From positions 1 to 64,000 of the forward strand of contig JACNKN010000066.1 of assembly GCA_014382015.1 (NCBI GenBank): 64,000 nt of DNA, read 5' to 3'. This DNA comes from Fidelibacterota bacterium. GTDB taxonomy: Bacteria > Fidelibacterota > Marinisomatia > Marinisomatales > TCS55. Under the pieces are notes generated by a model. The model saw only the letters and a program-made list of their open reading frames with translations. It had not been told where the DNA came from and did no database searches. The stretch's first letter is position 1; every line of letters starts with the position of its first letter. Shown here in pieces: positions 1 to 64,000 of this stretch. A program made the translations under genes and the position numbers.

Positions 1-2
1 CT

Positions 3-79
3 TGGTGGGCGATGAGGGATTTGAACCCCCGACTTCCTCCTTGTAAGGGAGGCACTCTGACCAGCTGAGTTAATCGCCC
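3..79 (-). tRNA. tRNA-Val (UAC anticodon)
   Basis: Read on the minus strand this folds as a complete cloverleaf. A 7-bp acceptor stem GGGCGAT pairs with ATCGCCC. The anticodon stem CCTCC/GGAGG encloses the loop CTTACAA with anticodon TAC (plus-strand positions 43-45), and a T arm carries TTCAAAT. A genomically encoded CCA follows the discriminator A. TAC reads valine GUA/GUN codons. It lies 18 bp downstream of lon on the same strand and may be co-transcribed with it. Confidence 0.95.
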
Positions 80-97
80 GTAAAACTGACGCGAAAG

Positions 98-2518
98 TTA
101 CGAGTTCTTTTTTGCTTTTGCGGAAGACTTTCCTGATTTTTTTCTACCATTCAACCCCGGGAGTGCAATATCCGTTACATCCATCATTTCCTTCGCAAAA
201 TGAAAATCCAGATCCTTTTTAATATGGTCAGGAATTTCTTCTAAATCCTTTCGATTATGGTCGGGCAAAATAATCGTTTTAATACCAGAGCGATGGGCCG
301 CAGTTACTTTTTCCTTCACACCACCAATTGGCAATACATTTCCACGAAGGGTGATTTCACCCGTCATAGCTACCTTATCTTTAACCGGAATGCCAGTGAG
401 AAGTGAAACGATTGAAGTGAACATACCCACCCCGGCAGAAGGACCATCTTTGGGAATAGCCCCTGCAGGCACATGGACATGAATATCGGTTTTTTCATTA
501 AAATCTTCATCCAGGTTCAGTATATCTGTGTGGGACCGTACATAAGTCATAGCCGCTGTGGCTGATTCTTTCATCACATCTCCCAATTGCCCTGTGAGTG
601 TGAGTCTGCCCTTTCCCTTCATCTTGGACGCTTCAATAAAGAGAATATCACCACCGGCAGCCGTCCAGGCAAGCCCCGTGACCACGCCGGGTTTTGTGGT
701 TCTTTCAGCTAATTCAGAATAAAATCGTGGTGCACCTAAATAATCGGATACTTTCTTTTTATTGACTTTAATTTTTTTGGTATCCTTTTCAATCTTATCT
801 CGGGCAACCTTCCGAAATACATTGGCAATCTCCCGTTCCAGGTTACGCACCCCTGCTTCACGAGTATAGGAATTAATTAATTCTTTTACCCCTGTGTCGT
901 CCAAAGCCACATCTTTTTTAGTCAGGGCATTTTCCTTCATTTGTTTAGGTATTAAATGCTGCTTTGCAATCTGCACTTTTTCATCCTCTATATACCCGGA
1001 AAATTCTATGATTTCCATACGATCTTTCAATGCAGGCGGAATTGGATCCCGATAGTTTGCTGTGGAAATGAACATGACTTTACTTAAGTCAAAATCAACT
1101 TCCAGGTAATGATCCGCAAAAGTACTGTTTTGTTCCGGGTCTAACACTTCCAAAAGCGCCGAGGAAGGGTCCCCGCGAAAATCACTCCCCAGTTTATCAA
1201 TTTCGTCCAGCATAAATACGGGGTTGTTTGTTCCTGCTTTCTTTAAGGATTGAATAATTCGACCGGGTAATGCACCAATATAAGTTCGTCGGTGTCCGCG
1301 AATTTCCGCTTCATCTCTTACACCTCCGAGAGAAATCCGTACAAATTCACGCCCCATAGATCGGGCGATAGATCGACCCAATGATGTCTTTCCAACCCCA
1401 GGAGGACCTGCAAAACAAAGGAGCGGTCCCCGAAGACCACCTTCCGGATCTCTTTGCATTTTTAATGCACGAACAGCTAAATATTCCAAAATTCGTTCTT
1501 TAACTTTTTCCAGACCATAATGATCTTCATCCAATATCGCTTTCGCATCTTTCACATCAATGGTGTCATCAGAAGTTTTAGACCATGGCAATTCTGTGAG
1601 CCAATCCAGATAGGTTCTGGAAACGGTATATTCCGGTGACTGAGATGGAATTTTTGTGAGCCTATCCAGTTCTTTTAATGCCACTTTTTCTGCCTCTTCC
1701 GGCATCTTGGCCTCTTTGATGGCATCTTCAATATCTTTCAATTCAACCTGGGATTCATCTTCACCCAACTCCCGCTTGATGGCCTTCAATTGTTCACGGA
1801 GATAATATTCCCGCTGGGATTTGGCAATTTCATCATGGACTTCAGTTTGAATTTCTTCACCCAACTTAATACGCTGTATTTCTTTGGATAGAATATTAAT
1901 GGCTTTTTCAACGCGCTTTTTTACATTCAATTCTTCTAATACTTCCTGCTTTTCAGGATTGGGGACTGTAAGGAGAGAAACAGTTCGGTCAGCCAATCGG
2001 GATGGTTTCTGAATATTGGATAACATTCCTGTATGTTCTTCACTCAAGTTAGGTGCCACTTGAATCAATTCACTGAAAACCTGGCGCAAGTTATTACCTA
2101 ATGCATCCAGTTCAATATCTTCAGTTGAAACATCGTCAGATAATCGCTGAACAGCAGCGCGATAGTAAGGTTCCTTTTCTTTAAAAGATAAAATCTTCAC
2201 TCGATCAATTCCCTGAACGATAGCAGACTTACTATTATCGGGCATATCAAATACTTTCAATACGACAGCCAGGGTACCAAAGGAATACATCTCCTCCGGT
2301 TTTGGATCTTCAATGGATCCATCTTCCTGAGCCACCACCACAATATGCTTACTCTTCGCCGGTAGTTCATTGATTAGTTTTAATGATTTTTCGCGACCGA
2401 TATAAATCGGGATAACCTGTTGGGGGAATAATACCGTATTCCGCAGGGGCATTACTGGGTAAGATTCACTTTCCTCGACTATATCTTCATTCATTTCTTT
2501 TTCAAATTCGTCGTTCAT
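98..2518 (-). CDS. lon: ATP-dependent protease Lon
   Basis: Lon degrades misfolded and regulatory proteins in the cytoplasm as a homohexameric AAA+ serine protease. The 806-aa length is standard. The order is an N-terminal substrate-binding domain (about 20-210), a coiled-coil linker, the AAA+ module with Walker A GPPGVGKT at 371-378 and Walker B VFMLDEID at 434-441, and the protease domain with catalytic Ser694 in DGPSAGVGM and the matching Lys737. A Lys/Ser-rich tail ends the protein. It is preceded by its own extended -10 promoter and a palindrome, and tRNA-Val lies downstream. No key residue is missing. Confidence 0.98.
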   Translation of the reverse strand: MNDEFEKEMNEDIVEESESYPVMPLRNTVLFPQQVIPIYIGREKSLKLINELPAKSKHIVVVAQEDGSIEDPKPEEMYSFGTLAVVLKVFDMPDNSKSAIVQGIDRVKILSFKEKEPYYRAAVQRLSDDVSTEDIELDALGNNLRQVFSELIQVAPNLSEEHTGMLSNIQKPSRLADRTVSLLTVPNPEKQEVLEELNVKKRVEKAINILSKEIQRIKLGEEIQTEVHDEIAKSQREYYLREQLKAIKRELGEDESQVELKDIEDAIKEAKMPEEAEKVALKELDRLTKIPSQSPEYTVSRTYLDWLTELPWSKTSDDTIDVKDAKAILDEDHYGLEKVKERILEYLAVRALKMQRDPEGGLRGPLLCFAGPPGVGKTSLGRSIARSMGREFVRISLGGVRDEAEIRGHRRTYIGALPGRIIQSLKKAGTNNPVFMLDEIDKLGSDFRGDPSSALLEVLDPEQNSTFADHYLEVDFDLSKVMFISTANYRDPIPPALKDRMEIIEFSGYIEDEKVQIAKQHLIPKQMKENALTKKDVALDDTGVKELINSYTREAGVRNLEREIANVFRKVARDKIEKDTKKIKVNKKKVSDYLGAPRFYSELAERTTKPGVVTGLAWTAAGGDILFIEASKMKGKGRLTLTGQLGDVMKESATAAMTYVRSHTDILNLDEDFNEKTDIHVHVPAGAIPKDGPSAGVGMFTSIVSLLTGIPVKDKVAMTGEITLRGNVLPIGGVKEKVTAAHRSGIKTIILPDHNRKDLEEIPDHIKKDLDFHFAKEMMDVTDIALPGLNGRKKSGKSSAKAKKNS

Positions 2519-2544
2519 AACATTCCTTTTTGTAAGTCCAGCTC

Positions 2545-2566
2545 ATGTTTGTCAAACATTATACCA
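2545..2566 (-). promoter_or_regulatory. lon promoter with palindromic operator candidate
   Basis: On the minus strand TGGTATAAT (2566..2558) is an extended -10 element with a perfect TATAAT. Directly after it, over the expected start point, sits ATGTTTG-T-CAAACAT (2545-2559), a perfect 7-bp inverted repeat around one base. A repressor bound there would block initiation. The promoter is well supported by sequence; the operator role is inferred from symmetry and position. Confidence 0.6.
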
Positions 2567-2631
2567 AAATTATTACTTTGCATTTATGACGTAAAATAAT
2601 TCTTTTCCTTTCAGTTCTCTGCCATATCGGT

Positions 2632-2952
2632 TCACTTTGGCAACAGATGGCAAGATACACAGTTTTCACGCATTTCATGGGGCATCTTTTTTGCTAAAAC
2701 AGGTCCGGAACCAAAATTCATTTCCCGCTCATCTTTATGGCACTTCAAACAGGTGTTTTCATCTATATACTGCATATGCATCACAAAGTTCGATAACCTT
2801 GGCGGTACCTTTCCATCCACAAGTATAAGTGGTGATTCTTCCCCGGAAATTTCAGGTGTTCTTTCGATTCCCTGATCTGCATACACAAACCACACTAAAA
2901 TGATGCCTGCAATCGTCACCAAACTATAAATTAGATTTTTATTTTTAATCAT
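2632..2952 (-). CDS. small membrane-anchored diheme cytochrome c
   Basis: A 106-aa protein with an N-terminal hydrophobic segment (about residues 8-25), which serves as a signal anchor or uncleaved signal, and two heme c sites: CLKCH near residue 73 and CVSCH near residue 99. Histidine- and methionine-containing stretches between them (HMQY, MPHEM) could supply distal heme ligands. It should act as a periplasmic electron carrier. The spacing of the two sites faintly resembles NapB, the small subunit of periplasmic nitrate reductase, but no nap gene is in the window, so I do not assign that role. The start overlaps the lipA stop by 4 bp, so it is the last gene of the lipoate/2-oxoacid dehydrogenase operon. 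Confidence 0.8.
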   Translation of the reverse strand: MIKNKNLIYSLVTIAGIILVWFVYADQGIERTPEISGEESPLILVDGKVPPRLSNFVMHMQYIDENTCLKCHKDEREMNFGSGPVLAKKMPHEMRENCVSCHLLPK

Positions 2953-3827
2953 TTCTTTCCCTTTAATAACCGTGCCTGTTCATCTGCATGATAAGAACTT
3001 CTAACTAATGCGCCTGACTCAACCACGCGAAAGCCCAATTTCAACCCGATTTGTTTATAATTTTCAAATTCCTCAATTTCAACATAACGATAAACAGGAC
3101 TATGTTTCCTGGTTGGTTGCAAATATTGACCGATGGTAAATATTTCAACACCTATATCCGCTACCTCTTTCATCGTTTCAATCACTTCAACTTTTGTTTC
3201 ACCCAAGCCCACCATGATACTTGTTTTAGTTCGTAATCCATAATCGACAGATTGTTTCAAAACATCTAAGCTCCGTGCCCAAATGGACTGGGCACGAACC
3301 TGACGACTGATTCGTTCCACACATTCCACATTGTGAGAAAATATCTCAGGTGCCGCCTCAAATACGGTTTCAAGCGCCGGACCATACCCCTGGAAATCGG
3401 GTGTTAAAACTTCAACGGTACACCCGGGTACATTCTTGTGGATTTGACGAATGGTTTCTGCCCAAATATTTGCACCAAAGTCTCCCTTTAAATCGTCACG
3501 ATCTACTGATGTAATCACTACATGGCGTAGGTTCATTTTTTTCACTGCCATAGCTGTTCGGAATGGTTCCATCTCATCAACCCTTTTCGGATTCCCTGTA
3601 TTCACAGAACAAAACCCACAAGCGCGGGTACAAGTATCACCTAATATCATAATGGTGGCCGTGCCCCTTCCCCAGCATTCATATATATTGGGGCAGCGGG
3701 CTTCTTCGCATACAGTATTCAATTGATTGGTGTGAACCACGTTTTGGACAAATTTATATTCATCATTGGTTCTTAAACGAATTTTTGGTTTACCCACCCA
3801 TTTTCTATTTAAGACAGTTTTCATCAA
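2949..3827 (-). CDS. lipA: lipoyl synthase
   Basis: LipA is a radical SAM enzyme that inserts two sulfurs into protein-bound octanoyl groups, making the lipoyl cofactor needed by the E2 protein encoded just upstream. The family's two cluster-binding motifs are present. Cys40/Cys45/Cys51 hold the auxiliary 4Fe-4S cluster, and Cys66/Cys70/Cys73 (CTRACGFC) hold the SAM cluster. The C-terminal RSSYHA serine ligand is also there. The 292-aa length is normal. Its start overlaps the methyltransferase stop by 4 bp, which indicates translational coupling. With lipB and E2 in the same operon, the cell can make lipoate de novo and attach it to E2. Confidence 0.96.
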   Translation of the reverse strand: MMKTVLNRKWVGKPKIRLRTNDEYKFVQNVVHTNQLNTVCEEARCPNIYECWGRGTATIMILGDTCTRACGFCSVNTGNPKRVDEMEPFRTAMAVKKMNLRHVVITSVDRDDLKGDFGANIWAETIRQIHKNVPGCTVEVLTPDFQGYGPALETVFEAAPEIFSHNVECVERISRQVRAQSIWARSLDVLKQSVDYGLRTKTSIMVGLGETKVEVIETMKEVADIGVEIFTIGQYLQPTRKHSPVYRYVEIEEFENYKQIGLKLGFRVVESGALVRSSYHADEQARLLKGKK

Positions 3828-4648
3828 TTTACTTTCTGAAAAAGGTAAATCATATATCGTTTATACTTTCGGAACTCATCACTTTCAAGCAGGGAAAATT
3901 GTTTCATCTTATTTTCCACTTTTTTACCAAATGCTTTCTTAATCGCCTTTAAAATAAAAGGATAATTCTTTTCCATATAATTGGAAGAAAATTCAACTGT
4001 GGGATAAATAAAGCGTTCCATAAAGGCTTTCGCACCATCAAGGGTCGGCATGGTATTATCCGTTTGGTCATATTCCTTAATAAGCTTAAACCCATATTTA
4101 TCGGCCGTTTCCATATACACTTTTTCATCGTGGGCTGCTTTTATATGCCAATCGCCACTGCCATCATTGTGATGAATAAAATAATCGGATGCCAATAGAT
4201 ATCCCCCATTTCGGATGGTTTTTTGTGCCGTTTTCCACCCCGGTTCGATTTGAATATAACATGCACTTTCACTTTCCAGCACAAGGTCATACTGTTTTAC
4301 AGGTTCAAAATCTTCAAATTTTGACCGATGAAACTTTACTTTACCATTATATTTTTCCGCAAAAACGCCTTCTTGATATTCATCAGGCGACAGTGCTTCT
4401 ACTTCATATCCTTTTGATAAAAGATAGCTGGAATTGCCACCAATTCCCGCCCCTACATCCAGAACTGTTTTGACATCTTCCGGTATAAACGAAACCAGAT
4501 GTTCAATATATCGACCCTGGGCTTTCACCATTTCATTTAATGATAGTTCGGAGATTTTCACTGTATCCGGATGATCCCAAAATCCATAATGGAGATAAGG
4601 GGAGCGGACCGATTCTGAATATAGCTTCAGTACGTGGTCAATAGGCAT
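3824..4648 (-). CDS. class I SAM-dependent methyltransferase, substrate unknown
   Basis: A 274-aa cytosolic protein with the SAM-binding glycine loop VLDVGAGIGG at 62-71 and the expected acidic residue region after it. The N-terminal segment and the C-terminal helical region differ from ubiquinone-type enzymes and look like a small-molecule methyltransferase. The gene sits between E2 and lipA with 1-4 bp overlaps on both sides, so it is made together with the 2-oxoacid dehydrogenase. That context does not reveal the substrate, and I do not recognise a named subfamily. Confidence 0.8.
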   Translation of the reverse strand: MPIDHVLKLYSESVRSPYLHYGFWDHPDTVKISELSLNEMVKAQGRYIEHLVSFIPEDVKTVLDVGAGIGGNSSYLLSKGYEVEALSPDEYQEGVFAEKYNGKVKFHRSKFEDFEPVKQYDLVLESESACYIQIEPGWKTAQKTIRNGGYLLASDYFIHHNDGSGDWHIKAAHDEKVYMETADKYGFKLIKEYDQTDNTMPTLDGAKAFMERFIYPTVEFSSNYMEKNYPFILKAIKKAFGKKVENKMKQFSLLESDEFRKYKRYMIYLFQKVN

Positions 4649-5928
4649 TAGATTAAACTTTCTAAATTCATGCTCTCAAGATTCTGCCTCACATCATCAA
4701 TAAACTGGCTGCCACCAGCACCGTCAACCAAACGATGATCAAATCCCAAAGATAAGTTCATCATACTCTTAATTCCAATCGTGTCTCCAGCATCTGTTTC
4801 AATCACAACCGGCCTTTTCTTGATGGCACCCACACCCAGAATTCCAACATTTGGTTGATTGATAATGGGTGTGCCAAATGTCACATTAAATACACCAAAA
4901 TTGGAAATTGAAAATGTGGATCCTTGAAGTTCATCTGGATTCAATTGTTTATTCCGCGTACGGTTAGCCAAGTCTCTCACTTTTCGGCATAACCCGAGAA
5001 AGTTCAGTTCTTCGCATTTTGAAATAACCGGCACCATCAAACCTTTTTCCACCGCCACCGCCATGCCGATATTAATGTTTTTATGGTATAGAATTGTCGT
5101 TTCCTCTAAGGATGCATTCATTTCTGGAAATCGATTCAAGGCTGTGACACATGCTTGAATAATGAATGGCGTAATGGTTAATGCAAATCCTTCTTTTTTA
5201 TAAAATGCATCTTCATGTTTACTCACATACTGTACAATGGCACTCATATCAACTTCCGACATCACATAAACATGGGTAGCTGTATCAATACTTTTTCGCA
5301 TATGGCCAGCGATTAGTTTACGCATATGATCCATTTCAACCTGTTCCTCTACTCCGGAAAAAACAATCGGTGATTTTTCTATAATCTTACTCGCTTGACT
5401 TTCCTGTAATGGTATTGAACGGGATTCCATATAATTGAGAATATCCACTTTGGTCACCCTGCCGCCCTTGCCGGAACCTGGAATGGCCATCAGTTCTTCA
5501 AGTCCAACATTGTTTTCTGCAGCAATTTTATTAACGACAGGGGTGAAAAATTTCTTCTCCCCCGATTTTGGTTCGAGATTTGGTTGGGGCTGAACCGGCT
5601 TGGGTGTTTCTCTTACCTTCTCTTCTTGCGCCGCCTCCGGCTCCGGTTCTTTTTTGACTGATTGTAATTTTTTCTTTTTTGGTCCATCACCCCCGGAATC
5701 AATCCTGGCAATGACCGTATCTACTTCCAAAACATCGTTGGGCTGGGCCAATATTTCTATCAGGATTCCCGCCGTAGGGCTGGGAATTTCTGAGTCCACT
5801 TTATCTGTTCCGATTTCCAATAGAATTTCATCCAATTCGATTGAATCACCCACATTTTTCCGCCATTCCAGAATCGTCCCTTCTGTAATGGATTCACCCA
5901 TTTTTGGCATTATAACATCTACAATCAT
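4648..5928 (-). CDS. 2-oxoacid dehydrogenase E2 (dihydrolipoamide acyltransferase)
   Basis: E2 is the core acyltransferase of a 2-oxoacid dehydrogenase complex. The 426-aa product has a lipoyl domain with the lipoylated Lys43 in GTDKVDS, a Pro/Glu/Lys-rich linker (about 84-125), an E1/E3-binding domain (about 126-168) and the catalytic domain with His398 and Asp402 in DHRLVDG. I chose the ATG at 5928 because the lipoyl domain begins there (MIVDVIMPKMG) and it overlaps the E1 stop as TGATG. A longer in-frame reading to 6003 only adds residues inside E1. The fused branched-chain-type E1 next door suggests a 2-oxoisovalerate or broad-specificity complex. Confidence 0.93.
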   Translation of the reverse strand: MIVDVIMPKMGESITEGTILEWRKNVGDSIELDEILLEIGTDKVDSEIPSPTAGILIEILAQPNDVLEVDTVIARIDSGGDGPKKKKLQSVKKEPEPEAAQEEKVRETPKPVQPQPNLEPKSGEKKFFTPVVNKIAAENNVGLEELMAIPGSGKGGRVTKVDILNYMESRSIPLQESQASKIIEKSPIVFSGVEEQVEMDHMRKLIAGHMRKSIDTATHVYVMSEVDMSAIVQYVSKHEDAFYKKEGFALTITPFIIQACVTALNRFPEMNASLEETTILYHKNINIGMAVAVEKGLMVPVISKCEELNFLGLCRKVRDLANRTRNKQLNPDELQGSTFSISNFGVFNVTFGTPIINQPNVGILGVGAIKKRPVVIETDAGDTIGIKSMMNLSLGFDHRLVDGAGGSQFIDDVRQNLESMNLESLI

Positions 5929-7934
5929 CAGTACGCCATCAATTCTTTTAATGCTGTTTGAATATTCAGAGTTTGAGGCAGAATTTCTTCTTCCAAAAAC
6001 CAATTAAATGGAACTTGACTATCCCTTGAGCCAACCCGTTTAATGGGTCCATCCAAATCTTCAAAATGTTGATCCGCAATGATCGCGGCAATTTCAGCGC
6101 CAGGTCCATTGGTTAAATTATCCTCATGGACCACCAATACTTTACCCGTTTTTTTAATGGATGCGCTCATGGTTTTTTTATCCAGTGGATTAAGCGTACG
6201 CAGGTCAATAATTTCCACAATACCCGATTCAATACCTTCCTTTTTCACTGCTTCAATGGATTTCTGTACCATAGCACCCCAGGTTAGAATCGTCAAAACA
6301 GATCCTTCCTGAACCACACGTGCCTGGCCAAATGGAAGGATATAATTTTCATCCGGTTCAGGTGTGGCAGCAAACCCTTGCCGGTACAGTCCTTTATGTT
6401 CCAGGAAGAGGACCGGATCATTCATCCGACAAGCGGCCTTTAACAGCCCTTTTGCATCTGCTGCATTGGAAGGATAAGCAATACGGATTCCCGGCATATG
6501 CATAAAATATCCATCAATGGATTGACTGTGGCAAAGTCCGCCATGAATGTAACCACCAATCGGGACTCGGATAACAACCGGACAACTCCACATGTTATTG
6601 GAACGGTATCGCATGGAAGTCAATTCATTTCGGATTTGCATCATGGCTGTCCAGATATAGTCTCCAAATTGAATCTCTGTTACAGGCTTCCAACCGGAAC
6701 AGGCCATACCAATCGCCGTACCCATAATGGATGCTTCTGCCAGGGGTGAATTAAATACACGACTTTTCCCAAACTTATTGGTTAATCCCCGGGTGGCTGT
6801 AAATACGCCTCCCTTTGGATCCGCCACATCTTCACCAAAAATCACCATCTTTTCATTCCGTTCCATCTCTTCAGACAGGGCATGATTAATCGCATCCACC
6901 ATAACAACCTTATCACTAATCTCGTTGAAACTCGTCTCTTCCGGACTCGGATCATGGGAATAGTTAAAATCCAGCGCTGAGGATTTTTTTGGGTGATCCT
7001 GCTGTTCTGCCCACTCCGCTTCTTCATCAACCTGTCTTTTAATTTCTTTGCGAATTTTATCAAATTCTTTTTCCGTAATCATTTTTCCGTTAATACATGC
7101 TTCTTCAAAACGAAGAATTGGATCTCTTTTTTTATCTGTTTTAAGTGCTTCTTCCGATCGATACTTACGCTGATCGTCCGAAGATGAATGAGGTAATAAT
7201 CTCACAACATTGGACACAATGACAGATGGACCTTTTCCCTTCCTGGCCCTTTCCACTGCTTTTTGGAAAGCTAATTCCGTTTCGAAAAAATCTGTTCCAT
7301 CCACATTATACCGGGCCAAATTTTGATAACCGGACACCATGGAATAAACAGAACCACCCGACGTTTGTTCAGAAATATGAACGCTGATTGCATATTCATT
7401 ATCTTCGATATGAAAAATTACCGGCAGTTTTTCCCGACTGGCCCAATTCAATGCTTCATGGAATTCGCCTTGACTGGTCGTCCCCTCTCCTGATGAGACA
7501 TAAACCACTTCTTTTTTCTTTTCCCATATACGGGTTAATGCCGAACCAACCGCTTGTAAATATTGCGTACCTGTGGGGCTCGATTGACTGACGATACGTA
7601 ATGACTTATTGCTAAAATGTTGAGGCAATTGCCGCCCGCCTGAAGTCGGATCATCCTCTCTGGCAAGAAATGCCAGCATGTGATCCTTACTGTCAACACC
7701 CAAACCGATGGTTAAAGCGGCATCCCTGTAATATGGATAAAACCAATCTTCCCCTGGTTTAAAATTGCATGCCGCTGCCAATTGGGCTGCCTCATGACCG
7801 GAACAAGCAATATGAAAAAAAGATTTTCCCTGTCGAATTAAAATCATCATTTTTTCATCCAATTGCCGGGCCAATACCATATTCCGGTAAATAGCTAATA
7901 ATTCTTTTTTCTGGAATCCGTGCAATCTTGCCAT
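5928..7934 (-). CDS. fused alpha-beta E1 of a branched-chain-type 2-oxoacid dehydrogenase
   Basis: A 668-aa thiamin-diphosphate-dependent decarboxylase in which the alpha subunit (about 1-330) and beta subunit (about 342-668) are one polypeptide. The ThDP/Mg motif runs from GEG at 149-151 to Asn179 (EDNEYAIS). The beta half carries the expected GEDVADPKGG and PIGGYIHGG segments. Such fusions are common in Bacteroidetes and relatives. Its start overlaps the lipB stop and its stop overlaps the E2 start by one base. E1 decarboxylates the 2-oxoacid and passes the acyl group to lipoyl-E2. Branched-chain substrate is inferred from family resemblance, since pyruvate cannot be excluded. Confidence 0.9.
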   Translation of the reverse strand: MARLHGFQKKELLAIYRNMVLARQLDEKMMILIRQGKSFFHIACSGHEAAQLAAACNFKPGEDWFYPYYRDAALTIGLGVDSKDHMLAFLAREDDPTSGGRQLPQHFSNKSLRIVSQSSPTGTQYLQAVGSALTRIWEKKKEVVYVSSGEGTTSQGEFHEALNWASREKLPVIFHIEDNEYAISVHISEQTSGGSVYSMVSGYQNLARYNVDGTDFFETELAFQKAVERARKGKGPSVIVSNVVRLLPHSSSDDQRKYRSEEALKTDKKRDPILRFEEACINGKMITEKEFDKIRKEIKRQVDEEAEWAEQQDHPKKSSALDFNYSHDPSPEETSFNEISDKVVMVDAINHALSEEMERNEKMVIFGEDVADPKGGVFTATRGLTNKFGKSRVFNSPLAEASIMGTAIGMACSGWKPVTEIQFGDYIWTAMMQIRNELTSMRYRSNNMWSCPVVIRVPIGGYIHGGLCHSQSIDGYFMHMPGIRIAYPSNAADAKGLLKAACRMNDPVLFLEHKGLYRQGFAATPEPDENYILPFGQARVVQEGSVLTILTWGAMVQKSIEAVKKEGIESGIVEIIDLRTLNPLDKKTMSASIKKTGKVLVVHEDNLTNGPGAEIAAIIADQHFEDLDGPIKRVGSRDSQVPFNWFLEEEILPQTLNIQTALKELMAY

Positions 7935-8581
7935 CAGTTTACCCCCATGGTTTCCACCGATTGAAATGTTCCATTAAACGCCATGATAATTTTTTGTTTT
8001 ACCATTGAAATATCCTGTTTTTCTCCCAATATTTTTTCCATGGATGTGACACCATATTCAAAAATACCACATGGAATTATTCCATCATAATAATGCAAGT
8101 CCGTATTTACATTCAATGCAAATCCGTGCATGGTTACCCAACGGGAAATTCGGACACCCTGGGCACCAATTTTTTCATCACCCACCCATACGCCCGTCAA
8201 CCCATCCTTGACGCCTGCATTAATTCCATATACTTCCAAAACTTCAATAATAATATTTTCTAAAGACCGCATATACCAACTGATACTTTTCTTAAAGTGA
8301 TGAAGATCCAAGATGGGGTAACCGACAATTTGACCTGGACCATGATATGTAATATCGCCCCCTCTTTCAATATTAAACACTTTAGTATTTTTTGGAGCCG
8401 ATTGGAGTAAATGGTTTTTATTCGCATTTTTCCCAAGTGTATATACAGGTTCATGTTCCACTAATAATAATGTATCTGGCTCTTTACCCATTAACACTTT
8501 TTGGTGATAGTCCTTTTGATAATCCCAAGTAGATTGGTAATCCATTTGACCCAGATCTTTAATTTTGATTTGATTTTTCAT
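7934..8581 (-). CDS. lipB: octanoyl-ACP:protein N-octanoyltransferase
   Basis: LipB moves the octanoyl chain from acyl carrier protein to the lipoyl domain of E2, giving the substrate for LipA. The 215-aa protein has the family signature RGGDITYHGPGQ at 73-84, the catalytic Lys137 (DEKIGAQG) and the acyl-accepting Cys171 (IPCGI). It overlaps the E1 start by one base and lies 90 bp downstream of lpd. Length and active-site spacing are normal. Confidence 0.96.
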   Translation of the reverse strand: MKNQIKIKDLGQMDYQSTWDYQKDYHQKVLMGKEPDTLLLVEHEPVYTLGKNANKNHLLQSAPKNTKVFNIERGGDITYHGPGQIVGYPILDLHHFKKSISWYMRSLENIIIEVLEVYGINAGVKDGLTGVWVGDEKIGAQGVRISRWVTMHGFALNVNTDLHYYDGIIPCGIFEYGVTSMEKILGEKQDISMVKQKIIMAFNGTFQSVETMGVN

Positions 8582-8671
8582 GTTTTTAATAAACTTTACG
8601 ACAGTTTCAAGCTTTTTTACCAGCCGTGTGAAGGGTTAAAACTTTCACAAAGATTAATAATCGTCTAAGCA

Positions 8672-10060
8672 TTATTGATGTACACTTTGCCCAAACGCAT
8701 CCAATGCCGCTTCCATGACTGCTTCTGAAAGGGTGGGGTGCGCATGGACCGTCATGGCAATTTCCTGCCAGGTTGTTTCTAACGCCTTCGCCACACCCAA
8801 TTCTGCAATGAGCTCCGTTGCCTCGCTGCCCACAATGTGACAACCAAGTAATTCGCCATATTTCGCTTCAAAAATTATTTTAACAAACCCGGTTGAATTT
8901 CCCGTTGCCAATGCTTTTCCGCTTGCACGAAAATCAAACCGACCCACTTTTATTTCAATATCCTTTTCCTTCGCTATAGCCTCCGTCATTCCCAAAGAGG
9001 CCACTTGAGGTTGGCAATATGTACACCCAGGAATATTGGTATAATCCACGGGTTTAGGGGTATTCCCGGAAGCATGTTCTGCCGCTACATGTCCCTGTGC
9101 TGAAGCAACATGGGCCAGCCATGGCGGTCCAGAGACATCCCCAATGGCATACACGCTGGGCACAGATGTTTGGTTGAATTCGTTAATCGTAATTGCCCCT
9201 TTGTCAGAGTTAACACCAATTTCTTCAAGTCCAATATTTTCAATATTCCCCGTCACACCAGTAGCGATTAAGACTATATCTGCATCTATGATTTGTTTTT
9301 CCTTACCCTTTTCAGCATGGACTTTTACTTTTGTTTTCAGCTTTTCAATTTGAGTGACTTTGGTTTCTTTATAAATTTTGATACCGGACTTTTTAAAACT
9401 TTTTTCAACTTCTTTCGAAATATCCTCATCTTCTATGGGCAGGATATTGGGCATCATTTCGATCAAATGAATTTCTGTGCCATATTCATTATAAAAGTAC
9501 GCAAATTCAGCCCCGATTGCCCCGGCACCAATGATGACCATTTTTGCCGGTGGCGCTATTAAAACCATGGCTTCTTTAGAAGTGATCACCTGTTTTCCAT
9601 CCGGTTCCATTCCTGGGAAAATCTTGGGCCGTGCGCCAGTGGCAATTATGATTTTTTCTGCTTCGACGATTTGTTTCTTCTTGCCTGAGGTCACTTCAAT
9701 CTCGTCCGGTGATTTTAATACGCCTTTTCCAGATAAGTGGGTAATATCATTTTTCTTCATAAGGAATTCAACCCCCTTAGATAGACGATTGGATACATCC
9801 CTACTTCGTTTCACAGTTTTACCAAAATCCACTTCATATTCAGGAATTGTGATACCGAACTTTTTGCTGTTTTTCACATAGTGGAGAATTTCTGCATTCT
9901 TTAAAAGCGCTTTGGTTGGGATGCATCCCCAATTCAGGCAAACACCACCCAATTGATCTTCATCTATAATGATGATTTTCTTTCCCAATTGGGCCGCCCG
10001 AATGGCCGCTACATAACCACCGGGTCCGCCGCCCAAAATAGCTATATCAAATTTTGCCAT
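8672..10060 (-). CDS. lpd: dihydrolipoyl dehydrogenase (E3)
   Basis: E3 reoxidises dihydrolipoyl-E2 with NAD+. The 462-aa flavoprotein shows the N-terminal FAD-binding GGGPGG loop at 10-15, the redox pair Cys41/Cys46 in GGVCLNWGCIPT, a second Rossmann motif GAGAIGAEFA for NAD, and the C-terminal His441-Glu446 pair (HPTLSE) of the dimer interface. It follows the small monooxygenase-like gene with a 14-bp overlap and precedes lipB, so E3, E1, E2 and both lipoate enzymes form one same-strand cluster. Confidence 0.97.
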   Translation of the reverse strand: MAKFDIAILGGGPGGYVAAIRAAQLGKKIIIIDEDQLGGVCLNWGCIPTKALLKNAEILHYVKNSKKFGITIPEYEVDFGKTVKRSRDVSNRLSKGVEFLMKKNDITHLSGKGVLKSPDEIEVTSGKKKQIVEAEKIIIATGARPKIFPGMEPDGKQVITSKEAMVLIAPPAKMVIIGAGAIGAEFAYFYNEYGTEIHLIEMMPNILPIEDEDISKEVEKSFKKSGIKIYKETKVTQIEKLKTKVKVHAEKGKEKQIIDADIVLIATGVTGNIENIGLEEIGVNSDKGAITINEFNQTSVPSVYAIGDVSGPPWLAHVASAQGHVAAEHASGNTPKPVDYTNIPGCTYCQPQVASLGMTEAIAKEKDIEIKVGRFDFRASGKALATGNSTGFVKIIFEAKYGELLGCHIVGSEATELIAELGVAKALETTWQEIAMTVHAHPTLSEAVMEAALDAFGQSVHQ

Positions 10061-10373
10061 AGTCTTTTTCTACTTTTGCAATTCGAACAATATATTTTTC
10101 GTACCAAATGACCCGCCCACGTTTTTTAACTTTTTTATGTTCTGTATGATTCCGCCAAGCTTTAATGGATTCTTTATCTTTCCAATAAACAGATGTAATG
10201 CCGAACCCATTCGGATCACGCACAGATTCAACGCCTAAGTATCCAGGCATATTTTGAGCAAGTTCAACCATTCTGGCAGAGGCTTTATCATATTCTTCCT
10301 TTTCTTTATGCGTGTGTAACGAAGTGAAAATCACTGCGTAATATGGCGGTTTGGGTGTGTTGGCTATACTCAT
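10047..10373 (-). CDS. ABM-fold (antibiotic biosynthesis monooxygenase-like) protein
   Basis: A 108-aa protein of the dimeric ferredoxin-like ABM type. It has a hydrophobic first strand (YYAVIFTS), a helix with the common NMPGYLG turn, SVRDPNGFGI and SVYWKDKESIKAW in the middle strands, and a final strand. Proteins of this kind include small oxygenases, heme degraders and uncharacterised stress proteins. The surface-lining residues do not identify one of these. The gene lies 4 bp downstream of folE and overlaps lpd, so it belongs to the same transcript, with no functional clue from its neighbours. Confidence 0.75.
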   Translation of the reverse strand: MSIANTPKPPYYAVIFTSLHTHKEKEEYDKASARMVELAQNMPGYLGVESVRDPNGFGITSVYWKDKESIKAWRNHTEHKKVKKRGRVIWYEKYIVRIAKVEKDYGKI

Positions 10374-10377
10374 ATTA

Positions 10378-10941
10378 TTATTTTCCTATAATGCTTAAAA
10401 ATTCTGACCGTGTTTCTGCGGATTTTCTAAATTGACCCAGCATTGCAGAAGTGGATGCATAACTGTTTTGTTTTTCAACCCCACGCATCTGCATACATAA
10501 ATGTTGACCTTCCATCACCACAGCCACGCCCACTGGGTCCAACACTTCTTCTAATGTATTTGCAATTTGGGATGTCAACCGTTCCTGAATTTGGAGCCGC
10601 CGGGCAAACATATCCACAATCCGAGGAATCTTAGATAATCCTATGACTCTCTTGTTAGGTAAATAACCCACGTGAGCGCGCCCGAAAAATGGAATCATGT
10701 GATGTTCACACATGGAGAAAAATTCAATATCCCGCACCACAACCATTTCGCTGCAATCTTCATGAAATATTGCATCGTTTATAATATCATCCAAATTGGC
10801 TCGATACCCTTGAGAAAAATATTCCCATGCTCGGGCCACACGGTTGGGCGTTTTAACCAATCCTTCCCGCTGAGGATCTTCGCCGATTAAATCTAATAAT
10901 TCTCTATTATTGGCCTCTAATTGATCAAACTTTTCTGTCAT
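10378..10941 (-). CDS. folE: GTP cyclohydrolase I
   Basis: FolE converts GTP to 7,8-dihydroneopterin triphosphate, the entry step to folate and, through QueD, to queuosine. The 187-aa protein has the zinc site residues CEHH and HLCMQMRG, the substrate-binding GLSKIPRIV segment and RLQIQERLT, all in normal order. Its start overlaps the yhhQ stop. Position between the queuosine-precursor transporter and upstream of lpd suggests it serves the pterin/queuosine branch in this operon, though folate use is not excluded. Confidence 0.97.
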
Positions 10942-11639
10942 CAGATTGCCTCCTGTTTAAATGAAAGTTTTTCCCAATCCGCTTCATCAGGATCTTCATG
11001 AATTTTATCCTTCAATGCCCACACGCCCAGATAAAACAATGGTGTATCGAATAATGCCACCAATACCTTGAATAAAAACCCGTTGGCTAATAATGGCCAA
11101 AAGCGAATCCATTCAATGGTGCCTGACCCACATAATAAAATCAATACAGCCGATGTATCCACCAGTTGAGACACAATCGTGGAACCATTATTTCTTAGCC
11201 AAAGATGCTTTCCCTTGGTGAGCCGTTTCCAAAAATGAAACACTCGAATATCTATAAATTGTGCCGCAAGGTAAGCAATCATTGATGCAAATACAGCAGG
11301 GCCAAAGAGTCCAAACACTTTTGAAAATGTTTCATTATCAACGGGTGACCAATCCGTTTGGGGCGCTACGTTGGCAAGCATGACTACGCCCATGACAAAA
11401 ACAGATGCCACCAATCCGGATACCACCACTTGATCTGCTTTCTTCTTTCCATATAATTCTGAAATAAGATCCGTCACCAAAAATGTAATTGGATATGGCA
11501 AAATCCCAACCGATAATTCAAAGGTATATAACCCAAACGGCGACCAAGTGAAAAACTTTTGAAAGATCAAATTTGCACTAATCAGAGAGGCGATAAATAT
11601 GCCCGCCAGAATGAGGTAAAGTCGGCTTTTAAATTCCAT
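10941..11639 (-). CDS. yhhQ: queuosine-precursor transporter (YhhQ/VUT family)
   Basis: A 232-aa inner-membrane protein with about six hydrophobic helices and the family's characteristic conserved polar patch ([16 protein letters not shown], about residues 48-63) and the later [15 protein letters not shown] segment. Family members take up queuine or preQ bases. It lies 2 bp downstream of the QueD-like gene and overlaps folE by one base, matching the common genome pairing with queuosine genes. Direction of transport and exact substrate are inferred from the family. Confidence 0.87.
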
Positions 11640-11641
11640 AG

Positions 11642-12058
11642 TTATTTAGAATTTGGACCGTAATAATCTGTGAATATGGTCGGTGTTTCTCTTAGGCGAA
11701 TCCGATGCAGTGTTGCCCCTTCTAAACGAGAATTAATCTGCTCCCAGATGAACTGGACTAAATTCTCAGTGCTGGGTTGTTTGCCACTAAACCAATCCAC
11801 TTCTTTTTCAATTTGGCTATGGTCAAGAATCCCGATCACATGTGTTTCAACAATTTGTTTCAAATGGCCTAAATCGACGAGAAACCCTGTATCAGGGTTC
11901 AGTTCACCGGTCACCATCACTTCTAATGTATAATTATGTCCGTGGACTTTCGCATCCGGACCAAATACTTCTTGGTTTTTTTGCTCTGTCCAGTCTTCAT
12001 GACCGTATTGATGGGCCGCATTAAAGTAAAAGATTTTGGTTAAATAGGGGTTACTCAT
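11642..12058 (-). CDS. queD: QueD-like 6-pyruvoyl-tetrahydropterin synthase family protein
   Basis: The PTPS family acts on dihydroneopterin triphosphate, and QueD makes 6-carboxytetrahydropterin for queuosine. The 138-aa product keeps the zinc histidines in FNAAHQY and VHGHNY, the LDH catalytic histidine region and the C-terminal RETPT glutamate. The catalytic cysteine normally found in the FGPC-type turn before HGH is Asp here (FGPDAKVHGH), so the activity may differ from standard QueD. I chose ATG at 12058; an in-frame TTG at 12076 is possible. No clear ribosome binding site is visible. It heads the queD-yhhQ-folE group. Confidence 0.82.
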   Translation of the reverse strand: MSNPYLTKIFYFNAAHQYGHEDWTEQKNQEVFGPDAKVHGHNYTLEVMVTGELNPDTGFLVDLGHLKQIVETHVIGILDHSQIEKEVDWFSGKQPSTENLVQFIWEQINSRLEGATLHRIRLRETPTIFTDYYGPNSK

Positions 12059-12139
12059 TTTATTTGTATGTTGCAAATATTATTAGGTGCGTAATTTAGG
12101 CATTTGACCGAAGGTGACAAAATGATTCTGGTAATAAAT

Positions 12140-12168
12140 GAAAATAACAGCTCAACAAAGTTAAGCTG
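12140..12168 (-). terminator. terminator of the ilv-leu-cimA operon
   Basis: Starting 9 bp after the cimA stop, minus-strand CAGCTTAAC-TTT-GTTGAGCTG forms a 9-bp stem (one U-G pair) with a 3-base loop, followed by TTATTTTC. This is the layout of an intrinsic terminator and separates the amino acid operon from the queD group. Confidence 0.85.
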
Positions 12169-12177
12169 ATAAAATAT

Positions 12178-13785
12178 TTAGGCTGAGTCTTTTATTTCCT
12201 TAGAACATACCGACTTTTTCTTTGTCATATATAACCGATAATTGAAACTATCCCTCAATGCCTGCCAACTGGCTTCAATTATATTTTCAGAAACGCCAAC
12301 GGTGGACCAGGAATCTTCCCCATCCCTGCTTTCAATTAAAACACGGACTTTTGATTCTGTGCCGGCCCGTTCTTCCAATACCCGGACTTTATAATCCACC
12401 AGTTTCACATCTTTTATTTCTGGATAGAATCGAACCAATGCTTTTTTCAATGCCAGGTTTAAAGCATTAACCGGCCCGACACCATCGGCAATGGTATGCT
12501 CAATCTCTCCATCTACTCTCACTTTCAACATGGCATCTGCATGGGTGTGGCCATCATCTCCATAATTCACATTAATTCGTGAGTCCAATACATCAAAGAA
12601 TGGCTGAAATACACCAAGCTCTTCTTGCAGAATTAATTCAAAAGATGCTTCTGCACCATCAAACTGGTATCCAGCGTGCTCCAAAACTTTGATACGGTCA
12701 ACGACCTTTTTTGTCATGGCCTTATCTCCATTTAATTTTACATCCAATTCAGACGCTTTATACCGGATATTGCTTTGACCCGATAAATCAGATACCAATA
12801 CACGTCGTTGGGAGCCCACTTTCTCCGGTTCAATATGCTCATACATGGCACTGTTTTTCATGACAGCACTCACATGAATGCCGCCCTTATGGGCAAAGGC
12901 AGATCGCCCTACAAAAGCGGCCCGCTGGTCCGGTGCAAAATTCATCACTTCCGATACAAAATGGGATAAGGAGGATAATTGTGTCAAATCTAATTTTTGA
13001 GCCGTTTCGAAACCCATTTTAAGTGTCAAATTAGGAATGATGCTAATCAGGTTCGCGTTACCACAGCGCTCACCCACACCATTGATGGTACCCTGCACAT
13101 GCCCCACACCGGCTTCCACTGCAGCAAGGGTATTTGAGACTGCAAGTTCACTATCATTATGGGCATGAACGCCCAGGGGAGTGTTGATAGTTTGCTTAAC
13201 TGTGGTGACGATTTCAGTTATCTCTGACGGCAATGACCCACCGTTTGTTTCACATAATACGATTGTATCCGCATTTGCTTTCTCCGCTGCTTGAATCATT
13301 CTCAACGCAAATTCCTGATCATCCTTATACCCATCAAAAAAATGCTCTGCATCAAAAATAACCTGGCGGCCTTCGGACTTTAAATGGCGAATCGATTCAT
13401 AGATTAATGATTCATTTTCAAATGCATCTAATTCCAACCCCATTTCTGAATGTAGCCTCCAAGTTTTTCCAAAAATGGATACCACAGCCGTTTCGGCTCT
13501 TAACATGGAAATTAAATTTGCATCGGACTTTATCTTATCCGGAAATCTTGCAGTAGAGCCAAAAGCACAAATGCGTGAATGATGCAATTTTTCTTTTCGA
13601 ATTTCTTTAAAAAACGATTCATCTTTTGGATTACTTCCGGGCCAACCTCCTTCGATGAAATCTACTCCAAATTCATCCAAACGAATGGCAATTCTCACTT
13701 TATCTTTTACGGATAGCGTAACGCCTTCTCCCTGAGTTCCATCACGTAATGTGGTATCGAATATTTCAATAGGATTACGATTCAT
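12178..13785 (-). CDS. cimA: (R)-citramalate synthase
   Basis: A 535-aa member of the DRE-TIM metallolyase family with the N-terminal [13 protein letters not shown] signature and the metal-binding HAHND motif. A C-terminal LeuA-type regulatory dimer domain fills the last 150 or so residues. The IEGGWPGSNPKD stretch distinguishes the citramalate/CimA group from isopropylmalate synthase, which is encoded separately in the same operon. CimA condenses pyruvate and acetyl-CoA to citramalate, which LeuCD and LeuB turn into 2-oxobutyrate for isoleucine, so the operon can make Ile without threonine deaminase. No ilvA is present in the window, which fits this role. It follows leuD with no gap. Confidence 0.9.
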   Translation of the reverse strand: MNRNPIEIFDTTLRDGTQGEGVTLSVKDKVRIAIRLDEFGVDFIEGGWPGSNPKDESFFKEIRKEKLHHSRICAFGSTARFPDKIKSDANLISMLRAETAVVSIFGKTWRLHSEMGLELDAFENESLIYESIRHLKSEGRQVIFDAEHFFDGYKDDQEFALRMIQAAEKANADTIVLCETNGGSLPSEITEIVTTVKQTINTPLGVHAHNDSELAVSNTLAAVEAGVGHVQGTINGVGERCGNANLISIIPNLTLKMGFETAQKLDLTQLSSLSHFVSEVMNFAPDQRAAFVGRSAFAHKGGIHVSAVMKNSAMYEHIEPEKVGSQRRVLVSDLSGQSNIRYKASELDVKLNGDKAMTKKVVDRIKVLEHAGYQFDGAEASFELILQEELGVFQPFFDVLDSRINVNYGDDGHTHADAMLKVRVDGEIEHTIADGVGPVNALNLALKKALVRFYPEIKDVKLVDYKVRVLEERAGTESKVRVLIESRDGEDSWSTVGVSENIIEASWQALRDSFNYRLYMTKKKSVCSKEIKDSA

Positions 13786-14439
13786 CTAAATCACCAAATC
13801 TTCAAAGGTCCAAGGGTTTAACTTTTTATGCTGCTGCTCAAATAATTGAATTTTTTCTTTTTTCTCCATGGTTTGACCAATTTCATCTAACCCATTCATC
13901 AGACAGAATTTTTTATAAATATCTATATCGAAAGATATTGATTCACCATTTGATAATTGAATGACTTGATTCTCTAAATCAATCGACAGTTCAAATCCCG
14001 GTGTTCCATAAACAGATTCAAATAAATCATTAATTATTGTATCATCTAAAACGATTGGAAGGAGGCCATTTTTAAAACAATTATTATAAAAAATATCTGC
14101 AAAACTGGGTGCTATCAATACGCGAAATCCAAAATCTTTAATGGCCCATGGCGCATGTTCACGGCTGGAACCACAGCCAAAATTTTTCTGAGTCAACAAA
14201 ATAGAAGCGCCATTATAGCGATTCTGGTTTAGGACAAAATCTGAATTAAGCGGCCTGTTTTCACATGGCATACCCGGTTCACCTTTATCCAAATATCGCC
14301 ATTCATCAAAAAGGTTCGGTCCAAACCCTGTCCGTTTGATGGATTTTAAAAATTGTTTTGGAATAATGGCATCTGTATCCACATTCGCTCGATCAATGGG
14401 GGCTACCAATCCATTAAAATTTGAGAATTTTTCCATCAA
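13786..14439 (-). CDS. leuD: 3-isopropylmalate dehydratase small subunit
   Basis: A 217-aa swivelling-domain subunit that pairs with LeuC. It carries the typical N-terminal [14 protein letters not shown] and the [11 protein letters not shown] signature in the substrate-binding turn. It isomerises 2- and 3-isopropylmalate and, in this operon, probably also citramalate intermediates. It lies directly downstream of leuC and immediately before cimA with no intergenic space. Length and motifs are normal. Confidence 0.96.
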
Positions 14440-15834
14440 TTAATCGTTCCCAATTATTTCTCTTACGTCAACAAAGTGGCCATGAATTGCAGCAGCAGCA
14501 GCCATAATTGGACTCACCAAATGGGTCCGCCCACCCTGTCCCTGACGACCTTCAAAATTTCGATTGGATGTGGAGGCGCACCGTTCACCCGGGTCAAGCC
14601 GATCTGCATTCATGGCGAGACACATAGAACATCCAGGATCCCGCCACTCAAATCCTGCTTCAACAAATATTTTATCCAATCCTTCAGATTCAGCCTGATT
14701 TTTTACTTCACCGGACCCAGGAACCACCATAGCCAGTTTTATTGTATCCGCCACTTTTTGCCCTTTTACAATTTCAGCCGCTGCACGGAGATCCTCAATT
14801 CTTGAATTGGTACATGAACCAATAAATATTTTATCTAATGGATAATCCGAAAGGGATCCTCCATCATTAATCCCCATATAATCCAATGCATTTTCAATGC
14901 CATCTTTCCCCATCTTGGGTATGGGCTCCCCCACATTTATCCCCATCTCAGGTGATGTTCCCCAGGTAATCTGAGGCTTAATATTGGCTGCGTCAAAAAC
15001 CACTTCCTTATCGAATGTAGCATCAGAATCAGACGAAAGTGTTTGCCAATACAGGACTGCCTTTTCCCACATCCCTCCTTTGGGAGCAAATGGTCGTCCA
15101 TTTACATATTCAATTGTTTTTTGGTCAACAGCAATGAGCCCTGCACGGGCCCCTGCTTCAATGGCCATATTGCAAACTGTCATCCGCTCTTCAATAGACA
15201 TGGATTCAATTGCCCTGCCTGCAAATTCTATTGTGTGACCCGTTCCGCCTGCGGTACCAATCTTCTTGATGATTTCCAAAACCAAATCCTTGGCGGTTAC
15301 ACCTTTTTGTAATTGGCCATCCACCTTCACCCGCATGTTTTTGGATTTTGTCTGAATCAAACATTGAGTGACTAAGCCATGTTCTACTTCGGAGGTCCCA
15401 ATCCCAAATGCCAATGCGCCCAATGCGCCATGGGTGGCTGTATGAGAATCCCCGCAAACTATGGTCATCCCGGGGAGAGTGGCGCCCTGTTCAGGTCCAA
15501 CCACATGGACAATCCCTTGTCGTCCATCATCCATGGGTATGTAAGGAACACCGAATGATTCGCAGTTGTTAACCAATGTTTCTACTTGGAGGGCTGACAC
15601 GGGATCTGCGATACCTTGGTCGCGATTTTTAGTGGGAATATTGTGATCCGCCACCGCGAGATTTGCTGAAGCCCGCCAAGGTTTCCTGTTGGCTTGGCGC
15701 AACCCTTCAAATGCTTGAGGTGAGGTCACCTCATGGATCAACTGGCGATCAATATATAAGAGTGCATTCCCATTTTTATCTTCATGAACCAAATGGGATT
15801 CCCATAATTTATCGTATAAAGTTTTGGCGCCCAA
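14440..15834 (-). CDS. leuC: 3-isopropylmalate dehydratase large subunit
   Basis: A 464-aa aconitase-family protein holding the 4Fe-4S cluster through the cysteines of FIGSCTNSR and [11 protein letters not shown]. The substrate-binding segment [18 protein letters not shown] is intact. Together with LeuD it forms the isomerase of leucine synthesis. The gene is 2 bp from leuA and adjoins leuD, so the subunits are made from one message. Confidence 0.97.
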
Positions 15835-15836
15835 AT

Positions 15837-17405
15837 TTATGGTGCCGTCACTGCTTCAAGCAGTTCATTTACTTCACCTTGAATGCTGTATTCATTGATA
15901 GCCTGGATATAGGCTTTTGCACTGGCTTCTACAATATCGGTGGAAACGCCCCGTCCGGAAAATGATTTATCGCCACTTTTCAATTTCAAATGGGCTTCAC
16001 CTTGAGCAGACCGCCCTACAGTAACCGAACGAACCTGATAAGATTCAATATGAAATTTTGAGTTTAAGGCACGATCAATTGCATTAAAACAAGCATCAAC
16101 AGGGCCATCCCCTGTGGCAGATTCTTCTACCATTTTTCCATCTGTTTTGATCCGAACCGTGGCGGTGGGAATGGTCGTCGTTCCCAAATTCACATGAAGG
16201 TAATCCAGATGGTGACTATAATCCTTTATAGAAACTTCCTCTCCCATAAGCATTCGTAAATCATCATCAAATACTTCCTTTTTCTTATCTGCCAAATCAA
16301 GGAATTTTTGATAGACTGTATTCAATTCTTCTTCACTGGGACTAAAACCAAGTGCAATCAATCTTGATGCCAATCCGTGGCGACCAGAATGGCGTCCCAA
16401 GACAATTTTGGATGCAGTAACACCCACTTGTTCCGGGCTCATAATTTCATAGGTTTTATTATCTTTCAGCATTCCATCCTGATGAATCCCTGATTCATGA
16501 GCAAATGCATTTTCACCTACGATTGCTTTATTCGGCTGAACAATCATCCCTGTAAAGGAGGAAACCATCCGGCTTGCATTAAATATTTCAGACGTATTTA
16601 TATCTGTCTCTACATCCCATAAATCTTCCCGAACAGCGATGGCCATGGCAATTTCTTCCAAAGATGCATTCCCGGCCCGTTCACCAATCCCATTGATGGT
16701 ACACTCTACTTGGCGAGCGCCATTGGTTACAGCTGACAGAGAATTGGCAACAGCTAGGCCCAGATCATTATGACAATGAACACTAATCACTGCTTGATCT
16801 ATATTGCTCACCCGTTCTTTGAGCGCCGAAATTTTCTGACCAAATTCCAATGGCATTGTATATCCAGTTGTATCGGGAATATTAACTGTGGTGGCTCCTG
16901 CTGCAATGACCGCTTCCACGATTTCAGAAAGGTATCCAATGTCAGTCCGTCCTGCATCTTCAGGAGAAAATTCAACATCATCTGTAAATGTTTTGGCTAA
17001 AGCAACTGCATCACAGGACATTTGAAGAATATTATTTCTTTTTTCTGTTAATGTTTTGCCATATCGATCACTACCAAATTTTCCCAGCATATGTATATCT
17101 GATGTACCGGCAAAGGTATGAATCCGAAATGTTTCTGCATGTTTTAACGCATCATTCGCTGCTATAATATCTTTATCAACCGTTCGCGCCAGGCCAGCCA
17201 CAACTGTATCCACCGCATCTGCAATTCGTTGAACAGAATCAAACTGTACTTTGGAAGAAACAGGGAATCCTGCTTCAATCACATCTACATTTAAACGGTT
17301 TAATTGTTTAGCAATTTCTATTTTTTCTGTCATGTTTAACGAGGCACCCGGCGCCTGTTCTCCATCACGAAGAGTGGTATCAAATATGACTATTTTATCC
17401 TTCAT
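15837..17405 (-). CDS. leuA: 2-isopropylmalate synthase
   Basis: LeuA condenses acetyl-CoA with 2-oxoisovalerate in the first committed step of leucine synthesis. The 522-aa protein has [16 protein letters not shown] at the N-terminus, the metal ligands in [13 protein letters not shown], the family [11 protein letters not shown] segment and a C-terminal regulatory domain (about 390-510) that normally binds leucine. It overlaps leuB by 11 bp and is followed 2 bp later by leuC. A GxGxG-like loop with normal residues in the regulatory domain suggests leucine feedback is retained. Confidence 0.96.
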
Positions 17406-18504
17406 AAGACATCCTGACCATTTCTATAATTGTATCCGATTTATCAGCGCATCTCTCCAATACTAAATTGCGCATTTCTGTTGTACTCACAACACTTGTA
17501 TTCTGTGAAGCAATATCTTCTGTACGAAAACCCAGTTCAAGTACTTCGCCAATGGCATCGTAGATCATGCCCGCCGCTTCTGGCATTTCAAAAGTATAAT
17601 CCAGCATCATGGCTGCAGACCCAATCATGGCCAAGGGATTGGCTTTATTTTGGCCTGCAATTTCCGGCGCTGTCCCGTGGACCGGTTCATAAAGGGCATG
17701 TTTTTCTCCTAGACTTGCAGAGGGAAGCATGCCGAGACTGCCCGTAATCATAGCTGAAATATCGCTGAGAATATCTCCAAACATATTTTGAGTCACAATC
17801 ACATCAAACTGTTTTGGATCCCGAACCAGCTGCATGGCCGCATTATCCACATACATTTCATTCAAGAAAACATCGGGGAATTCTTTATGTACATCTTCTA
17901 CCACTTCACGCCAGAATTGAGAACTTTCTAATACGTTTGCTTTGTGAATAGAGGTAACACGATTATTTCGTTTTCGAGCCAATTCGAATGCAGTTCTTGC
18001 AATCCGTTCTACTTCTTCCTTCGTATAGGTTAATGTATTCCATCCTTTATCTTTATCCATACCCCTTGGAGAACCAAAATAAATGCCGCCTGTTAATTCC
18101 CGGACCACCATAATATCCGCACCTCGTAAAACACTTGGCTTTAATGACGACGCATCTAATAATGCATTATATATTGTAGCGGGACGAAGATTTGCATAGA
18201 GACCTAATGATTCACGAAGTTTTAATAATCCCTGTTCCGGCTTATTCTCGTGAGGTTGATTATCCCATTGTGATCCACCCACTGCACCCATGAGAACGGC
18301 ATCTGATTGACGACATTTTTCGATCGTTTCATCTGTAAGGGGAACACCATTACTATCGATAGAACAGCCACCAAATAATGCTTCTTCATAATCAAATGTA
18401 ACGTTGAATTCCTGGGAGACTAAATCTAACACCTGAAGAGCCGCATCCATTATTTCAGGACCAATGCCGTCACCGGGTAAAATGGTTAATTGATAGGATT
18501 TCAT
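17395..18504 (-). CDS. leuB: 3-isopropylmalate dehydrogenase
   Basis: A 369-aa NAD-dependent beta-decarboxylating dehydrogenase. It has the N-terminal ILPGDGIGPEIM, the substrate-binding RESLGLYANLRPA, and the cofactor/metal segments VTQNMFGDILSD and HGTAPEIAG. It oxidises 3-isopropylmalate to 4-methyl-2-oxovalerate and, with cimA present, probably 3-methylmalate to 2-oxobutyrate. It lies 12 bp downstream of ilvC and overlaps leuA. Confidence 0.97.
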   Translation of the reverse strand: MKSYQLTILPGDGIGPEIMDAALQVLDLVSQEFNVTFDYEEALFGGCSIDSNGVPLTDETIEKCRQSDAVLMGAVGGSQWDNQPHENKPEQGLLKLRESLGLYANLRPATIYNALLDASSLKPSVLRGADIMVVRELTGGIYFGSPRGMDKDKGWNTLTYTKEEVERIARTAFELARKRNNRVTSIHKANVLESSQFWREVVEDVHKEFPDVFLNEMYVDNAAMQLVRDPKQFDVIVTQNMFGDILSDISAMITGSLGMLPSASLGEKHALYEPVHGTAPEIAGQNKANPLAMIGSAAMMLDYTFEMPEAAGMIYDAIGEVLELGFRTEDIASQNTSVVSTTEMRNLVLERCADKSDTIIEMVRMSYEG

Positions 18505-18516
18505 AAAGATTAACCT

Positions 18517-19563
18517 TTATTTAATATTCTCCGGCCTCAGGGGGCGAAGCTGTTTACCTGCCTCCCACATTTCCTGATTATTAATTTCCGAAAGTTCTTT
18601 GTCTAATTGGTCCCGGTAATCTGGTTTGGAATTGGTTTCGATTGAGATTCTGGCCTCCTCACCACTCAGGACACTTTGGTAGCATTCCTCAATGACAGGC
18701 TTGAGCGTATTCTTGAACTTAGGCGCCCAGTCTAATGCGCCGCGCTGAGCGGTGGTAGAACAGTTGGCATACATCCAATCCATGCCATTTTCCGCCACAA
18801 GTGGATATAGACTTTGAAGTGCTTCTTCAATAGTTTCATTATAAGCTTCCGACGGTGAATGCCCATGCTCCCGGAGAACTTCATATTGCGCCAGGAAGGC
18901 CCCTTGAAGAAGACCCATGAGTACACACCGTTCGCCGGTAAGATCACTATGGACTTCTTTTTCGAATGTCGTCTCAAATAAATGTCCGGACCCAATAGCA
19001 AAGGCAGTGGAGACGCATCTATCCTTTGCATTTCCTGTGTAATCCTGATGGATTGCATAAGAAGCGTTAATACCCCGTCCATCCAAAAAATGGTTTCGAA
19101 CGGTTAATCCACTTCCTTTTGGTGCCACTAGAATTACATCCACATTTTCCGGTGGAATAATATGTGTATCTTTATGAAATACCACACCAAAACCATGAGA
19201 GAAATAAAGTGCATCCCCATCATCCAGGTTATCTTTCACCATTGGCCACAATTGAATTTGCGCAGCATCCGAAATCAGAAATTGGATGATGGTTCCCCGC
19301 TTCGCTGCTTCCTCAATTTCAAACAGACTTTCTCCTTCTTTCCATCCATCTTCCAATGCATGATCCCAGCTTTTGCCCCGTCGCAAGCCTAAGATAACAT
19401 TGAATCCCTGGTCACGCATATTTAGTCCCTGCCCTCGACCTTGTGGACCATATCCAAGGATTGCTGTCACTTCTTTATCTAAAATTTCTTTACATTTTTC
19501 AAGGGGAAAGTCAGAGCGCTCAATTATGGTTTCGCGATGGCCGTTTATATTAATTTCTTTCAT
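18517..19563 (-). CDS. ilvC: ketol-acid reductoisomerase
   Basis: IlvC converts acetolactate and acetohydroxybutyrate to the dihydroxy acids of Val/Leu/Ile synthesis using NAD(P)H. From the ATG at 19563 the protein has 348 aa, the Bacteroidetes/fungal-like class I form. It shows the Rossmann loop GYGPQGRGQG, the phosphate-binding basic loop LRRGKSW (NADPH preference) and VAPKGSG. This start has AAGGAA upstream and opens with the folded domain. A longer in-frame reading adds only low-complexity residues. Confidence 0.95.
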   Translation of the reverse strand: MKEININGHRETIIERSDFPLEKCKEILDKEVTAILGYGPQGRGQGLNMRDQGFNVILGLRRGKSWDHALEDGWKEGESLFEIEEAAKRGTIIQFLISDAAQIQLWPMVKDNLDDGDALYFSHGFGVVFHKDTHIIPPENVDVILVAPKGSGLTVRNHFLDGRGINASYAIHQDYTGNAKDRCVSTAFAIGSGHLFETTFEKEVHSDLTGERCVLMGLLQGAFLAQYEVLREHGHSPSEAYNETIEEALQSLYPLVAENGMDWMYANCSTTAQRGALDWAPKFKNTLKPVIEECYQSVLSGEEARISIETNSKPDYRDQLDKELSEINNQEMWEAGKQLRPLRPENIK

Positions 19564-19579
19564 GGTGTGTTGATTCCTT

Positions 19580-20143
19580 TTAATTATGATATGTATGGAT
19601 GTTTTCCGGTACCCAATTGACGTCGTCTGCCTGGGCATTTATTTTGTCGGATGATATTTTATGGGTTTTCCCTTTACGCATGGCAATTTTACCCGTCCGC
19701 ATAATTTCTGTTATGTTGAATGGAGTCAATTCATCTACCAATGCATCAATTTCTTTTTCCCGTTCCGTGGCTTCTATAATAACTGTTTCTTTTCCCATAT
19801 CTACGATGCGTGCCCCATGGCTTTTGACCACTTCATTCACTTCATTCAATTGATCTGGACCGATCTGAATTTTGATCAAAATGAATTCCCGGGTCACACA
19901 TCCCAGATTCGAAACATCCTTAACGGCAATCACATTCACAAGATTTAATAGATTAAAATATATATGGCCACGCTTACGCTGATCCTCTTCATTGGTCATG
20001 ATTGTCATTCGACTTACGCCCGGTTTCTCACTTTTTCCCACAACCAGACTATCTATATTATAATTCCTGCGGCGGAATAAACTGGCAATCCTGTTTAATA
20101 CACCGGGTTTATCTTCTACCAATGTGATTAAAATTTGCTTCAT
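19580..20143 (-). CDS. ilvH: acetolactate synthase regulatory subunit
   Basis: A 187-aa small subunit with an N-terminal ACT domain (about 1-75; LVEDKPGVLNRIASLFRRR) and a C-terminal ACT-like domain (about 90-165). The first domain usually binds valine to give feedback inhibition and activates the catalytic subunit. It overlaps the ilvB stop by 4 bp and is followed by ilvC. Confidence 0.95.
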   Translation of the reverse strand: MKQILITLVEDKPGVLNRIASLFRRRNYNIDSLVVGKSEKPGVSRMTIMTNEEDQRKRGHIYFNLLNLVNVIAVKDVSNLGCVTREFILIKIQIGPDQLNEVNEVVKSHGARIVDMGKETVIIEATEREKEIDALVDELTPFNITEIMRTGKIAMRKGKTHKISSDKINAQADDVNWVPENIHTYHN

Positions 20144-21882
20144 TTTTTCAATTCCTCTTTTTGAATATTCGCATTTCCATTTTTTGAATTGATGGGCCGT
20201 TCAATCATTTCATGCAAATCTGCACCCGCCGGAACCATTGGATATACCATGTCATGCTGTTCCACCACAAATTCGATGAGTGAAGGTCCGGTCTGTTTTT
20301 GAACTTTTCGCATGGTTGGAATAACATCATCCAACGATTTAACCTGAAATGCCTCAATACCATATGCTGCGGCTAATTTTACATAATCCGGACTTAAAAT
20401 AGGTGTTTCCACATACCGGGCTTCATAAAACATTTCCTGCCATTGGCGCACCATTCCTAAATATCCATTATTGATTATGGCAATATTGATATTCCGGTTT
20501 TCCTGGACAGCGGTTCCCAATTCAGTCATGGTCATTTGAAAACTCCCATCTCCAACTATAATCCATATTTCCCGATCTTTTTCATAAAAACTGGCTCCGA
20601 TTCCCGCGGGCAAACTAAATCCCATCGTCCCTAAACCACCGGAAGTCAGTAAAGTCCTGGGTTCTTCATGTTCGTAATATTGCGCTTCCAGCATTTGATG
20701 CTGCCCCACATCGGTTATGACCAACGCATCACCTTTGGTCCCCTCCCATATTTTTCGAACCACATGGGCACCCATGAGCATTTCAGTTTCCTGGTGAATA
20801 ATATCTCTATCCTTAGATTTATTTTGCCAACCATCAATTTTTTTTATCCAGGAATCGTTTTTCTTCTTGGATAATACAGGTATCATTTGATGAATGACTG
20901 ACTTCAAATCTCCATGAATCGGTAAATCAACATGAACATTTTTATTGATTTCGGATGGATCAATTTCAATATGAATTTTTTTAGAATTTGGTGAATAGGT
21001 CTGAAGTTTCCCTGTAACTCGGTCATCAAACCGCATTCCACAGGCAATGAGTAAATCCGATTCCTGGATTGCCCGATTTACCCACGTTTCGCCATGCATT
21101 CCCATCATACCCAACACGAGAGGATGGCTGGCAGGGACACCACCAATACCAAGCAAGGTTGTCCCAATGGGAATTTGAGCCAGATTGGCTAAATCCAATA
21201 TTTCCTGTGTGGCCCCCGAAAGTAAAACACCGTGCCCTGAGAGAATAATCGGCCGTTCAGAATCTGCTATCATTTCGGAAAATTTTTTTATTTGCGATTC
21301 ATCTGCGCCCTGAGGCTCGATTAAACCCGGCAATTCAATATCCCCAGTTGGATAAATAAAATCAATCGATTGGTTTTGAATGTCTTTGGGAATATCAACC
21401 AAAACAGGACCTGGGCGGCCACTTCGGGCCACATGGAATGCTTCTTTAATCGTCTCAGCCAAATCATTGATATCCAATACAAGATAATTATGTTTGGTTA
21501 CGGGGATGGACGCACCCGTAATATCAATTTCTTGAAAAGCGTCTGAGCCAATGACCGGCGAGGGAACTTGACCTGTAATACATACAATAGGGACGGAATC
21601 CATCATAGCAGTAGCCATGCCTGTAATCATGTTAGTTGCGCCTGGGCCGGATGTGGCCATGGCTACGCCGACTTTTCCACTGGCTCTGGCATACCCATCT
21701 GCCATATGGGTGGCTCCCTGCTCATGGCGAACCAGCACATGATGTATTTTTTTTCGATATTTATCCAGTGCATCATAAGCGGGGAGAATGGTTCCACCTG
21801 GATATCCAAAAACAACATCTACCCCTTCTATGGCTACACATTCCCAAATAATTTCTGCACCGGTTAAATTTCTTTTACTCAT
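20140..21882 (-). CDS. ilvB: acetolactate synthase catalytic subunit
   Basis: A 580-aa ThDP-dependent enzyme that makes acetolactate (Val/Leu) and acetohydroxybutyrate (Ile). Visible are the N-terminal GYPGGTILPAYDAL with the catalytic glutamate in VRHEQGATHMADGYA, the FAD/linker domain in the middle, and the ThDP/Mg motif GDGSFQMTMTEL ending in INNGYLGMVRQWQ. A normal anabolic form. It lies 7 bp after ilvD and overlaps ilvH. Confidence 0.97.
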   Translation of the reverse strand: MSKRNLTGAEIIWECVAIEGVDVVFGYPGGTILPAYDALDKYRKKIHHVLVRHEQGATHMADGYARASGKVGVAMATSGPGATNMITGMATAMMDSVPIVCITGQVPSPVIGSDAFQEIDITGASIPVTKHNYLVLDINDLAETIKEAFHVARSGRPGPVLVDIPKDIQNQSIDFIYPTGDIELPGLIEPQGADESQIKKFSEMIADSERPIILSGHGVLLSGATQEILDLANLAQIPIGTTLLGIGGVPASHPLVLGMMGMHGETWVNRAIQESDLLIACGMRFDDRVTGKLQTYSPNSKKIHIEIDPSEINKNVHVDLPIHGDLKSVIHQMIPVLSKKKNDSWIKKIDGWQNKSKDRDIIHQETEMLMGAHVVRKIWEGTKGDALVITDVGQHQMLEAQYYEHEEPRTLLTSGGLGTMGFSLPAGIGASFYEKDREIWIIVGDGSFQMTMTELGTAVQENRNINIAIINNGYLGMVRQWQEMFYEARYVETPILSPDYVKLAAAYGIEAFQVKSLDDVIPTMRKVQKQTGPSLIEFVVEQHDMVYPMVPAGADLHEMIERPINSKNGNANIQKEELKK

Positions 21883-21889
21883 TTTTTAC

Positions 21890-23572
21890 CTATTTTAATA
21901 TGGCGCCTGAATTGGCCGATGTAACCATGCGTGCATACCTTCCTAAATATCCATTTTTGATTTTGAGTTCAAATGCCGGTAGTGCATTTAATCGAGATTG
22001 AATTTCTTCAACTGTTAAATCAACATTAATACTTTTTTCAGGAATGTTGATCGAAATGATATCCCCTTCTCGTATGGCGGAAATAGGGCCTCGATTGGCT
22101 GCTTCCGGCGAAATATGGCCAATACATGCGCCACGGGTACCACCGGAAAACCTTCCATCTGTAATTAATGCAACTTTATCTCCCATTCCCATTCCCATAA
22201 TTGCACTGGTGGGTGATAACATTTCCGGCATTCCAGGTCCTCCTTTCGGACCTTCATACCGAATCACAACCACATCACCGAGTTGGACTTCTTTTGCCAT
22301 AATACCCGATAAGGCTTCTTCCTGTGATTCATATATTCGGGCGGGACCGGAATGAACCAGCATTTTATCATCCACAGCACCTGTTTTTACGACAGATCCA
22401 TCGGGGGCTAAATTTCCAAATAAAATGGCCAACCCTCCTTCATTTGAATACGGATCTAACACGGTCCGAATAATGTTTTTATCTAACGATTTAGCATCCT
22501 GAATATTTTGGCCTAAAGAATATCCCGTCACCGTGGGGCAATCCAAAACCAGAGTGTCACTCTTCTTCGATAATTCAGATAAAATAGCTGAAACGCCGCC
22601 CGCTCGATCTACATCTTCCATATGAACATCTTTGGTAGCGGGACTTACCTTGCAGATATACGGTGTTTTGTGAGCAATATCATTTAACTCTTTTAAATCA
22701 AAATCCAAACCAGCTTCTATGGCAATGGCCAATGTATGGAGCACAGTATTGGTACTGCCACCCATGGCCATATCCAATGCAAACGCATTTCGAATGGACT
22801 CGTGTGTAACTAAATCCCTAGGTTTTAAATCTTTTTCAATTAAATCTACAATCCGTTTTCCTGCCTGTCGCACCAAATCCAATCGACCATCATCTACGGC
22901 CAATATAGACCCATTCCCCGGGAGCGCAATGCCCAATGCTTCCATGAGACAATTCATAGAATTAGCCGTAAACATACCGGAACAAGAGCCGCAGGTGGGA
23001 CATCCTTCTTTTTCTAATGCAGTAAGCTTTTCTTCAGAAATGGTACCTGCTTTTACTTGGCCCACCCCTTCAAAAACGGAAATTAAATCAACTTTTTCAC
23101 CATCAATATTTCCTGCTTTCATAGGACCACCGGATACAAAAATCGTGGGGATATTTAACCGTACGGCTGCCATGAGCATCCCGGGAACGATTTTGTCACA
23201 ATTGGTGATACACATAAGGCCATCTAAACGATGGGCTTCCACCACGGTTTCCACACTATCGGCTATCAATTCTCGGCTGGCGAGAGAATAGCGCATGCCG
23301 ATATGCCCCATGGCAATGCCGTCATCCACACCGATCGTATTGAATTCAAAAGGTACGCCACCTGCTTCACGGATGGCTTGTTTTGCAATCTTGCCGAATT
23401 TCTGTAAATGGACATGGCCCGGAATTAAATCAATATAAGAGTTGGCCACACCAATAAATGGTTTATCAAAATCTGATTCTGCCTGAATCACACCTGTAGC
23501 CCGGAGTAAACTCCTGTGGGGTGCATGTTCAAAACCTTTTTTTATTGTATCCGATCGCATCTTTTCTTTCAT
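21890..23572 (-). CDS. ilvD: dihydroxy-acid dehydratase
   Basis: A 560-aa Fe-S dehydratase giving 2-oxoisovalerate and 2-oxo-3-methylvalerate. Cluster cysteines are in TNCDKIVPG and [12 protein letters not shown], and the C-terminal catalytic serine segment GRFSGGTRG is present. It is the first structural gene of the nine-gene ilv-leu-cimA operon and is separated from the upstream promoter by a roughly 300-nt leader that encodes a branched-chain-rich peptide. Confidence 0.97.
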
Positions 23573-23643
23573 TTTTTCACGTTTTATGGACTCAGCAAGT
23601 TCAACGTGACCAGATTTTCATTCGGATAGGATTAATTTAGGGA

Positions 23644-23718
23644 GGGAAGTTTTCCCGCCGTCATCTTCACCTACCGTTTGTCTAAAATTCGGTCAGGCGA
23701 CTTGGACGGCGAGTCCAA
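23644..23718 (-). promoter_or_regulatory. alternative RNA stems after the ilv leader peptide (attenuator-like)
   Basis: Three pairings are visible in the RNA. Stem P1 is TTGGAC-TCGCC-GTCCAA (23702-23718), inside the last codons of the leader peptide. Stem P2 joins CGCCGTC (23705-23711), which overlaps P1, to GACGGCG (23656-23662), seven perfect pairs that exclude P1. Stem P3 is GGGAA-AAC-TTCCC (23644-23656), abutting P2. A ribosome stalled or finishing in the leader would choose between P1 and P2. No U-tract follows P3, so a classical intrinsic terminator is not shown, and control could act by another route. Confidence 0.55.
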
Positions 23719-23836
23719 TAATCACTAGAATAAGAAGGTCAATCAGGAGTGAATTGATTCGCAGCGATTCAATATCCAAATTAAGGACACCGATTTGGCT
23801 ACTTTTATACTGTTTGATTGATATTTGATTATCCAT
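23693..23836 (-). CDS. ilv operon leader peptide
   Basis: A 47-codon ORF in the long leader between the ilv promoter and ilvD. Of 47 residues 22 are Leu, Ile or Val, and its last 20 residues are mostly these, ending in LLILVIIGLAVQVA before TGA. Placement directly before the branched-chain amino acid operon, downstream of a promoter and followed by competing stems, is the standard arrangement of a ribosome-mediated attenuator. The ATG has only a weak AAAGA upstream. The alternative is a small single-helix membrane protein, since the hydrophobic end could span a membrane. Confidence 0.65.
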   Translation of the reverse strand: MDNQISIKQYKSSQIGVLNLDIESLRINSLLIDLLILVIIGLAVQVA

Positions 23837-23854
23837 TCTTTATGCCAGCAAATC

Positions 23855-23874
23855 GTTATCTGTACAGAGATAAC
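23855..23874 (-). promoter_or_regulatory. perfect 7-bp inverted repeat at the 5' end of the ilv leader RNA
   Basis: GTTATCT-CTGTAC-AGATAAC on the minus strand. It begins about 5 nt after the predicted transcription start, so it would form a hairpin at the very 5' end of the transcript (mRNA stability) or serve as a DNA operator. The sequence cannot distinguish these two. Confidence 0.5.
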
Positions 23875-23885
23875 ATGGGCGCAAG

Positions 23886-23913
23886 TTTATAGAAGGGAAC
23901 TAACGAAATACAA
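23886..23913 (-). promoter_or_regulatory. ilv operon promoter
   Basis: On the minus strand TTGTAT (23913..23908) and TATAAA (23891..23886) match sigma-70-type -35 and -10 boxes at 16-bp spacing, between the nth stop and the leader peptide. The start point would fall near 23879. No terminator was seen after nth, so some read-through from upstream is possible. Confidence 0.65.
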
Positions 23914-23942
23914 CCCCTTTTTTATATATTAATCAGTTTTTT

Positions 23943-24587
23943 CTAAATTACAGCAGATGGACAAAATTCATTAATCACACAAGCTCCACATTGGGGTCGC
24001 CGTGCGATACATACGGCACGGCCATGGTCGATAATTAAATGGGTAAGCTTAACCCAATTTTTATCTTCAAATAATGCCATGAGTTCAAATTCGATTTTTT
24101 TCGCATCTTTGGTATTGACGAATTTCAGCAGGTTCATAATCCGCACCATGTGGGTGTCAATCACCATGGACGGCACATTGTAAATCTCGCCCAAAACACA
24201 GTTGGCCGTCTTTCTCCCCACACCTGGGAGTTCCACTAATTCATCCATATTATTGGGTACTTCGCCCCCATAATCTTCTACAATTTTTAAACTGGCCCCT
24301 TGGATCGATTTCGCTTTTTGATTGTGATATCCACATGAATGAACATCTTTTGAAAGATCTGAAACATCACAATAAGCAAAATCTTTTGGGGATGTATATT
24401 TTTCGAACAAGCCCGGCGTCACCTGATTCACTCTATGATCGGTGGATTGAGCCGAAAGAATTGTGGCCACCAATAATTCATGTGGCGAATTATAATGTAG
24501 GGAGCATTTGGCGTTAGGGTATTCCGCCAATAGCAATTCATAAATGCTTTTCGCCCGCTCAACTTTTTTGGCTTTACTCTCCCTCAC
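23943..24587 (-). CDS. nth: endonuclease III
   Basis: A 214-aa base-excision repair glycosylase/AP lyase for oxidised pyrimidines. It has the helix-hairpin-helix LPGVGRKTAN with the catalytic lysine, the catalytic aspartate in VIDTHM, and the C-terminal 4Fe-4S cysteines (CIARRPQCGACVINEFC). The length is standard. It overlaps the REC-like gene by 4 bp and is the last gene of a five-gene operon. Confidence 0.97.
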   Translation of the reverse strand: MRESKAKKVERAKSIYELLLAEYPNAKCSLHYNSPHELLVATILSAQSTDHRVNQVTPGLFEKYTSPKDFAYCDVSDLSKDVHSCGYHNQKAKSIQGASLKIVEDYGGEVPNNMDELVELPGVGRKTANCVLGEIYNVPSMVIDTHMVRIMNLLKFVNTKDAKKIEFELMALFEDKNWVKLTHLIIDHGRAVCIARRPQCGACVINEFCPSAVI

Positions 24588-24922
24588 TTCGAGAGTTCTT
24601 TTACCAATGATTGAATATTTTTCACTACAGATGCCTTGGATAAAATCATATTGCAGCCCGCCGCTTTCAACTTATCTCGTGTTTCTTTATGAACCTTTTC
24701 CATATATCCCAAGAGGGTCATTTTGGTCTGGCTGTTTAATTCAGATACAAATTGCACTGTGCCAAATTTTTTATCATCTAAATCAATGAGACCGATTTGA
24801 CAACTATCCGGTAAATCATAGATGGATTCAGCAAAAGTGATATTCATTTCTATAGCTGTCAGGCGATCTGAGAGTTCAGTCCCTTTCTGAAAATCTTTTA
24901 TAAATAGTGCAATATCTTTCAT
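24584..24922 (-). CDS. degenerate receiver-like (CheY-fold) protein
   Basis: A 112-aa protein whose strand/helix pattern follows a response-regulator receiver. It has a first hydrophobic strand, a LIDLDD turn where the phosphoacceptor strand would be, TLLGYM in the fourth strand, and the ILSKAS lysine position of the fifth. The acidic pair normally found after the first strand is replaced by FIKDF, so metal binding and phosphorylation may be lost. No output domain is attached. It sits between DUF309 and nth, coupled by a 4-bp overlap to nth. The assignment rests on the fold pattern only. Confidence 0.5.
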   Translation of the reverse strand: MKDIALFIKDFQKGTELSDRLTAIEMNITFAESIYDLPDSCQIGLIDLDDKKFGTVQFVSELNSQTKMTLLGYMEKVHKETRDKLKAAGCNMILSKASVVKNIQSLVKELSK

Positions 24923-24923
24923 T

Positions 24924-25292
24924 TTATCCTTTCAAATTCGGAACCAAGTCCCAGTCAAATTCTGATGTATTTTTCATATCCTCATAAACCATTGCAACCG
25001 ATTCTATAGCGGAGGTCAATTCTACTAAATTAATACCTCTATGAATACCTGAAAATTCAGAAAATTTATTCTGACATTTTTTCAATAAACTTTTTGCACC
25101 AATCATATTGCCATTTCCTAAATGAACAAAACTAACAGAAAGTTGAATAAGCCCCTGAATAAACCTTCGATCGGGGAAATTATAATCAGACCATAAATCT
25201 TCCCACGCTTCATGTGCTTCAAAATAATCCCCTTTTTCATATTCGGTTAACCCCTTTTGGAAAAGGGTTTCCATTTCTATCGCTTCACTCAC
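24924..25292 (-). CDS. DUF309 family protein
   Basis: A 122-aa all-helical protein with the family's HExWE-type core (FEAHEAWEDLW, about residues 25-35) and RRFIQGLIQLSVSFVHL following. Members are small cytosolic proteins of unknown function with possible metal-binding His/Glu residues. The gene overlaps the MBL-hydrolase stop by 8 bp and is 1 bp from the REC-like gene. Confidence 0.8.
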   Translation of the reverse strand: MSEAIEMETLFQKGLTEYEKGDYFEAHEAWEDLWSDYNFPDRRFIQGLIQLSVSFVHLGNGNMIGAKSLLKKCQNKFSEFSGIHRGINLVELTSAIESVAMVYEDMKNTSEFDWDLVPNLKG

Positions 25293-26133
25293 TAATAGTG
25301 ATCGATTCTTTCAAGCGGTAATGCTTTCCGTCAAAATGAACAGTACAAGCCTGGTGAATAGGATCATGTTCAAAAAATAGAATCCAGCTCTCCGCCACCG
25401 CTTTTGGTAGAAATTCTTGTTTTTCCTGGACGGTAAGAACGGGATGAATATCATAAGCCATGACCCATGGTAATGGTATATGGGCCACCATGGGAATAAG
25501 GTCTGCCATATACACAATGGTGTTGCTGTTATCCTGAATCTTAGGCAGCATCATACCCGTTGTATGGCCATAGAACAATTCCATATTAATTCCTGGTAAA
25601 AATGATTCTTTCCCATCCACCAAATGAATCATTCCATTTTCCGCCAACACGGACCAATCCGCTTCCATAAAACTACCCTGATCCTTTTCCGATGGAGAAT
25701 TGGCTAAACCCCAATTTGCTTTCTGCATCCAATAAGTGGCATTGGGGAATACTGGTTCCAAGTTTCCATTCACTAATTTTGTATTTCCACCAATATGGTC
25801 AAAATGCATATGGGTACAGAAGACATCTGTAATGTCATTCGTTGTAAAATTATATTTTGCTAATGATGCATTCAGGTTCACCGTCTCCGTATCAATATTA
25901 TAGATGGTTTTGAATTTGTCCTGCCATTTGTCCCCATTCCCTGTATCAACAATAATTTTTCTACCATGCCCCACCAAAAGTAAAGATCGAGTGACCATGG
26001 TGATGCGGTTCTGATCATCTGCTGGTGCTTCTTTTTCCCACATGGTTTTAGGGATAATCCCAAACATGGCGCCACCATCCAGGGCGAAAACACTAGTTTC
26101 AATGCTGTAAAGGTCGTAGCCGCCAATGTTCAT
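25285..26133 (-). CDS. metallo-beta-lactamase fold hydrolase
   Basis: A 282-aa MBL-fold enzyme with the dinuclear zinc motif THMHFDHIGG near residue 105 and later His/Asp ligands (GHTTGM, and an Asp in YMADLIP). The layout matches the broad lactonase/quorum-quenching-like and thiol-hydrolase group. Substrate cannot be told. It lacks a signal peptide. The start overlaps the stop of the 294-aa gene by 4 bp. Confidence 0.85.
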   Translation of the reverse strand: MNIGGYDLYSIETSVFALDGGAMFGIIPKTMWEKEAPADDQNRITMVTRSLLLVGHGRKIIVDTGNGDKWQDKFKTIYNIDTETVNLNASLAKYNFTTNDITDVFCTHMHFDHIGGNTKLVNGNLEPVFPNATYWMQKANWGLANSPSEKDQGSFMEADWSVLAENGMIHLVDGKESFLPGINMELFYGHTTGMMLPKIQDNSNTIVYMADLIPMVAHIPLPWVMAYDIHPVLTVQEKQEFLPKAVAESWILFFEHDPIHQACTVHFDGKHYRLKESITISE

Positions 26134-27014
26134 TTAATGAGTTCCTTCAAGTGGGATGAAATAGTAGGTAAATCTTTTAGGGATGCATTTTTTGCAAAGT
26201 ACCGCAATGCTTCTAATTGGATAATTTTTGTTTCCCAAAGAGGATTCCCGATCAATCCTTCTGCCAATTCGATAAAAAAGTTACTGCCATTTTTTACATA
26301 ATCTTCAAGGCCATTCATGATATTTTTTTCCGAACCCATTTCAACTGATACAGTACTGAACCAATGGGAAATTTCCCGGCGGTAGCCTTCGATTCTAACA
26401 TAATCACCATTCCACAATCGTCTGGCCGCTGCCATTTTATTCAATTGTACTGAATCATTAGGTACATGATCCATTTCCCATCCCACATCATCCATCTTAC
26501 CATGGGGCTCTGGCAAGGGTGATTTCGAGATTTCTTTCAACATACAGCGAGTATAAGGCCATGTATTTTTTACATCCTGACTGAAAGCATTTGCCCGCTG
26601 AAGATGATAGATAAATAGTCCCAATCGATCAAAATCCTGAAGGGCAACTTCTAAAAGGCAATCAATCACCGCCAAGCCATTTTCACTCACCCATTGAAGA
26701 CGCGCCGCTTCCTGTTCCATTTCAATTGGATTCCCACTTTGGCAAGCATCTTCCAAATCCGAAATAAAAACTGTAAGGCCGAGACCCTCTTTGGCTACCG
26801 CATCCAAAACTACCTTGTCATACGTTCGCTGTGGATACTTTTCCGCCAAATTTTCCAAAGCATCCAACAATAATTGAGATGGATTTTGGCGGTCGTCCCC
26901 AATAATGTTTTTCAGCGCATTCAGCGTAATAATGGGATGGGCGTTTGAGGGACCGTCATAGACTGAGGTGACAGCCATATCAAAGTAGAATTTGATTTTA
27001 TCCGGTAAAGACAT
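26130..27014 (-). CDS. conserved protein of unknown function (294 aa)
   Basis: I do not recognise a family. The 294-aa protein is soluble, without signal peptide or membrane segment, and largely helical in appearance. The first 30 residues contain a DGPSNAHPIITLNALK stretch, and acidic and aromatic clusters (EMDHVPND, GDYVRIEGYRREI) occur in the second half. It is the first gene of the operon that continues with the MBL hydrolase, DUF309, REC-like protein and nth. Confidence 0.7.
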   Translation of the reverse strand: MSLPDKIKFYFDMAVTSVYDGPSNAHPIITLNALKNIIGDDRQNPSQLLLDALENLAEKYPQRTYDKVVLDAVAKEGLGLTVFISDLEDACQSGNPIEMEQEAARLQWVSENGLAVIDCLLEVALQDFDRLGLFIYHLQRANAFSQDVKNTWPYTRCMLKEISKSPLPEPHGKMDDVGWEMDHVPNDSVQLNKMAAARRLWNGDYVRIEGYRREISHWFSTVSVEMGSEKNIMNGLEDYVKNGSNFFIELAEGLIGNPLWETKIIQLEALRYFAKNASLKDLPTISSHLKELIK

Positions 27015-27369
27015 CTAAAGAAGCTAAAACGAACATCTCAGTAAGTGGAACTGACTTTTTGGGGTTTTCAGATGGTTTCAATCACAAATATATAAATATA
27101 ATTCAACTTCTATTTCCCCTTTTTCCGTTTGAGTATTCTCATAATATTTTCCCATTACTTTTTGGGGTTATTGAAGGATCAGAGTTAAAGATATGTTTTA
27201 TCTAAAAGAAAAACACGGGAGGAAATACCAAACGGAGTGAACGTTATTACAACTACTTCATTTTCATTTATAAAAGTTTCACATCAGATAAATTACATTC
27301 ATTATTCAAAATGGTATTTGAATCCAATATGCATTTATGTAAGGATTTATACTGACTGTACTCACAACC
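27015..27369. other. 355-bp intergenic stretch between core and accessory regions
   Basis: No gene or convincing RNA was found. It contains a 13-bp direct repeat ACTTTTTGGGGTT at 27054-27066 and 27157-27169 and should hold the promoter of the operon starting at 27014. No attachment-site duplication or recombinase is visible at this boundary. Confidence 0.5.
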
Positions 27370-27795
27370 TTAATTAACTATCTTTTGATAAATCCATTGC
27401 AGGAAGGAGATTAAGGAGTATAGTAAAATGATATATCCGGATTTTTTCATGGACCATAAGATTGAATTCCAATCAGCCAGATTACCCGCACCGTTATCTT
27501 GAATAATAATAAATCCTAAAACAATTACAATGGCCGCAAATGGTATCTTTTTACTACTAAATAAATGTTTGTCAATTAAAGCAGACGGACTTTCTGCAAA
27601 AGATTCATTTACCTTCTGTGGCTCGCCTATTTCTGGGACAGTAGTGGCATCTTGTAACACCCAAGAGCCAGATGATGGTGTGTCAAGTTCCGAATCAGGC
27701 CCTGATGTTTTATTTGGGAAGTAAGTTAATTCTGAAGATGAAATCTCCTGGCGTCGAATCGATTTAATTTTTGCTGCATATTTCCTTTTTGGCAT
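27370..27795 (-). CDS. small membrane protein of unknown function
   Basis: A 141-aa protein. The N-terminal 80 residues are basic then polar and low in complexity (Ser, Glu, Pro rich). The C-terminal part holds two hydrophobic helices (about 84-100 and 113-135) ending in a short basic tail. No family is recognised. The gene lies 2 bp downstream of the TIGR04255-like gene and is the last gene of the first accessory operon. Confidence 0.6.
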   Translation of the reverse strand: MPKRKYAAKIKSIRRQEISSSELTYFPNKTSGPDSELDTPSSGSWVLQDATTVPEIGEPQKVNESFAESPSALIDKHLFSSKKIPFAAIVIVLGFIIIQDNGAGNLADWNSILWSMKKSGYIILLYSLISFLQWIYQKIVN

Positions 27796-27797
27796 TA

Positions 27798-28511
27798 TTA
27801 ATCTTCAAATATTAGATCAATAATTTTTTGGTGTTTTGCCCAAGATTCAGAGGCAAAAGTTGAAATAAGATCAAACAACTTTTCATCTGATACTATATTG
27901 TGAGGTTTTTGCCAATAATCAATGTCTATATATAGACCAACTTCGGGAAGCGTCCCCTGAATATTTAGAAATTGATGCGCCTGATCCTCCTTCATTGGCC
28001 CACTCTGGGTGTTGAAGTTCCCATGCTTCTCATTAAAATTTAGTGAGCCTCCAATATCTACTAGCTTGGCCCCCATAATAGTTTTTAATTTTTCTGACAT
28101 CATTAAATATCTTGATTCGTATCGAGAACAGAGTTCATCAAATCCCTTGGTAAATTCGGTATATGATTTTTGTCTTACACCAATTCGATCAACTTGAAGA
28201 GGAGTATTAAAACCATCTAACCCCATAATAAATTTTAAAAATTTTAATGTTCTATCTGGAAAATAATGCGCGGTGGGTACATCATTACTTATAAAACCTG
28301 CACTATTAAAACCAACGAAAGCTCGATTTTTTGATGATTTATCAAAAATATCTAAACGATTCTGTATAATTCGCCACTCGCTAAGTTCCATAACATCAGA
28401 TATTTTTTCTGCCCAAGTTCCTCTGAGATCCAATATCTTTGGATTGGCTTTATATCTGATTTCAAAGATTAATTCGTTTAGTGTTATGGGATCTTTACTT
28501 TTATTTTTCAT
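27798..28511 (-). CDS. TIGR04255-like protein
   Basis: A 237-aa soluble protein that resembles the TIGR04255 family, described as sporadically distributed and of unknown function. The opening LNELIFEIRYKANP and the central DRIGVRQKSYTEF are the parts that suggest it. No catalytic motif is visible. Its ATG overlaps the TGA of the 56-aa ORF upstream (ATGA), so the two are translationally coupled. The family call is moderate. Confidence 0.5.
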   Translation of the reverse strand: MKNKSKDPITLNELIFEIRYKANPKILDLRGTWAEKISDVMELSEWRIIQNRLDIFDKSSKNRAFVGFNSAGFISNDVPTAHYFPDRTLKFLKFIMGLDGFNTPLQVDRIGVRQKSYTEFTKGFDELCSRYESRYLMMSEKLKTIMGAKLVDIGGSLNFNEKHGNFNTQSGPMKEDQAHQFLNIQGTLPEVGLYIDIDYWQKPHNIVSDEKLFDLISTFASESWAKHQKIIDLIFED

Positions 28512-28678
28512 TTAAAATACCTCACATATTGTATAATCCCATTCATGATCTGTACCATATGTTTTTTTGAGTATTCATTGACAAGTTGTGCGTTGCTAAC
28601 AATCATGGTGGAGTTAATCCTCCTATTATCGGAAAGGACAATTACAAGTTTATCCTTCAAAACTATCTCAGCAGTCAT
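28508..28678 (-). CDS. 56-aa small protein
   Basis: A short ORF with a good ribosome site (GGGAG, 7 nt before ATG), almost the same leader as the SNase-like gene before it, and an ATGA overlap with the gene after it. The product is basic and mixed, with alternating Val/Ile at the start (EIVLKDKLVIVLSD) and a helical end. No homology is recognised. Translation signals and coupling make it a likely real gene. Confidence 0.65.
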   Translation of the reverse strand: MTAEIVLKDKLVIVLSDNRRINSTMIVSNAQLVNEYSKKHMVQIMNGIIQYVRYFK

Positions 28679-28731
28679 AACTTTCTCCCTTTATTAAATA
28701 ATGCATAGTTCATTGAAATATACAGTCCATA

Positions 28732-29004
28732 TTAAAGTACAGATATTGTTGCCACAATTCTTTGATACACATCTCTGGATTTTATCGTGCATCTAACTTC
28801 TTTACCATTCAACCTTTTCTCTAATGCTTGTTTTGCTTCTAAACCACCAGGCTCATCCAACTCTGAAGAATTTTTTCCCGCAATTCTTATCCTCTCATTA
28901 TCATTATATTCGTAAACATTATTATTTCCAATGTGGGTTACTTCAATATCAAACGTATCGCCATCAATAACCTTAGTTACTGGTCCACTTATTGTATCTG
29001 CCAT
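28732..29004 (-). CDS. short staphylococcal-nuclease-like protein
   Basis: A 90-aa protein covering the SNase (thermonuclease) barrel. VIDGDTFDIEV supplies the calcium-binding Asp, RIRIAG the first catalytic Arg, and RDVYQRIVA the second. The position of the second calcium Asp in the usual GIDAPE motif is Asn here (GKNSSEL), while the catalytic Glu appears retained. It has no signal peptide and stops soon after the barrel strands, shorter than full SNase domains, so nuclease activity is uncertain. A clear GGGAG ribosome site precedes it. It is 15 bp downstream of the GIY-YIG-like gene. Confidence 0.65.
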   Translation of the reverse strand: MADTISGPVTKVIDGDTFDIEVTHIGNNNVYEYNDNERIRIAGKNSSELDEPGGLEAKQALEKRLNGKEVRCTIKSRDVYQRIVATISVL

Positions 29005-29019
29005 AATATTCTCCCTTAT

Positions 29020-29313
29020 TTATGGATTACTCATTGATGTCTTTTTATAGACATACACCTTCTTTGAATTTTCATCACCGCCGCCAGGGCCCCCGTCTAT
29101 TCCCCGATCTAAAAAGTATTTTTCAATTTCTCTAGCATCACTGACTGTGATTGCTTCACGATATATCCAAATATCATGATCAGTTGAAATACCATGATCC
29201 CCAAATAGCCGAGCTCCAATGTTGGCAGTAATCCCAACATAGTAATCACTATAAACAGCACCTTTTAAATAGTTTTCAATGGCATTGATAATCTTTTTTT
29301 TTGTGAACGACAT
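29020..29313 (-). CDS. GIY-YIG-like small protein
   Basis: A 97-aa protein with a pattern reminiscent of compact GIY-YIG domains. YYVGITANIGARLFGDHG resembles the first motif with its conserved Arg and His, the middle carries REIEKYFLDRGIDGG with the acidic metal-ligand position, and GGGDENSKKVYVYK ends the domain. A nuclease role is a hypothesis only. It is the first gene of the accessory operon that is preceded by dyad site A; no Shine-Dalgarno site is visible. Confidence 0.5.
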   Translation of the reverse strand: MSFTKKKIINAIENYLKGAVYSDYYVGITANIGARLFGDHGISTDHDIWIYREAITVSDAREIEKYFLDRGIDGGPGGGDENSKKVYVYKKTSMSNP

Positions 29314-29344
29314 TTTATTATTTTATTTAAATATTAACTAAATA

Positions 29345-29387
29345 TTATCCTACCCTTGTCATCAAATACAATAGAGTACATTACTCA
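29345..29387 (-). promoter_or_regulatory. regulon site A: dyad plus -10 of the GIY-YIG/SNase operon
   Basis: The dyad GAGTA-CAT-TACTC (29375-29387) is followed on the minus strand, after 24 bp, by GATAAT (29350..29345), a -10 hexamer. The predicted start near 29338 leaves a 25-nt leader to the ATG at 29313. Dyad centre near -43, a typical activator position overlapping -35. Flanks AATA and ATTTTT are shared with site C. Confidence 0.7.
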
Positions 29388-29435
29388 TTTTTTACTATAA
29401 AATAGAAAAATGTTGTGATAAAAATTCGGTCATAA

Positions 29436-30098
29436 TTAGTAATCATTTATAATCCCACTGTTCATGGCATAGCGGGTCAGTCCGGCCACATCGTGTATAT
29501 CCAATTTATTCATAATATGTTGTCGATGATTGGCAACAGTTCTTTTATCGATTGACAATAATTTTGATATTTCAGGGGTGCTGTGACCCTCGGCAACAAG
29601 TTGAAGCACTTCTCTTTCTCTTGTTGTCAATACTTGCTTTCTTTCACCTTTCTTTTTCCCGAGTGACTCCGCCAGTTTTCGATAGCCGTCCAAAACAGAT
29701 TGGGACACAATTGAGCTAAAATATGCTCGGCCCATATTGATCTCATGAATTGCTGTAAAAATTTCTTTAGATGCTGATTTTTTTAATACATAACCATTAG
29801 CGCCAACTTCTATGGCGCTACGGATATACTCTTCATCAGAATACATGGAGAGAATTATTATTTTTATTTTTGGAAATTCCTTTTTGATCTGCCGCGTTGT
29901 TTCAATTCCATTTAAAATGGGCATACTCACATCCATGATTACAATATCAGGGTTCAGTTCTTTTACTTGTTTAATAGCAACTTTGCCATCTTCTGCTTCA
30001 CCAACAACTTCAATTTCAGAATCAGAATCCAATAATAATTTAAATCCCTCCCTTACGATAGCATGATCATCAGCTATCAATACTTTTATTTTTTCCAT
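29436..30098 (-). CDS. NarL/LuxR-type response regulator
   Basis: A 220-aa two-component regulator. The receiver domain (about 1-120) has Asp10/Asp11, phosphoacceptor Asp56 in VIMDVSMP and Lys106. The C-terminal LuxR-type helix-turn-helix (about 155-218) begins LTTREREVLQLVAEG. It lies 38 bp downstream of the histidine kinase, its obvious partner, with AAGGAA as ribosome site. I infer it binds the dyad sites found before all four accessory operons, including its own. One half of the dyad, TACTCAT, matches the NarL heptamer consensus TACYYMT. Confidence 0.93.
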   Translation of the reverse strand: MEKIKVLIADDHAIVREGFKLLLDSDSEIEVVGEAEDGKVAIKQVKELNPDIVIMDVSMPILNGIETTRQIKKEFPKIKIIILSMYSDEEYIRSAIEVGANGYVLKKSASKEIFTAIHEINMGRAYFSSIVSQSVLDGYRKLAESLGKKKGERKQVLTTREREVLQLVAEGHSTPEISKLLSIDKRTVANHRQHIMNKLDIHDVAGLTRYAMNSGIINDY

Positions 30099-30136
30099 TA
30101 TATTTTCCTTAGAATTGATTTGTTATAGATCATAGT

Positions 30137-30964
30137 TCACGATTCCCCCAAAGGAATATCAATTTTAAGGGTAGTGCCGATCTTTTCTTTAGATAATATT
30201 GTAAATTCACCACCTACACTCCATACACGTTCTTGGATGCCCTGTAAACCCAATCCTCCATTTTCGGGCTTTACTACCATTTTATTATCAAGATCAAAAC
30301 CAGATCCGTCATCTGTAATTCTCAATAAAACTGATTTCTTTTCCCGGTAGATGTTGATAATTACTTTTTGTGCATCAGCATGTTTGGCCACGTTATTTAA
30401 AGCCTCCTGCATCACACGGTATAGGGTAGTTTTAATTTTATCATCAAGATTATAAATTGAATCTTCATCATTTAATTCAACATCAATACCTGTCCGATTT
30501 ATGAATCCCCTGATGTGAGTCCTAAAAGCCTGAAAAATCCCCAGGTTATCTAGAACAGAAGGACGTAATTCATAAGAAATACGATGAACATCATCTATCG
30601 TTTTATCGATGAGATTCTGACAATCCATAATCCATTTATCCAAATCTTTTGTTTTTCCATTTTTATTAATCAGTTCTAAATTTAGACTAATAGCAGTTAA
30701 TGTCTGTCCAATTTCATCGTGTAGATTCCGGCTGATTCTAACCCGCTCCCTTTCCTGAGTATTTCTTAATTCATTAGATAGAATTTTTAGCTTCTCCTTT
30801 TGTATTCGAAGTGTTTCAGATAATTTTTTATACTTTTTTTCTGAATCTATCACCAATTTTAATTTTTTTTCTTTTTCCTTTAAGAGTCTTTTTTGACTTA
30901 TCCCAACTCCGGTAATAATAATTATGGAAAATGAAAGAAATACCAAAGTACCAATTATCAACAA
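30137..30964 (-). CDS. sensor histidine kinase, HisKA_3 (NarX/DesK-like)
   Basis: A 275-aa kinase with a single N-terminal membrane helix (about 3-22), a coiled coil (about 25-75), phosphoacceptor His82 in LHDEIGQ and an ATPase domain with N-box EALNNVAKHA (about 187-196), DDGSGF and NGGLGLQG (about 235-242). There is no extracellular or cytoplasmic sensor domain, so the signal must come from a partner, most likely the polytopic membrane protein encoded 11 bp upstream. The best start in frame is TTG at 30964. No ATG is available upstream, so the N-terminus is uncertain by some residues. Confidence 0.9.
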   Translation of the reverse strand: MLIIGTLVFLSFSIIIITGVGISQKRLLKEKEKKLKLVIDSEKKYKKLSETLRIQKEKLKILSNELRNTQERERVRISRNLHDEIGQTLTAISLNLELINKNGKTKDLDKWIMDCQNLIDKTIDDVHRISYELRPSVLDNLGIFQAFRTHIRGFINRTGIDVELNDEDSIYNLDDKIKTTLYRVMQEALNNVAKHADAQKVIINIYREKKSVLLRITDDGSGFDLDNKMVVKPENGGLGLQGIQERVWSVGGEFTILSKEKIGTTLKIDIPLGES

Positions 30965-30975
30965 CCACCAAAATT

Positions 30976-31590
30976 CTATCTGTGTCTTAATAACAAAAAT
31001 CCTTTTGTATAAAACAAGTTGGACACAATCGATAATAAACTATGAAACATCCAAGTGCTAATCAGTATAGTACTGCTTAAGGCAAATAGCACCAAGTTCC
31101 CTGAAAAGCATATCAAAAATCCTGAAGTAATCCAGAAAACAGACCTTGTTTGGTTAATCTTATCACCTTCTTTTAAAAGGTTTATAAGTATGTATGAAGA
31201 TACTATTATTAAAATTGCACTTGATAATGAACTTGAAAAATTATCAAATGAAGATAGATCCTCCAAAAACAACTTAAACAATATCCAAATAATTGAATAT
31301 ATAGCGATAACAAAGTTTATTATCCGTGTTGATTTCGCTGACGGTTGCCAGCAAGCTAATATGGCCATAATAAATACAAATTCAATTAATGTATAAAAAT
31401 GGAATACCACCATATTGTTGATTCCCCTGCTCGCTAATATCAAATTAACGATTGTAGTACCAAACGAAAATATCAAGAACAGAAAAAAGAGTTTATGCCC
31501 CCTTCCTATTTTCTTATAACTATATAAAGCCACAATAATAGGAAAGAGACCTGACACCTCTGCTATCTTTATTATTAATGGTATAGTCAA
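30976..31590 (-). CDS. polytopic membrane protein, candidate sensor partner
   Basis: A 204-aa inner-membrane protein with about six to seven hydrophobic helices and almost no loops. No family with known function is recognised. It starts at TTG (31590), because an in-frame stop lies just upstream. It sits between the 104-aa protein (9 bp) and the histidine kinase (11 bp) that lacks its own sensor. By position it is the probable membrane signal receiver or anchor of this two-component system. Confidence 0.65.
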   Translation of the reverse strand: MTIPLIIKIAEVSGLFPIIVALYSYKKIGRGHKLFFLFLIFSFGTTIVNLILASRGINNMVVFHFYTLIEFVFIMAILACWQPSAKSTRIINFVIAIYSIIWILFKLFLEDLSSFDNFSSSLSSAILIIVSSYILINLLKEGDKINQTRSVFWITSGFLICFSGNLVLFALSSTILISTWMFHSLLSIVSNLFYTKGFLLLRHR

Positions 31591-31599
31591 TAATTATTC

Positions 31600-31914
31600 T
31601 TAACTATTTAATTCATTCTCTTCACCACAAAATGGCGGGCAAGCTCTATCTCTCTCTGCCAAAAGACCTTCAATTAAGTCATTTTCCATATCATCTACAC
31701 CTACTAAAACTGGCTCAGGCGTTCCATTATCTGCTTCTCCAAAATAGATTCTTATTCCCACACAACTCTCCTGATCCAAGATTTTTTGCAATGTATCTTT
31801 TCCAAAAAAACCTCCTTTTTTTGCTCCTTCCCCGGCTTTACTTCTATAATTACGGGTAAGTTTGGCCGCTTCTTCTAACGTAATTGAATGATCTTCATTT
31901 CCTGTGAATGACAT
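31600..31914 (-). CDS. 104-aa conserved small protein with CPPFCG end
   Basis: A soluble protein without signal peptide. Features are ITLEEAAKLTRNYR near the start, GGFFGKDTLQKILDQESCVGIRIYFG in two adjoining blocks in the middle, VLVGVD, and a C-terminal CPPFCG with two cysteines. I recall similar small proteins of unknown function in Bacteroidetes but cannot name a family. AGGAG precedes the ATG by 8 nt. It is the first gene of the operon with the membrane protein, kinase and regulator and is preceded by dyad site B. Confidence 0.7.
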   Translation of the reverse strand: MSFTGNEDHSITLEEAAKLTRNYRSKAGEGAKKGGFFGKDTLQKILDQESCVGIRIYFGEADNGTPEPVLVGVDDMENDLIEGLLAERDRACPPFCGEENELNS

Positions 31915-31984
31915 AATCTAACTCCTTTATTTGGTTTTTAAGACATTATCTGTATATCCGTTATTTCAATCATAATTGAAATCA

Positions 31985-32029
31985 TTTATAGGTTCATATA
32001 CCTATTAAAACTATTGAGTGACGATACTC
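31985..32029 (-). promoter_or_regulatory. regulon site B: dyad plus -10 of the two-component operon
   Basis: Plus-strand GAGTG-ACGA-TACTC (32016-32029) is the four-base-spacer version of the dyad. On the minus strand TATAAA (31990..31985) follows after 25 bp. The predicted start near 31978 gives a leader of about 64 nt. An extra half-site AATAGAGTA lies at 32036-32044. If the local regulator binds here the operon is autoregulated. Confidence 0.62.
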
Positions 32030-32102
32030 AGGAACAATAGAGTAAATGCCCTATTTCCATGATTAGCAAAATGGACAGTTGAAAACAAATCAGCATTGCC
32101 TA

Positions 32103-32258
32103 TTATATGTCAGGGTATTTTACCCTTACTTCATTATCTGCATCTTGCTTGATCTTATTAATGTCCGTTTCACTTAAGTTGACCGCTTCGGATAACTTTT
32201 CAACATATTTTTCCAATAAGATAACTCTTTTTAGCAATTCGCCTGTACGAATATTCAT
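32103..32258 (-). CDS. 51-aa small protein, paralogue of the 42-aa ORF
   Basis: A charged, helical, coiled-coil-like peptide that begins MNIRTGELLKRVILLEKYVE and continues through SEAVNLSETDINKIK. Over the first 40 residues 31 are identical to the small ORF at 36753-36881. Both follow, by 36 bp, a gene ending in a near-identical C-terminal sorting domain. A weak purine-rich ribosome site (GAGAGAAG) precedes ATG. No double-glycine or signal peptide is present, so it looks cytosolic rather than an exported bacteriocin-like precursor. Function unknown. Confidence 0.7.
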   Translation of the reverse strand: MNIRTGELLKRVILLEKYVEKLSEAVNLSETDINKIKQDADNEVRVKYPDI

Positions 32259-32570
32259 TTTCTTCTCTCATTTCTTATTAATTGTAAGGATGCTTTATTT
32301 AAGCAATACCATTTTATTAGTTTCCGTGAAGGTCTGCCGACTTTCTTTTGATTCAGCCGTCATTTTCAGCAAATACATGCCTGCCGGTACTTTGTTGCCA
32401 TTTTTATCGGTGGCATCCCAGGTTTTACGTTTATATCCGGCAGACTCATTACCATTGGTCCAACGGGTAACTTCAATTCCCCTTAAATCATAAATAACCA
32501 GGGTAACTGAACTGGCTTCCGGCAATTCATATTTTATTGTAGTGGTGGGGTTAAAGGGGTTGGGGTGATT
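32103..32570 (-). repeat. duplicated sorting-domain + small-ORF module, copy 1
   Basis: The last roughly 90 codons of the subtilase, the 36-bp spacer (AATTAATAAGAAATGAGAG shared) and the 51-aa ORF are strongly similar in DNA to 36753-37195. The similarity stops upstream of the NPFNP sorting domain, so the module rather than the whole gene was copied. Confidence 0.75.
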
Positions 32571-34319
32571 CTGTTCCAAAGCAAATTTGTCGGGAATTAG
32601 ATTGTTAACATCCGTAATCTCATTCTGCATTTTAAAGAAGCTATATCCCCATACAGAGACTGAATTAGAAGGATTAGACTCACCATTATTATTCACAGCA
32701 GTGACCTGATAATAAAAATCTTCAGCTTCCCAATCGTTTGGGTTTCTTATTTCAAGGGTGCCATCAATATAGGTGGTTGATGATGAACTTCCCAATAAAA
32801 ACCAATTGGGATCCCAAGAAACGCGACGATAAACATTGTACGAAGTTGCCCCCGTACTTGTTTGCCAACTCAATATCGGGGAATTTCCGATACCATTGGG
32901 ATTGGTAATGACAAGGCTGGTGGGTTGGGCAGGTAATGATATAAAAATTAATGCATCATGAGCATTCACACGACCGTAACCCATTTTGTTATTCCAGATG
33001 CCGTAGGTCTTATTTTGGTTATAGCTATAAATATCGGTCCTGACTTTTTCGGCTGTACTGGCTATGATTTCCTCAATATCACTATTTGTGAGTGTCGCAT
33101 CAAAAGATTTTAAAAGAGCGGCAATGCCTGCCACTTGGGGAGCTGCATATGAAGTTCCACTGCCGGTACCATAAGTATCATTTTTACGAGTGCTCCAAAT
33201 ATCGACACCTGGCGCAACAACATCCAAAGTAGTCCCATAATTTGAAAAGGACGCTTTCAAATCACTTTTGCCTGAAGCACCAACTGCGAAAACATTCTGT
33301 ACACTGGCAGGGTAACTTACTGTAGATGAATAGCTATTACCTGAGGAGCAATCAATAAAAACCCCATAAGTATTGTGTGCCGATGCAATCGCTAAATTAA
33401 TTGCGGATGATTGACCTACGGACAAGCTCATAGTTATAATATCAACGCCCATGTATGCAGCATAAAGAATTGCATCATCAAGAATTGATCCATCTGGATA
33501 GGAATCGCCAACACCCGCGATAAGCATTTTAGAACCACTTGAAGAACCCCATCCTCCCGCAACACCGGCAACACCAATGCCATTATTGGTAACTGCACCG
33601 GCAATACCAGCCACATGAGTACCATGATAAAATGGGCCATTTACGTCATTATTGTCGTTGTGCCAATCCCAGCCCACTAGGTCATCTACCACACCATTAC
33701 CATCGTCATCTATGCCATTAATGTCTGCCATATCCCAGACTACACCATCATTATTTATATCCTCTCCGGGATTGACCCATATATTTTTTTCGAGGTCTTC
33801 GTGGAGTACATCTGTACCACTGTCTAATATACCAATGGTGACATTGGGGGATCCCGTTTCAATATCCCATGCATTCGGCGTGTCAATATCATAGTCCTGC
33901 GGATGTTTATGGTGCCATTGGTTAGTAAACAATGAATCATTGGGGATGCCAATGTATTCACCAAATGTATTCGCCTCTGCAATTTCAATCAATGGGGATT
34001 TAAGGTAGGCCTGTACTTTCATAAGAGGATCCGCTTTTGAGAGAATTTTGACATCGATAAACCCCAAAATATTCTTATGCAGTACTCGAACGTTTTGGGA
34101 TTTGTTGAATCCGTCTATCGCCTGCTGGCTTACCTCTTTCTTAAACCTTAAAGTAATTACCGAATTGTTGACTCGGAAACGGCTTCCATTTTCCACTCGG
34201 TACCATTGGCCATCTGTTTTCTCATACTGGCGGTTATTCAGGGACATTTTTTGAGCAGCTACCGTACTCGGTCCCAGGATGCTAATCAATATCCCGACTA
34301 TTATTGCTGTGTGTTTCAT
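32295..34319 (-). CDS. secreted subtilisin-like protease with C-terminal sorting domain
   Basis: A 674-aa S8 peptidase. From the ATG at 34319 (AAGGAG 8 nt upstream) a signal peptide runs to about residue 23 (TVAAQ). A propeptide-like segment is followed by the catalytic Asp in GILDSGTD, His in YHGTHVAGIAG and Ser in GTSYAAPQVAG. A fibronectin type III-like domain and a C-terminal sorting domain with HPNPFNPTTT and a final KMVLLK complete it. The tail type is known from type IX-like secretion in FCB bacteria, so the protein is probably exported across the outer membrane. It is 101 bp downstream of the beta-propeller gene and 36 bp upstream of the 51-aa ORF. Confidence 0.92.
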   Translation of the reverse strand: MKHTAIIVGILISILGPSTVAAQKMSLNNRQYEKTDGQWYRVENGSRFRVNNSVITLRFKKEVSQQAIDGFNKSQNVRVLHKNILGFIDVKILSKADPLMKVQAYLKSPLIEIAEANTFGEYIGIPNDSLFTNQWHHKHPQDYDIDTPNAWDIETGSPNVTIGILDSGTDVLHEDLEKNIWVNPGEDINNDGVVWDMADINGIDDDGNGVVDDLVGWDWHNDNNDVNGPFYHGTHVAGIAGAVTNNGIGVAGVAGGWGSSSGSKMLIAGVGDSYPDGSILDDAILYAAYMGVDIITMSLSVGQSSAINLAIASAHNTYGVFIDCSSGNSYSSTVSYPASVQNVFAVGASGKSDLKASFSNYGTTLDVVAPGVDIWSTRKNDTYGTGSGTSYAAPQVAGIAALLKSFDATLTNSDIEEIIASTAEKVRTDIYSYNQNKTYGIWNNKMGYGRVNAHDALIFISLPAQPTSLVITNPNGIGNSPILSWQTSTGATSYNVYRRVSWDPNWFLLGSSSSTTYIDGTLEIRNPNDWEAEDFYYQVTAVNNNGESNPSNSVSVWGYSFFKMQNEITDVNNLIPDKFALEQNHPNPFNPTTTIKYELPEASSVTLVIYDLRGIEVTRWTNGNESAGYKRKTWDATDKNGNKVPAGMYLLKMTAESKESRQTFTETNKMVLLK

Positions 34320-34420
34320 TAGGTCACTCCTTTTAAAGTAATTTGAATGTTCATAATTCATTAGAAATACTATTGTTCGGTCGACGGTGGGCGAATATGC
34401 ATAAAACCTTTGGCCATTAA

Positions 34421-36739
34421 TTATTTCAAAAGGGTTATTTTACGGGTCATAGTTGCTTGGCCACTTTTCAGTCGGACAAAAAAAACGCCACTATGCACCA
34501 GCCCGCCTTCATCACTATTGCCATCCCAAAATACCTTGTGCGTTCCCCTTGAAAAGGTGTGTTCGGAAAACCTTTTTACCACCTTTCCGGTTAAATCAAA
34601 AATTGTCATTTCGATGTTACCAGCATTTGGTAGATTAAAGGTTAACACTGTACTACCGTTAAAGGGGTTCGGATAGGCCGGGTATAAATAAAATGATTCG
34701 GGTACGAGTGTATTATCAAATTCATTAATCCCTAAAACAATACGATCTCCTCCCCAGACACCCATACCATTGGTCCCCAAGTAAATCATGCCGGTTATAG
34801 GGGAGAAATAAATGTCATTTATCCGGAGGTAGTAGGGCCCCGGTACAGATTCCCAGGTCATTCCCCCGTTGGTGCTGGAAAAAAGTCCCTGATCCATTGT
34901 GCCCAGTAATAAGTGGTTAGGGTTTTCCGGGTTAATGAAAATCTTAGACATGCGAGTTGAAGTAATTCCCGTCCGAACTTCTTGGAATGTTTGTCCTCCA
35001 TCCTTTGATAGATAGATAGTGGATTTTTTATCGGCCGAGCCCGTGGCAATATAGATGTTATTTGAATTTGAGGGGTCCATCGCTATGGAAATCACTGCAC
35101 CTGGGTCCGATACTTTTTTCCAAGTAGCACCGCTATCTGTACTTTTATATAGCCCATGGACCTCCCAATTCCCTCCTGCTCCAAAATATATAACTCTGGT
35201 GTCTACCCTATCTATTGCGATATCTTCAATCCAAAATGAACTCCCAATAGGGGGATTTGTAGAAAAGGATTCGTTCCAGGTATTGCCGTAATCTATGCTT
35301 TTATATATAGTTGAAGGATAGGTTCCTGCAAATAGGATGTTGGCGCTGTCGGGCCGAATCTCTAAAGCGGTAATTCTACCAGCATTAATTTTTTCTCCGG
35401 TCTCACCGCCGTCATAGCTACGTATGAGACCAAGATCTCCACCGCCCCAATACACGGTATCCGGATGGTCCGGGTTTACGGCTATGGCATTTACCTGATC
35501 CGTATTTAAACGCCGCCAACTTTCGCCGCCATCTATGCTTTTCCACATTCCCTGGCGGCCCCCCGCATACACAATGGCGGGATTGTTTGGGCTGACTTCC
35601 ACATCGTTTATATAGGTGTTAATCATTCCCTGTTCCTGTAACCTGACGGTCTGGCCCCCGTCATCAGACCGGTAAACACCTGCCTCGCTACCAATAAACA
35701 GGGTGTTTTGGTCAAGTTGATTTGTAGCTGTGCTGGGACCTGTTCCCAGAAATACCCCCAGAGGATAAAATGGCATATCCACAGCTATGGTCTTCCAGGT
35801 TCTCCCATGATCCATACTTTTTCGCATTGAATTCCCATGGATAATATATAAGTTCCAGAACGTATCAGCATATAAACCCAGTACCGTCTCCCAGGGATTT
35901 GTCATGTCAGGGTAAAAAGTCCAGGTGCTGCCGCCATCTGTGGAGTGGCCCAGTAGCCATTGAAGAAATCCTGTATGAACCACACTCCACAATTTCTGGG
36001 GGTTATCCGAATCAATCTGGAGGTTATAAAAGGAATACGCATCGGAAACCGTTTCCCAGGTTTGACCCCCATTCCCACTGCGGAGTAAACCCCAGGCAAA
36101 GAGTGAATCGCCTGCGCTGGTTACACCCGTATATAAGGTAGAGGGATTGCCCGGTTCATGGTTGATCGTGGTCAGCCTGTAGGTTTTTCCTGAAGGGACC
36201 CCTGGAACCAGGGTCCAGTTATGCCCGCCGTCCGCGCTTTGATACAGGCCCCCGTTTGGGTACTCTAGTCCGCAGAAAAGAATGGACGTTGTATCGGGAT
36301 GCAGCCACAGGTCGGTTACTATCGCTGAATCGGGGAGTCCCCCGTTCGTTGGCGCCCAGGTCTCGCCTCCATTATAGGACTGGGCAATCCCGCCCCCAGC
36401 GGTGCCGGCATAAATATGACCCGGGGCCTGGGGATGGATACGAAGACTTGTCACCGGGTAAAAATCCCCAGACCACCAACTGGGTAAAGGGGACCCAACG
36501 ATGGTGAAGTCATCCCAGACAGGAAACCCGTTGTTCGTAGGTTCCCAACTTTGGGCACCGTTTACACTTTTAAAAATTCCGCCTCCATAGGTGCCGGCAT
36601 ATACAATGTTGGTGTCCGGCGAGTCGATGACTAATGCCGTAATATATCCACCGAAAGGGCCGTTATTGTTCCAGGTTTGGGCTGATATACCAGAACAGCA
36701 AAAAAATAGAAAAGTTGATTTACGTATAAATTGGTACAT
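34421..36739 (-). CDS. secreted Asp-box beta-propeller protein with sorting domain
   Basis: A protein of about 772 aa made of some thirteen Asp-box/BNR-type turns (S-x-D-G-G-x-T-W and variants), as in sialidase, VPS10 and YCF48-like propellers, followed by a C-terminal sorting domain (YPNPFNGST). Sialidase catalytic residues are not evident, so a binding or scaffold role is as likely as an enzyme. I start it at ATG 36739, which opens a signal peptide (MYQFIRKSTFLFFCCSG) just after the 42-aa ORF; an upstream in-frame ATG at 36796 would overlap that ORF. A few blades are degenerate (GGETGEK, GGQTVRL). Confidence 0.85.
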   Translation of the reverse strand: MYQFIRKSTFLFFCCSGISAQTWNNNGPFGGYITALVIDSPDTNIVYAGTYGGGIFKSVNGAQSWEPTNNGFPVWDDFTIVGSPLPSWWSGDFYPVTSLRIHPQAPGHIYAGTAGGGIAQSYNGGETWAPTNGGLPDSAIVTDLWLHPDTTSILFCGLEYPNGGLYQSADGGHNWTLVPGVPSGKTYRLTTINHEPGNPSTLYTGVTSAGDSLFAWGLLRSGNGGQTWETVSDAYSFYNLQIDSDNPQKLWSVVHTGFLQWLLGHSTDGGSTWTFYPDMTNPWETVLGLYADTFWNLYIIHGNSMRKSMDHGRTWKTIAVDMPFYPLGVFLGTGPSTATNQLDQNTLFIGSEAGVYRSDDGGQTVRLQEQGMINTYINDVEVSPNNPAIVYAGGRQGMWKSIDGGESWRRLNTDQVNAIAVNPDHPDTVYWGGGDLGLIRSYDGGETGEKINAGRITALEIRPDSANILFAGTYPSTIYKSIDYGNTWNESFSTNPPIGSSFWIEDIAIDRVDTRVIYFGAGGNWEVHGLYKSTDSGATWKKVSDPGAVISIAMDPSNSNNIYIATGSADKKSTIYLSKDGGQTFQEVRTGITSTRMSKIFINPENPNHLLLGTMDQGLFSSTNGGMTWESVPGPYYLRINDIYFSPITGMIYLGTNGMGVWGGDRIVLGINEFDNTLVPESFYLYPAYPNPFNGSTVLTFNLPNAGNIEMTIFDLTGKVVKRFSEHTFSRGTHKVFWDGNSDEGGLVHSGVFFVRLKSGQATMTRKITLLK

Positions 36740-36752
36740 ATAGAAAAACTTA

Positions 36753-36881
36753 CTACCCAATAGCTTCTTCTTTGATCTTTTTAATGTCCTCTTCACTTAA
36801 GTTGACCGCTTCGGATAATTCTTCAACATATTTTTCTAAAATAATCACTCTTTTTAGTAATTCACCCATACTAATACTCAT
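36753..36881 (-). CDS. 42-aa small protein, paralogue of the 51-aa ORF
   Basis: MSISMGELLKRVIILEKYVE continues through SEAVNLSEEDIKKIKEEAIG and stops. It has a good ribosome site (AGAGG, 6 nt before ATG) and lies 36 bp after the trypsin-like protease and 13 bp before the propeller gene. It is highly charged and predicted helical, with Leu/Ile spacing compatible with a coiled coil. Conservation of the peptide with its paralogue, including conservative changes (L/I, T/E, N/K), argues that it is translated. Function unknown. Confidence 0.72.
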   Translation of the reverse strand: MSISMGELLKRVIILEKYVEELSEAVNLSEEDIKKIKEEAIG

Positions 36882-37195
36882 ATTTTCCTCTCATTTCTTA
36901 TTAATTTAAAAGTCACTTTATTTGAGCAGTACCATTTTCTTAGTTTCAGTGAAAATCTCACGACTTTCTTTTGATTCAGCAGTCATTTTCAGTAAATACA
37001 TACCTGCCGGAACTTTATTGCCATTTTTATCGGTGGCATTCCAGGTTTTGCGTTTATAACCCGCAGATTCATTTGCCGTACTCCATCTGGTGACTTCATT
37101 ACCTTTTAAGTCATAAATGACAAGGGTAATAAAACTGGCTGCAGGCAATTCATATTTAATTGTGGTAGTTGGGTTGAAGGGGTTCGGGTAGTTTT
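36753..37195 (-). repeat. duplicated sorting-domain + small-ORF module, copy 2
   Basis: Counterpart of 32103-32570. The C-terminal sorting domains (YELP, LVIYDL, SAGYKRKTW, KNGNKVPAGMYLLKMTAES), the spacer and the small ORF align throughout, while the protease domains upstream belong to different families (trypsin-like here, subtilisin-like there). Confidence 0.75.
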
Positions 37196-38864
37196 GGGAC
37201 AATGCATAGGACTCAGGCAACATTAATATTTTAGGGTCAAATCCGCCGCCGCTGCCATAGGTAACATATTTTGTTGCTTCAGTTGTTTCCCCGCCCTTTG
37301 TCATAACAACCTTTAATGTGAAATTTGTATTAATCATTTTATCATCATGGGAGCTACCAGTTCCCCGAAATGACCAGGTACTCACACCATCTTCTTTCTT
37401 GTACCATTTGTATGTTGCTGAATCATTCGGATATCCTCCAGTCTGGTTTGCACTAAATGTTCCCGTAACTAAAAATCCAAGCGAGGATGGTCCGGTGACA
37501 AAAACACCTATCGGTGAGACGCTTAAGCCATTAAGTATTGTAGCCCCAGTATTATTTGGATCTAGCCAATTTTTTAACTGGGAGGATGAACTCCCCCCAT
37601 AATCCCAAGACATAGAAAATTTACCGTAATATGTCCCTTTTAATGAGTCACAAGGATCATATCCATTCCCTGCATGATCCTGTCCTATAATTCTATTATT
37701 TAGATCAAATAATGGTGACCCTGATGATCCAGGTTCTGTTGATCCAGTTTCCCAATCTATCACATACCAATGCGAATTCGTTGGTGTATTTGTAACATAA
37801 GAAGATATAGCATAATCGTTATCTATGGATAATTTTTTTATATCACCTTGTGGATGATGGATTCCAACTGAAGATTGTGGTGCTGTATTAATGTTTGACC
37901 AACCTGCAAGATATACATTATATGATGCAGGCGGTTTTTGGCTGAGTTCCAATAAAGCGAAATCTGAAGCACTATTATTTGCTTTTAGGGTCATCCCTGA
38001 AATTGCATTCGGTGTAGGCGAAGTATATGGATTTGAGCAACTTGCACTTTCATAGTTAAACCATACAAGCCAAGTATTCTGATACCCATCCAAACAATGG
38101 TTTGCAGTTAAAAAATAGGGTGTATAGTTATTATTAACATTATTAACGATTGCTCCAGAACACCATTCGGTACCGCCATTTGTTATTATCAAACCGACTG
38201 ATCTTATCATGTTATCATATGTTTCATCATAACACCTTGCATTTACTTCACAAGATGCGGCATCTCCAAATCCTACAATTTTAGTTCGTTTTATTTTATT
38301 TTGGGCAAATTTAAATATGTCTTTATAGCCATGAATAATCCTCGAAATCTGAATTACACCTTTCTTTTTCATGTTTTTGGGTTCATAGTATTCCAAAATT
38401 GTAATGGGACCATCAACTAAAGAAGTCGAGAACTTGCCGTATTCTTTATTATTTCTTTCGGTAAATGCACCTAATACCATACTTTTAGTGGGATTATATA
38501 AAAAAAGAGTGGCCCCCGGCGGTAGCCAAAATTGATCATATATCAGGTTAATTGAAAAAGCCCCAGGCGCAAAAATATTTAAGCGCCATACACGGCCTCC
38601 ATCAGGGAGTGTTTCCCAGACGCCTGAATTATCCAAATTGTAGGAAACATCAAACCCATACCCAAATCTATAAGGTGTATCTGATGTTGCCTTTTTATCT
38701 TCATTGGTCAATGAATCGACATTTACAGTTTGCATGGTTAAAACAGGCACATCTTTTTCCAAAGAGATAGAAAAGCTTTTGGGTTCACCATTCACACTTA
38801 TTTGACCATTTAGAAATACAATTCCAAATATCCCAATAATAAACTTTATTAATTTGACCTTCAT
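36918..38864 (-). CDS. secreted trypsin-like (lysyl-endopeptidase type) protease with sorting domain
   Basis: A 648-aa chymotrypsin-fold peptidase. A signal peptide (about 1-20) and an N-terminal propeptide region with jelly-roll-like character precede the protease domain. This has catalytic His in LTANHCLDG, Asp in SDFALLEL and Ser in EPGSSGSPLFD, with cysteines spaced as in Achromobacter-type lysyl endopeptidase. A PKD/Ig-like stretch and the C-terminal sorting domain (YPNPFNPTTT) follow. It lies 31 bp after the META-like lipoprotein and 36 bp before the 42-aa ORF. Export beyond the outer membrane is inferred from the tail. Confidence 0.9.
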   Translation of the reverse strand: MKVKLIKFIIGIFGIVFLNGQISVNGEPKSFSISLEKDVPVLTMQTVNVDSLTNEDKKATSDTPYRFGYGFDVSYNLDNSGVWETLPDGGRVWRLNIFAPGAFSINLIYDQFWLPPGATLFLYNPTKSMVLGAFTERNNKEYGKFSTSLVDGPITILEYYEPKNMKKKGVIQISRIIHGYKDIFKFAQNKIKRTKIVGFGDAASCEVNARCYDETYDNMIRSVGLIITNGGTEWCSGAIVNNVNNNYTPYFLTANHCLDGYQNTWLVWFNYESASCSNPYTSPTPNAISGMTLKANNSASDFALLELSQKPPASYNVYLAGWSNINTAPQSSVGIHHPQGDIKKLSIDNDYAISSYVTNTPTNSHWYVIDWETGSTEPGSSGSPLFDLNNRIIGQDHAGNGYDPCDSLKGTYYGKFSMSWDYGGSSSSQLKNWLDPNNTGATILNGLSVSPIGVFVTGPSSLGFLVTGTFSANQTGGYPNDSATYKWYKKEDGVSTWSFRGTGSSHDDKMINTNFTLKVVMTKGGETTEATKYVTYGSGGGFDPKILMLPESYALSQNYPNPFNPTTTIKYELPAASFITLVIYDLKGNEVTRWSTANESAGYKRKTWNATDKNGNKVPAGMYLLKMTAESKESREIFTETKKMVLLK

Positions 38865-38894
38865 GATTAGCTCCTTATTTACTTTAGTTTATAA

Positions 38895-39323
38895 CTATTT
38901 AAAAACTAGTTTTGATTTTCCATCTTCATAGAATAAGACTAATTCATTACTCACTATTTGAAATGAATCGGTAATATTAATGGCACTAAGATAAAGGGTT
39001 TCGTGAGAATAATAATCGCCACAATACTTTTCAGTCACGGTTAACATTTTAAATTTAAGGTTCTCTTTTTTATCGGACTCATAATAAGCTGAAAGAATAT
39101 TACAATTCACTTGCCCAGTAATTGTGTAGTCTTCAAAAAATTCAAGCGTATATACTTCATCTTTGTTTACTTGCACTTTATCTTCATCTTTAGGTTCGAT
39201 AGATTTGAGTACCCATTCATGGCCCGTAAGTTTGGTGACACCATTGTTTTGGTCGCAACTTGAAATAAACACCAATATTGAAAAATATATCATAGCTCTT
39301 TTCACAATGCATTTAGTCTTCAC
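38895..39323 (-). CDS. META/HslJ-like lipoprotein
   Basis: A lipoprotein of about 142 aa with a basic N-terminus, hydrophobic stretch and lipobox FISSC. The mature part resembles the META domain (TGHEWVLKSI, YTLEFFEDYTITGQVNCN, VTEKYCGDY), small beta-barrels of unknown binding role. I place the start at GTG 39323, because AAAGGAA lies 7 nt before it and the leader from the site-C promoter is then 25 nt. An in-frame ATG at 39341 would leave a leader of only about 7 nt. It is the first gene of the six-gene exported-protease operon. Confidence 0.72.
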   Translation of the reverse strand: MKTKCIVKRAMIYFSILVFISSCDQNNGVTKLTGHEWVLKSIEPKDEDKVQVNKDEVYTLEFFEDYTITGQVNCNILSAYYESDKKENLKFKMLTVTEKYCGDYYSHETLYLSAINITDSFQIVSNELVLFYEDGKSKLVFK

Positions 39324-39354
39324 TTGGGCAATTCCTTTCATTTAGTAACCGGAT

Positions 39355-39397
39355 TTTATATATAAATATTCTAAAAAGTAAATAGAGTAAAGTACTC
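39355..39397 (-). promoter_or_regulatory. regulon site C: dyad plus -10 of the exported-protease operon
   Basis: Perfect dyad GAGTA-AAG-TACTC (39385-39397), with the minus-strand -10 TATAAA (39360..39355) beginning 24 bp beyond its edge. The flanks (AATA left, ATTTTT right) equal those of site A. An additional half-site TTTACTCAT lies at 39415-39423. Confidence 0.72.
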
Positions 39398-39520
39398 ATT
39401 TTTGTATGGTCTGATTTACTCATATAAAATATTCATTTTTGACTCGAGTAGCATCACTTCGAATTATCCTTTTAATAGAATCATCAAAATTCTTATGGTC
39501 TATTATACTTACCCCAAAAT

Positions 39521-39564
39521 GAGTAATTCACTCTATATACACTAATTCGTGAAGGGCTTATATT
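39521..39564 (+). promoter_or_regulatory. regulon site D: dyad plus -10 of the C39-like operon
   Basis: GAGTA-ATT-CACTC (39521-39533) with TATATT (39559-39564) 25 bp downstream. It faces the plus-strand operon and, read in the direction of transcription, has the same orientation as sites A and C (AAAATGAGTA first, ACTCTAT second). The divergent 281-bp region 39324-39604 therefore holds two oppositely oriented copies for the two operons. Confidence 0.68.
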
Positions 39565-39604
39565 ATTTGACCAATATTCCGATAGTTATAGTAATGAAAA
39601 GCTC

Positions 39605-40165
39605 ATGAACAAAATTAAAGTATTTCAAAAAGCGGCCATCTTAGGATCGGCTCTTTTTATAATGATTCTATCTTATTTTGTGGGTACAAACCCACTCGTT
39701 ATTCAATATCATATAATTGGATGGAATAAACTCCCTTCAGATAACTCAAATATAATATATCAACAAACCCATAGTGATTGTGGCCCGGCGGCACTTGCCA
39801 ATATTTTTCAACATTATGATATTCCTTTTAATTTATCAAATATCGCTGAAGAAGCCGGTACAGATTCAATCGGCACCTCATTAAAAGCACTAAAAAGAAT
39901 AGCCATCAAAAAAGGCCTGAATGCGGAAGGATGGAAATACAATTGGAAAGACTTTAATTCTTCTCAAAAACCGGTTATAGCATTCATAAATGGTAATCAT
40001 TTTGTCATGATTGAAAAATCAAATGATGAAACAGTTGTGATGGTTGATCCATCCAGAGGTCGATTAAAAATGAAAGCGGAAAAATTTAAAAGAATTTGGC
40101 AGGGAGAAACTCTCCAAATAGCGCGGGCAGAGCCAAACGACCCTGCCCGAATCAAAGCAGAGTGA
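39605..40165 (+). CDS. membrane-anchored C39-like cysteine peptidase
   Basis: A 186-aa protein with one N-terminal membrane helix (about 12-30) and a C39-type papain-fold domain. It has an oxyanion Gln in QQTHSDCGPAAL, the catalytic Cys in the same motif, His in GNHFVMI and Asp in MVDPSRG. C39 domains cleave leader peptides, usually as part of an ABC exporter; here the domain stands alone, with the bulk outside the cytoplasm by inferred topology. No transporter or double-glycine peptide is nearby, so its substrate is unknown. No strong ribosome site precedes ATG. First gene of the plus-strand accessory operon. Confidence 0.82.
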   Translation: MNKIKVFQKAAILGSALFIMILSYFVGTNPLVIQYHIIGWNKLPSDNSNIIYQQTHSDCGPAALANIFQHYDIPFNLSNIAEEAGTDSIGTSLKALKRIAIKKGLNAEGWKYNWKDFNSSQKPVIAFINGNHFVMIEKSNDETVVMVDPSRGRLKMKAEKFKRIWQGETLQIARAEPNDPARIKAE

Positions 40166-40248
40166 AGCATGGGGCTTCTACTCGCTCTAACATGGTGGAA
40201 ATTAACCCGAATAATGGGCGAACTCCTACCGCAACTAAAGGAAATAAC

Positions 40249-41421
40249 ATGAAACAAATAATGTTATTCATTCTGTTCACTATATTATTAGTCGTGACAG
40301 GATGTGAAGATAAAGTAAAAAGTCATGATGAGATACAAGAGTCATCATCACAAAATCATTCAATACCTATAGGGTCTTGGAAAAAACTAGCACCAACCTA
40401 TGAACAGCAATTAAAGGAACTTGCTAAAGCTGTAGCAAAAGCGTTAGAAGTGCCAGAAGTTGCATCCTATCTCAAGGAGGAGATTGGAAAGAAGTTTGAT
40501 GGAGATTACGAGGTATTGTGGAAGGATGTAAAAGACCATCCATTTGTAGGAAAAGGTAATCTTCGTACTATAGTCGCCAATCATTTGGATAATCAATCTT
40601 ATTCAATTGAGGACATTGAACAAGTGCCTAAATTACAAATTGCCCTACCAGTGGGATTTGAGGAATGGGATGGTACGACACCCATTAAAGTAGCTTACAC
40701 GCCGCTGACGATTGATGATACTGAAATAGAAGTGATTAATGCCTATGATGCGTCGGGCAATCAATATGAACTTAACGCTAAGATTCCCCCAGACTTTACA
40801 TTGATGGCAGTTAGCATTAACGAAAGAACAGATGCAAACGGTAATGTAACATACTATGCGCCTAATCAGGATATTTATACGGGTGCAGAACAAAGTGTAC
40901 CTGGTGATGGCGATGATGAAGGCGGCGGCGGTGGTGGCGGAGGTGGCGGTAACTCCTATCACTGGCAAAAACTCTATGAAGTTAGGTCTCGGGACTACAA
41001 GGAACCATTTATAAAAGGAGATCCGGAGGTACGTTTAAAGTATATTGGTTTTGCTAACGGTACTGCCCAAGTAACGAACACACATAATCTAGATACGGTA
41101 TTTGATACTTATTGGCATTGGCATATATTTCTTTTTGGTGAATGGCATTATGACCATGATTGGCATGATCTGGATAGAAATCTTTTTATCAGGAATGCCT
41201 CATCATATGGTGATGGAATTGGAATGTATTGGTACGAATATGACGGTGGTGACGATTGGACCTTTTCGGTTAATTTTGGAAGTTCTTTTTCTGTCAATTT
41301 AACGATTAAGGATGGGGATGATCCAATGGGTCATGTTTTAGTTCCATATAACTATTCATCCCAATCACGATCAGAGGCATTTGATACTGGTGATATTTTA
41401 TTCACTATGTATCATCATTAA
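40249..41421 (+). CDS. large lipoprotein with polyglycine linker, unknown function
   Basis: A 390-aa protein with signal peptide and lipobox VVTGC (Cys19). AAAGGAA lies just before the ATG at 40249; a longer in-frame reading back to 40096 runs inside the C39 gene and is rejected. About residues 20-215 form one domain with a PVGFEEW segment near 133 and PPDFTLMAVS. A run of ten glycines (about residue 226 on) leads to an aromatic, aspartate-rich C-terminal domain (HWQKLYEV, WHDLDRNL). I do not recognise either domain. A strong terminator follows. Confidence 0.75.
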   Translation: MKQIMLFILFTILLVVTGCEDKVKSHDEIQESSSQNHSIPIGSWKKLAPTYEQQLKELAKAVAKALEVPEVASYLKEEIGKKFDGDYEVLWKDVKDHPFVGKGNLRTIVANHLDNQSYSIEDIEQVPKLQIALPVGFEEWDGTTPIKVAYTPLTIDDTEIEVINAYDASGNQYELNAKIPPDFTLMAVSINERTDANGNVTYYAPNQDIYTGAEQSVPGDGDDEGGGGGGGGGGNSYHWQKLYEVRSRDYKEPFIKGDPEVRLKYIGFANGTAQVTNTHNLDTVFDTYWHWHIFLFGEWHYDHDWHDLDRNLFIRNASSYGDGIGMYWYEYDGGDDWTFSVNFGSSFSVNLTIKDGDDPMGHVLVPYNYSSQSRSEAFDTGDILFTMYHH

Positions 41422-41442
41422 TTGAAGAATGAATATGTTTAT

Positions 41443-41472
41443 AAAACCGTAGTGTTTAATCACTGCGGTTTT
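41443..41472 (+). terminator. hairpin terminator after the large lipoprotein gene
   Basis: AAAACCGTAGTG and CACTGCGGTTTT form a 12-bp stem (one G-U pair) with loop TTTAAT. The T's of the 3' arm supply the U-tract when the A's melt. It can work in both directions in principle and separates the lipoprotein gene from the barrel gene. Confidence 0.85.
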
Positions 41473-41584
41473 ATGATTAATTGAATTTTGGGCAAGTTTA
41501 TTTAAATAATTACAATCACATCAATTAATTTCTCTAAATGAAGCTGTCCAATTAAACATTAATATCATAAGAATGGAGTTAGTT

Positions 41585-42103
41585 ATGAAAAAAATCAAAA
41601 TGTTAATACTTTTATTAATTTCAACTTTAGTATATGCTCAAAATTCTAAGTTTGAGAAAAGTTCACTACCTGTTCAACACAGTGTATTTGTTGAGCTTCT
41701 TGGGAATGGCTTTCTTTACTCGGTCAACTTTGAAAAATATATTAAACACAATGTATCTATTCGAGCAGGTGGTATGGGGTTTTCTAAATCAGGGGTTACA
41801 AACAAGAATCAACGAGCAAAAGTAGGTATGTTCCTCATGCCTGTCATGGCAAATTATTTAATGGGCAATCATAATCATAAAATGGAGTTTGGTGTAGGTC
41901 CACTATTTTTTTATGTATCGACAACAAGTATAGATATAAAAGAGATTAATAATATCCATGGGTTTGGAGTTAGAGCTACCGCGAGAATGGGATATGTTTA
42001 TCTTCCCCAAAATGGCGGATTAACTTTCAGATTAGCATATACACCACTTATGACTGATGTTTTTTCCCATTCAGTGGGGCTTGCTTTAGGATATTCATTT
42101 TAA
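41585..42103 (+). CDS. small outer-membrane beta-barrel-like protein
   Basis: A 172-aa protein with a signal peptide ending LVYAQ and alternating hydrophobic/polar strands with aromatic girdle residues, ending in a Phe (LALGYSF), as in outer-membrane barrels. I chose ATG 41585 because GGAG lies 7 nt upstream and the signal peptide starts MKKIKM. Size suits an eight-stranded barrel or a surface protein of that kind. It follows the terminator, so it may have its own promoter as well as read-through. Confidence 0.72.
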   Translation: MKKIKMLILLLISTLVYAQNSKFEKSSLPVQHSVFVELLGNGFLYSVNFEKYIKHNVSIRAGGMGFSKSGVTNKNQRAKVGMFLMPVMANYLMGNHNHKMEFGVGPLFFYVSTTSIDIKEINNIHGFGVRATARMGYVYLPQNGGLTFRLAYTPLMTDVFSHSVGLALGYSF

Positions 42104-42106
42104 ACA

Positions 42107-42520
42107 ATGAGAAATAATAAAAATATTCGTCTATCCATTGTAATTGCATTTTCGATGTTTTTAATCATGAATAATTATGGCTGTACACCAGTATCTCATG
42201 TGATTGTTGGAGAATTAAGATCCCCAGCTGATCCGTCCCAAGTGAAAATATATTTAGATTACCCTGAAAAGTATGATAAAATTGCCTTAATTGAAGCTTC
42301 GAGCAAACTTTCATTTGCAATTACAGATCAGGGTAAAATGAATAAAGTAATTGACCGTTTGAAAAAAGAAGCTGGAAAATTAGGTGCTAATGGAGTTGTA
42401 TTAGAAAACACAGACAATGAGTCGGATGTAAGGGTTGCCCAAAACTTGCAAACCAATACAATTATCGTTTCCAACAGCAGTTATAAGATCGGAACCGCTA
42501 TTGCTATTTTTGTAAAATAA
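42107..42520 (+). CDS. small lipoprotein of unknown function
   Basis: A 137-aa protein with a signal sequence and a lipobox-like NNYGC near residue 26. The mature part includes KYDKIALIEASS and a helix ending AGKLGANGVVLEN, a pattern I have seen in small bacterial lipoproteins without known role. It follows the barrel gene by 3 bp and converges with the minus-strand gene after another 3 bp. Confidence 0.65.
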   Translation: MRNNKNIRLSIVIAFSMFLIMNNYGCTPVSHVIVGELRSPADPSQVKIYLDYPEKYDKIALIEASSKLSFAITDQGKMNKVIDRLKKEAGKLGANGVVLENTDNESDVRVAQNLQTNTIIVSNSSYKIGTAIAIFVK

Positions 42521-42523
42521 AAA

Positions 42524-43204
42524 TTACTTTTTTTTCTTTTTTGGCGCATCCAAATCAAAGAAGATACTAAAAGATAATCCCGTCAACCGTGAATATTCGG
42601 ATGGAAATCCTGTGGCTGGATCTTTCATAGGTTTATCTTCAAATCGTGTGGAAACACCCTCGGCGGTGGGGTCCCATTTTGGATTGAATATTTCGGTGAT
42701 AGGCATAGCTGTAGGATCATGAAAATAACCAAATTCTATTCCCCATCTTGGGTTCCGCTGCATCCCAAACAAAAATCCTAATCGATTACTGGCGTGATTT
42801 GTGATGCCATTTCGAATAATCATTCCCCGGATACCCCACCACCGGGATTTCAAATATCCAGTGGGACTTTTTTTTGTTTTGAATTTATAATAAGTTGCAT
42901 CAAAATTAAAATTCGGGTTCACAGACCAGGCCAAATTGATCATATCCCATTTATTATCCTTTTGATAGAGGACACGACTATAATCAATTCCTGAACCATA
43001 AATTGGCAGGCCCAAGCGAAAACCGATTTCACTTTTATCTGTGAGTCCTTTTCGATACCATAAATATGGAAACACATTTTCTGTAGAAAGGGCGTACCCC
43101 TTTTTGGATTTGCCTGCTTCCGGTAAATGGGGATTGATTGTGGGATGGGATGCACATCCGAATATGATGAGAAAACATAAACCGGTGAAAGTGAGCCACC
43201 TCAT
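42524..43204 (-). CDS. lipoprotein/barrel-like envelope protein of unknown function
   Basis: A 226-aa protein with a signal peptide and lipobox LIIFGC, then SEIGFRLGLPIYG-type amphipathic strands rich in aromatic residues, suggesting an outer-membrane associated barrel. It ends in a lysine-rich tail. It ends 3 bp from the opposing 42107 gene and is 55 bp downstream of the CBS-domain gene on the same strand. Confidence 0.65.
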   Translation of the reverse strand: MRWLTFTGLCFLIIFGCASHPTINPHLPEAGKSKKGYALSTENVFPYLWYRKGLTDKSEIGFRLGLPIYGSGIDYSRVLYQKDNKWDMINLAWSVNPNFNFDATYYKFKTKKSPTGYLKSRWWGIRGMIIRNGITNHASNRLGFLFGMQRNPRWGIEFGYFHDPTAMPITEIFNPKWDPTAEGVSTRFEDKPMKDPATGFPSEYSRLTGLSFSIFFDLDAPKKKKK

Positions 43205-43259
43205 GATGAAAAGCTAAGACGGAATAATAGAAAAAATAGAAATATAATCGTTTGGGATC

Positions 43260-43802
43260 TTAACCCCCTTCTGGGCGATCCAACACTCTGCTCCCCGGTT
43301 GAGGTGGCAAATTCAATATTTGTTCTGAAAAGTAGTTACCGATGTGGGCAATGATGTCTTTAACGGAAATTAACCCATAAATTGATTGATCCTGATTCAG
43401 AATTGGAATATGTCGTATACCAAAAACGTGCATTTTGTTCAGGGCAAAAGCGATGGGATCACTTGCATTTAAAGTTTCAGGATTTGTGGTCATATAATCA
43501 TCAATACATTCTTTATTCATATCCAACCCTTTGGATATGGCACGAAGGAGAAAATCTCGTTCGGTCATGACGCCCACAATTTTCCCATTGGACTCAACCA
43601 TGACAGCACCCACTTTTTTCTCACGTAAAATGTCAATCACTGATTGTAAAGTTGATCCTGATTGCACAGTTGGATGATTCCTCAATTCTAAATCAGAAAT
43701 AGCATCTTCTAAAGATAGCGCCTTATTAATTGGTGCATCGGATGACTGTTCCAGTTCATCCATACGTTTTAATTCATCATCAAAGTCATTGCTCATTTTC
43801 AT
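43260..43802 (-). CDS. CBS-domain pair protein
   Basis: A 180-aa cytosolic protein. After an acidic N-terminus (about 1-40) it has two CBS motifs (about 45-105 and 108-165), with GVMTERDFLLRA closing the first and GLISVKDIIAHIG the second. Such Bateman modules bind adenine nucleotides and act as energy sensors, often for a partner enzyme. No effector domain is fused. AGGAG lies 3 nt before the ATG, very close, and abuts the inner arm of a long-range inverted repeat in the leader. Confidence 0.88.
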   Translation of the reverse strand: MKMSNDFDDELKRMDELEQSSDAPINKALSLEDAISDLELRNHPTVQSGSTLQSVIDILREKKVGAVMVESNGKIVGVMTERDFLLRAISKGLDMNKECIDDYMTTNPETLNASDPIAFALNKMHVFGIRHIPILNQDQSIYGLISVKDIIAHIGNYFSEQILNLPPQPGSRVLDRPEGG

Positions 43803-43809
43803 GTTCTCC

Positions 43810-43904
43810 TATAGGTTGAATTTACGGACGAAACCGCTATTTTTTTAGCGAAAGAATGATAAATCACCCGTTTCACCCTATTTATTTTCACGATTCAACC
43901 TATA
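43810..43904 (-). promoter_or_regulatory. structured leader before the CBS-domain gene
   Basis: A perfect 12-bp inverted repeat TATAGGTTGAAT/ATTCAACCTATA (43810-43821 and 43893-43904) encloses 71 bp. Inside are a hairpin CGCTA-N6-TAGCG and a possible GAAAC/GTTTC stem. In the minus-strand RNA the 3' arm runs straight into AGGAG of the CBS gene. It may be an RNA switch or a small mobile-element relic; no target duplication is seen. Confidence 0.5.
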
Positions 43905-43929
43905 TTCCAATTCATGAAGACATTCAAAT

Positions 43930-45621
43930 TTATTTCAAGTAAGTGATCTTTTTAATCTCAGTACCTGTTCCATAATCCAGATTAATAAAAAATATTCCAG
44001 TGGGAATATTTACTGGTATCCAGTTGAAAGAATGAATTCCCGCTGTCATCTCTCCTTTGTAAATCTGGGCAACCGGCTGCCCTAATAAATTCAGGATCGT
44101 GAGCGATATGTCACCCGCTTTCCCCATATTTAAATTAAAATTAATTTCCGGATTAAAGGGATTCGGATAAGCCCTTGTAATTGAAAATACATTAGGGATA
44201 TAATGTTCATTTGCGACGGCAGTTGTGAATTTATCATAATTAATGGCGGCCCATACATCAATAATCCCCCAACCATAATTATTATCTGGAGCTAACCACC
44301 GGGATGCAGTCATCATAAGCGCTTGCCGCACCATCATGGGAGTCCAATCAGGATGGGCGCTCAACAGTACGGCGGCGGCACCGGCGACCAAAGGTGTTGC
44401 CAGAGACGTCCCACTTACGTAACTATATGGGCTATTCTCACCGGGCCTGGCACAATAGGTATAAACTCCCCTGGCACATAATTCAGGTTTAATACGTCCG
44501 TCATAGCTGGGACCGCGAGAACTGAAAGATGCAATTATTCCATTTTTATCCACGGCACCGACAGCAATAACAGAATCCGCATCTGCCGGTGCAATAATAT
44601 GGTTCCAGTTCCCCCCATTCTCATTGCCAGCAGCAGTGACACAAACCATTCCAAGAGAAACGGCAATATCAACAGCTTTGGTCGTCACAGCTGTATTGCC
44701 ATCCATGTCTTTCCATGTGTACCAATCCAAATATCCCAGTGAAGTAGAAACCACGTCAGCACCCAACGATTCCCCCCACTCCAATCCTGCCACATAATCA
44801 TCTTCTTCCTGTTGAATTTCTTCATCGATTCGTTCGGTTTTAGCCAATAAATATTCAGATTTAAATGCAGGACCAATGAGTTCACCCGGCGCATATCCAC
44901 CTGAAGTAGACCACGTATATGTGCCATGATTATGTTGACCATTGGGATCTTTATCTACTTCATCTTTAACCACCGAATCCCCATCAATAAAATCTTTTTG
45001 TGCAATGATTGTTAAGGAGTCAAAAACAGTATGACTGGTATCAAATCCCGTATCCATTATCAACACGCGGATACCTTGGCCAAAAAAACCTGCGTCGTGG
45101 GCTTTGTCCACCTTTATTTGTTCAATTTGTTCTCTGGAAGATCCATAATCCAATCCGAATGTTTTATTTTTTTGGTGAGATTGATTATTCACAATCTCCA
45201 ATGTTGGGATTGGTTTTTTATAGCGATTTACCGGTTGAATAGACTTTATGATTTCCATTTGGGCAATTTTTTCTAATTGATGGATGGTTGCTGAAACAGA
45301 TACTGCATTGAGCCATCGGCTGGTATGATGAATTCTGACACCCGTCTGAATCATCCGTTCAATATAAGAATCATTTACAGAAATATCATACCAGGTCGGT
45401 TCATAAATCCCCACTTTGATACGACGACCTATCGTCTTTTGATTGAGATGGATATTCTTTTTTTTCTCTAATGTGAGATGGGAATTCCCTTTATCATGAA
45501 AATATATCCACGCTTTTACGAGCCCATCTTTTTGGGGATATCTATCAAATTGATATTTATCGAAATCTGCTCTCCCAAAAAGGAAGACAGACACCGTTAT
45601 AAAGGTAAATAAAATCCGCAT
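43930..45621 (-). CDS. secreted subtilisin-like protease with sorting domain (second subtilase)
   Basis: A 563-aa S8 peptidase with a signal peptide (about 1-18) and an inhibitor-type propeptide. The catalytic residues are Asp in LIMDTGFD, His in QHNHGTYTW and Ser in GTSLATPLVAG, and the C-terminal sorting domain begins YPNPFNPEI. The His motif (NHGTY) is a variant of the common HGTHVAG. The sorting domain is divergent from the duplicated pair at 32.3 and 36.9 kb. It is not preceded by the dyad motif, so I do not include it in the regulon. Confidence 0.9.
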   Translation of the reverse strand: MRILFTFITVSVFLFGRADFDKYQFDRYPQKDGLVKAWIYFHDKGNSHLTLEKKKNIHLNQKTIGRRIKVGIYEPTWYDISVNDSYIERMIQTGVRIHHTSRWLNAVSVSATIHQLEKIAQMEIIKSIQPVNRYKKPIPTLEIVNNQSHQKNKTFGLDYGSSREQIEQIKVDKAHDAGFFGQGIRVLIMDTGFDTSHTVFDSLTIIAQKDFIDGDSVVKDEVDKDPNGQHNHGTYTWSTSGGYAPGELIGPAFKSEYLLAKTERIDEEIQQEEDDYVAGLEWGESLGADVVSTSLGYLDWYTWKDMDGNTAVTTKAVDIAVSLGMVCVTAAGNENGGNWNHIIAPADADSVIAVGAVDKNGIIASFSSRGPSYDGRIKPELCARGVYTYCARPGENSPYSYVSGTSLATPLVAGAAAVLLSAHPDWTPMMVRQALMMTASRWLAPDNNYGWGIIDVWAAINYDKFTTAVANEHYIPNVFSITRAYPNPFNPEINFNLNMGKAGDISLTILNLLGQPVAQIYKGEMTAGIHSFNWIPVNIPTGIFFINLDYGTGTEIKKITYLK

Positions 45622-45639
45622 CGGTGAAATCCGATTTTA

Positions 45640-46899
45640 TTATATATTAGATTTAATCCAATCTGTGGTCACGGATTTGGGGCGGGTAATGGGAATCCCC
45701 AACGCGCGATTAATCACCATTTGAGAAATCATTCCCATCGCGCGTGAAATACTGAATAACACGGTATAATAATTAAACTCGGTTAATCCATAATAATATA
45801 AAAGCGATCCGGAAGCTGCATCCACATTTGGCCATGGATTTTTAGCTTTCCCTTGTTCTTGAAGTACGGGAGGTACTACCTCAAACAATGAACTGACAAT
45901 TGAAAAAATATCGTCATCCTTAATATGCTCTTTTCCGAATTTTATAAAAGCGGTGTAACGTGGATCGGGGCAACGCAATACAGCATGGCCATATCCAGGG
46001 ATGACTCGACCGTTATTTAACCGATCCCAACAAAATTGTTTTAGTTCTTCCTGGGAAGGTGCGCCATCAAAATGATCTCGAACCTCCAAAACAAACTTGA
46101 GGCATTCCTGATTTGCCAATCCATGGAGTGGTCCGGCCAGCCCATTTAACCCGGCGGCAACAGATAAATATGGAGAGGACAATGCAGATGCCACTGTTAG
46201 CCCACTAAATGCGCTTACATTTCCACCTTCATGATCGCAATGGAGCATAAGGTAAAGCCGCATTAATTTTTTGAAACCATCATTTTCAATTCCCAGCATA
46301 TGGGCAAAATTTCCAGCCCAATCCAATGAATCATCTGGAACAATTCGATCACCTTTATCAAAACGCATCCGATAAATTCCTGCTGCAATTCCCGGGAGTT
46401 TGGCCACTAAACAAATCCCGTCTTCTAAGGTCCATTTCCAATAGTCTGTTTTGGGAATTCCCTCATCATATTTGCTGGCGAAAAGACTATCCACCTGCAT
46501 ACTTTGAATTGCAATTGTGAGCATGCTCATGGGATGGGAATCTTCCGGCATGGCTTCTAAAACCTGCCAGACATAGTCCGGCACTTCTTGATGCTCTTTT
46601 AATTGTTTTTGAATGTCCGCTAAAGCATCTGCTTCGGGAAGGTCACCCGTGAGTAAAAGGTAAAATACTTCTTCGGGTGAAATATGGGTAATATCTAATA
46701 AGGGATATCCACGAATAATGAGTCCCTTATCTGCTGAAACAGCAGATGTTTCGCATGTGAGTCCTTTGATACCGCGCATCCCGCCATATAATTGAGATAC
46801 GGTTACATCCCCGACTTTCGAATCACCTTTGTCTTGAATCACCGCACGGATTTCATCCTGCCAGCTAGGGATTTTTTCTGATAAAACTTGTTGAAGCAT
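45640..46899 (-). CDS. gltA: citrate synthase, eukaryote-like type
   Basis: A 419-aa TCA-cycle enzyme. The catalytic residues lie in HCDHEGGNVSAF, PGYGHAVLR and NVDAASG. Its segments (NGLAGPLHGLANQE, EQGKAKNPWPNVDA, YYTVLFSISRAMG) closely resemble mitochondrial-type citrate synthase rather than the NADH-regulated hexameric bacterial GltA. AAGGGGG precedes the ATG. It stands alone between the subtilase and the HAD gene, with no other TCA-cycle gene in the window. Confidence 0.96.
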   Translation of the reverse strand: MLQQVLSEKIPSWQDEIRAVIQDKGDSKVGDVTVSQLYGGMRGIKGLTCETSAVSADKGLIIRGYPLLDITHISPEEVFYLLLTGDLPEADALADIQKQLKEHQEVPDYVWQVLEAMPEDSHPMSMLTIAIQSMQVDSLFASKYDEGIPKTDYWKWTLEDGICLVAKLPGIAAGIYRMRFDKGDRIVPDDSLDWAGNFAHMLGIENDGFKKLMRLYLMLHCDHEGGNVSAFSGLTVASALSSPYLSVAAGLNGLAGPLHGLANQECLKFVLEVRDHFDGAPSQEELKQFCWDRLNNGRVIPGYGHAVLRCPDPRYTAFIKFGKEHIKDDDIFSIVSSLFEVVPPVLQEQGKAKNPWPNVDAASGSLLYYYGLTEFNYYTVLFSISRAMGMISQMVINRALGIPITRPKSVTTDWIKSNI

Positions 46900-46969
46900 T
46901 AGGATCCCCCTTAAAATATTAATTCAAATTGAAGTGGAATTTAAGGAATATTTGGGGAAAATATTCTGT

Positions 46970-47635
46970 CTAATCGGCGACAATTGTAATATAATCATCA
47001 AAACTACCCAATACATAATCTGCTACTTTACATACATTCTCACGACCGACATTCTCAATAAAAGCAAAAAATACAGTTCCAGGGCCTTCTGACTTAATTT
47101 GGTAATCTGTAAACCCATCTCCTATGACATGAATATCTCCACTCAGATTCAACACATTCGCCTGAGCCGCCTTTCCCTTTTCTGCAGCCATTAAATTTTG
47201 AGTATCCACTTTAATTATATTTCCATCCGAATCATAGATAAACTCATTGGCGAAAACCTGATCGGAATCAATCCCATATTCGGCCACAATGGGGATGATC
47301 ATTTCCCGAAATCCACCTGAGATGATTAAAATATTTTCAGCATGATCACGGATGAACTGTTTATTACGATTAAAAGAAGGTGTTATTTTTTCTGATAAAA
47401 TATGGGTTACATCGGTAACATCTTTTTGGCTACCATCCAGCAATCGCATCCGCTTGGACAATGATTCATTAAAAGGAATTTTCCCTTCCATGCCTTCACG
47501 TGTCAACTCATGAATCTTATCTAAATGCTTTATACCGTCAGGATGGTTCTTTAGCGCAAAACGGGATAATTCATCCAGCGATTCCCCTGAAATAAAAGTA
47601 CTGTCGAAGTCTATAATCAGGGAATCAGGGAACAT
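46970..47635 (-). CDS. HAD-family phosphatase (SerB-like)
   Basis: A 221-aa phosphatase with the HAD motif I DFDSTFISGESLDE, motif II serine in ILIISGG and motifs III/IV with VIGDGFTD. It resembles phosphoserine phosphatase in length and layout. It lies 34 bp downstream of the nucleotidyltransferase gene, so it might instead act in the same surface-sugar or polyol-phosphate pathway. Phosphoserine is the family-based guess. Confidence 0.75.
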   Translation of the reverse strand: MFPDSLIIDFDSTFISGESLDELSRFALKNHPDGIKHLDKIHELTREGMEGKIPFNESLSKRMRLLDGSQKDVTDVTHILSEKITPSFNRNKQFIRDHAENILIISGGFREMIIPIVAEYGIDSDQVFANEFIYDSDGNIIKVDTQNLMAAEKGKAAQANVLNLSGDIHVIGDGFTDYQIKSEGPGTVFFAFIENVGRENVCKVADYVLGSFDDYITIVAD

Positions 47636-47669
47636 AGAATCTTAGAAGGTTTTGCTGCATAGCCTTCTT

Positions 47670-48398
47670 TTAATTAAACCAGTCAGACTTGACCAGTTCG
47701 CGGGCCTTTTCCAGGTCCTCTATAAAATCAATTTCTATACAAGGTAAATCGGATACATCTTCATAATAGACTGAGTGTTCAGACATGAGTGGATGAATCG
47801 CTGCTTCAAAATAATCTGCAGTTCCACCCGCCCCAATAAGGCGATCAAGAGATTCTCCGAATGCAGTTGAAAATTCTGTGGAAAATTTTGCCACTCCAAT
47901 AAATTCCCCCAATGAATTATCCTCAATCAATTCTTTTCCAATTGCCACTAATCGATTGTCATCTCCCTCAATAACTTTCACTTCTTCCCGTCCACATGGT
48001 TTGATTTCTACGGCTAAAGATGTATCATGTTTGGCATGAATCACGCGATCCAAAACTTCCTTTGGATAAAGTACATCCCCATTCATCAGTAAAAAAGATT
48101 GACCATCTATCTGGTCTTTGCATAACCGGAGGGAATAGGCTGTATTGGTTTCGAAATAATGATGGTTTACCACAAATTCAACATTCATATCCGAGTAATT
48201 CGACTGAACATGATCCATAATTGATTCTCGGAAATATCCCACCACCAATACAATATCGTTTATGCCAGATGATTGTAAAGCCTCTAACTGATGATCTAAG
48301 ATCGGTTTTCCACCCACCTCTATCAAGCATTTTGGCATTTCGTAAGTAACAGGATAAAGCCGGCGGGACACACCAGCTGCTAAGATGACAGCTTTCAT
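47670..48398 (-). CDS. LicC/inositol-phosphate-type nucleotidyltransferase
   Basis: A 242-aa nucleotidyltransferase with the signature ILAAGVSRRLYPVT near the start, MPKCLIEVGGKPILDHQ, and the metal-binding MNGDVLYP. The short length and the MPKCL-type loop fit cytidylyltransferases for choline-phosphate or inositol-phosphate better than sugar-phosphate enzymes. With the TagF-like and LTA-synthase-like genes nearby it may make a CDP-alcohol for a surface polymer; this is inference. Confidence 0.75.
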   Translation of the reverse strand: MKAVILAAGVSRRLYPVTYEMPKCLIEVGGKPILDHQLEALQSSGINDIVLVVGYFRESIMDHVQSNYSDMNVEFVVNHHYFETNTAYSLRLCKDQIDGQSFLLMNGDVLYPKEVLDRVIHAKHDTSLAVEIKPCGREEVKVIEGDDNRLVAIGKELIEDNSLGEFIGVAKFSTEFSTAFGESLDRLIGAGGTADYFEAAIHPLMSEHSVYYEDVSDLPCIEIDFIEDLEKARELVKSDWFN

Positions 48399-48493
48399 AA
48401 GTTTAGAAATTAACGCTGATAGTTATTGTCATGATATTAATTTATCCGCTTAATTTCTGCATTCTTAAATCAACCAAGATTAATAGTTACCCA

Positions 48494-50422
48494 ATGACAC
48501 GATTAACAATTTTCTATTTTCTAAATTGGCTCGCATTGATGATTTATATTATCAATGCTTCCATTTATTTAAGTCATGAGGAAATGGGACTCTTCCAAGT
48601 TTTAATGGTAATAAATACGCCGTTATTTTTGATAATTGTCATTAAAGCGTTTACCAAAGGAATTTCTAAACTATTTAAATCAGGAGAATATGAATTTCGA
48701 TATTTGGCTGGGTTCCTTGTTGTCTTCACTTATATTTTTTCCGGGATTGATGCCAAAGTACTTGCCATATATCGGGACCATTTTAATATAAAATTATTTG
48801 GCATTCTATTTGAGACCGGCGTCATGAAGGATTTGGGTGTACAATCATCTGACATTTTTTCCCTTTTACTGCAAATTATTGGAATTTGTGTTTGGGTTTG
48901 GATATCGTTCATTGCTTCCAAATGGGTCTTTGAAACTAAAAGAGAAATATTTCCTCAATTTATTTCCCACAATATTCAAATTGTATTAAAGATCCTGATT
49001 TATTTGTCCTTAACGGAAAAATTATTTTTCTCCTATTTCCACTATACAGATCGAGAAAAAATAAATGGATATTGGAATTCTATTCCATCTTATACTGTAC
49101 TTCGGATGAGCAAAGTATGGAGGCCAATAATCAATGCCCCTACTGAAGCAGAACGTGAAGCAGCAAAAATCACCTGGGATTTTGAAAATGATTTCCTGAC
49201 TGCACAGGAAAAATTCAAATCCAATTTGGCGAATGTGACCGCAGAGAAAACAAATGTCAATATTGTATTCCTGGTTTTCGAAAGCCTGCGGTCAGATATG
49301 AATACACCGGAGATTATGCCAAATTTGTCCCAACTTCGAACCAAATGGATATCCAGCGACCAGCATTTCAGTAATAGCAATTGCACCGGGAATGGTACGT
49401 TTGGCATCCTTACTGGGATGACACCCTTTTACTGGTACCCGTCCTATAAACAAGAGTTTCAGCCGGCAGCTATTTCCATCCTGGATCAACTTGGATATGC
49501 AATTGATATATATACCACCACGACACTGGGTTATTCTGACATGGATAAACATATTTTTACCGATGCCGTTGACCATGTATACGAATTTACTGGCTACGGC
49601 GGCGGATTAGGACATCCTATGGTGAAACGAAGTGATTTATATAAATGGGATGAATTGATGGTAGATGAATTTTTGACCAATTTTAAAAATCGCGATTCAT
49701 CTACACCTTCTATGAGTTACCTATGGTTTTATTCTACTCATTATAATTATTATTTCCCTGAATCATTTGGAAAGTTTAAGCCCTATATTGAACGGCATTA
49801 CCAAATATATGAGCGGGAACTTCAAAAAGAATCCCACCTCGTTTTTAATCGGTATAAAAACAGTGCCTACTATGCAGACCACCTTATTGGGAAGATTACA
49901 GATGAAATCAAAAAGAGCGGTCAAAGTGAAAATACAATCATCGTTGTTCTGGGCGACCATGGTGAAGAATTTAATGAATTCGGAAGATTTGCCCATTCAT
50001 ATTCATTTAAAAATGTTCAATCTTCAACGCCATTTGTGATGCACATACCTGGTTATTCAAAATCCAATTATAAGGTAACAAGCCACGCAGACATCATGCC
50101 ATCTATTATGGACTATATAGGTGTTTCCCTTCCTTCTGGTCAATTATTTTCCGGGAAATCTCTTTTGAATTATAATGAAAACTTGGATTTTGCTATCGTA
50201 CAGGAATGTGAAATAAAAAACCGTCCTAAAAAGTTCCTGATTGCAAATTCAGAATGGAAAATGGAATTCACATTGACCAAAGGGAAGATTGAAGCAGGCA
50301 ATCTCGAAACAATTCTGGATGAACCAGTTTCTTCTAATGTGGACGTGGATTATGCCCATATCAAAAAAGAGTTGTTAATAAAAGCCCAGAAGAATCTTGG
50401 CCATTATTCTAATTCAAATTAG
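48494..50422 (+). CDS. LTA-synthase/sulfatase-type membrane phosphoglycerol transferase-like enzyme
   Basis: A protein of about 642 aa with five N-terminal membrane helices (roughly the first 190 residues) and a large extracytoplasmic alkaline-phosphatase-fold domain. The domain has VFLVFESLRSD (metal), SNCTGNGTFGILTG (nucleophilic Thr), GDHGEEFNE (metal) and a histidine pair region. This is the architecture of LtaS and MdoB-type enzymes that move phosphoglycerol or phosphoethanolamine onto surface glycans. I prefer ATG 48494, which begins the first helix, over 48431. It converges with the GT9 gene with 14 bp overlap. Confidence 0.82.
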   Translation: MTRLTIFYFLNWLALMIYIINASIYLSHEEMGLFQVLMVINTPLFLIIVIKAFTKGISKLFKSGEYEFRYLAGFLVVFTYIFSGIDAKVLAIYRDHFNIKLFGILFETGVMKDLGVQSSDIFSLLLQIIGICVWVWISFIASKWVFETKREIFPQFISHNIQIVLKILIYLSLTEKLFFSYFHYTDREKINGYWNSIPSYTVLRMSKVWRPIINAPTEAEREAAKITWDFENDFLTAQEKFKSNLANVTAEKTNVNIVFLVFESLRSDMNTPEIMPNLSQLRTKWISSDQHFSNSNCTGNGTFGILTGMTPFYWYPSYKQEFQPAAISILDQLGYAIDIYTTTTLGYSDMDKHIFTDAVDHVYEFTGYGGGLGHPMVKRSDLYKWDELMVDEFLTNFKNRDSSTPSMSYLWFYSTHYNYYFPESFGKFKPYIERHYQIYERELQKESHLVFNRYKNSAYYADHLIGKITDEIKKSGQSENTIIVVLGDHGEEFNEFGRFAHSYSFKNVQSSTPFVMHIPGYSKSNYKVTSHADIMPSIMDYIGVSLPSGQLFSGKSLLNYNENLDFAIVQECEIKNRPKKFLIANSEWKMEFTLTKGKIEAGNLETILDEPVSSNVDVDYAHIKKELLIKAQKNLGHYSNSN

Positions 50423-51422
50423 AATTAACAGTTTCTAATATTTCGGCCATTGCCTTCAAAGGCAAATCCGGAGATATTTCGTTTAGACATAATAGTGGAT
50501 CCTCCCGATTACTGCATGTATTTTTCAAGCACGGGCTGCAATGAACATTTTCATTTATGACTTTAGTCTTACGCCCAATTGGGCGGGTTAATTCTGGATT
50601 CCCGGCTCCAAATAGAGAAACGGTGGGCACGCCTAAATTCGCTGAAATATGCCCCAATCCACTATCAGATGCAATTGCACCTTTGCACATTGAAATCAGT
50701 GCCATACTTTCCCTGAGATTATAATGCCCTGCCACCGAAATCATATTCTTTTTTTGAGAGGCATTTATCAATATTTCTGCTTTCCCCTTATCTCCCTTCC
50801 CACCAAAAATCACGATGGACTCGGATGTTTTTTTAAGAATTTCTAATATTTTTAACTGAGGAATCGACCGAGAAGTGGCCACACTGAATGGGAATAAAGC
50901 AATTGGATTTAATACGCCTATTTGATTTAATTCCTTCTTAGCCCATAAAATTTCCTCATCCAATAATTTAATGACACACAGATCTCCCTTTAATTCAATA
51001 TCATTACCATTCAATAAATTTAAATATTGTTTCGATCGATGCATGTTGATTTTTGGTCTGGGAATAATTTGAGTCAGAAATCCTGATCGGCCTTGACCGG
51101 GATACCCAATTCGATGATTTGATTCGGATTTCTTCGCTAAATAAGCTGACCGAAATGAATCTGACAGTAAATAAAAATAATCCAAATCAAGGGATTTTAA
51201 ACTTTGACCGGAATTGCTGGTAGATCGATATCCATTCAGATCCTTTTTTTGAAATGAAACAATGCCATCAACCGAAGGATGATTTTCAAAAATGGGCCCC
51301 ACCCAGGATTTGCAAATAACCAGAATTGTCGCTTCAGGATTTTCCTGTTTGCAGGCAGTTAAAAATGGTAATGCCATGACAGCATCGCCGACCCAATTTG
51401 GGCAAAAAACACCAATCCTCAA
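50409..51422 (-). CDS. glycosyltransferase family 9 (heptosyltransferase-like)
   Basis: A 337-aa GT-B enzyme with VFCPNWVGDAVMALPFL at the N-terminus (the WaaC/WaaF-type signature), the mid-domain IALFPFSVATSR and the C-terminal SDSGLGHISANLGVPTVSLFGA nucleotide-sugar site in two adjoining blocks. Such enzymes add heptose to LPS inner core at the cytoplasmic face. A cysteine-rich tail (CSPCLKNTCSN) follows the domain. Last gene of the surface-polymer operon. Confidence 0.88.
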   Translation of the reverse strand: MRIGVFCPNWVGDAVMALPFLTACKQENPEATILVICKSWVGPIFENHPSVDGIVSFQKKDLNGYRSTSNSGQSLKSLDLDYFYLLSDSFRSAYLAKKSESNHRIGYPGQGRSGFLTQIIPRPKINMHRSKQYLNLLNGNDIELKGDLCVIKLLDEEILWAKKELNQIGVLNPIALFPFSVATSRSIPQLKILEILKKTSESIVIFGGKGDKGKAEILINASQKKNMISVAGHYNLRESMALISMCKGAIASDSGLGHISANLGVPTVSLFGAGNPELTRPIGRKTKVINENVHCSPCLKNTCSNREDPLLCLNEISPDLPLKAMAEILETVNSNLN

Positions 51423-52513
51423 TTTGATTTTCCTGCTAACTTTGTTTCGATTGCATCCACCAATCGAACAGATGATAGTCCATCCACTTTATAAAGAAAA
51501 TCCTTTTGTGCCCTTAATCGTTCTGATTCCAAATCCAATGGGTATTCTAAAGCATGATAGACCAGGGCGGGTAAATCTTCCGGGTTTTCAAATCGAAATC
51601 CAAAATCAACATCTTCCATTCTTTCCATATCCATTTTTTTCAAAAATCGTTTTTTAAAAATCCGATGTTTTAGCCTTAGGGTGACGCATTCCGCCATAAT
51701 GATCGGTCGGTTCAAGTACAGAAATTCAAACATGGTTGAGGATATATCCGATACGAGTAAATCTGCCAAGCTGTAATAGGGGATTATATTATAATCTTCA
51801 GGGGGAGCTAAGTAAATATTGGGAAATTCATTGACTAAGTTTTGCATTACCTGACTTTGATATATATATCGATCCTGATACCAACTGAAATTATGGAGCT
51901 TGATGATTATATTAATTTCAAAACTGACTTTTCCCAAAATCGGTGCCAATTCATCCAGGGAAGATGGATAAAAGCTCGGGGCGTATAACACTGTTTTTCG
52001 ATCGCGATTTAACCCAATGTTTTCTAATTCTACTTCCTTCGAACCAATGGATGACGCAAGTGGATCACATTTGGTAAACCCAGTAAGAACCAGATTTTTA
52101 TGACCGTGAGATTCAAGTTCAATTAAGCGTGGTTCCGATTCCACTGATCGTAAATCAATTCGCTCATCAATATCATTATAGTAAGATTGTTTCAATCCAA
52201 TCCCATGATATACCATGACAGCCAAAGAATAATCATGAACAATGGGATTAAGCTGGCCCACATTGCCAACGACCACTACATCAAATGCCTCTTCTCTTAA
52301 TAATCGAATTCGTGATTCTTCATCCAATTCAGACACAATATCGATATTCAGCTTTCGGCAGGCAGAATGAAATATATCTTTTTCTTTTTCATGCATTATC
52401 GATGGAATAGAAGCCACAATTTCATATTCGCCTCTCCGACGCATTTCTTCTATAATTGGAATGAAATTGGGCAAATAATAAAGATGATGATTTTCGAACA
52501 GGACTTTAGTCAT
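51419..52513 (-). CDS. CDP-glycerol glycerophosphotransferase-like (TagF-like) protein
   Basis: A 364-aa protein similar to the catalytic domain of TagF/TagB-type polyol-phosphate polymerases. It has a His-rich VYHGIG segment (VMVYHGIGLKQS) and the C-terminal DLLVSDISSTMFEFLYLNRPII motif in two adjoining blocks. It would transfer glycerol-phosphate or a similar group onto a surface glycan. It overlaps the GT9 genes on both sides by a few bases. Specificity is inferred from the fold only. Confidence 0.75.
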   Translation of the reverse strand: MTKVLFENHHLYYLPNFIPIIEEMRRRGEYEIVASIPSIMHEKEKDIFHSACRKLNIDIVSELDEESRIRLLREEAFDVVVVGNVGQLNPIVHDYSLAVMVYHGIGLKQSYYNDIDERIDLRSVESEPRLIELESHGHKNLVLTGFTKCDPLASSIGSKEVELENIGLNRDRKTVLYAPSFYPSSLDELAPILGKVSFEINIIIKLHNFSWYQDRYIYQSQVMQNLVNEFPNIYLAPPEDYNIIPYYSLADLLVSDISSTMFEFLYLNRPIIMAECVTLRLKHRIFKKRFLKKMDMERMEDVDFGFRFENPEDLPALVYHALEYPLDLESERLRAQKDFLYKVDGLSSVRLVDAIETKLAGKSN

Positions 52514-53546
52514 TCATTAATTCTTTCAATGCAGAGAATACGATTGATGGTTCAATTTGTTCAATAGACAACGTGGGCGATTGCAAAATTTTGTGTGCCA
52601 CCCAGTAGGGGCGATATCGTCCTACATTTCGATTATCCCCGGAGTATAATCCCACGATTGCCGTCCCCACTGCATCCGCAACATGGACCATTGCTGTATC
52701 AGGACTAATTAAAATTGACGACTTTTGAATAATCGGTCCTGCATCTAAAATTGATTCGATTTGGCAAAGGTTTACGAATGCATTAAATCGCTCTTTTATT
52801 TTTTGCGATTGCTTAACTTCTTTACCATAACCAAATAAATTGATTGCAGTTTTTTCATTATCTTTAATAATCAAATCTATTAAGGATATCCAATTGTTTA
52901 ATGACCATTTTCGAGATTCACTCCCGGCAGAAAGATTAATGGAAATAATATTTTTCCCTTTTGGATTAGATAAATCCACATTAGGGAATGACGGTTCTAC
53001 TTCAAATCCAAAATCGTAGGCTCGAAGAATGGCCCCATTCTTTTCTAAAACGGACTGAGATTGATTTACGGTTAACCCGTAATTATAATGTTGTTCCTGT
53101 CGACGATCGGCGATACAAACTTTCACATCTGCCCTGACAGATTTTGCAATTTTAAAACCTGTAATTGAAGGGTGATCCTTCGGATTATAAAATAAATCGT
53201 AATGTGTCTCCCGGAGAATCTGCCAGAATCTGCGTCCGGTACGATATATCATTGTTTTATCTATATCTTTATGGGCATAAAAAATATGTTCATTTTTTGA
53301 AGAACAAAGTAAGTGAATTGTGGATTCAGGAAACCGTTTTTTTAATCCGCCAATAACCGGAAATAATAAAATAGCGTCACCGATTTTTTCCTGGGCTTGA
53401 ATTAAAATCGATTGCGGTTTTGATGGTAAAGGATGATAAGGAAGCCGTTTTGAAAAAGTATTGTATATCCCCACTTGAAGTTTTCGGGGATAATGTCTTG
53501 GATTTTCCTTAAAAGAGCGAGCCTGACTAACGGTGTGACTGGCCAT
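52506..53546 (-). CDS. glycosyltransferase family 9, second copy
   Basis: A protein of about 346 aa of the heptosyltransferase type, with ILIQAQEKIGDAILLFPVIG at the start of the domain and a later SPDTAMVHVADAVGTAIVGLYSG nucleotide site in two adjoining blocks. Several ATGs are available (53579, 53555, 53546). I use 53546, which gives the smallest overlap with the GT4 stop. It differs clearly from the other GT9 and is not a recent duplicate. Confidence 0.82.
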   Translation of the reverse strand: MASHTVSQARSFKENPRHYPRKLQVGIYNTFSKRLPYHPLPSKPQSILIQAQEKIGDAILLFPVIGGLKKRFPESTIHLLCSSKNEHIFYAHKDIDKTMIYRTGRRFWQILRETHYDLFYNPKDHPSITGFKIAKSVRADVKVCIADRRQEQHYNYGLTVNQSQSVLEKNGAILRAYDFGFEVEPSFPNVDLSNPKGKNIISINLSAGSESRKWSLNNWISLIDLIIKDNEKTAINLFGYGKEVKQSQKIKERFNAFVNLCQIESILDAGPIIQKSSILISPDTAMVHVADAVGTAIVGLYSGDNRNVGRYRPYWVAHKILQSPTLSIEQIEPSIVFSALKELMND

Positions 53547-54639
53547 ATTGCTCATAAAAGTAGGATTCCAATCGGTCAATCATTGCATCCAACGTAAAGT
53601 GATCAGCCACATGTTTTTTGGCCGCCACTCCCCAATTTGCAATTTCTTCACTGCCATGATGGGTCATGGCATACTGCATGGCACCACATATAGCACTCAC
53701 TTTTAATGGCTCAAATATAAACCCTGTTTTCCGATGGTCCATCAATTCTGGGACACCATTGACATTTGCGGCTAAAACAGGTTTCCCAAGAGCCATACTT
53801 TCCATGACTACATTAGGCATTCCTTCCTGCCGTGATGGCATGATGATATAATCGGCGGATTTGAGTATAGCAGAAAGATTATTTTGAAAACCAATTAATT
53901 TCACATGGTCATTCAATTGACTTTCTGTAATCTGTTTTTCCAGGGATTTTCGATCTTTTCCCATCCCTGCAATTAATACGGTAAATGGCCGCATGGTTCC
54001 ATTCATTCGGCGAGTGGCTTCTATGAGTAAATCAAATCCCTTTTGACCTGTTAATCGACCTGCAGCAACAAAAATCAAATGATCTTTTGGAATATTCCAA
54101 ATAGTCTGAATATCCGCAGGATCAATGGCACCATTCATTTTCAGTCCATTATAAATGACAGTTGTTTTATCCTTATCCATCCAGGAAAAATCATTATAGG
54201 CATGTCGAATTGATTCTGAATTGGTAATAATTCCATCCACAAGCCCAATCGTTTTTTTATGTTTCCATTTATCAGAAAAAAGCTGGATACCATTTCGGGC
54301 CACAATAACAGGTACATTCGCCATCCGTGCAGCAATCCCCGCCACGCGAATATCCTTGTTTAAATTCAACATGATAACATCCACTTTTTTCCTTTTCAGG
54401 ATGCGTTTTGTATACCAGATTTTAAATGGACTATAATCGGCATAAATGTTAAGGGGAATAATTTCGAGCCCCGCCTCCACAGCATTATTCAGGAAAACGG
54501 AATTCGATTTTCCAGAAACGGTTACCCTATGCCCACGGTTTTTCAGGCCTTGAGCTGCAGTAATCATCCATTTTTCTCCCCCGCCCCATTTATGGGCTGA
54601 GATTGAGTTACTGAAAAATATATTTAATTTTTTTTCCAT
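53527..54639 (-). CDS. glycosyltransferase family 4
   Basis: A 370-aa GT-B retaining glycosyltransferase with an N-terminal acceptor domain (about 1-185), GRLTGQKGFDLLIEA and the C-terminal EGMPNVVMESMALGKPV donor-binding motif with the EX7E-like pair. It probably adds a sugar to a lipid-linked or LPS core acceptor. It lies 9 bp downstream of the ABC exporter gene and overlaps the GT9. Confidence 0.88.
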   Translation of the reverse strand: MEKKLNIFFSNSISAHKWGGGEKWMITAAQGLKNRGHRVTVSGKSNSVFLNNAVEAGLEIIPLNIYADYSPFKIWYTKRILKRKKVDVIMLNLNKDIRVAGIAARMANVPVIVARNGIQLFSDKWKHKKTIGLVDGIITNSESIRHAYNDFSWMDKDKTTVIYNGLKMNGAIDPADIQTIWNIPKDHLIFVAAGRLTGQKGFDLLIEATRRMNGTMRPFTVLIAGMGKDRKSLEKQITESQLNDHVKLIGFQNNLSAILKSADYIIMPSRQEGMPNVVMESMALGKPVLAANVNGVPELMDHRKTGFIFEPLKVSAICGAMQYAMTHHGSEEIANWGVAAKKHVADHFTLDAMIDRLESYFYEQYGQSHR

Positions 54640-54648
54640 TGAAATTCT

Positions 54649-56481
54649 CTATTCAAATTGAATATCATATAATCGCCTGTAAAGTCCACCTTTATTATAA
54701 AGATCTGTATGTGAACCTACCTCTAAAATTTCCCCTTTTTCCAGCACAATGATTTTATCTGCATTCTGAACCGTTGACAAACGATGGGCAATAACCAAAG
54801 CGGTTCGATCTTCCATTAATACTTCAATGGCTTTTTGAACCATTTTTTCTGCTTCTGTATCCAAAGCAGATGTGGCTTCATCTAAAATTAGAATCGGCGG
54901 ATTTTTTAAGAGAGCTCGGGCAATGGCAAGTCGTTGTTTTTGGCCACCGGATAAATTTACACCGCGCTCACCAATCATGGTATCAAACCCTTTGGGCGTT
55001 TCTTCGATAAATGTGGTCGCGTTTGCTGCATCAACTGCTTGTCGGATTGCATCTTCACTAACATTTGGCTGACCATAAGCAATATTATTCCGAATCGTAT
55101 CATTAAAAAGAATGACTTCTTGTGTAACAATTCCCATATTTCCTCTGAGAGAGGCCAGGGTGGTTTTGCGAATATCATGACCATCAATTTGAATCGATCC
55201 ACTTGACACATCATAGAATCGAGGAATTAAATCAGCAATTGTTGATTTTCCGGAACCACTGGGGCCCACCAATGCAACCACTTCACCTTTGTTGATAGTG
55301 AAACTAACCTCTTCTAAAACGCGATCATCCCCATCGTTATACTCAAAATGAACTTTGTCAAATTTAATTGTAGATTTAAAAGTGCCTAAATCGACTGAAT
55401 TTGGATCTTCCACGATTTCTGGTGGTGTATCTAATAAGCCAAAAATACGTTCAGCAGAAGCAGCACCCATTTGAATTTTAATATTAACATTACTCATTTG
55501 TTTGATGGGACCTAAAATGGAAAATAGAATAATAATAAAACGAATAAAATCTTCAGCACTTACTCCTTCGTTAGAGAGGACCGCCATCCCACCGTACCAC
55601 AGCAGAATTACACCAATAATGACGCCAAAACTTTCTGTTACCGGTGCAGAAATCAAATCAAGGCGAGCCCTTTGCAGCAAAAGTTTAAAATAGTTCTGAC
55701 TCTCACCGGTAAACTTTTTGACTTCTTCCTTTTCGTTCGCAAATGCTTTTACAATTCGGATTGAAGATAATGTTTCAGTCAGAATTTGCATTATTTCGGC
55801 AATTTTGGATTGAGTCCGTCGCGACTTTCTCCTAATACTTCGACCAATCATTACAATAGAGATGCCTGCCAACGGAATGATGATAATAGCGATGATTGCC
55901 AGTTTCCAACTGATGATAAATAAAAGGGCGACAAATGTAAGAATATTGATGGGCTCTACAAATAATCGCTGAAAAACGACAGCGAGAGCGACTTGGAGCT
56001 GCTCCACATCATTCATTACGATGGAGGTAATAGATCCAGTTTGCTTTGTGTGAAAGTATCCTAATGAAAGGGTTTGTATATGTATATATAACCTGTCTCG
56101 TATATCCTTCACCAGTTTCAATTCTACAATTCTGAGGAGAATATTCTTTATATATAGAAAAATATTCTTTGTAAAGAATACGCCCAATAATGTGAGGCAT
56201 AAAACCTTTAACGATTCGGCAGGAGTCTCTCGAAGAATGAGAATATTTGTCCAGTATTTTAATTTTTCATTCATAGTCAAATCCGTTTTGGCTGCCCATT
56301 CTATTTGGGATTGAACAATCTTGTCAAAATCAGTTAATACATTATTAATCAGTGAGGCCACCAACCACATAGATGTACTATTCAACAATACAAAAACGAT
56401 TGCTGAGACGGATGATATAATGATATAAGGCCAAAAGTGGAACAGGAGTTGTCCCATGCGCCTATAGATTGAACCGGTCAT
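54649..56481 (-). CDS. MsbA-like ABC exporter
   Basis: A 610-aa half-transporter with six membrane helices in the first 330 residues (exporter type I fold) and an ATPase domain. This has Walker A GPSGSGKST, the signature LSGGQKQRLAIARAL and Walker B ILILDEATSALD, with the His switch in VIAHRLSTV. It matches lipid A/glycolipid flippases. It heads the same-strand group ABC-GT4-GT9-TagF-GT9, which suggests export of a core glycolipid or LPS part. The gene starts at ATG 56481. Confidence 0.9.
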   Translation of the reverse strand: MTGSIYRRMGQLLFHFWPYIIISSVSAIVFVLLNSTSMWLVASLINNVLTDFDKIVQSQIEWAAKTDLTMNEKLKYWTNILILRETPAESLKVLCLTLLGVFFTKNIFLYIKNILLRIVELKLVKDIRDRLYIHIQTLSLGYFHTKQTGSITSIVMNDVEQLQVALAVVFQRLFVEPINILTFVALLFIISWKLAIIAIIIIPLAGISIVMIGRSIRRKSRRTQSKIAEIMQILTETLSSIRIVKAFANEKEEVKKFTGESQNYFKLLLQRARLDLISAPVTESFGVIIGVILLWYGGMAVLSNEGVSAEDFIRFIIILFSILGPIKQMSNVNIKIQMGAASAERIFGLLDTPPEIVEDPNSVDLGTFKSTIKFDKVHFEYNDGDDRVLEEVSFTINKGEVVALVGPSGSGKSTIADLIPRFYDVSSGSIQIDGHDIRKTTLASLRGNMGIVTQEVILFNDTIRNNIAYGQPNVSEDAIRQAVDAANATTFIEETPKGFDTMIGERGVNLSGGQKQRLAIARALLKNPPILILDEATSALDTEAEKMVQKAIEVLMEDRTALVIAHRLSTVQNADKIIVLEKGEILEVGSHTDLYNKGGLYRRLYDIQFE

Positions 56482-56569
56482 TGAATTTATTTTTTAATCT
56501 TTTGAATGATTGAAATCAAAGGGAATCTAAGTGAGAATTTATGACTTAAAAACGACTGCTTTTGCCAAT

Positions 56570-57034
56570 TCATTTTTTCAGATACACCATTTTTTGATGG
56601 GGAATACCCGCTTCTTCAAATGGCAATCCAACTGGTTTAAACCCATATCGGCTATAAAATTGAATGACATTTTCCTGGGCATTTAAATAAATTTTGTCCT
56701 CCTCATCAATTTGACCTATTACAAACTGAGTTAATTTTCCCCCAATACCCCGGGTTCGGTATTCTGGTAATACTGCAAGCCTTTCTAATTTTATTCCACC
56801 ATTCGTTTTTCGCCAACGGAATGTTCCTACTGGATTATTATTTATCGTCGCCAATGCATAGGTAGCATTCTCTTCATTGGCATCGATTTCAATGGGTTCC
56901 GGAATTTTTTGTTCCTGAATAAAAACCTTCCTGCGAATCTCTATAACAGCGTTCTTTTCTTCAGATGTTTCGACTATCTTAATTTTCATGCTGTAAATTT
57001 CGGTTCCTTTCCTTACAAGATTCAATCTTTTCAT
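56570..57034 (-). CDS. GNAT family acetyltransferase
   Basis: A 154-aa N-acetyltransferase with the acetyl-CoA loop EYRTRGIGGKLT (about residues 90-101) and LNAQENVIQFYSRYGFKP, the end of the fold. The layout resembles the ElaA/YjcF-type small GNATs of unknown substrate. The start could be ATG 56989 (begins the domain, MKIKIVE) or ATG 57034 as given. It is transcribed away from the GroES-like gene 40 bp upstream. Confidence 0.82.
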   Translation of the reverse strand: MKRLNLVRKGTEIYSMKIKIVETSEEKNAVIEIRRKVFIQEQKIPEPIEIDANEENATYALATINNNPVGTFRWRKTNGGIKLERLAVLPEYRTRGIGGKLTQFVIGQIDEEDKIYLNAQENVIQFYSRYGFKPVGLPFEEAGIPHQKMVYLKK

Positions 57035-57074
57035 CTTTCTTGCTCAAACAGATTGAACAACACTAATTTCTATC

Positions 57075-57455
57075 ATGCATAGCAAAAATAAACAAATACT
57101 TGTGGTGGGCGATCGCGTATTGATTCGCCCCGACAAGGGTGAAAAAATATCTAAAGCGGGATTATATCTTCCGCCAAGCGTGGTAGAGAAACAAGAAGTC
57201 TTCAGTGGCATTGTGGTAGAAGTAGGTCCGGGAATTCCTCTGGGAAATCCAGAAGATAATCTGGAAGAACCTTGGTCAACCAGTGATGGTGGATCTGTTA
57301 AATATATACCCACCCAGGCAGATATTGGAGATACAGCTTTATTCCTGAATAAAGCATCGATTGAAATAAAAATCGAAAATGAAGATTACCTTATTGTTCC
57401 CCAGTCGGCGATTCTCATCCTGATTCGGGATGATATTCACAGTTTAGCTGAATAA
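57075..57455 (+). CDS. GroES-like co-chaperonin
   Basis: A 126-aa Cpn10-fold protein. GDRVLIRPDKGEKISKAGLY near the start, VFSGIVVEVGPG in the middle and ENEDYLIVPQSAILIL at the end match GroES. An insertion of about 25 residues (after GPGIPLGN, rich in Glu/Ser/Gly) lies where the mobile/roof region sits, and the usual mobile-loop sequence is altered. No groEL is in this window, so it may be a specialised paralogue. Confidence 0.75.
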   Translation: MHSKNKQILVVGDRVLIRPDKGEKISKAGLYLPPSVVEKQEVFSGIVVEVGPGIPLGNPEDNLEEPWSTSDGGSVKYIPTQADIGDTALFLNKASIEIKIENEDYLIVPQSAILILIRDDIHSLAE

Positions 57456-57467
57456 TTCTCTCCGCCA

Positions 57468-58601
57468 ATGCAAACGGCTGGCATTTATATCCACACCCCA
57501 TTTTGCAGGGTTAAATGCATGTATTGTGATTTTTATTCTATCGCTGACAGAGATTCAGATATGCCGGCCTTTTTTGATGCGCTTCTAATAGAAATCGAAT
57601 TATGTGAAATTGATACAAGCAACTGGATTATAGATACCATTTTTATTGGCGGCGGCACACCGAGTTTAACTGATCCAAAACATATAGAAAAATTGATACA
57701 AACATTGGAAAGCAAATTTGATTTATCAAAAGTGACAGAATTCACCATGGAAGCTAATCCGGGAGAGGCACCGACGGAACGATTAAAAGCATTTAATGTT
57801 TTAGGTGTGAACCGATTGTCCATGGGAGTACAATCATTGGAATCAGATTTACTCCAATTATTAACTCGGATTCACGGTCCGGAGGAAGTATTTAAAACAT
57901 TTGATAGGGCACGGAAAGCCGGGTTTGACAATATTAATTGCGACCTCATTTTTAATATCCCCGGCCAAACCATGGATATTTGGAAACGAGATCTGCAAAC
58001 AATTATAGATTTGAGTCCTGAACATATTTCATGTTATTCTCTCACAGTTGAAGAAGGGACACAATTATACCAATATGTAAATCGGGGCAAGGTTACCATG
58101 CCCAGCGATGACCAAAGTGCTCATTTTTATCTCTGGACTCAATCGATCATGGCTAAAAATGGTTATGAGCAATATGAAATATCTAATTGGTCAAAACCAA
58201 ATTTGGAATGCAAACACAATCTCCACTATTGGGAGATTGAACCATACTTGGCATTTGGCCCATCGGCCCATGGGTTTGATGGGAAAAACCGATTCTCAAA
58301 TATCCGGAATTTAGATGGGTATATTAAAAAATTGGGCGACGGAAAATTGCCGCGCCAGGATGACAATGTATTAACAGACAAAGACAGAACGAACGAAATG
58401 ATTGGGTTTGGGCTTCGTATTAAAAATGGTGTAAACCTCAATCAAATCCCAAAATCATTTAGGGAGGCAGTCAATCAATCCATTATACACAATCAATCAA
58501 AATGGAAAGATTATTTTACAATTGAAAACGACCATTTAAAACTCACACCTGCAGGGTTTGCATTTGCAGATGCAATTGCAGTTGATTTGATGATCGAATA
58601 A
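57468..58601 (+). CDS. hemW: HemW-like radical SAM protein
   Basis: A 377-aa protein with the radical SAM cluster motif CRVKCMYCDF near residue 15, GGGTPS, and the MGVQSLESDLLQLL, QTMDIW and EISNW segments that characterise the coproporphyrinogen-oxidase-like family. The third cysteine arrangement fits HemW (heme chaperone) rather than HemN, as does the shorter N-terminus. It is 12 bp after the GroES-like gene. The ending converges with amn. Confidence 0.88.
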   Translation: MQTAGIYIHTPFCRVKCMYCDFYSIADRDSDMPAFFDALLIEIELCEIDTSNWIIDTIFIGGGTPSLTDPKHIEKLIQTLESKFDLSKVTEFTMEANPGEAPTERLKAFNVLGVNRLSMGVQSLESDLLQLLTRIHGPEEVFKTFDRARKAGFDNINCDLIFNIPGQTMDIWKRDLQTIIDLSPEHISCYSLTVEEGTQLYQYVNRGKVTMPSDDQSAHFYLWTQSIMAKNGYEQYEISNWSKPNLECKHNLHYWEIEPYLAFGPSAHGFDGKNRFSNIRNLDGYIKKLGDGKLPRQDDNVLTDKDRTNEMIGFGLRIKNGVNLNQIPKSFREAVNQSIIHNQSKWKDYFTIENDHLKLTPAGFAFADAIAVDLMIE

Positions 58602-58611
58602 AATAGTCGTA

Positions 58612-59382
58612 TTAATAGGTGAAATGTTTAATCTGCTCTCCTTCTTTTCCTATGCTTTCCATGGCATCCATCCCAATTTCTAAATGGAGATCCACCCATT
58701 TTTTAGTCACTGCCTTATCTGATTCTTCTGTTTTAATCCCTTCCGGTGTCATGGGCACATCCGAAACCAGTAAAAGTGCACCGCGTTCTACTCCATTTGC
58801 AAATCCTACAAGGAACAATGTTGCTGTTTCCATATCAATTCCCAATACACGAATTTTTCTCAGGTATTCCTTAAAATCATCATCGTGTTCCCAAACTCGG
58901 CGATTGGTGGTATAAATGACCCCTGTCCGGTATTCCAAATCTTGTTTTACCAGCAATTCTGACACGTGCTTGTGAATTTTAAATGATGGCATGGCAGGGA
59001 CTTCTTTTGGAAAATAATCATCACCCGTACCCTCACCGCGAATGGCTGCACTGGGGAGAATAAAATGACCAATATCGGTTGATTTTTTTAAACCTCCGCA
59101 CTTTCCTAAAAACAATACACCTTTGGGTTTTACGCTTGAAAGTAAATCCATGACCGTGGCAGCATTGGCGCTGCCAATACCAAAATTGATAATACTCACT
59201 CCATTGCTATTGGTGGCGGATGTCATGGGACCGCCTTGCCCCTTAACCATGACACCATACTTTTCTGCAAATTTCTCCACATAATTCTGAAAATTAGTCA
59301 GGAGAATCCATTCCCCAAATTCACCCGATGATGTGCCCGTATATCGTTTTATCCAGTCTTTTACAATATCAGATTTTTGCAT
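58612..59382 (-). CDS. amn: AMP nucleosidase
   Basis: A 256-aa nucleoside phosphorylase-fold enzyme of the short Bacteroidetes type, cleaving AMP to adenine and ribose 5-phosphate. Recognised by FGIGSANAATVMDL, FLGKCGGLK, the substrate stretch VLGIDMETATLF and LLVSDVPMTPEG. No N-terminal regulatory domain as in the long E. coli form. It overlaps the xth stop by one base, so the two are co-transcribed. Confidence 0.88.
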   Translation of the reverse strand: MQKSDIVKDWIKRYTGTSSGEFGEWILLTNFQNYVEKFAEKYGVMVKGQGGPMTSATNSNGVSIINFGIGSANAATVMDLLSSVKPKGVLFLGKCGGLKKSTDIGHFILPSAAIRGEGTGDDYFPKEVPAMPSFKIHKHVSELLVKQDLEYRTGVIYTTNRRVWEHDDDFKEYLRKIRVLGIDMETATLFLVGFANGVERGALLLVSDVPMTPEGIKTEESDKAVTKKWVDLHLEIGMDAMESIGKEGEQIKHFTY

Positions 59383-60155
59383 TAGATACCCTCACTTTGA
59401 ATTGTAAGTGAAACAGGACAATGGTCCGAACCCATAATATCATCATGAATATCTGCATCTTCCAGTTGATCAGCAAAACCTTCATTCACGAAAAAATAAT
59501 CAATGCGCCATCCTACATTTCGATCCCGTGCGCCAAACCGGTATGACCACCAGGAATACCGATCCGGTTCAGGATGAAAGTGACGAAAAGTGTCTATCCA
59601 GCCATGGGCTACATAGGTATCCAATCGGTCTCGTTCTATGGGCATAAACCCGGATGTTTTTAAATTATTTTTCGGACGAGCTAAATCAATAGGATGATGA
59701 GCTGTATTCCAATCTCCTGTCACGATGACCTTGGTTCCATTATCCACATTTTCATTAATAATCGGTAATAATTCATCATAAAAATCCAATTTGTATTGAA
59801 GACGCGTTTCGTCCTTTTGTCCATTGGGAAAATATATATTATAAAGTAAAAAGTTATCGTGCTCCGTTATCAATACACGTCCTTCCGCGTCAAACCGGTC
59901 TATGCCCAATCCCTCCTGAACATAGTGAGGCTCTTCCTTGCAAAAAGTAGCCACACCGCTATAGCCGGCTTTTTCCGCTGAATGCCAATAAGTATGATAG
60001 CCATGGTCTTCAATCAAGGCAGAACTAAGTTGATCCACTCTCGCCTTGGTTTCCTGTAGGCAAACAATGTCTGGCTGGGTTTCATCCAGCCAATATAGAA
60101 ATCCTTTTTTTTCTGCGGCACGGATGCCATTTATATTCCAGCTGTAAATCTTCAT
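59382..60155 (-). CDS. xth: exodeoxyribonuclease III
   Basis: A 257-aa AP endonuclease/3'-5' exonuclease with the catalytic Glu in CLQETKA, GDWNTAHHPIDL (Asp/Asn pair), SWWSYRFGARDRNVGWRIDY (in part) and the GSDHCPV His-Asp end. Normal length. Works in base-excision repair together with Nth encoded elsewhere in the window. Starts with MKIYSWNINGIR. Confidence 0.96.
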   Translation of the reverse strand: MKIYSWNINGIRAAEKKGFLYWLDETQPDIVCLQETKARVDQLSSALIEDHGYHTYWHSAEKAGYSGVATFCKEEPHYVQEGLGIDRFDAEGRVLITEHDNFLLYNIYFPNGQKDETRLQYKLDFYDELLPIINENVDNGTKVIVTGDWNTAHHPIDLARPKNNLKTSGFMPIERDRLDTYVAHGWIDTFRHFHPEPDRYSWWSYRFGARDRNVGWRIDYFFVNEGFADQLEDADIHDDIMGSDHCPVSLTIQSEGI

Positions 60156-60214
60156 TAATTCCTCAAATATTGGGAGTGAAATTGGGGAAGATGAGTGAAA
60201 TTAAAAAGGTTCCA

Positions 60215-61099
60215 TTAAGGAATAAGCGGCCGATAAATACGGTCTGCAGCAATGGCACCAAAAACACCGTATCCACCCTCAACTCCAATAGATCTTGCAA
60301 TACCGCCGCTACCTGTGAGAAAGTCAACAAATCCTCCTGCAGATTCTTTTATAATATATTCATAATATTGGTCGTCCATGGTTCGCAGAATAATCTCCAG
60401 AGAATCGCCTTCCAATAAAACACCTTGCCATCTTTCACTCTCTAAACAATCATTCGGTGGAGTGGTCCATTCAGTTGTACCGGGTGATACAATACGGGAA
60501 AATTCTATCCCACAATAATATCCATCGATTACTCGTGTACTAATTTTTCCATACACTTCTCCTCCAAGATCAAATTTCATCGTGTAAGGAATTTTAGCCC
60601 TAATCGTATCCGGGAATGCCTTCTCATTAATTGTTGGAATATTTGGCGTAACAACCTCCCCTGTTAAGATACCCCATTTTTCAGTCGTTACTGATAATTG
60701 GTATAACATGTTTGGTTTGGGAATAAAGGTACCGGTTGTATCATAATATCTATTTTGATAAGAACGTCTATCATTTTTTTCATATTCACCCTCCCACGGC
60801 ATAAAAGTAAATGAAAACTGTTTTGATCCATCAAATATTTTTACAGAGGCATCCTTGACTATATATTCGGATTCAAAATCAATTCCCCAGGTACTTGAAG
60901 CTTGTTCATCCAGCGTAAGCGTCCGGTGGACATCCACAAAACTGATCGTTTCTTCATCCAGAGAAATGAGGCCAAATACATTCAGAGTGGGTTCGTGGTC
61001 AGATTCTACATTTTCCCATTCCGGTTTAGGAAATACGCATCCAATAACCATGGCCAATATTATCCATCCGATTATGCCTGGTTTTTGTCTAAAAATCAT
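60215..61099 (-). CDS. DUF4249-like lipoprotein, TonB-receptor partner
   Basis: A lipoprotein of about 294 aa with lipobox MVIGC near residue 20 and a beta-rich body, resembling the DUF4249 proteins that accompany outer-membrane receptors in Bacteroidetes. I start it at ATG 61099, which gives a normal signal peptide and overlaps the receptor stop by 11 bp. A longer reading to 61183 lies inside the receptor. It probably acts as the surface lipoprotein of the receptor complex; ligand unknown. Confidence 0.75.
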   Translation of the reverse strand: MIFRQKPGIIGWIILAMVIGCVFPKPEWENVESDHEPTLNVFGLISLDEETISFVDVHRTLTLDEQASSTWGIDFESEYIVKDASVKIFDGSKQFSFTFMPWEGEYEKNDRRSYQNRYYDTTGTFIPKPNMLYQLSVTTEKWGILTGEVVTPNIPTINEKAFPDTIRAKIPYTMKFDLGGEVYGKISTRVIDGYYCGIEFSRIVSPGTTEWTTPPNDCLESERWQGVLLEGDSLEIILRTMDDQYYEYIIKESAGGFVDFLTGSGGIARSIGVEGGYGVFGAIAADRIYRPLIP

Positions 61100-63485
61100 A
61101 ACGAACGCCAAATGTAAATAAAAGTGGAAACATGGGGAATGCCTTCCGCTGAACCTTCCCATGATTGTTGGATAGCAAATCATTATTTGTCTGATAAATA
61201 TAAAAAAGATTGTTGATATGATTTGTCACATTCATAAACTGAAAATAATATTCACCAGGACCAAACCAGGATGATTTAAAGGATTTTGTCAACCCCACAT
61301 CCCAACGAAAATAAGCCGGATAACGACCGCTGTTTTTCTCACCAACCAAAAATTTAGATTGTTGCCACCATCCCCTTCCTGTCTCCTGCCATGTTTCATA
61401 ACGGCCCAGGATAGGTGTAAAAGGGTTCCCGGATGAAAAAGAAATAGCCGTACTCGCATGAATGGCTTGCGTCCACTGCCAATCGCCAACCACATTAATT
61501 GTATGGGTGCGGTCGTATTTTGGTGGGTACCATCCATCAGTTTTTGTGTACCATTCTGTTTTGGCAAATGTATATCCAATCCATCCCTTGTATTTACCAG
61601 TGGTTTTTTTAATCAATATTTCTAATCCGGACGCCACCGCATCCGTATCATAGAATTCATTAATCGGATTAAATCGCAATTGGTCATTTTCTTCAAACGG
61701 ACTCCCCTCCTTCAACGTCAATAAATGATCAAAACTTTTATAATATACTTCAATCCTGTAGATGATATCCGTGTCAGAAATATACTCCAGCCCCAAAATG
61801 AAATGATCCGAACTGGGTGCTTTATATTCTTTGGGTATACCCATCCAAATATCAATAAATCTAAAACTTTCATCCTGGGGATTGGCGATAGTTAAATATT
61901 GATAATATCGCCCCCAATTCAGTTTGATAGCTACATCATCCCTGACAAAATACTTTAACCCAAGTCGCGGTTCAATATTAATTTTGTCATGGAGGCTGTA
62001 TCGAGATAAACGGCCACCTATTTGTGTTGAAATTTTATTACTCATTTGCCATCTGTCCTGAAAATAAATAGACTGCTCTCCCGTTTTACTTTTCATTTCA
62101 AGCGGTTTGGTGCTAATGGTTGTGTCAAAAGTGGCTACTTTGAATTCCATCCCCAAATCAAAATTGACATTCTTTATCTGAGCACCTGTGGTAATGGTGT
62201 GAGCATCAGACACGATCCAAGTTAATTCTGTTTCCAAAGATTGATCAGATACAACATCATAAACATCGAAAAAATAACCATCATACGATTTAAAAATTTC
62301 CCCTGCTTCTTCAATCGCATACCAACTTTCATTATTTATATCAATATGAAAGCGAAAACGGCTACTAGCCAAAAACGTTTTGAGGATGAGGTTAGGGTTG
62401 GCGATCCACCGCCAGGTTAAGCTATTGGTGTGATTTCCCCAACGCCAATCAAATTTTCCCTTGGCTTCCCGCGAATCACTAAAATATTCATCCCCGGAAT
62501 CCTCCCATTTATTGCTGAGAACATCATCTCCAAAAAACCGACTGTAAGTCAGGCGGTGGTTGTCACCAAAATCTAAATTAATTTTCCCCTGGTAATCGTA
62601 AAAATAATAAGGAAACTTGAATTCGTTTTCTCCCCCAATTTTCAGCATTAGGTTGAAAAAAGTATCAAAATATGTTTTCCGCCCTGCGAGCATCCAGGAC
62701 CCTTTCATATTTTTCCATTTGGGTAGCGGACCTTCAATGACACCCTTTGCAGACAAAAGAGAAATATTGGTTTTTCCTTCAAACTTTTCCGTGTTTCCTT
62801 CCTTGCTGATTACATTGAGAATCGCACCCATCCGGCCCCCATATCGTGCTGGGAATCCGCCTGCATGAAAGTTGGCTTCTTTAATAGCATCTGTATTAAA
62901 TGTGGAAAATAATCCGCCAATATGGTAAGGGTTGTAAATGGTAATACCATCCAATAAAATTAAGTTTTGGTCCGGTGTGGATCCTCTGACATATAGGGCA
63001 CTTGAAAAATCATTCAGCGTTTGAACGCCGGGGAGAAGTTGAATTGTACGAAAGAGATCCGCTTCGATGAAAGCAGGCGCTGCATTAATTTCTCGCATAC
63101 CCAAGGTAACTCTGCTTGGTTCCACCATTTTCTGGAATTTGATTCGTTCAGCAGATACATTTACTTCTTCCCCCGCCAAAACGGCCGCGTTCAAACGAAA
63201 ATCAAGACGAATATTCTCACTTTCTCCCAATGTAACTTTCTGTGTCACCATTTTGAATCCGATAATAGATGCAATCACTTCATATTCGCCTTTAGGAATA
63301 TCGGTAATAACATAATACCCATCCTGATTGGTGGCTGCTCCTTTATATGAATCCTTGATAAAGACATTCACATAAAAGAGTGGTTCGCCGGTGGCGTCTT
63401 CTCGGACATATCCATGAATGGATTGTCCCTGGATTATAGATGCAACCAGGATAATAAATACGATTGCTTTAATTATTTCGCGAAT
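61089..63485 (-). CDS. TonB-dependent outer-membrane receptor with non-ATG start
   Basis: A receptor of about 798 aa. Signal peptide (AIVFIILVASIIQGQ), a carboxypeptidase-D-like regulatory domain (HGYVREDATGEPLFYV), a plug domain (YVRGSTPDQNLILLDG) and a C-terminal 22-stranded barrel ending in GVRYDF. No ATG opens this frame. The first GTG (63371) would cut off the signal peptide and part of the first domain. I prefer ATT at 63485, 7 nt after AGGGA. A single-base change near 63500 could otherwise join the frame to ATG 63516. The DUF4249-like partner follows. Confidence 0.82.
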   Translation of the reverse strand: MREIIKAIVFIILVASIIQGQSIHGYVREDATGEPLFYVNVFIKDSYKGAATNQDGYYVITDIPKGEYEVIASIIGFKMVTQKVTLGESENIRLDFRLNAAVLAGEEVNVSAERIKFQKMVEPSRVTLGMREINAAPAFIEADLFRTIQLLPGVQTLNDFSSALYVRGSTPDQNLILLDGITIYNPYHIGGLFSTFNTDAIKEANFHAGGFPARYGGRMGAILNVISKEGNTEKFEGKTNISLLSAKGVIEGPLPKWKNMKGSWMLAGRKTYFDTFFNLMLKIGGENEFKFPYYFYDYQGKINLDFGDNHRLTYSRFFGDDVLSNKWEDSGDEYFSDSREAKGKFDWRWGNHTNSLTWRWIANPNLILKTFLASSRFRFHIDINNESWYAIEEAGEIFKSYDGYFFDVYDVVSDQSLETELTWIVSDAHTITTGAQIKNVNFDLGMEFKVATFDTTISTKPLEMKSKTGEQSIYFQDRWQMSNKISTQIGGRLSRYSLHDKINIEPRLGLKYFVRDDVAIKLNWGRYYQYLTIANPQDESFRFIDIWMGIPKEYKAPSSDHFILGLEYISDTDIIYRIEVYYKSFDHLLTLKEGSPFEENDQLRFNPINEFYDTDAVASGLEILIKKTTGKYKGWIGYTFAKTEWYTKTDGWYPPKYDRTHTINVVGDWQWTQAIHASTAISFSSGNPFTPILGRYETWQETGRGWWQQSKFLVGEKNSGRYPAYFRWDVGLTKSFKSSWFGPGEYYFQFMNVTNHINNLFYIYQTNNDLLSNNHGKVQRKAFPMFPLLFTFGVRYDF

Positions 63486-63638
63486 AATTATTTCCCTACT
63501 ATTTTAACTCATTCATTTTAATAAAGATTGAGAAATTACGGCAACTAGTATGCGACCTTTATGAAAAAAATCACAGATAATTTCGGCTATATTGTTCACT
63601 ATTGTTGTAATTTCTGCCCTTAAAATTGTAGGCAATTT

Positions 63639-63887
63639 ATGGAACCAGATGCAGTAAAGAAATTAATTGAAACAGGCATACCTGAATCTAAAGTAGAAGT
63701 TGTGGATACGACCGGCACGCAAGATCATTTCAGTGCAATCGTAATTAGTGACAGCTTTGAAGGACTCTCGCTGGTGGAACAGCACCAGACCGTTTACAAA
63801 GCAGTGGGTGACCATTTGACTAAAGAAATTCACGCGCTTCAACTCAATACATATTCGCCCACCCAATGGGCGCAAAATAATTCATAG
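63639..63887 (+). CDS. BolA/IbaG family protein
   Basis: An 82-aa BolA-fold protein (TGTQDHFSAIVISDSF and LVEQHQTVYKAV contain the conserved His ligands) that binds 2Fe-2S clusters jointly with monothiol glutaredoxins. The next gene downstream by 9 bp is such a glutaredoxin, matching the well-known BolA-Grx pairing in iron homeostasis and Fe-S trafficking. Length is that of YrbA/IbaG proteins. Confidence 0.92.
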   Translation: MEPDAVKKLIETGIPESKVEVVDTTGTQDHFSAIVISDSFEGLSLVEQHQTVYKAVGDHLTKEIHALQLNTYSPTQWAQNNS

Positions 63888-63896
63888 GAATCAACA

Positions 63897-64000
63897 ATGG
63901 AATTAATCGAAAAAATAAAATCGGACATTTCTGAAAATTCAATCACCTTATTCATGAAGGGTACAAAAGATATGCCCATGTGCGGTTTCTCAAACCAGGT
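63897..64000 (+). CDS. monothiol glutaredoxin (5' part, cut by window edge)
   Basis: Starts MELIEKIKSDI with AGGAA before ATG. MKGTKDMPMCGFSNQ shows the CGFS active site of the Grx4/Grx5 type that carries 2Fe-2S clusters with glutathione. The reading frame runs open into the edge of the window; about 35 residues are visible. It partners BolA. Confidence 0.92.
   Translation, partial: MELIEKIKSDISENSITLFMKGTKDMPMCGFSNQ

Follow-up and report, generated by a model that had tools for sequence, protein, structure and literature searches.

The window analysed here, a stretch of 64,000 nucleotides, is part of the 155.6-kb contig C60 of a 2.54-Mb genome (G000) from an uncultured member of the Neomarinimicrobiota. 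Its region from 27.4 to 42.5 kb contains an operon encoding p104, TM204, a histidine kinase and a response regulator, together with a protease operon, a C39 peptidase operon and a group of small genes. The sister species Ca. Neomarinimicrobiota BH1 (G005), the nearest relative compared that carries the system, was used for comparison. The genes and units of the region are the following:

27370..29313 (-): unit A, encoding GIY-YIG-like (97 aa), SNase-like (90 aa), 56-aa, 237-aa and 141-aa proteins; not conserved in G005
29436..30098 (-): NarL/FixJ-type response regulator, candidate activator (Response_reg and GerE domains); 87% identical in G005
30137..30964 (-): histidine kinase (HisKA_3 and HATPase_c domains)
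30976..31590 (-): TM204, hydrophobic protein without Pfam match; accompanied by p104, kinase and regulator in G005, G013, G020, G046 and elsewhere
31600..31914 (-): p104, first gene of the operon; uncharacterised small family without Pfam match
32103..39341 (-): unit C, encoding a META-domain protein, a trypsin-like protease, a 42-aa protein, a BNR/sortilin protein, an S8 protease and a 51-aa protein
39605..42520 (+): unit D, encoding a membrane-anchored C39 peptidase, a Gly-rich lipoprotein, and 176-aa and 137-aa proteins

The three large proteins of unit C end in Por_Secre_tail/FlgD_ig domains, and the C39 peptidase of unit D is 76% identical in G005. Next to C39 orthologues in other genomes we observed proteins of ~85-100 aa with a signal peptide, GG and a Gly-rich hydrophobic tail (L050:7358-7630 in G005, L251 in G059, L243 in G113), which resemble bacteriocin-type C39 substrates; no obvious protein of this type was seen in the window.

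Each of the four transcription units is preceded by a GAGTA-type dyad and a -10-like hexamer:

29344..29349 (-): -10-like hexamer GATAAT of promoter A, beginning 24 bp past the dyad edge; TATAAA at equal distance in G005
29370..29390 (-): predicted operator A, 21 bp, AAATGAGTAATGTACTCTATT, core dyad 29374-29386; identical in G005 (L049:16182-16202)
31985..31990 (-): promoter B, -10-like hexamer TATAAA, starting 25 bp beyond dyad B; kept in G005
32016..32029 (-): dyad B, doubtful, GAGTATCGTCACTC, preceding the p104-TM204-kinase-regulator operon; not kept in G005
32036..32056 (-): second, weak element on the upstream side of B, AAATAGGGCATTTACTCTATT, 14.9 bits, in the chance range; its CTCTATTG part is kept in G005
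39355..39360 (-): promoter C, -10-like hexamer TATAAA, starting 24 bp beyond the dyad
39381..39401 (-): predicted operator C, AAATGAGTACTTTACTCTATT, core 39385-39397; G005 counterpart at L050:5258-5278
39517..39537 (+): predicted operator D, AAATGAGTAATTCACTCTATA, core 39521-39533; identical in G005
39559..39564 (+): promoter D, -10-like hexamer TATATT, starting 25 bp beyond the dyad; G005 has TATGTT, also at 25 bp

The sequence-only reading had proposed these four dyads as the mark of a regulon of four operons. All four dyads are present, with exact coordinates for B, C and D and with A one base lower than given there; the hexamers do begin at distances of 24, 25, 24 and 25 bp from the dyad edge (A, B, C and D, respectively), and the window holds no further exact copy. 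Read along transcription, A, C and D have in common AAATGAGTANNNNACTCTAT preceded by an A-tract. Dyad B shares with them the core only, the spacing between its halves being one base longer and its flank different.

Other features of this intergenic DNA were also observed. Promoter B has an inverted repeat, TTTCAATTATGATTGAAA (31950-31985), behind its -10; this repeat is almost unchanged in G005 and may be a further operator or an RNA hairpin. Between operators C and D, positions 39398-39520 show ~90% identity between G000 and G005, exceeding that of the outer promoter spacers, and include a lone half-site, ATATGAGTA, at 39405-39425 (-). Within the G005 cluster, a weak related site (ATATAGGGTGTTTACTCTATTG, L050:2660-2710), with TAATAT 26 bp on, precedes a gene for a 340-aa lipoprotein-like protein; it resembles the weak element at 32036-32056.

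Rarity and conservation of the dyads

Across the 2.54-Mb genome, the pattern GAGTA-N4..6-ACTC occurs ~14 times, including four times in this region; seven of the eight other places examined lie within open frames of at least 90 aa, and one lies outside. The 21-bp form AAATGAGTANNNNACTCTATT was searched with a threshold of at most one mismatch in 245 genomes of the phylum. As the consensus was built from A, C and D, site E (see below) and the relatives are the only independent tests. This search gave four matches in G000 (A, C, D and E) and four in G005, and the remaining 243 genomes together gave four, versus nine for the reversed control. Matrix scores in the window were 30-31 bits for A, C and D and 14.9 bits for the next best, with top scores of 11-20 in twelve first-order Markov copies. 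The many equally good genomic sites that would speak against a regulon were not seen, the sites being rare genome-wide. When the shorter form was searched over the whole genome with two mismatches, matches beyond A, C, D and E stayed at control level, and in the search for further regulon members at two to three mismatches they were not commoner than in the control. Matches with two mismatches in contigs C68 and C86 were followed and led nowhere, and an exact match in G036 is isolated, within the chance rate, with a poor hexamer (TATCAA) ~24 bp away.

Sites A, C and D stand at homologous places in G005. Over the four site pairs (A, C, D and E), 81 of 84 bases are identical between the two species (A 21/21, C 20/21, D 21/21 and E 19/21), and a -10-like hexamer remains 24-25 bp from the sites. 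In the 20 bp between site and -10, identical positions number 9 for A, 19 for C, 6 for D and 10 for E, that is, 25 of 60 for the spacers of A, D and E; sites A, D and E are therefore clear footprints. Operator C adds little as a footprint, since the DNA around it is conserved throughout. At site A, another small gene follows in G005, and the dyad and its 24-bp distance are kept although the downstream gene has been exchanged. Conservation in a relative that keeps the operons is thus borne out for A, C and D, in one close relative. On the contrary, dyad B is not kept in the G005 alignment (~7 of 14 bases), where the -10 and the upstream CTCTATTG are, which rules B out as a conserved operator. 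Autoregulation through dyad B is therefore unsupported. Of the four dyads, three (A, C and D) almost certainly function as operators.

The genome scan with the motif revealed a further target outside the window, whose gene content matches that of the units within it:

C60:110630-110650: site E, found by genome scan and not by reading

In G000, site E precedes a gene for a 360-aa BNR lipoprotein, and in G005 the exact motif (C76:1529) precedes the orthologous gene, encoding 347 aa. An S8 protease gene with a like sorting tail follows in both species. Units C and E are alike in make-up, with a BNR protein and an S8 protease, to which unit C adds the trypsin-like protease. Site E has a poor -10 (TAGCTT) in G000. 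Site E is the strongest single argument for a secreted-protease regulon. Of the regulon of four operons first proposed, A, C and D stand and E is added, while B, with its dyad not kept in G005, drops out. As judged from sequence comparison, AAATGAGTA-N4-ACTCTATT is very probably the operator of one regulon.

A second META-trypsin pair in G000 is seemingly split over two contigs (L253 on C31 and L254 on C54), and its protease is ~75% identical to that of the window. No dyad was found at this pair, so paralogues are not all in the regulon. The C39 gene of G059 is internal to an operon and has no dyad.

The two-component operon and the candidate binder

The response regulator contains a receiver domain (PF00072, 7.9e-31) and a GerE domain (PF00196, 8.4e-17), with D10, D11, D56, S84 and K106, the phospho-acceptor Asp and switch residues, conserved in the alignment. 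The receiver takes the place of the N-terminal autoinducer-binding domain of LuxR quorum-sensing regulators, which is absent. Among proteins of solved structure, the closest relatives of the regulator are VraR and NarL, VraR being the nearer. No other full NarL-type response regulator was found in G000, and no other is common to both genomes, the one further NarL-type regulator of G005 being without close counterpart in G000. The regulator lies within the cluster in both genomes. In other genomes of the family, no orthologue above ~50% identity was found, and the motif occurs at most once in each of them; the co-occurrence of regulator and motif has little power because the system is present in two genomes only.

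Of the 245 genomes of the phylum, 13 contain p104, usually with TM204 as the next gene and often with kinase and regulator as well. In G185, G187 and G193, p104 is preceded by an N-terminal extension resembling a lipoprotein signal. The predicted p104 structure had a pLDDT of 47 and was set aside. In genus g2 (G013 and G020), the p104-kinase-regulator promoters carry a different palindrome, ATAGGCTC-TT-GAGCCTAT, 25 bp before TAATAT, with one mismatch in G020; it was found at no other promoter there. The g2 regulator is 50% identical to that of the window, and its recognition helix differs (TVQRHREKIM versus TVANHRQHIM), as a changed operator would require. The p104 promoters of G046, G048, G059 and others have no dyad at equal distance from the -10; those of G048 and G059 have in common AATACTC-N-AGTATT further upstream.

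From these comparisons, the NarL/FixJ-type regulator at 29436-30098 is likely to be the binder of the sites. The link drawn by the sequence-only reading to this protein is strengthened, circumstantially, by its being the only NarL-type regulator in both genomes and by the g2 palindrome at equal distance from the -10. Its argument from the NarL heptamer carries little weight, since the orientation and spacing of the half-sites differ from the 7-2-7 layout. It is possible, although rather doubtful, that the dyads are real operators of one regulon bound by another transcription factor encoded elsewhere, with the NarL-type regulator acting on other sites. Such a factor would agree with the lack of conservation of the dyad at the regulator's own promoter and with half-sites outside the classic NarL layout, and the dyad would suit several kinds of dimeric regulator. 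Against it stand the position of the only shared NarL-type regulator inside the cluster in both genomes and the g2 regulator operon, with its dyad at the same distance from the -10.

Promoter geometry and proposed mode of action

TATAAT scores over all offsets peak at 24/25 bp past the dyad, with 35 of 48 versus a mean of 24 for eight sites (best-offset shuffle P = 0.0065; sites paired between the species do not count as independent, and only the single-base content was preserved in the shuffle). The bases at the place of the -35 are poor (TATTGT, TATTTA and TATATA), and the TATTG shared next to some sites could be what remains of a -35 and not part of the operator. When the hexamers are taken as -12 to -7, the dyad centre falls near -43/-44. 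The earlier placement of the dyad near -43, as for an activator, is in agreement with this centre. Class II promoters have a weak -35 and a single site near -41.5 to -45, at a constant distance from the -10; the position and the 24-25 bp spacing seen here would fit this pattern, on assumed transcription start sites.

On balance we favour the full explanation in which the dyad is an activator operator serving at least four units, with the NarL/FixJ-type regulator as its putative binder. The operator would span about -33 to -54, abutting or overlapping the poor -35 region, at activator-dependent promoters of sigma-70 type whose -10 boxes lie 24-25 bp away from the dyad core. The regulator would be activated by the adjacent kinase, of which TM204 is the probable membrane partner. 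At least four units would be controlled in G000: C (trypsin-like and S8 proteases, BNR), D (C39, lipoproteins), A (variable small genes) and E (BNR lipoprotein and S8). The predicted outcome is an induced secretion of surface proteases. Rarity, conservation, spacing and common functional content were computed; the binder and the outcome are what we infer.

We consider it unlikely that the dyads bind a repressor covering the -35 region. The position near -43 is compatible with repression, and a site at -43 can also block polymerase, but a good -10, a weak -35 and a fixed distance of 24-25 bp are typical of class II activation. Highly improbable is chance similarity or a leftover of intergenic DNA duplication: the motif was chosen after being seen, and B is probably of such kind, but A, C, D and E have only the dyad in common and not the flanks, the motif is rare over 245 genomes, and E was found outside the training region and in two species, which contradicts this origin for all four sites. 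That the dyads are RNA hairpins or terminators, as inverted repeats in intergenic DNA might be, is scarcely conceivable with a 5-bp stem, no U-run and a position upstream of the -10 of the gene preceded, which contradicts it.

Relation to known systems

The 7-2-7 operator of NarL is TACYYMT-N2-AKRRGTA, in which TAC occupies the outer ends. In the present sites TAC is on the inside, and the half-sites are reversed in direction and 3 bp apart; no link to nitrate was seen. The sites appear closer to the LiaR type, in which an A-tract is combined with an inverted repeat: in the S. mutans LiaR site, an inverted repeat of 16 bp comes after the A-tract (PMC4447274). The layout here, AAAAAT-GAGTA-N3-TACTC, is similar while the bases differ, and VraR proteins are the best solved relatives of the regulator. 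On the other hand, the half-site is not that of the LiaR/VraR systems of Firmicutes (TCAGHCTnnAGDCTGA for CesR), the targets here are secreted proteases, and no gene like liaF or vraT of the LiaFSR/VraTSR systems was recognised, TM204 having no Pfam match. E. coli NarL activates from a site abutting the -35 and centred at -44.5 (PMC7419079), and the promoters concerned (yeaR-yoaG and ogt derivatives) share with those described here the regulator fold and an operator that abuts the -35. A two-component system tied to Por_Secre_tail proteins recalls PorXY-SigP of Porphyromonas gingivalis, in which control of the T9SS machinery genes runs through an ECF sigma factor (PMC4800418); the present system differs in having a LuxR-HTH regulator and cargo genes.

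As a two-component activator acting at class II promoters, the proposed mechanism belongs to a known kind; the regulon and its operator are new, and the underlying principle is familiar. In the paper library searched, no paper on a regulon in Neomarinimicrobiota was found. A wider proposal, improbable as it stands, is that p104, TM204, kinase and regulator form a mobile signalling cassette, with an operator re-tuned per genus (GAGTA in g1 and GGCTC in g2, at the same distance from the -10), which would couple a cell-surface signal, perhaps a peptide cut by C39, to the secretion of surface proteases.

For a little-studied phylum, the system yields a named operator, a candidate regulator and at least four target units. 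If the proposed activation is true, it would be a way in which free-living Neomarinimicrobiota turn on secreted proteases, and a NarL-type system would be able to control cargo with T9SS-type sorting domains.
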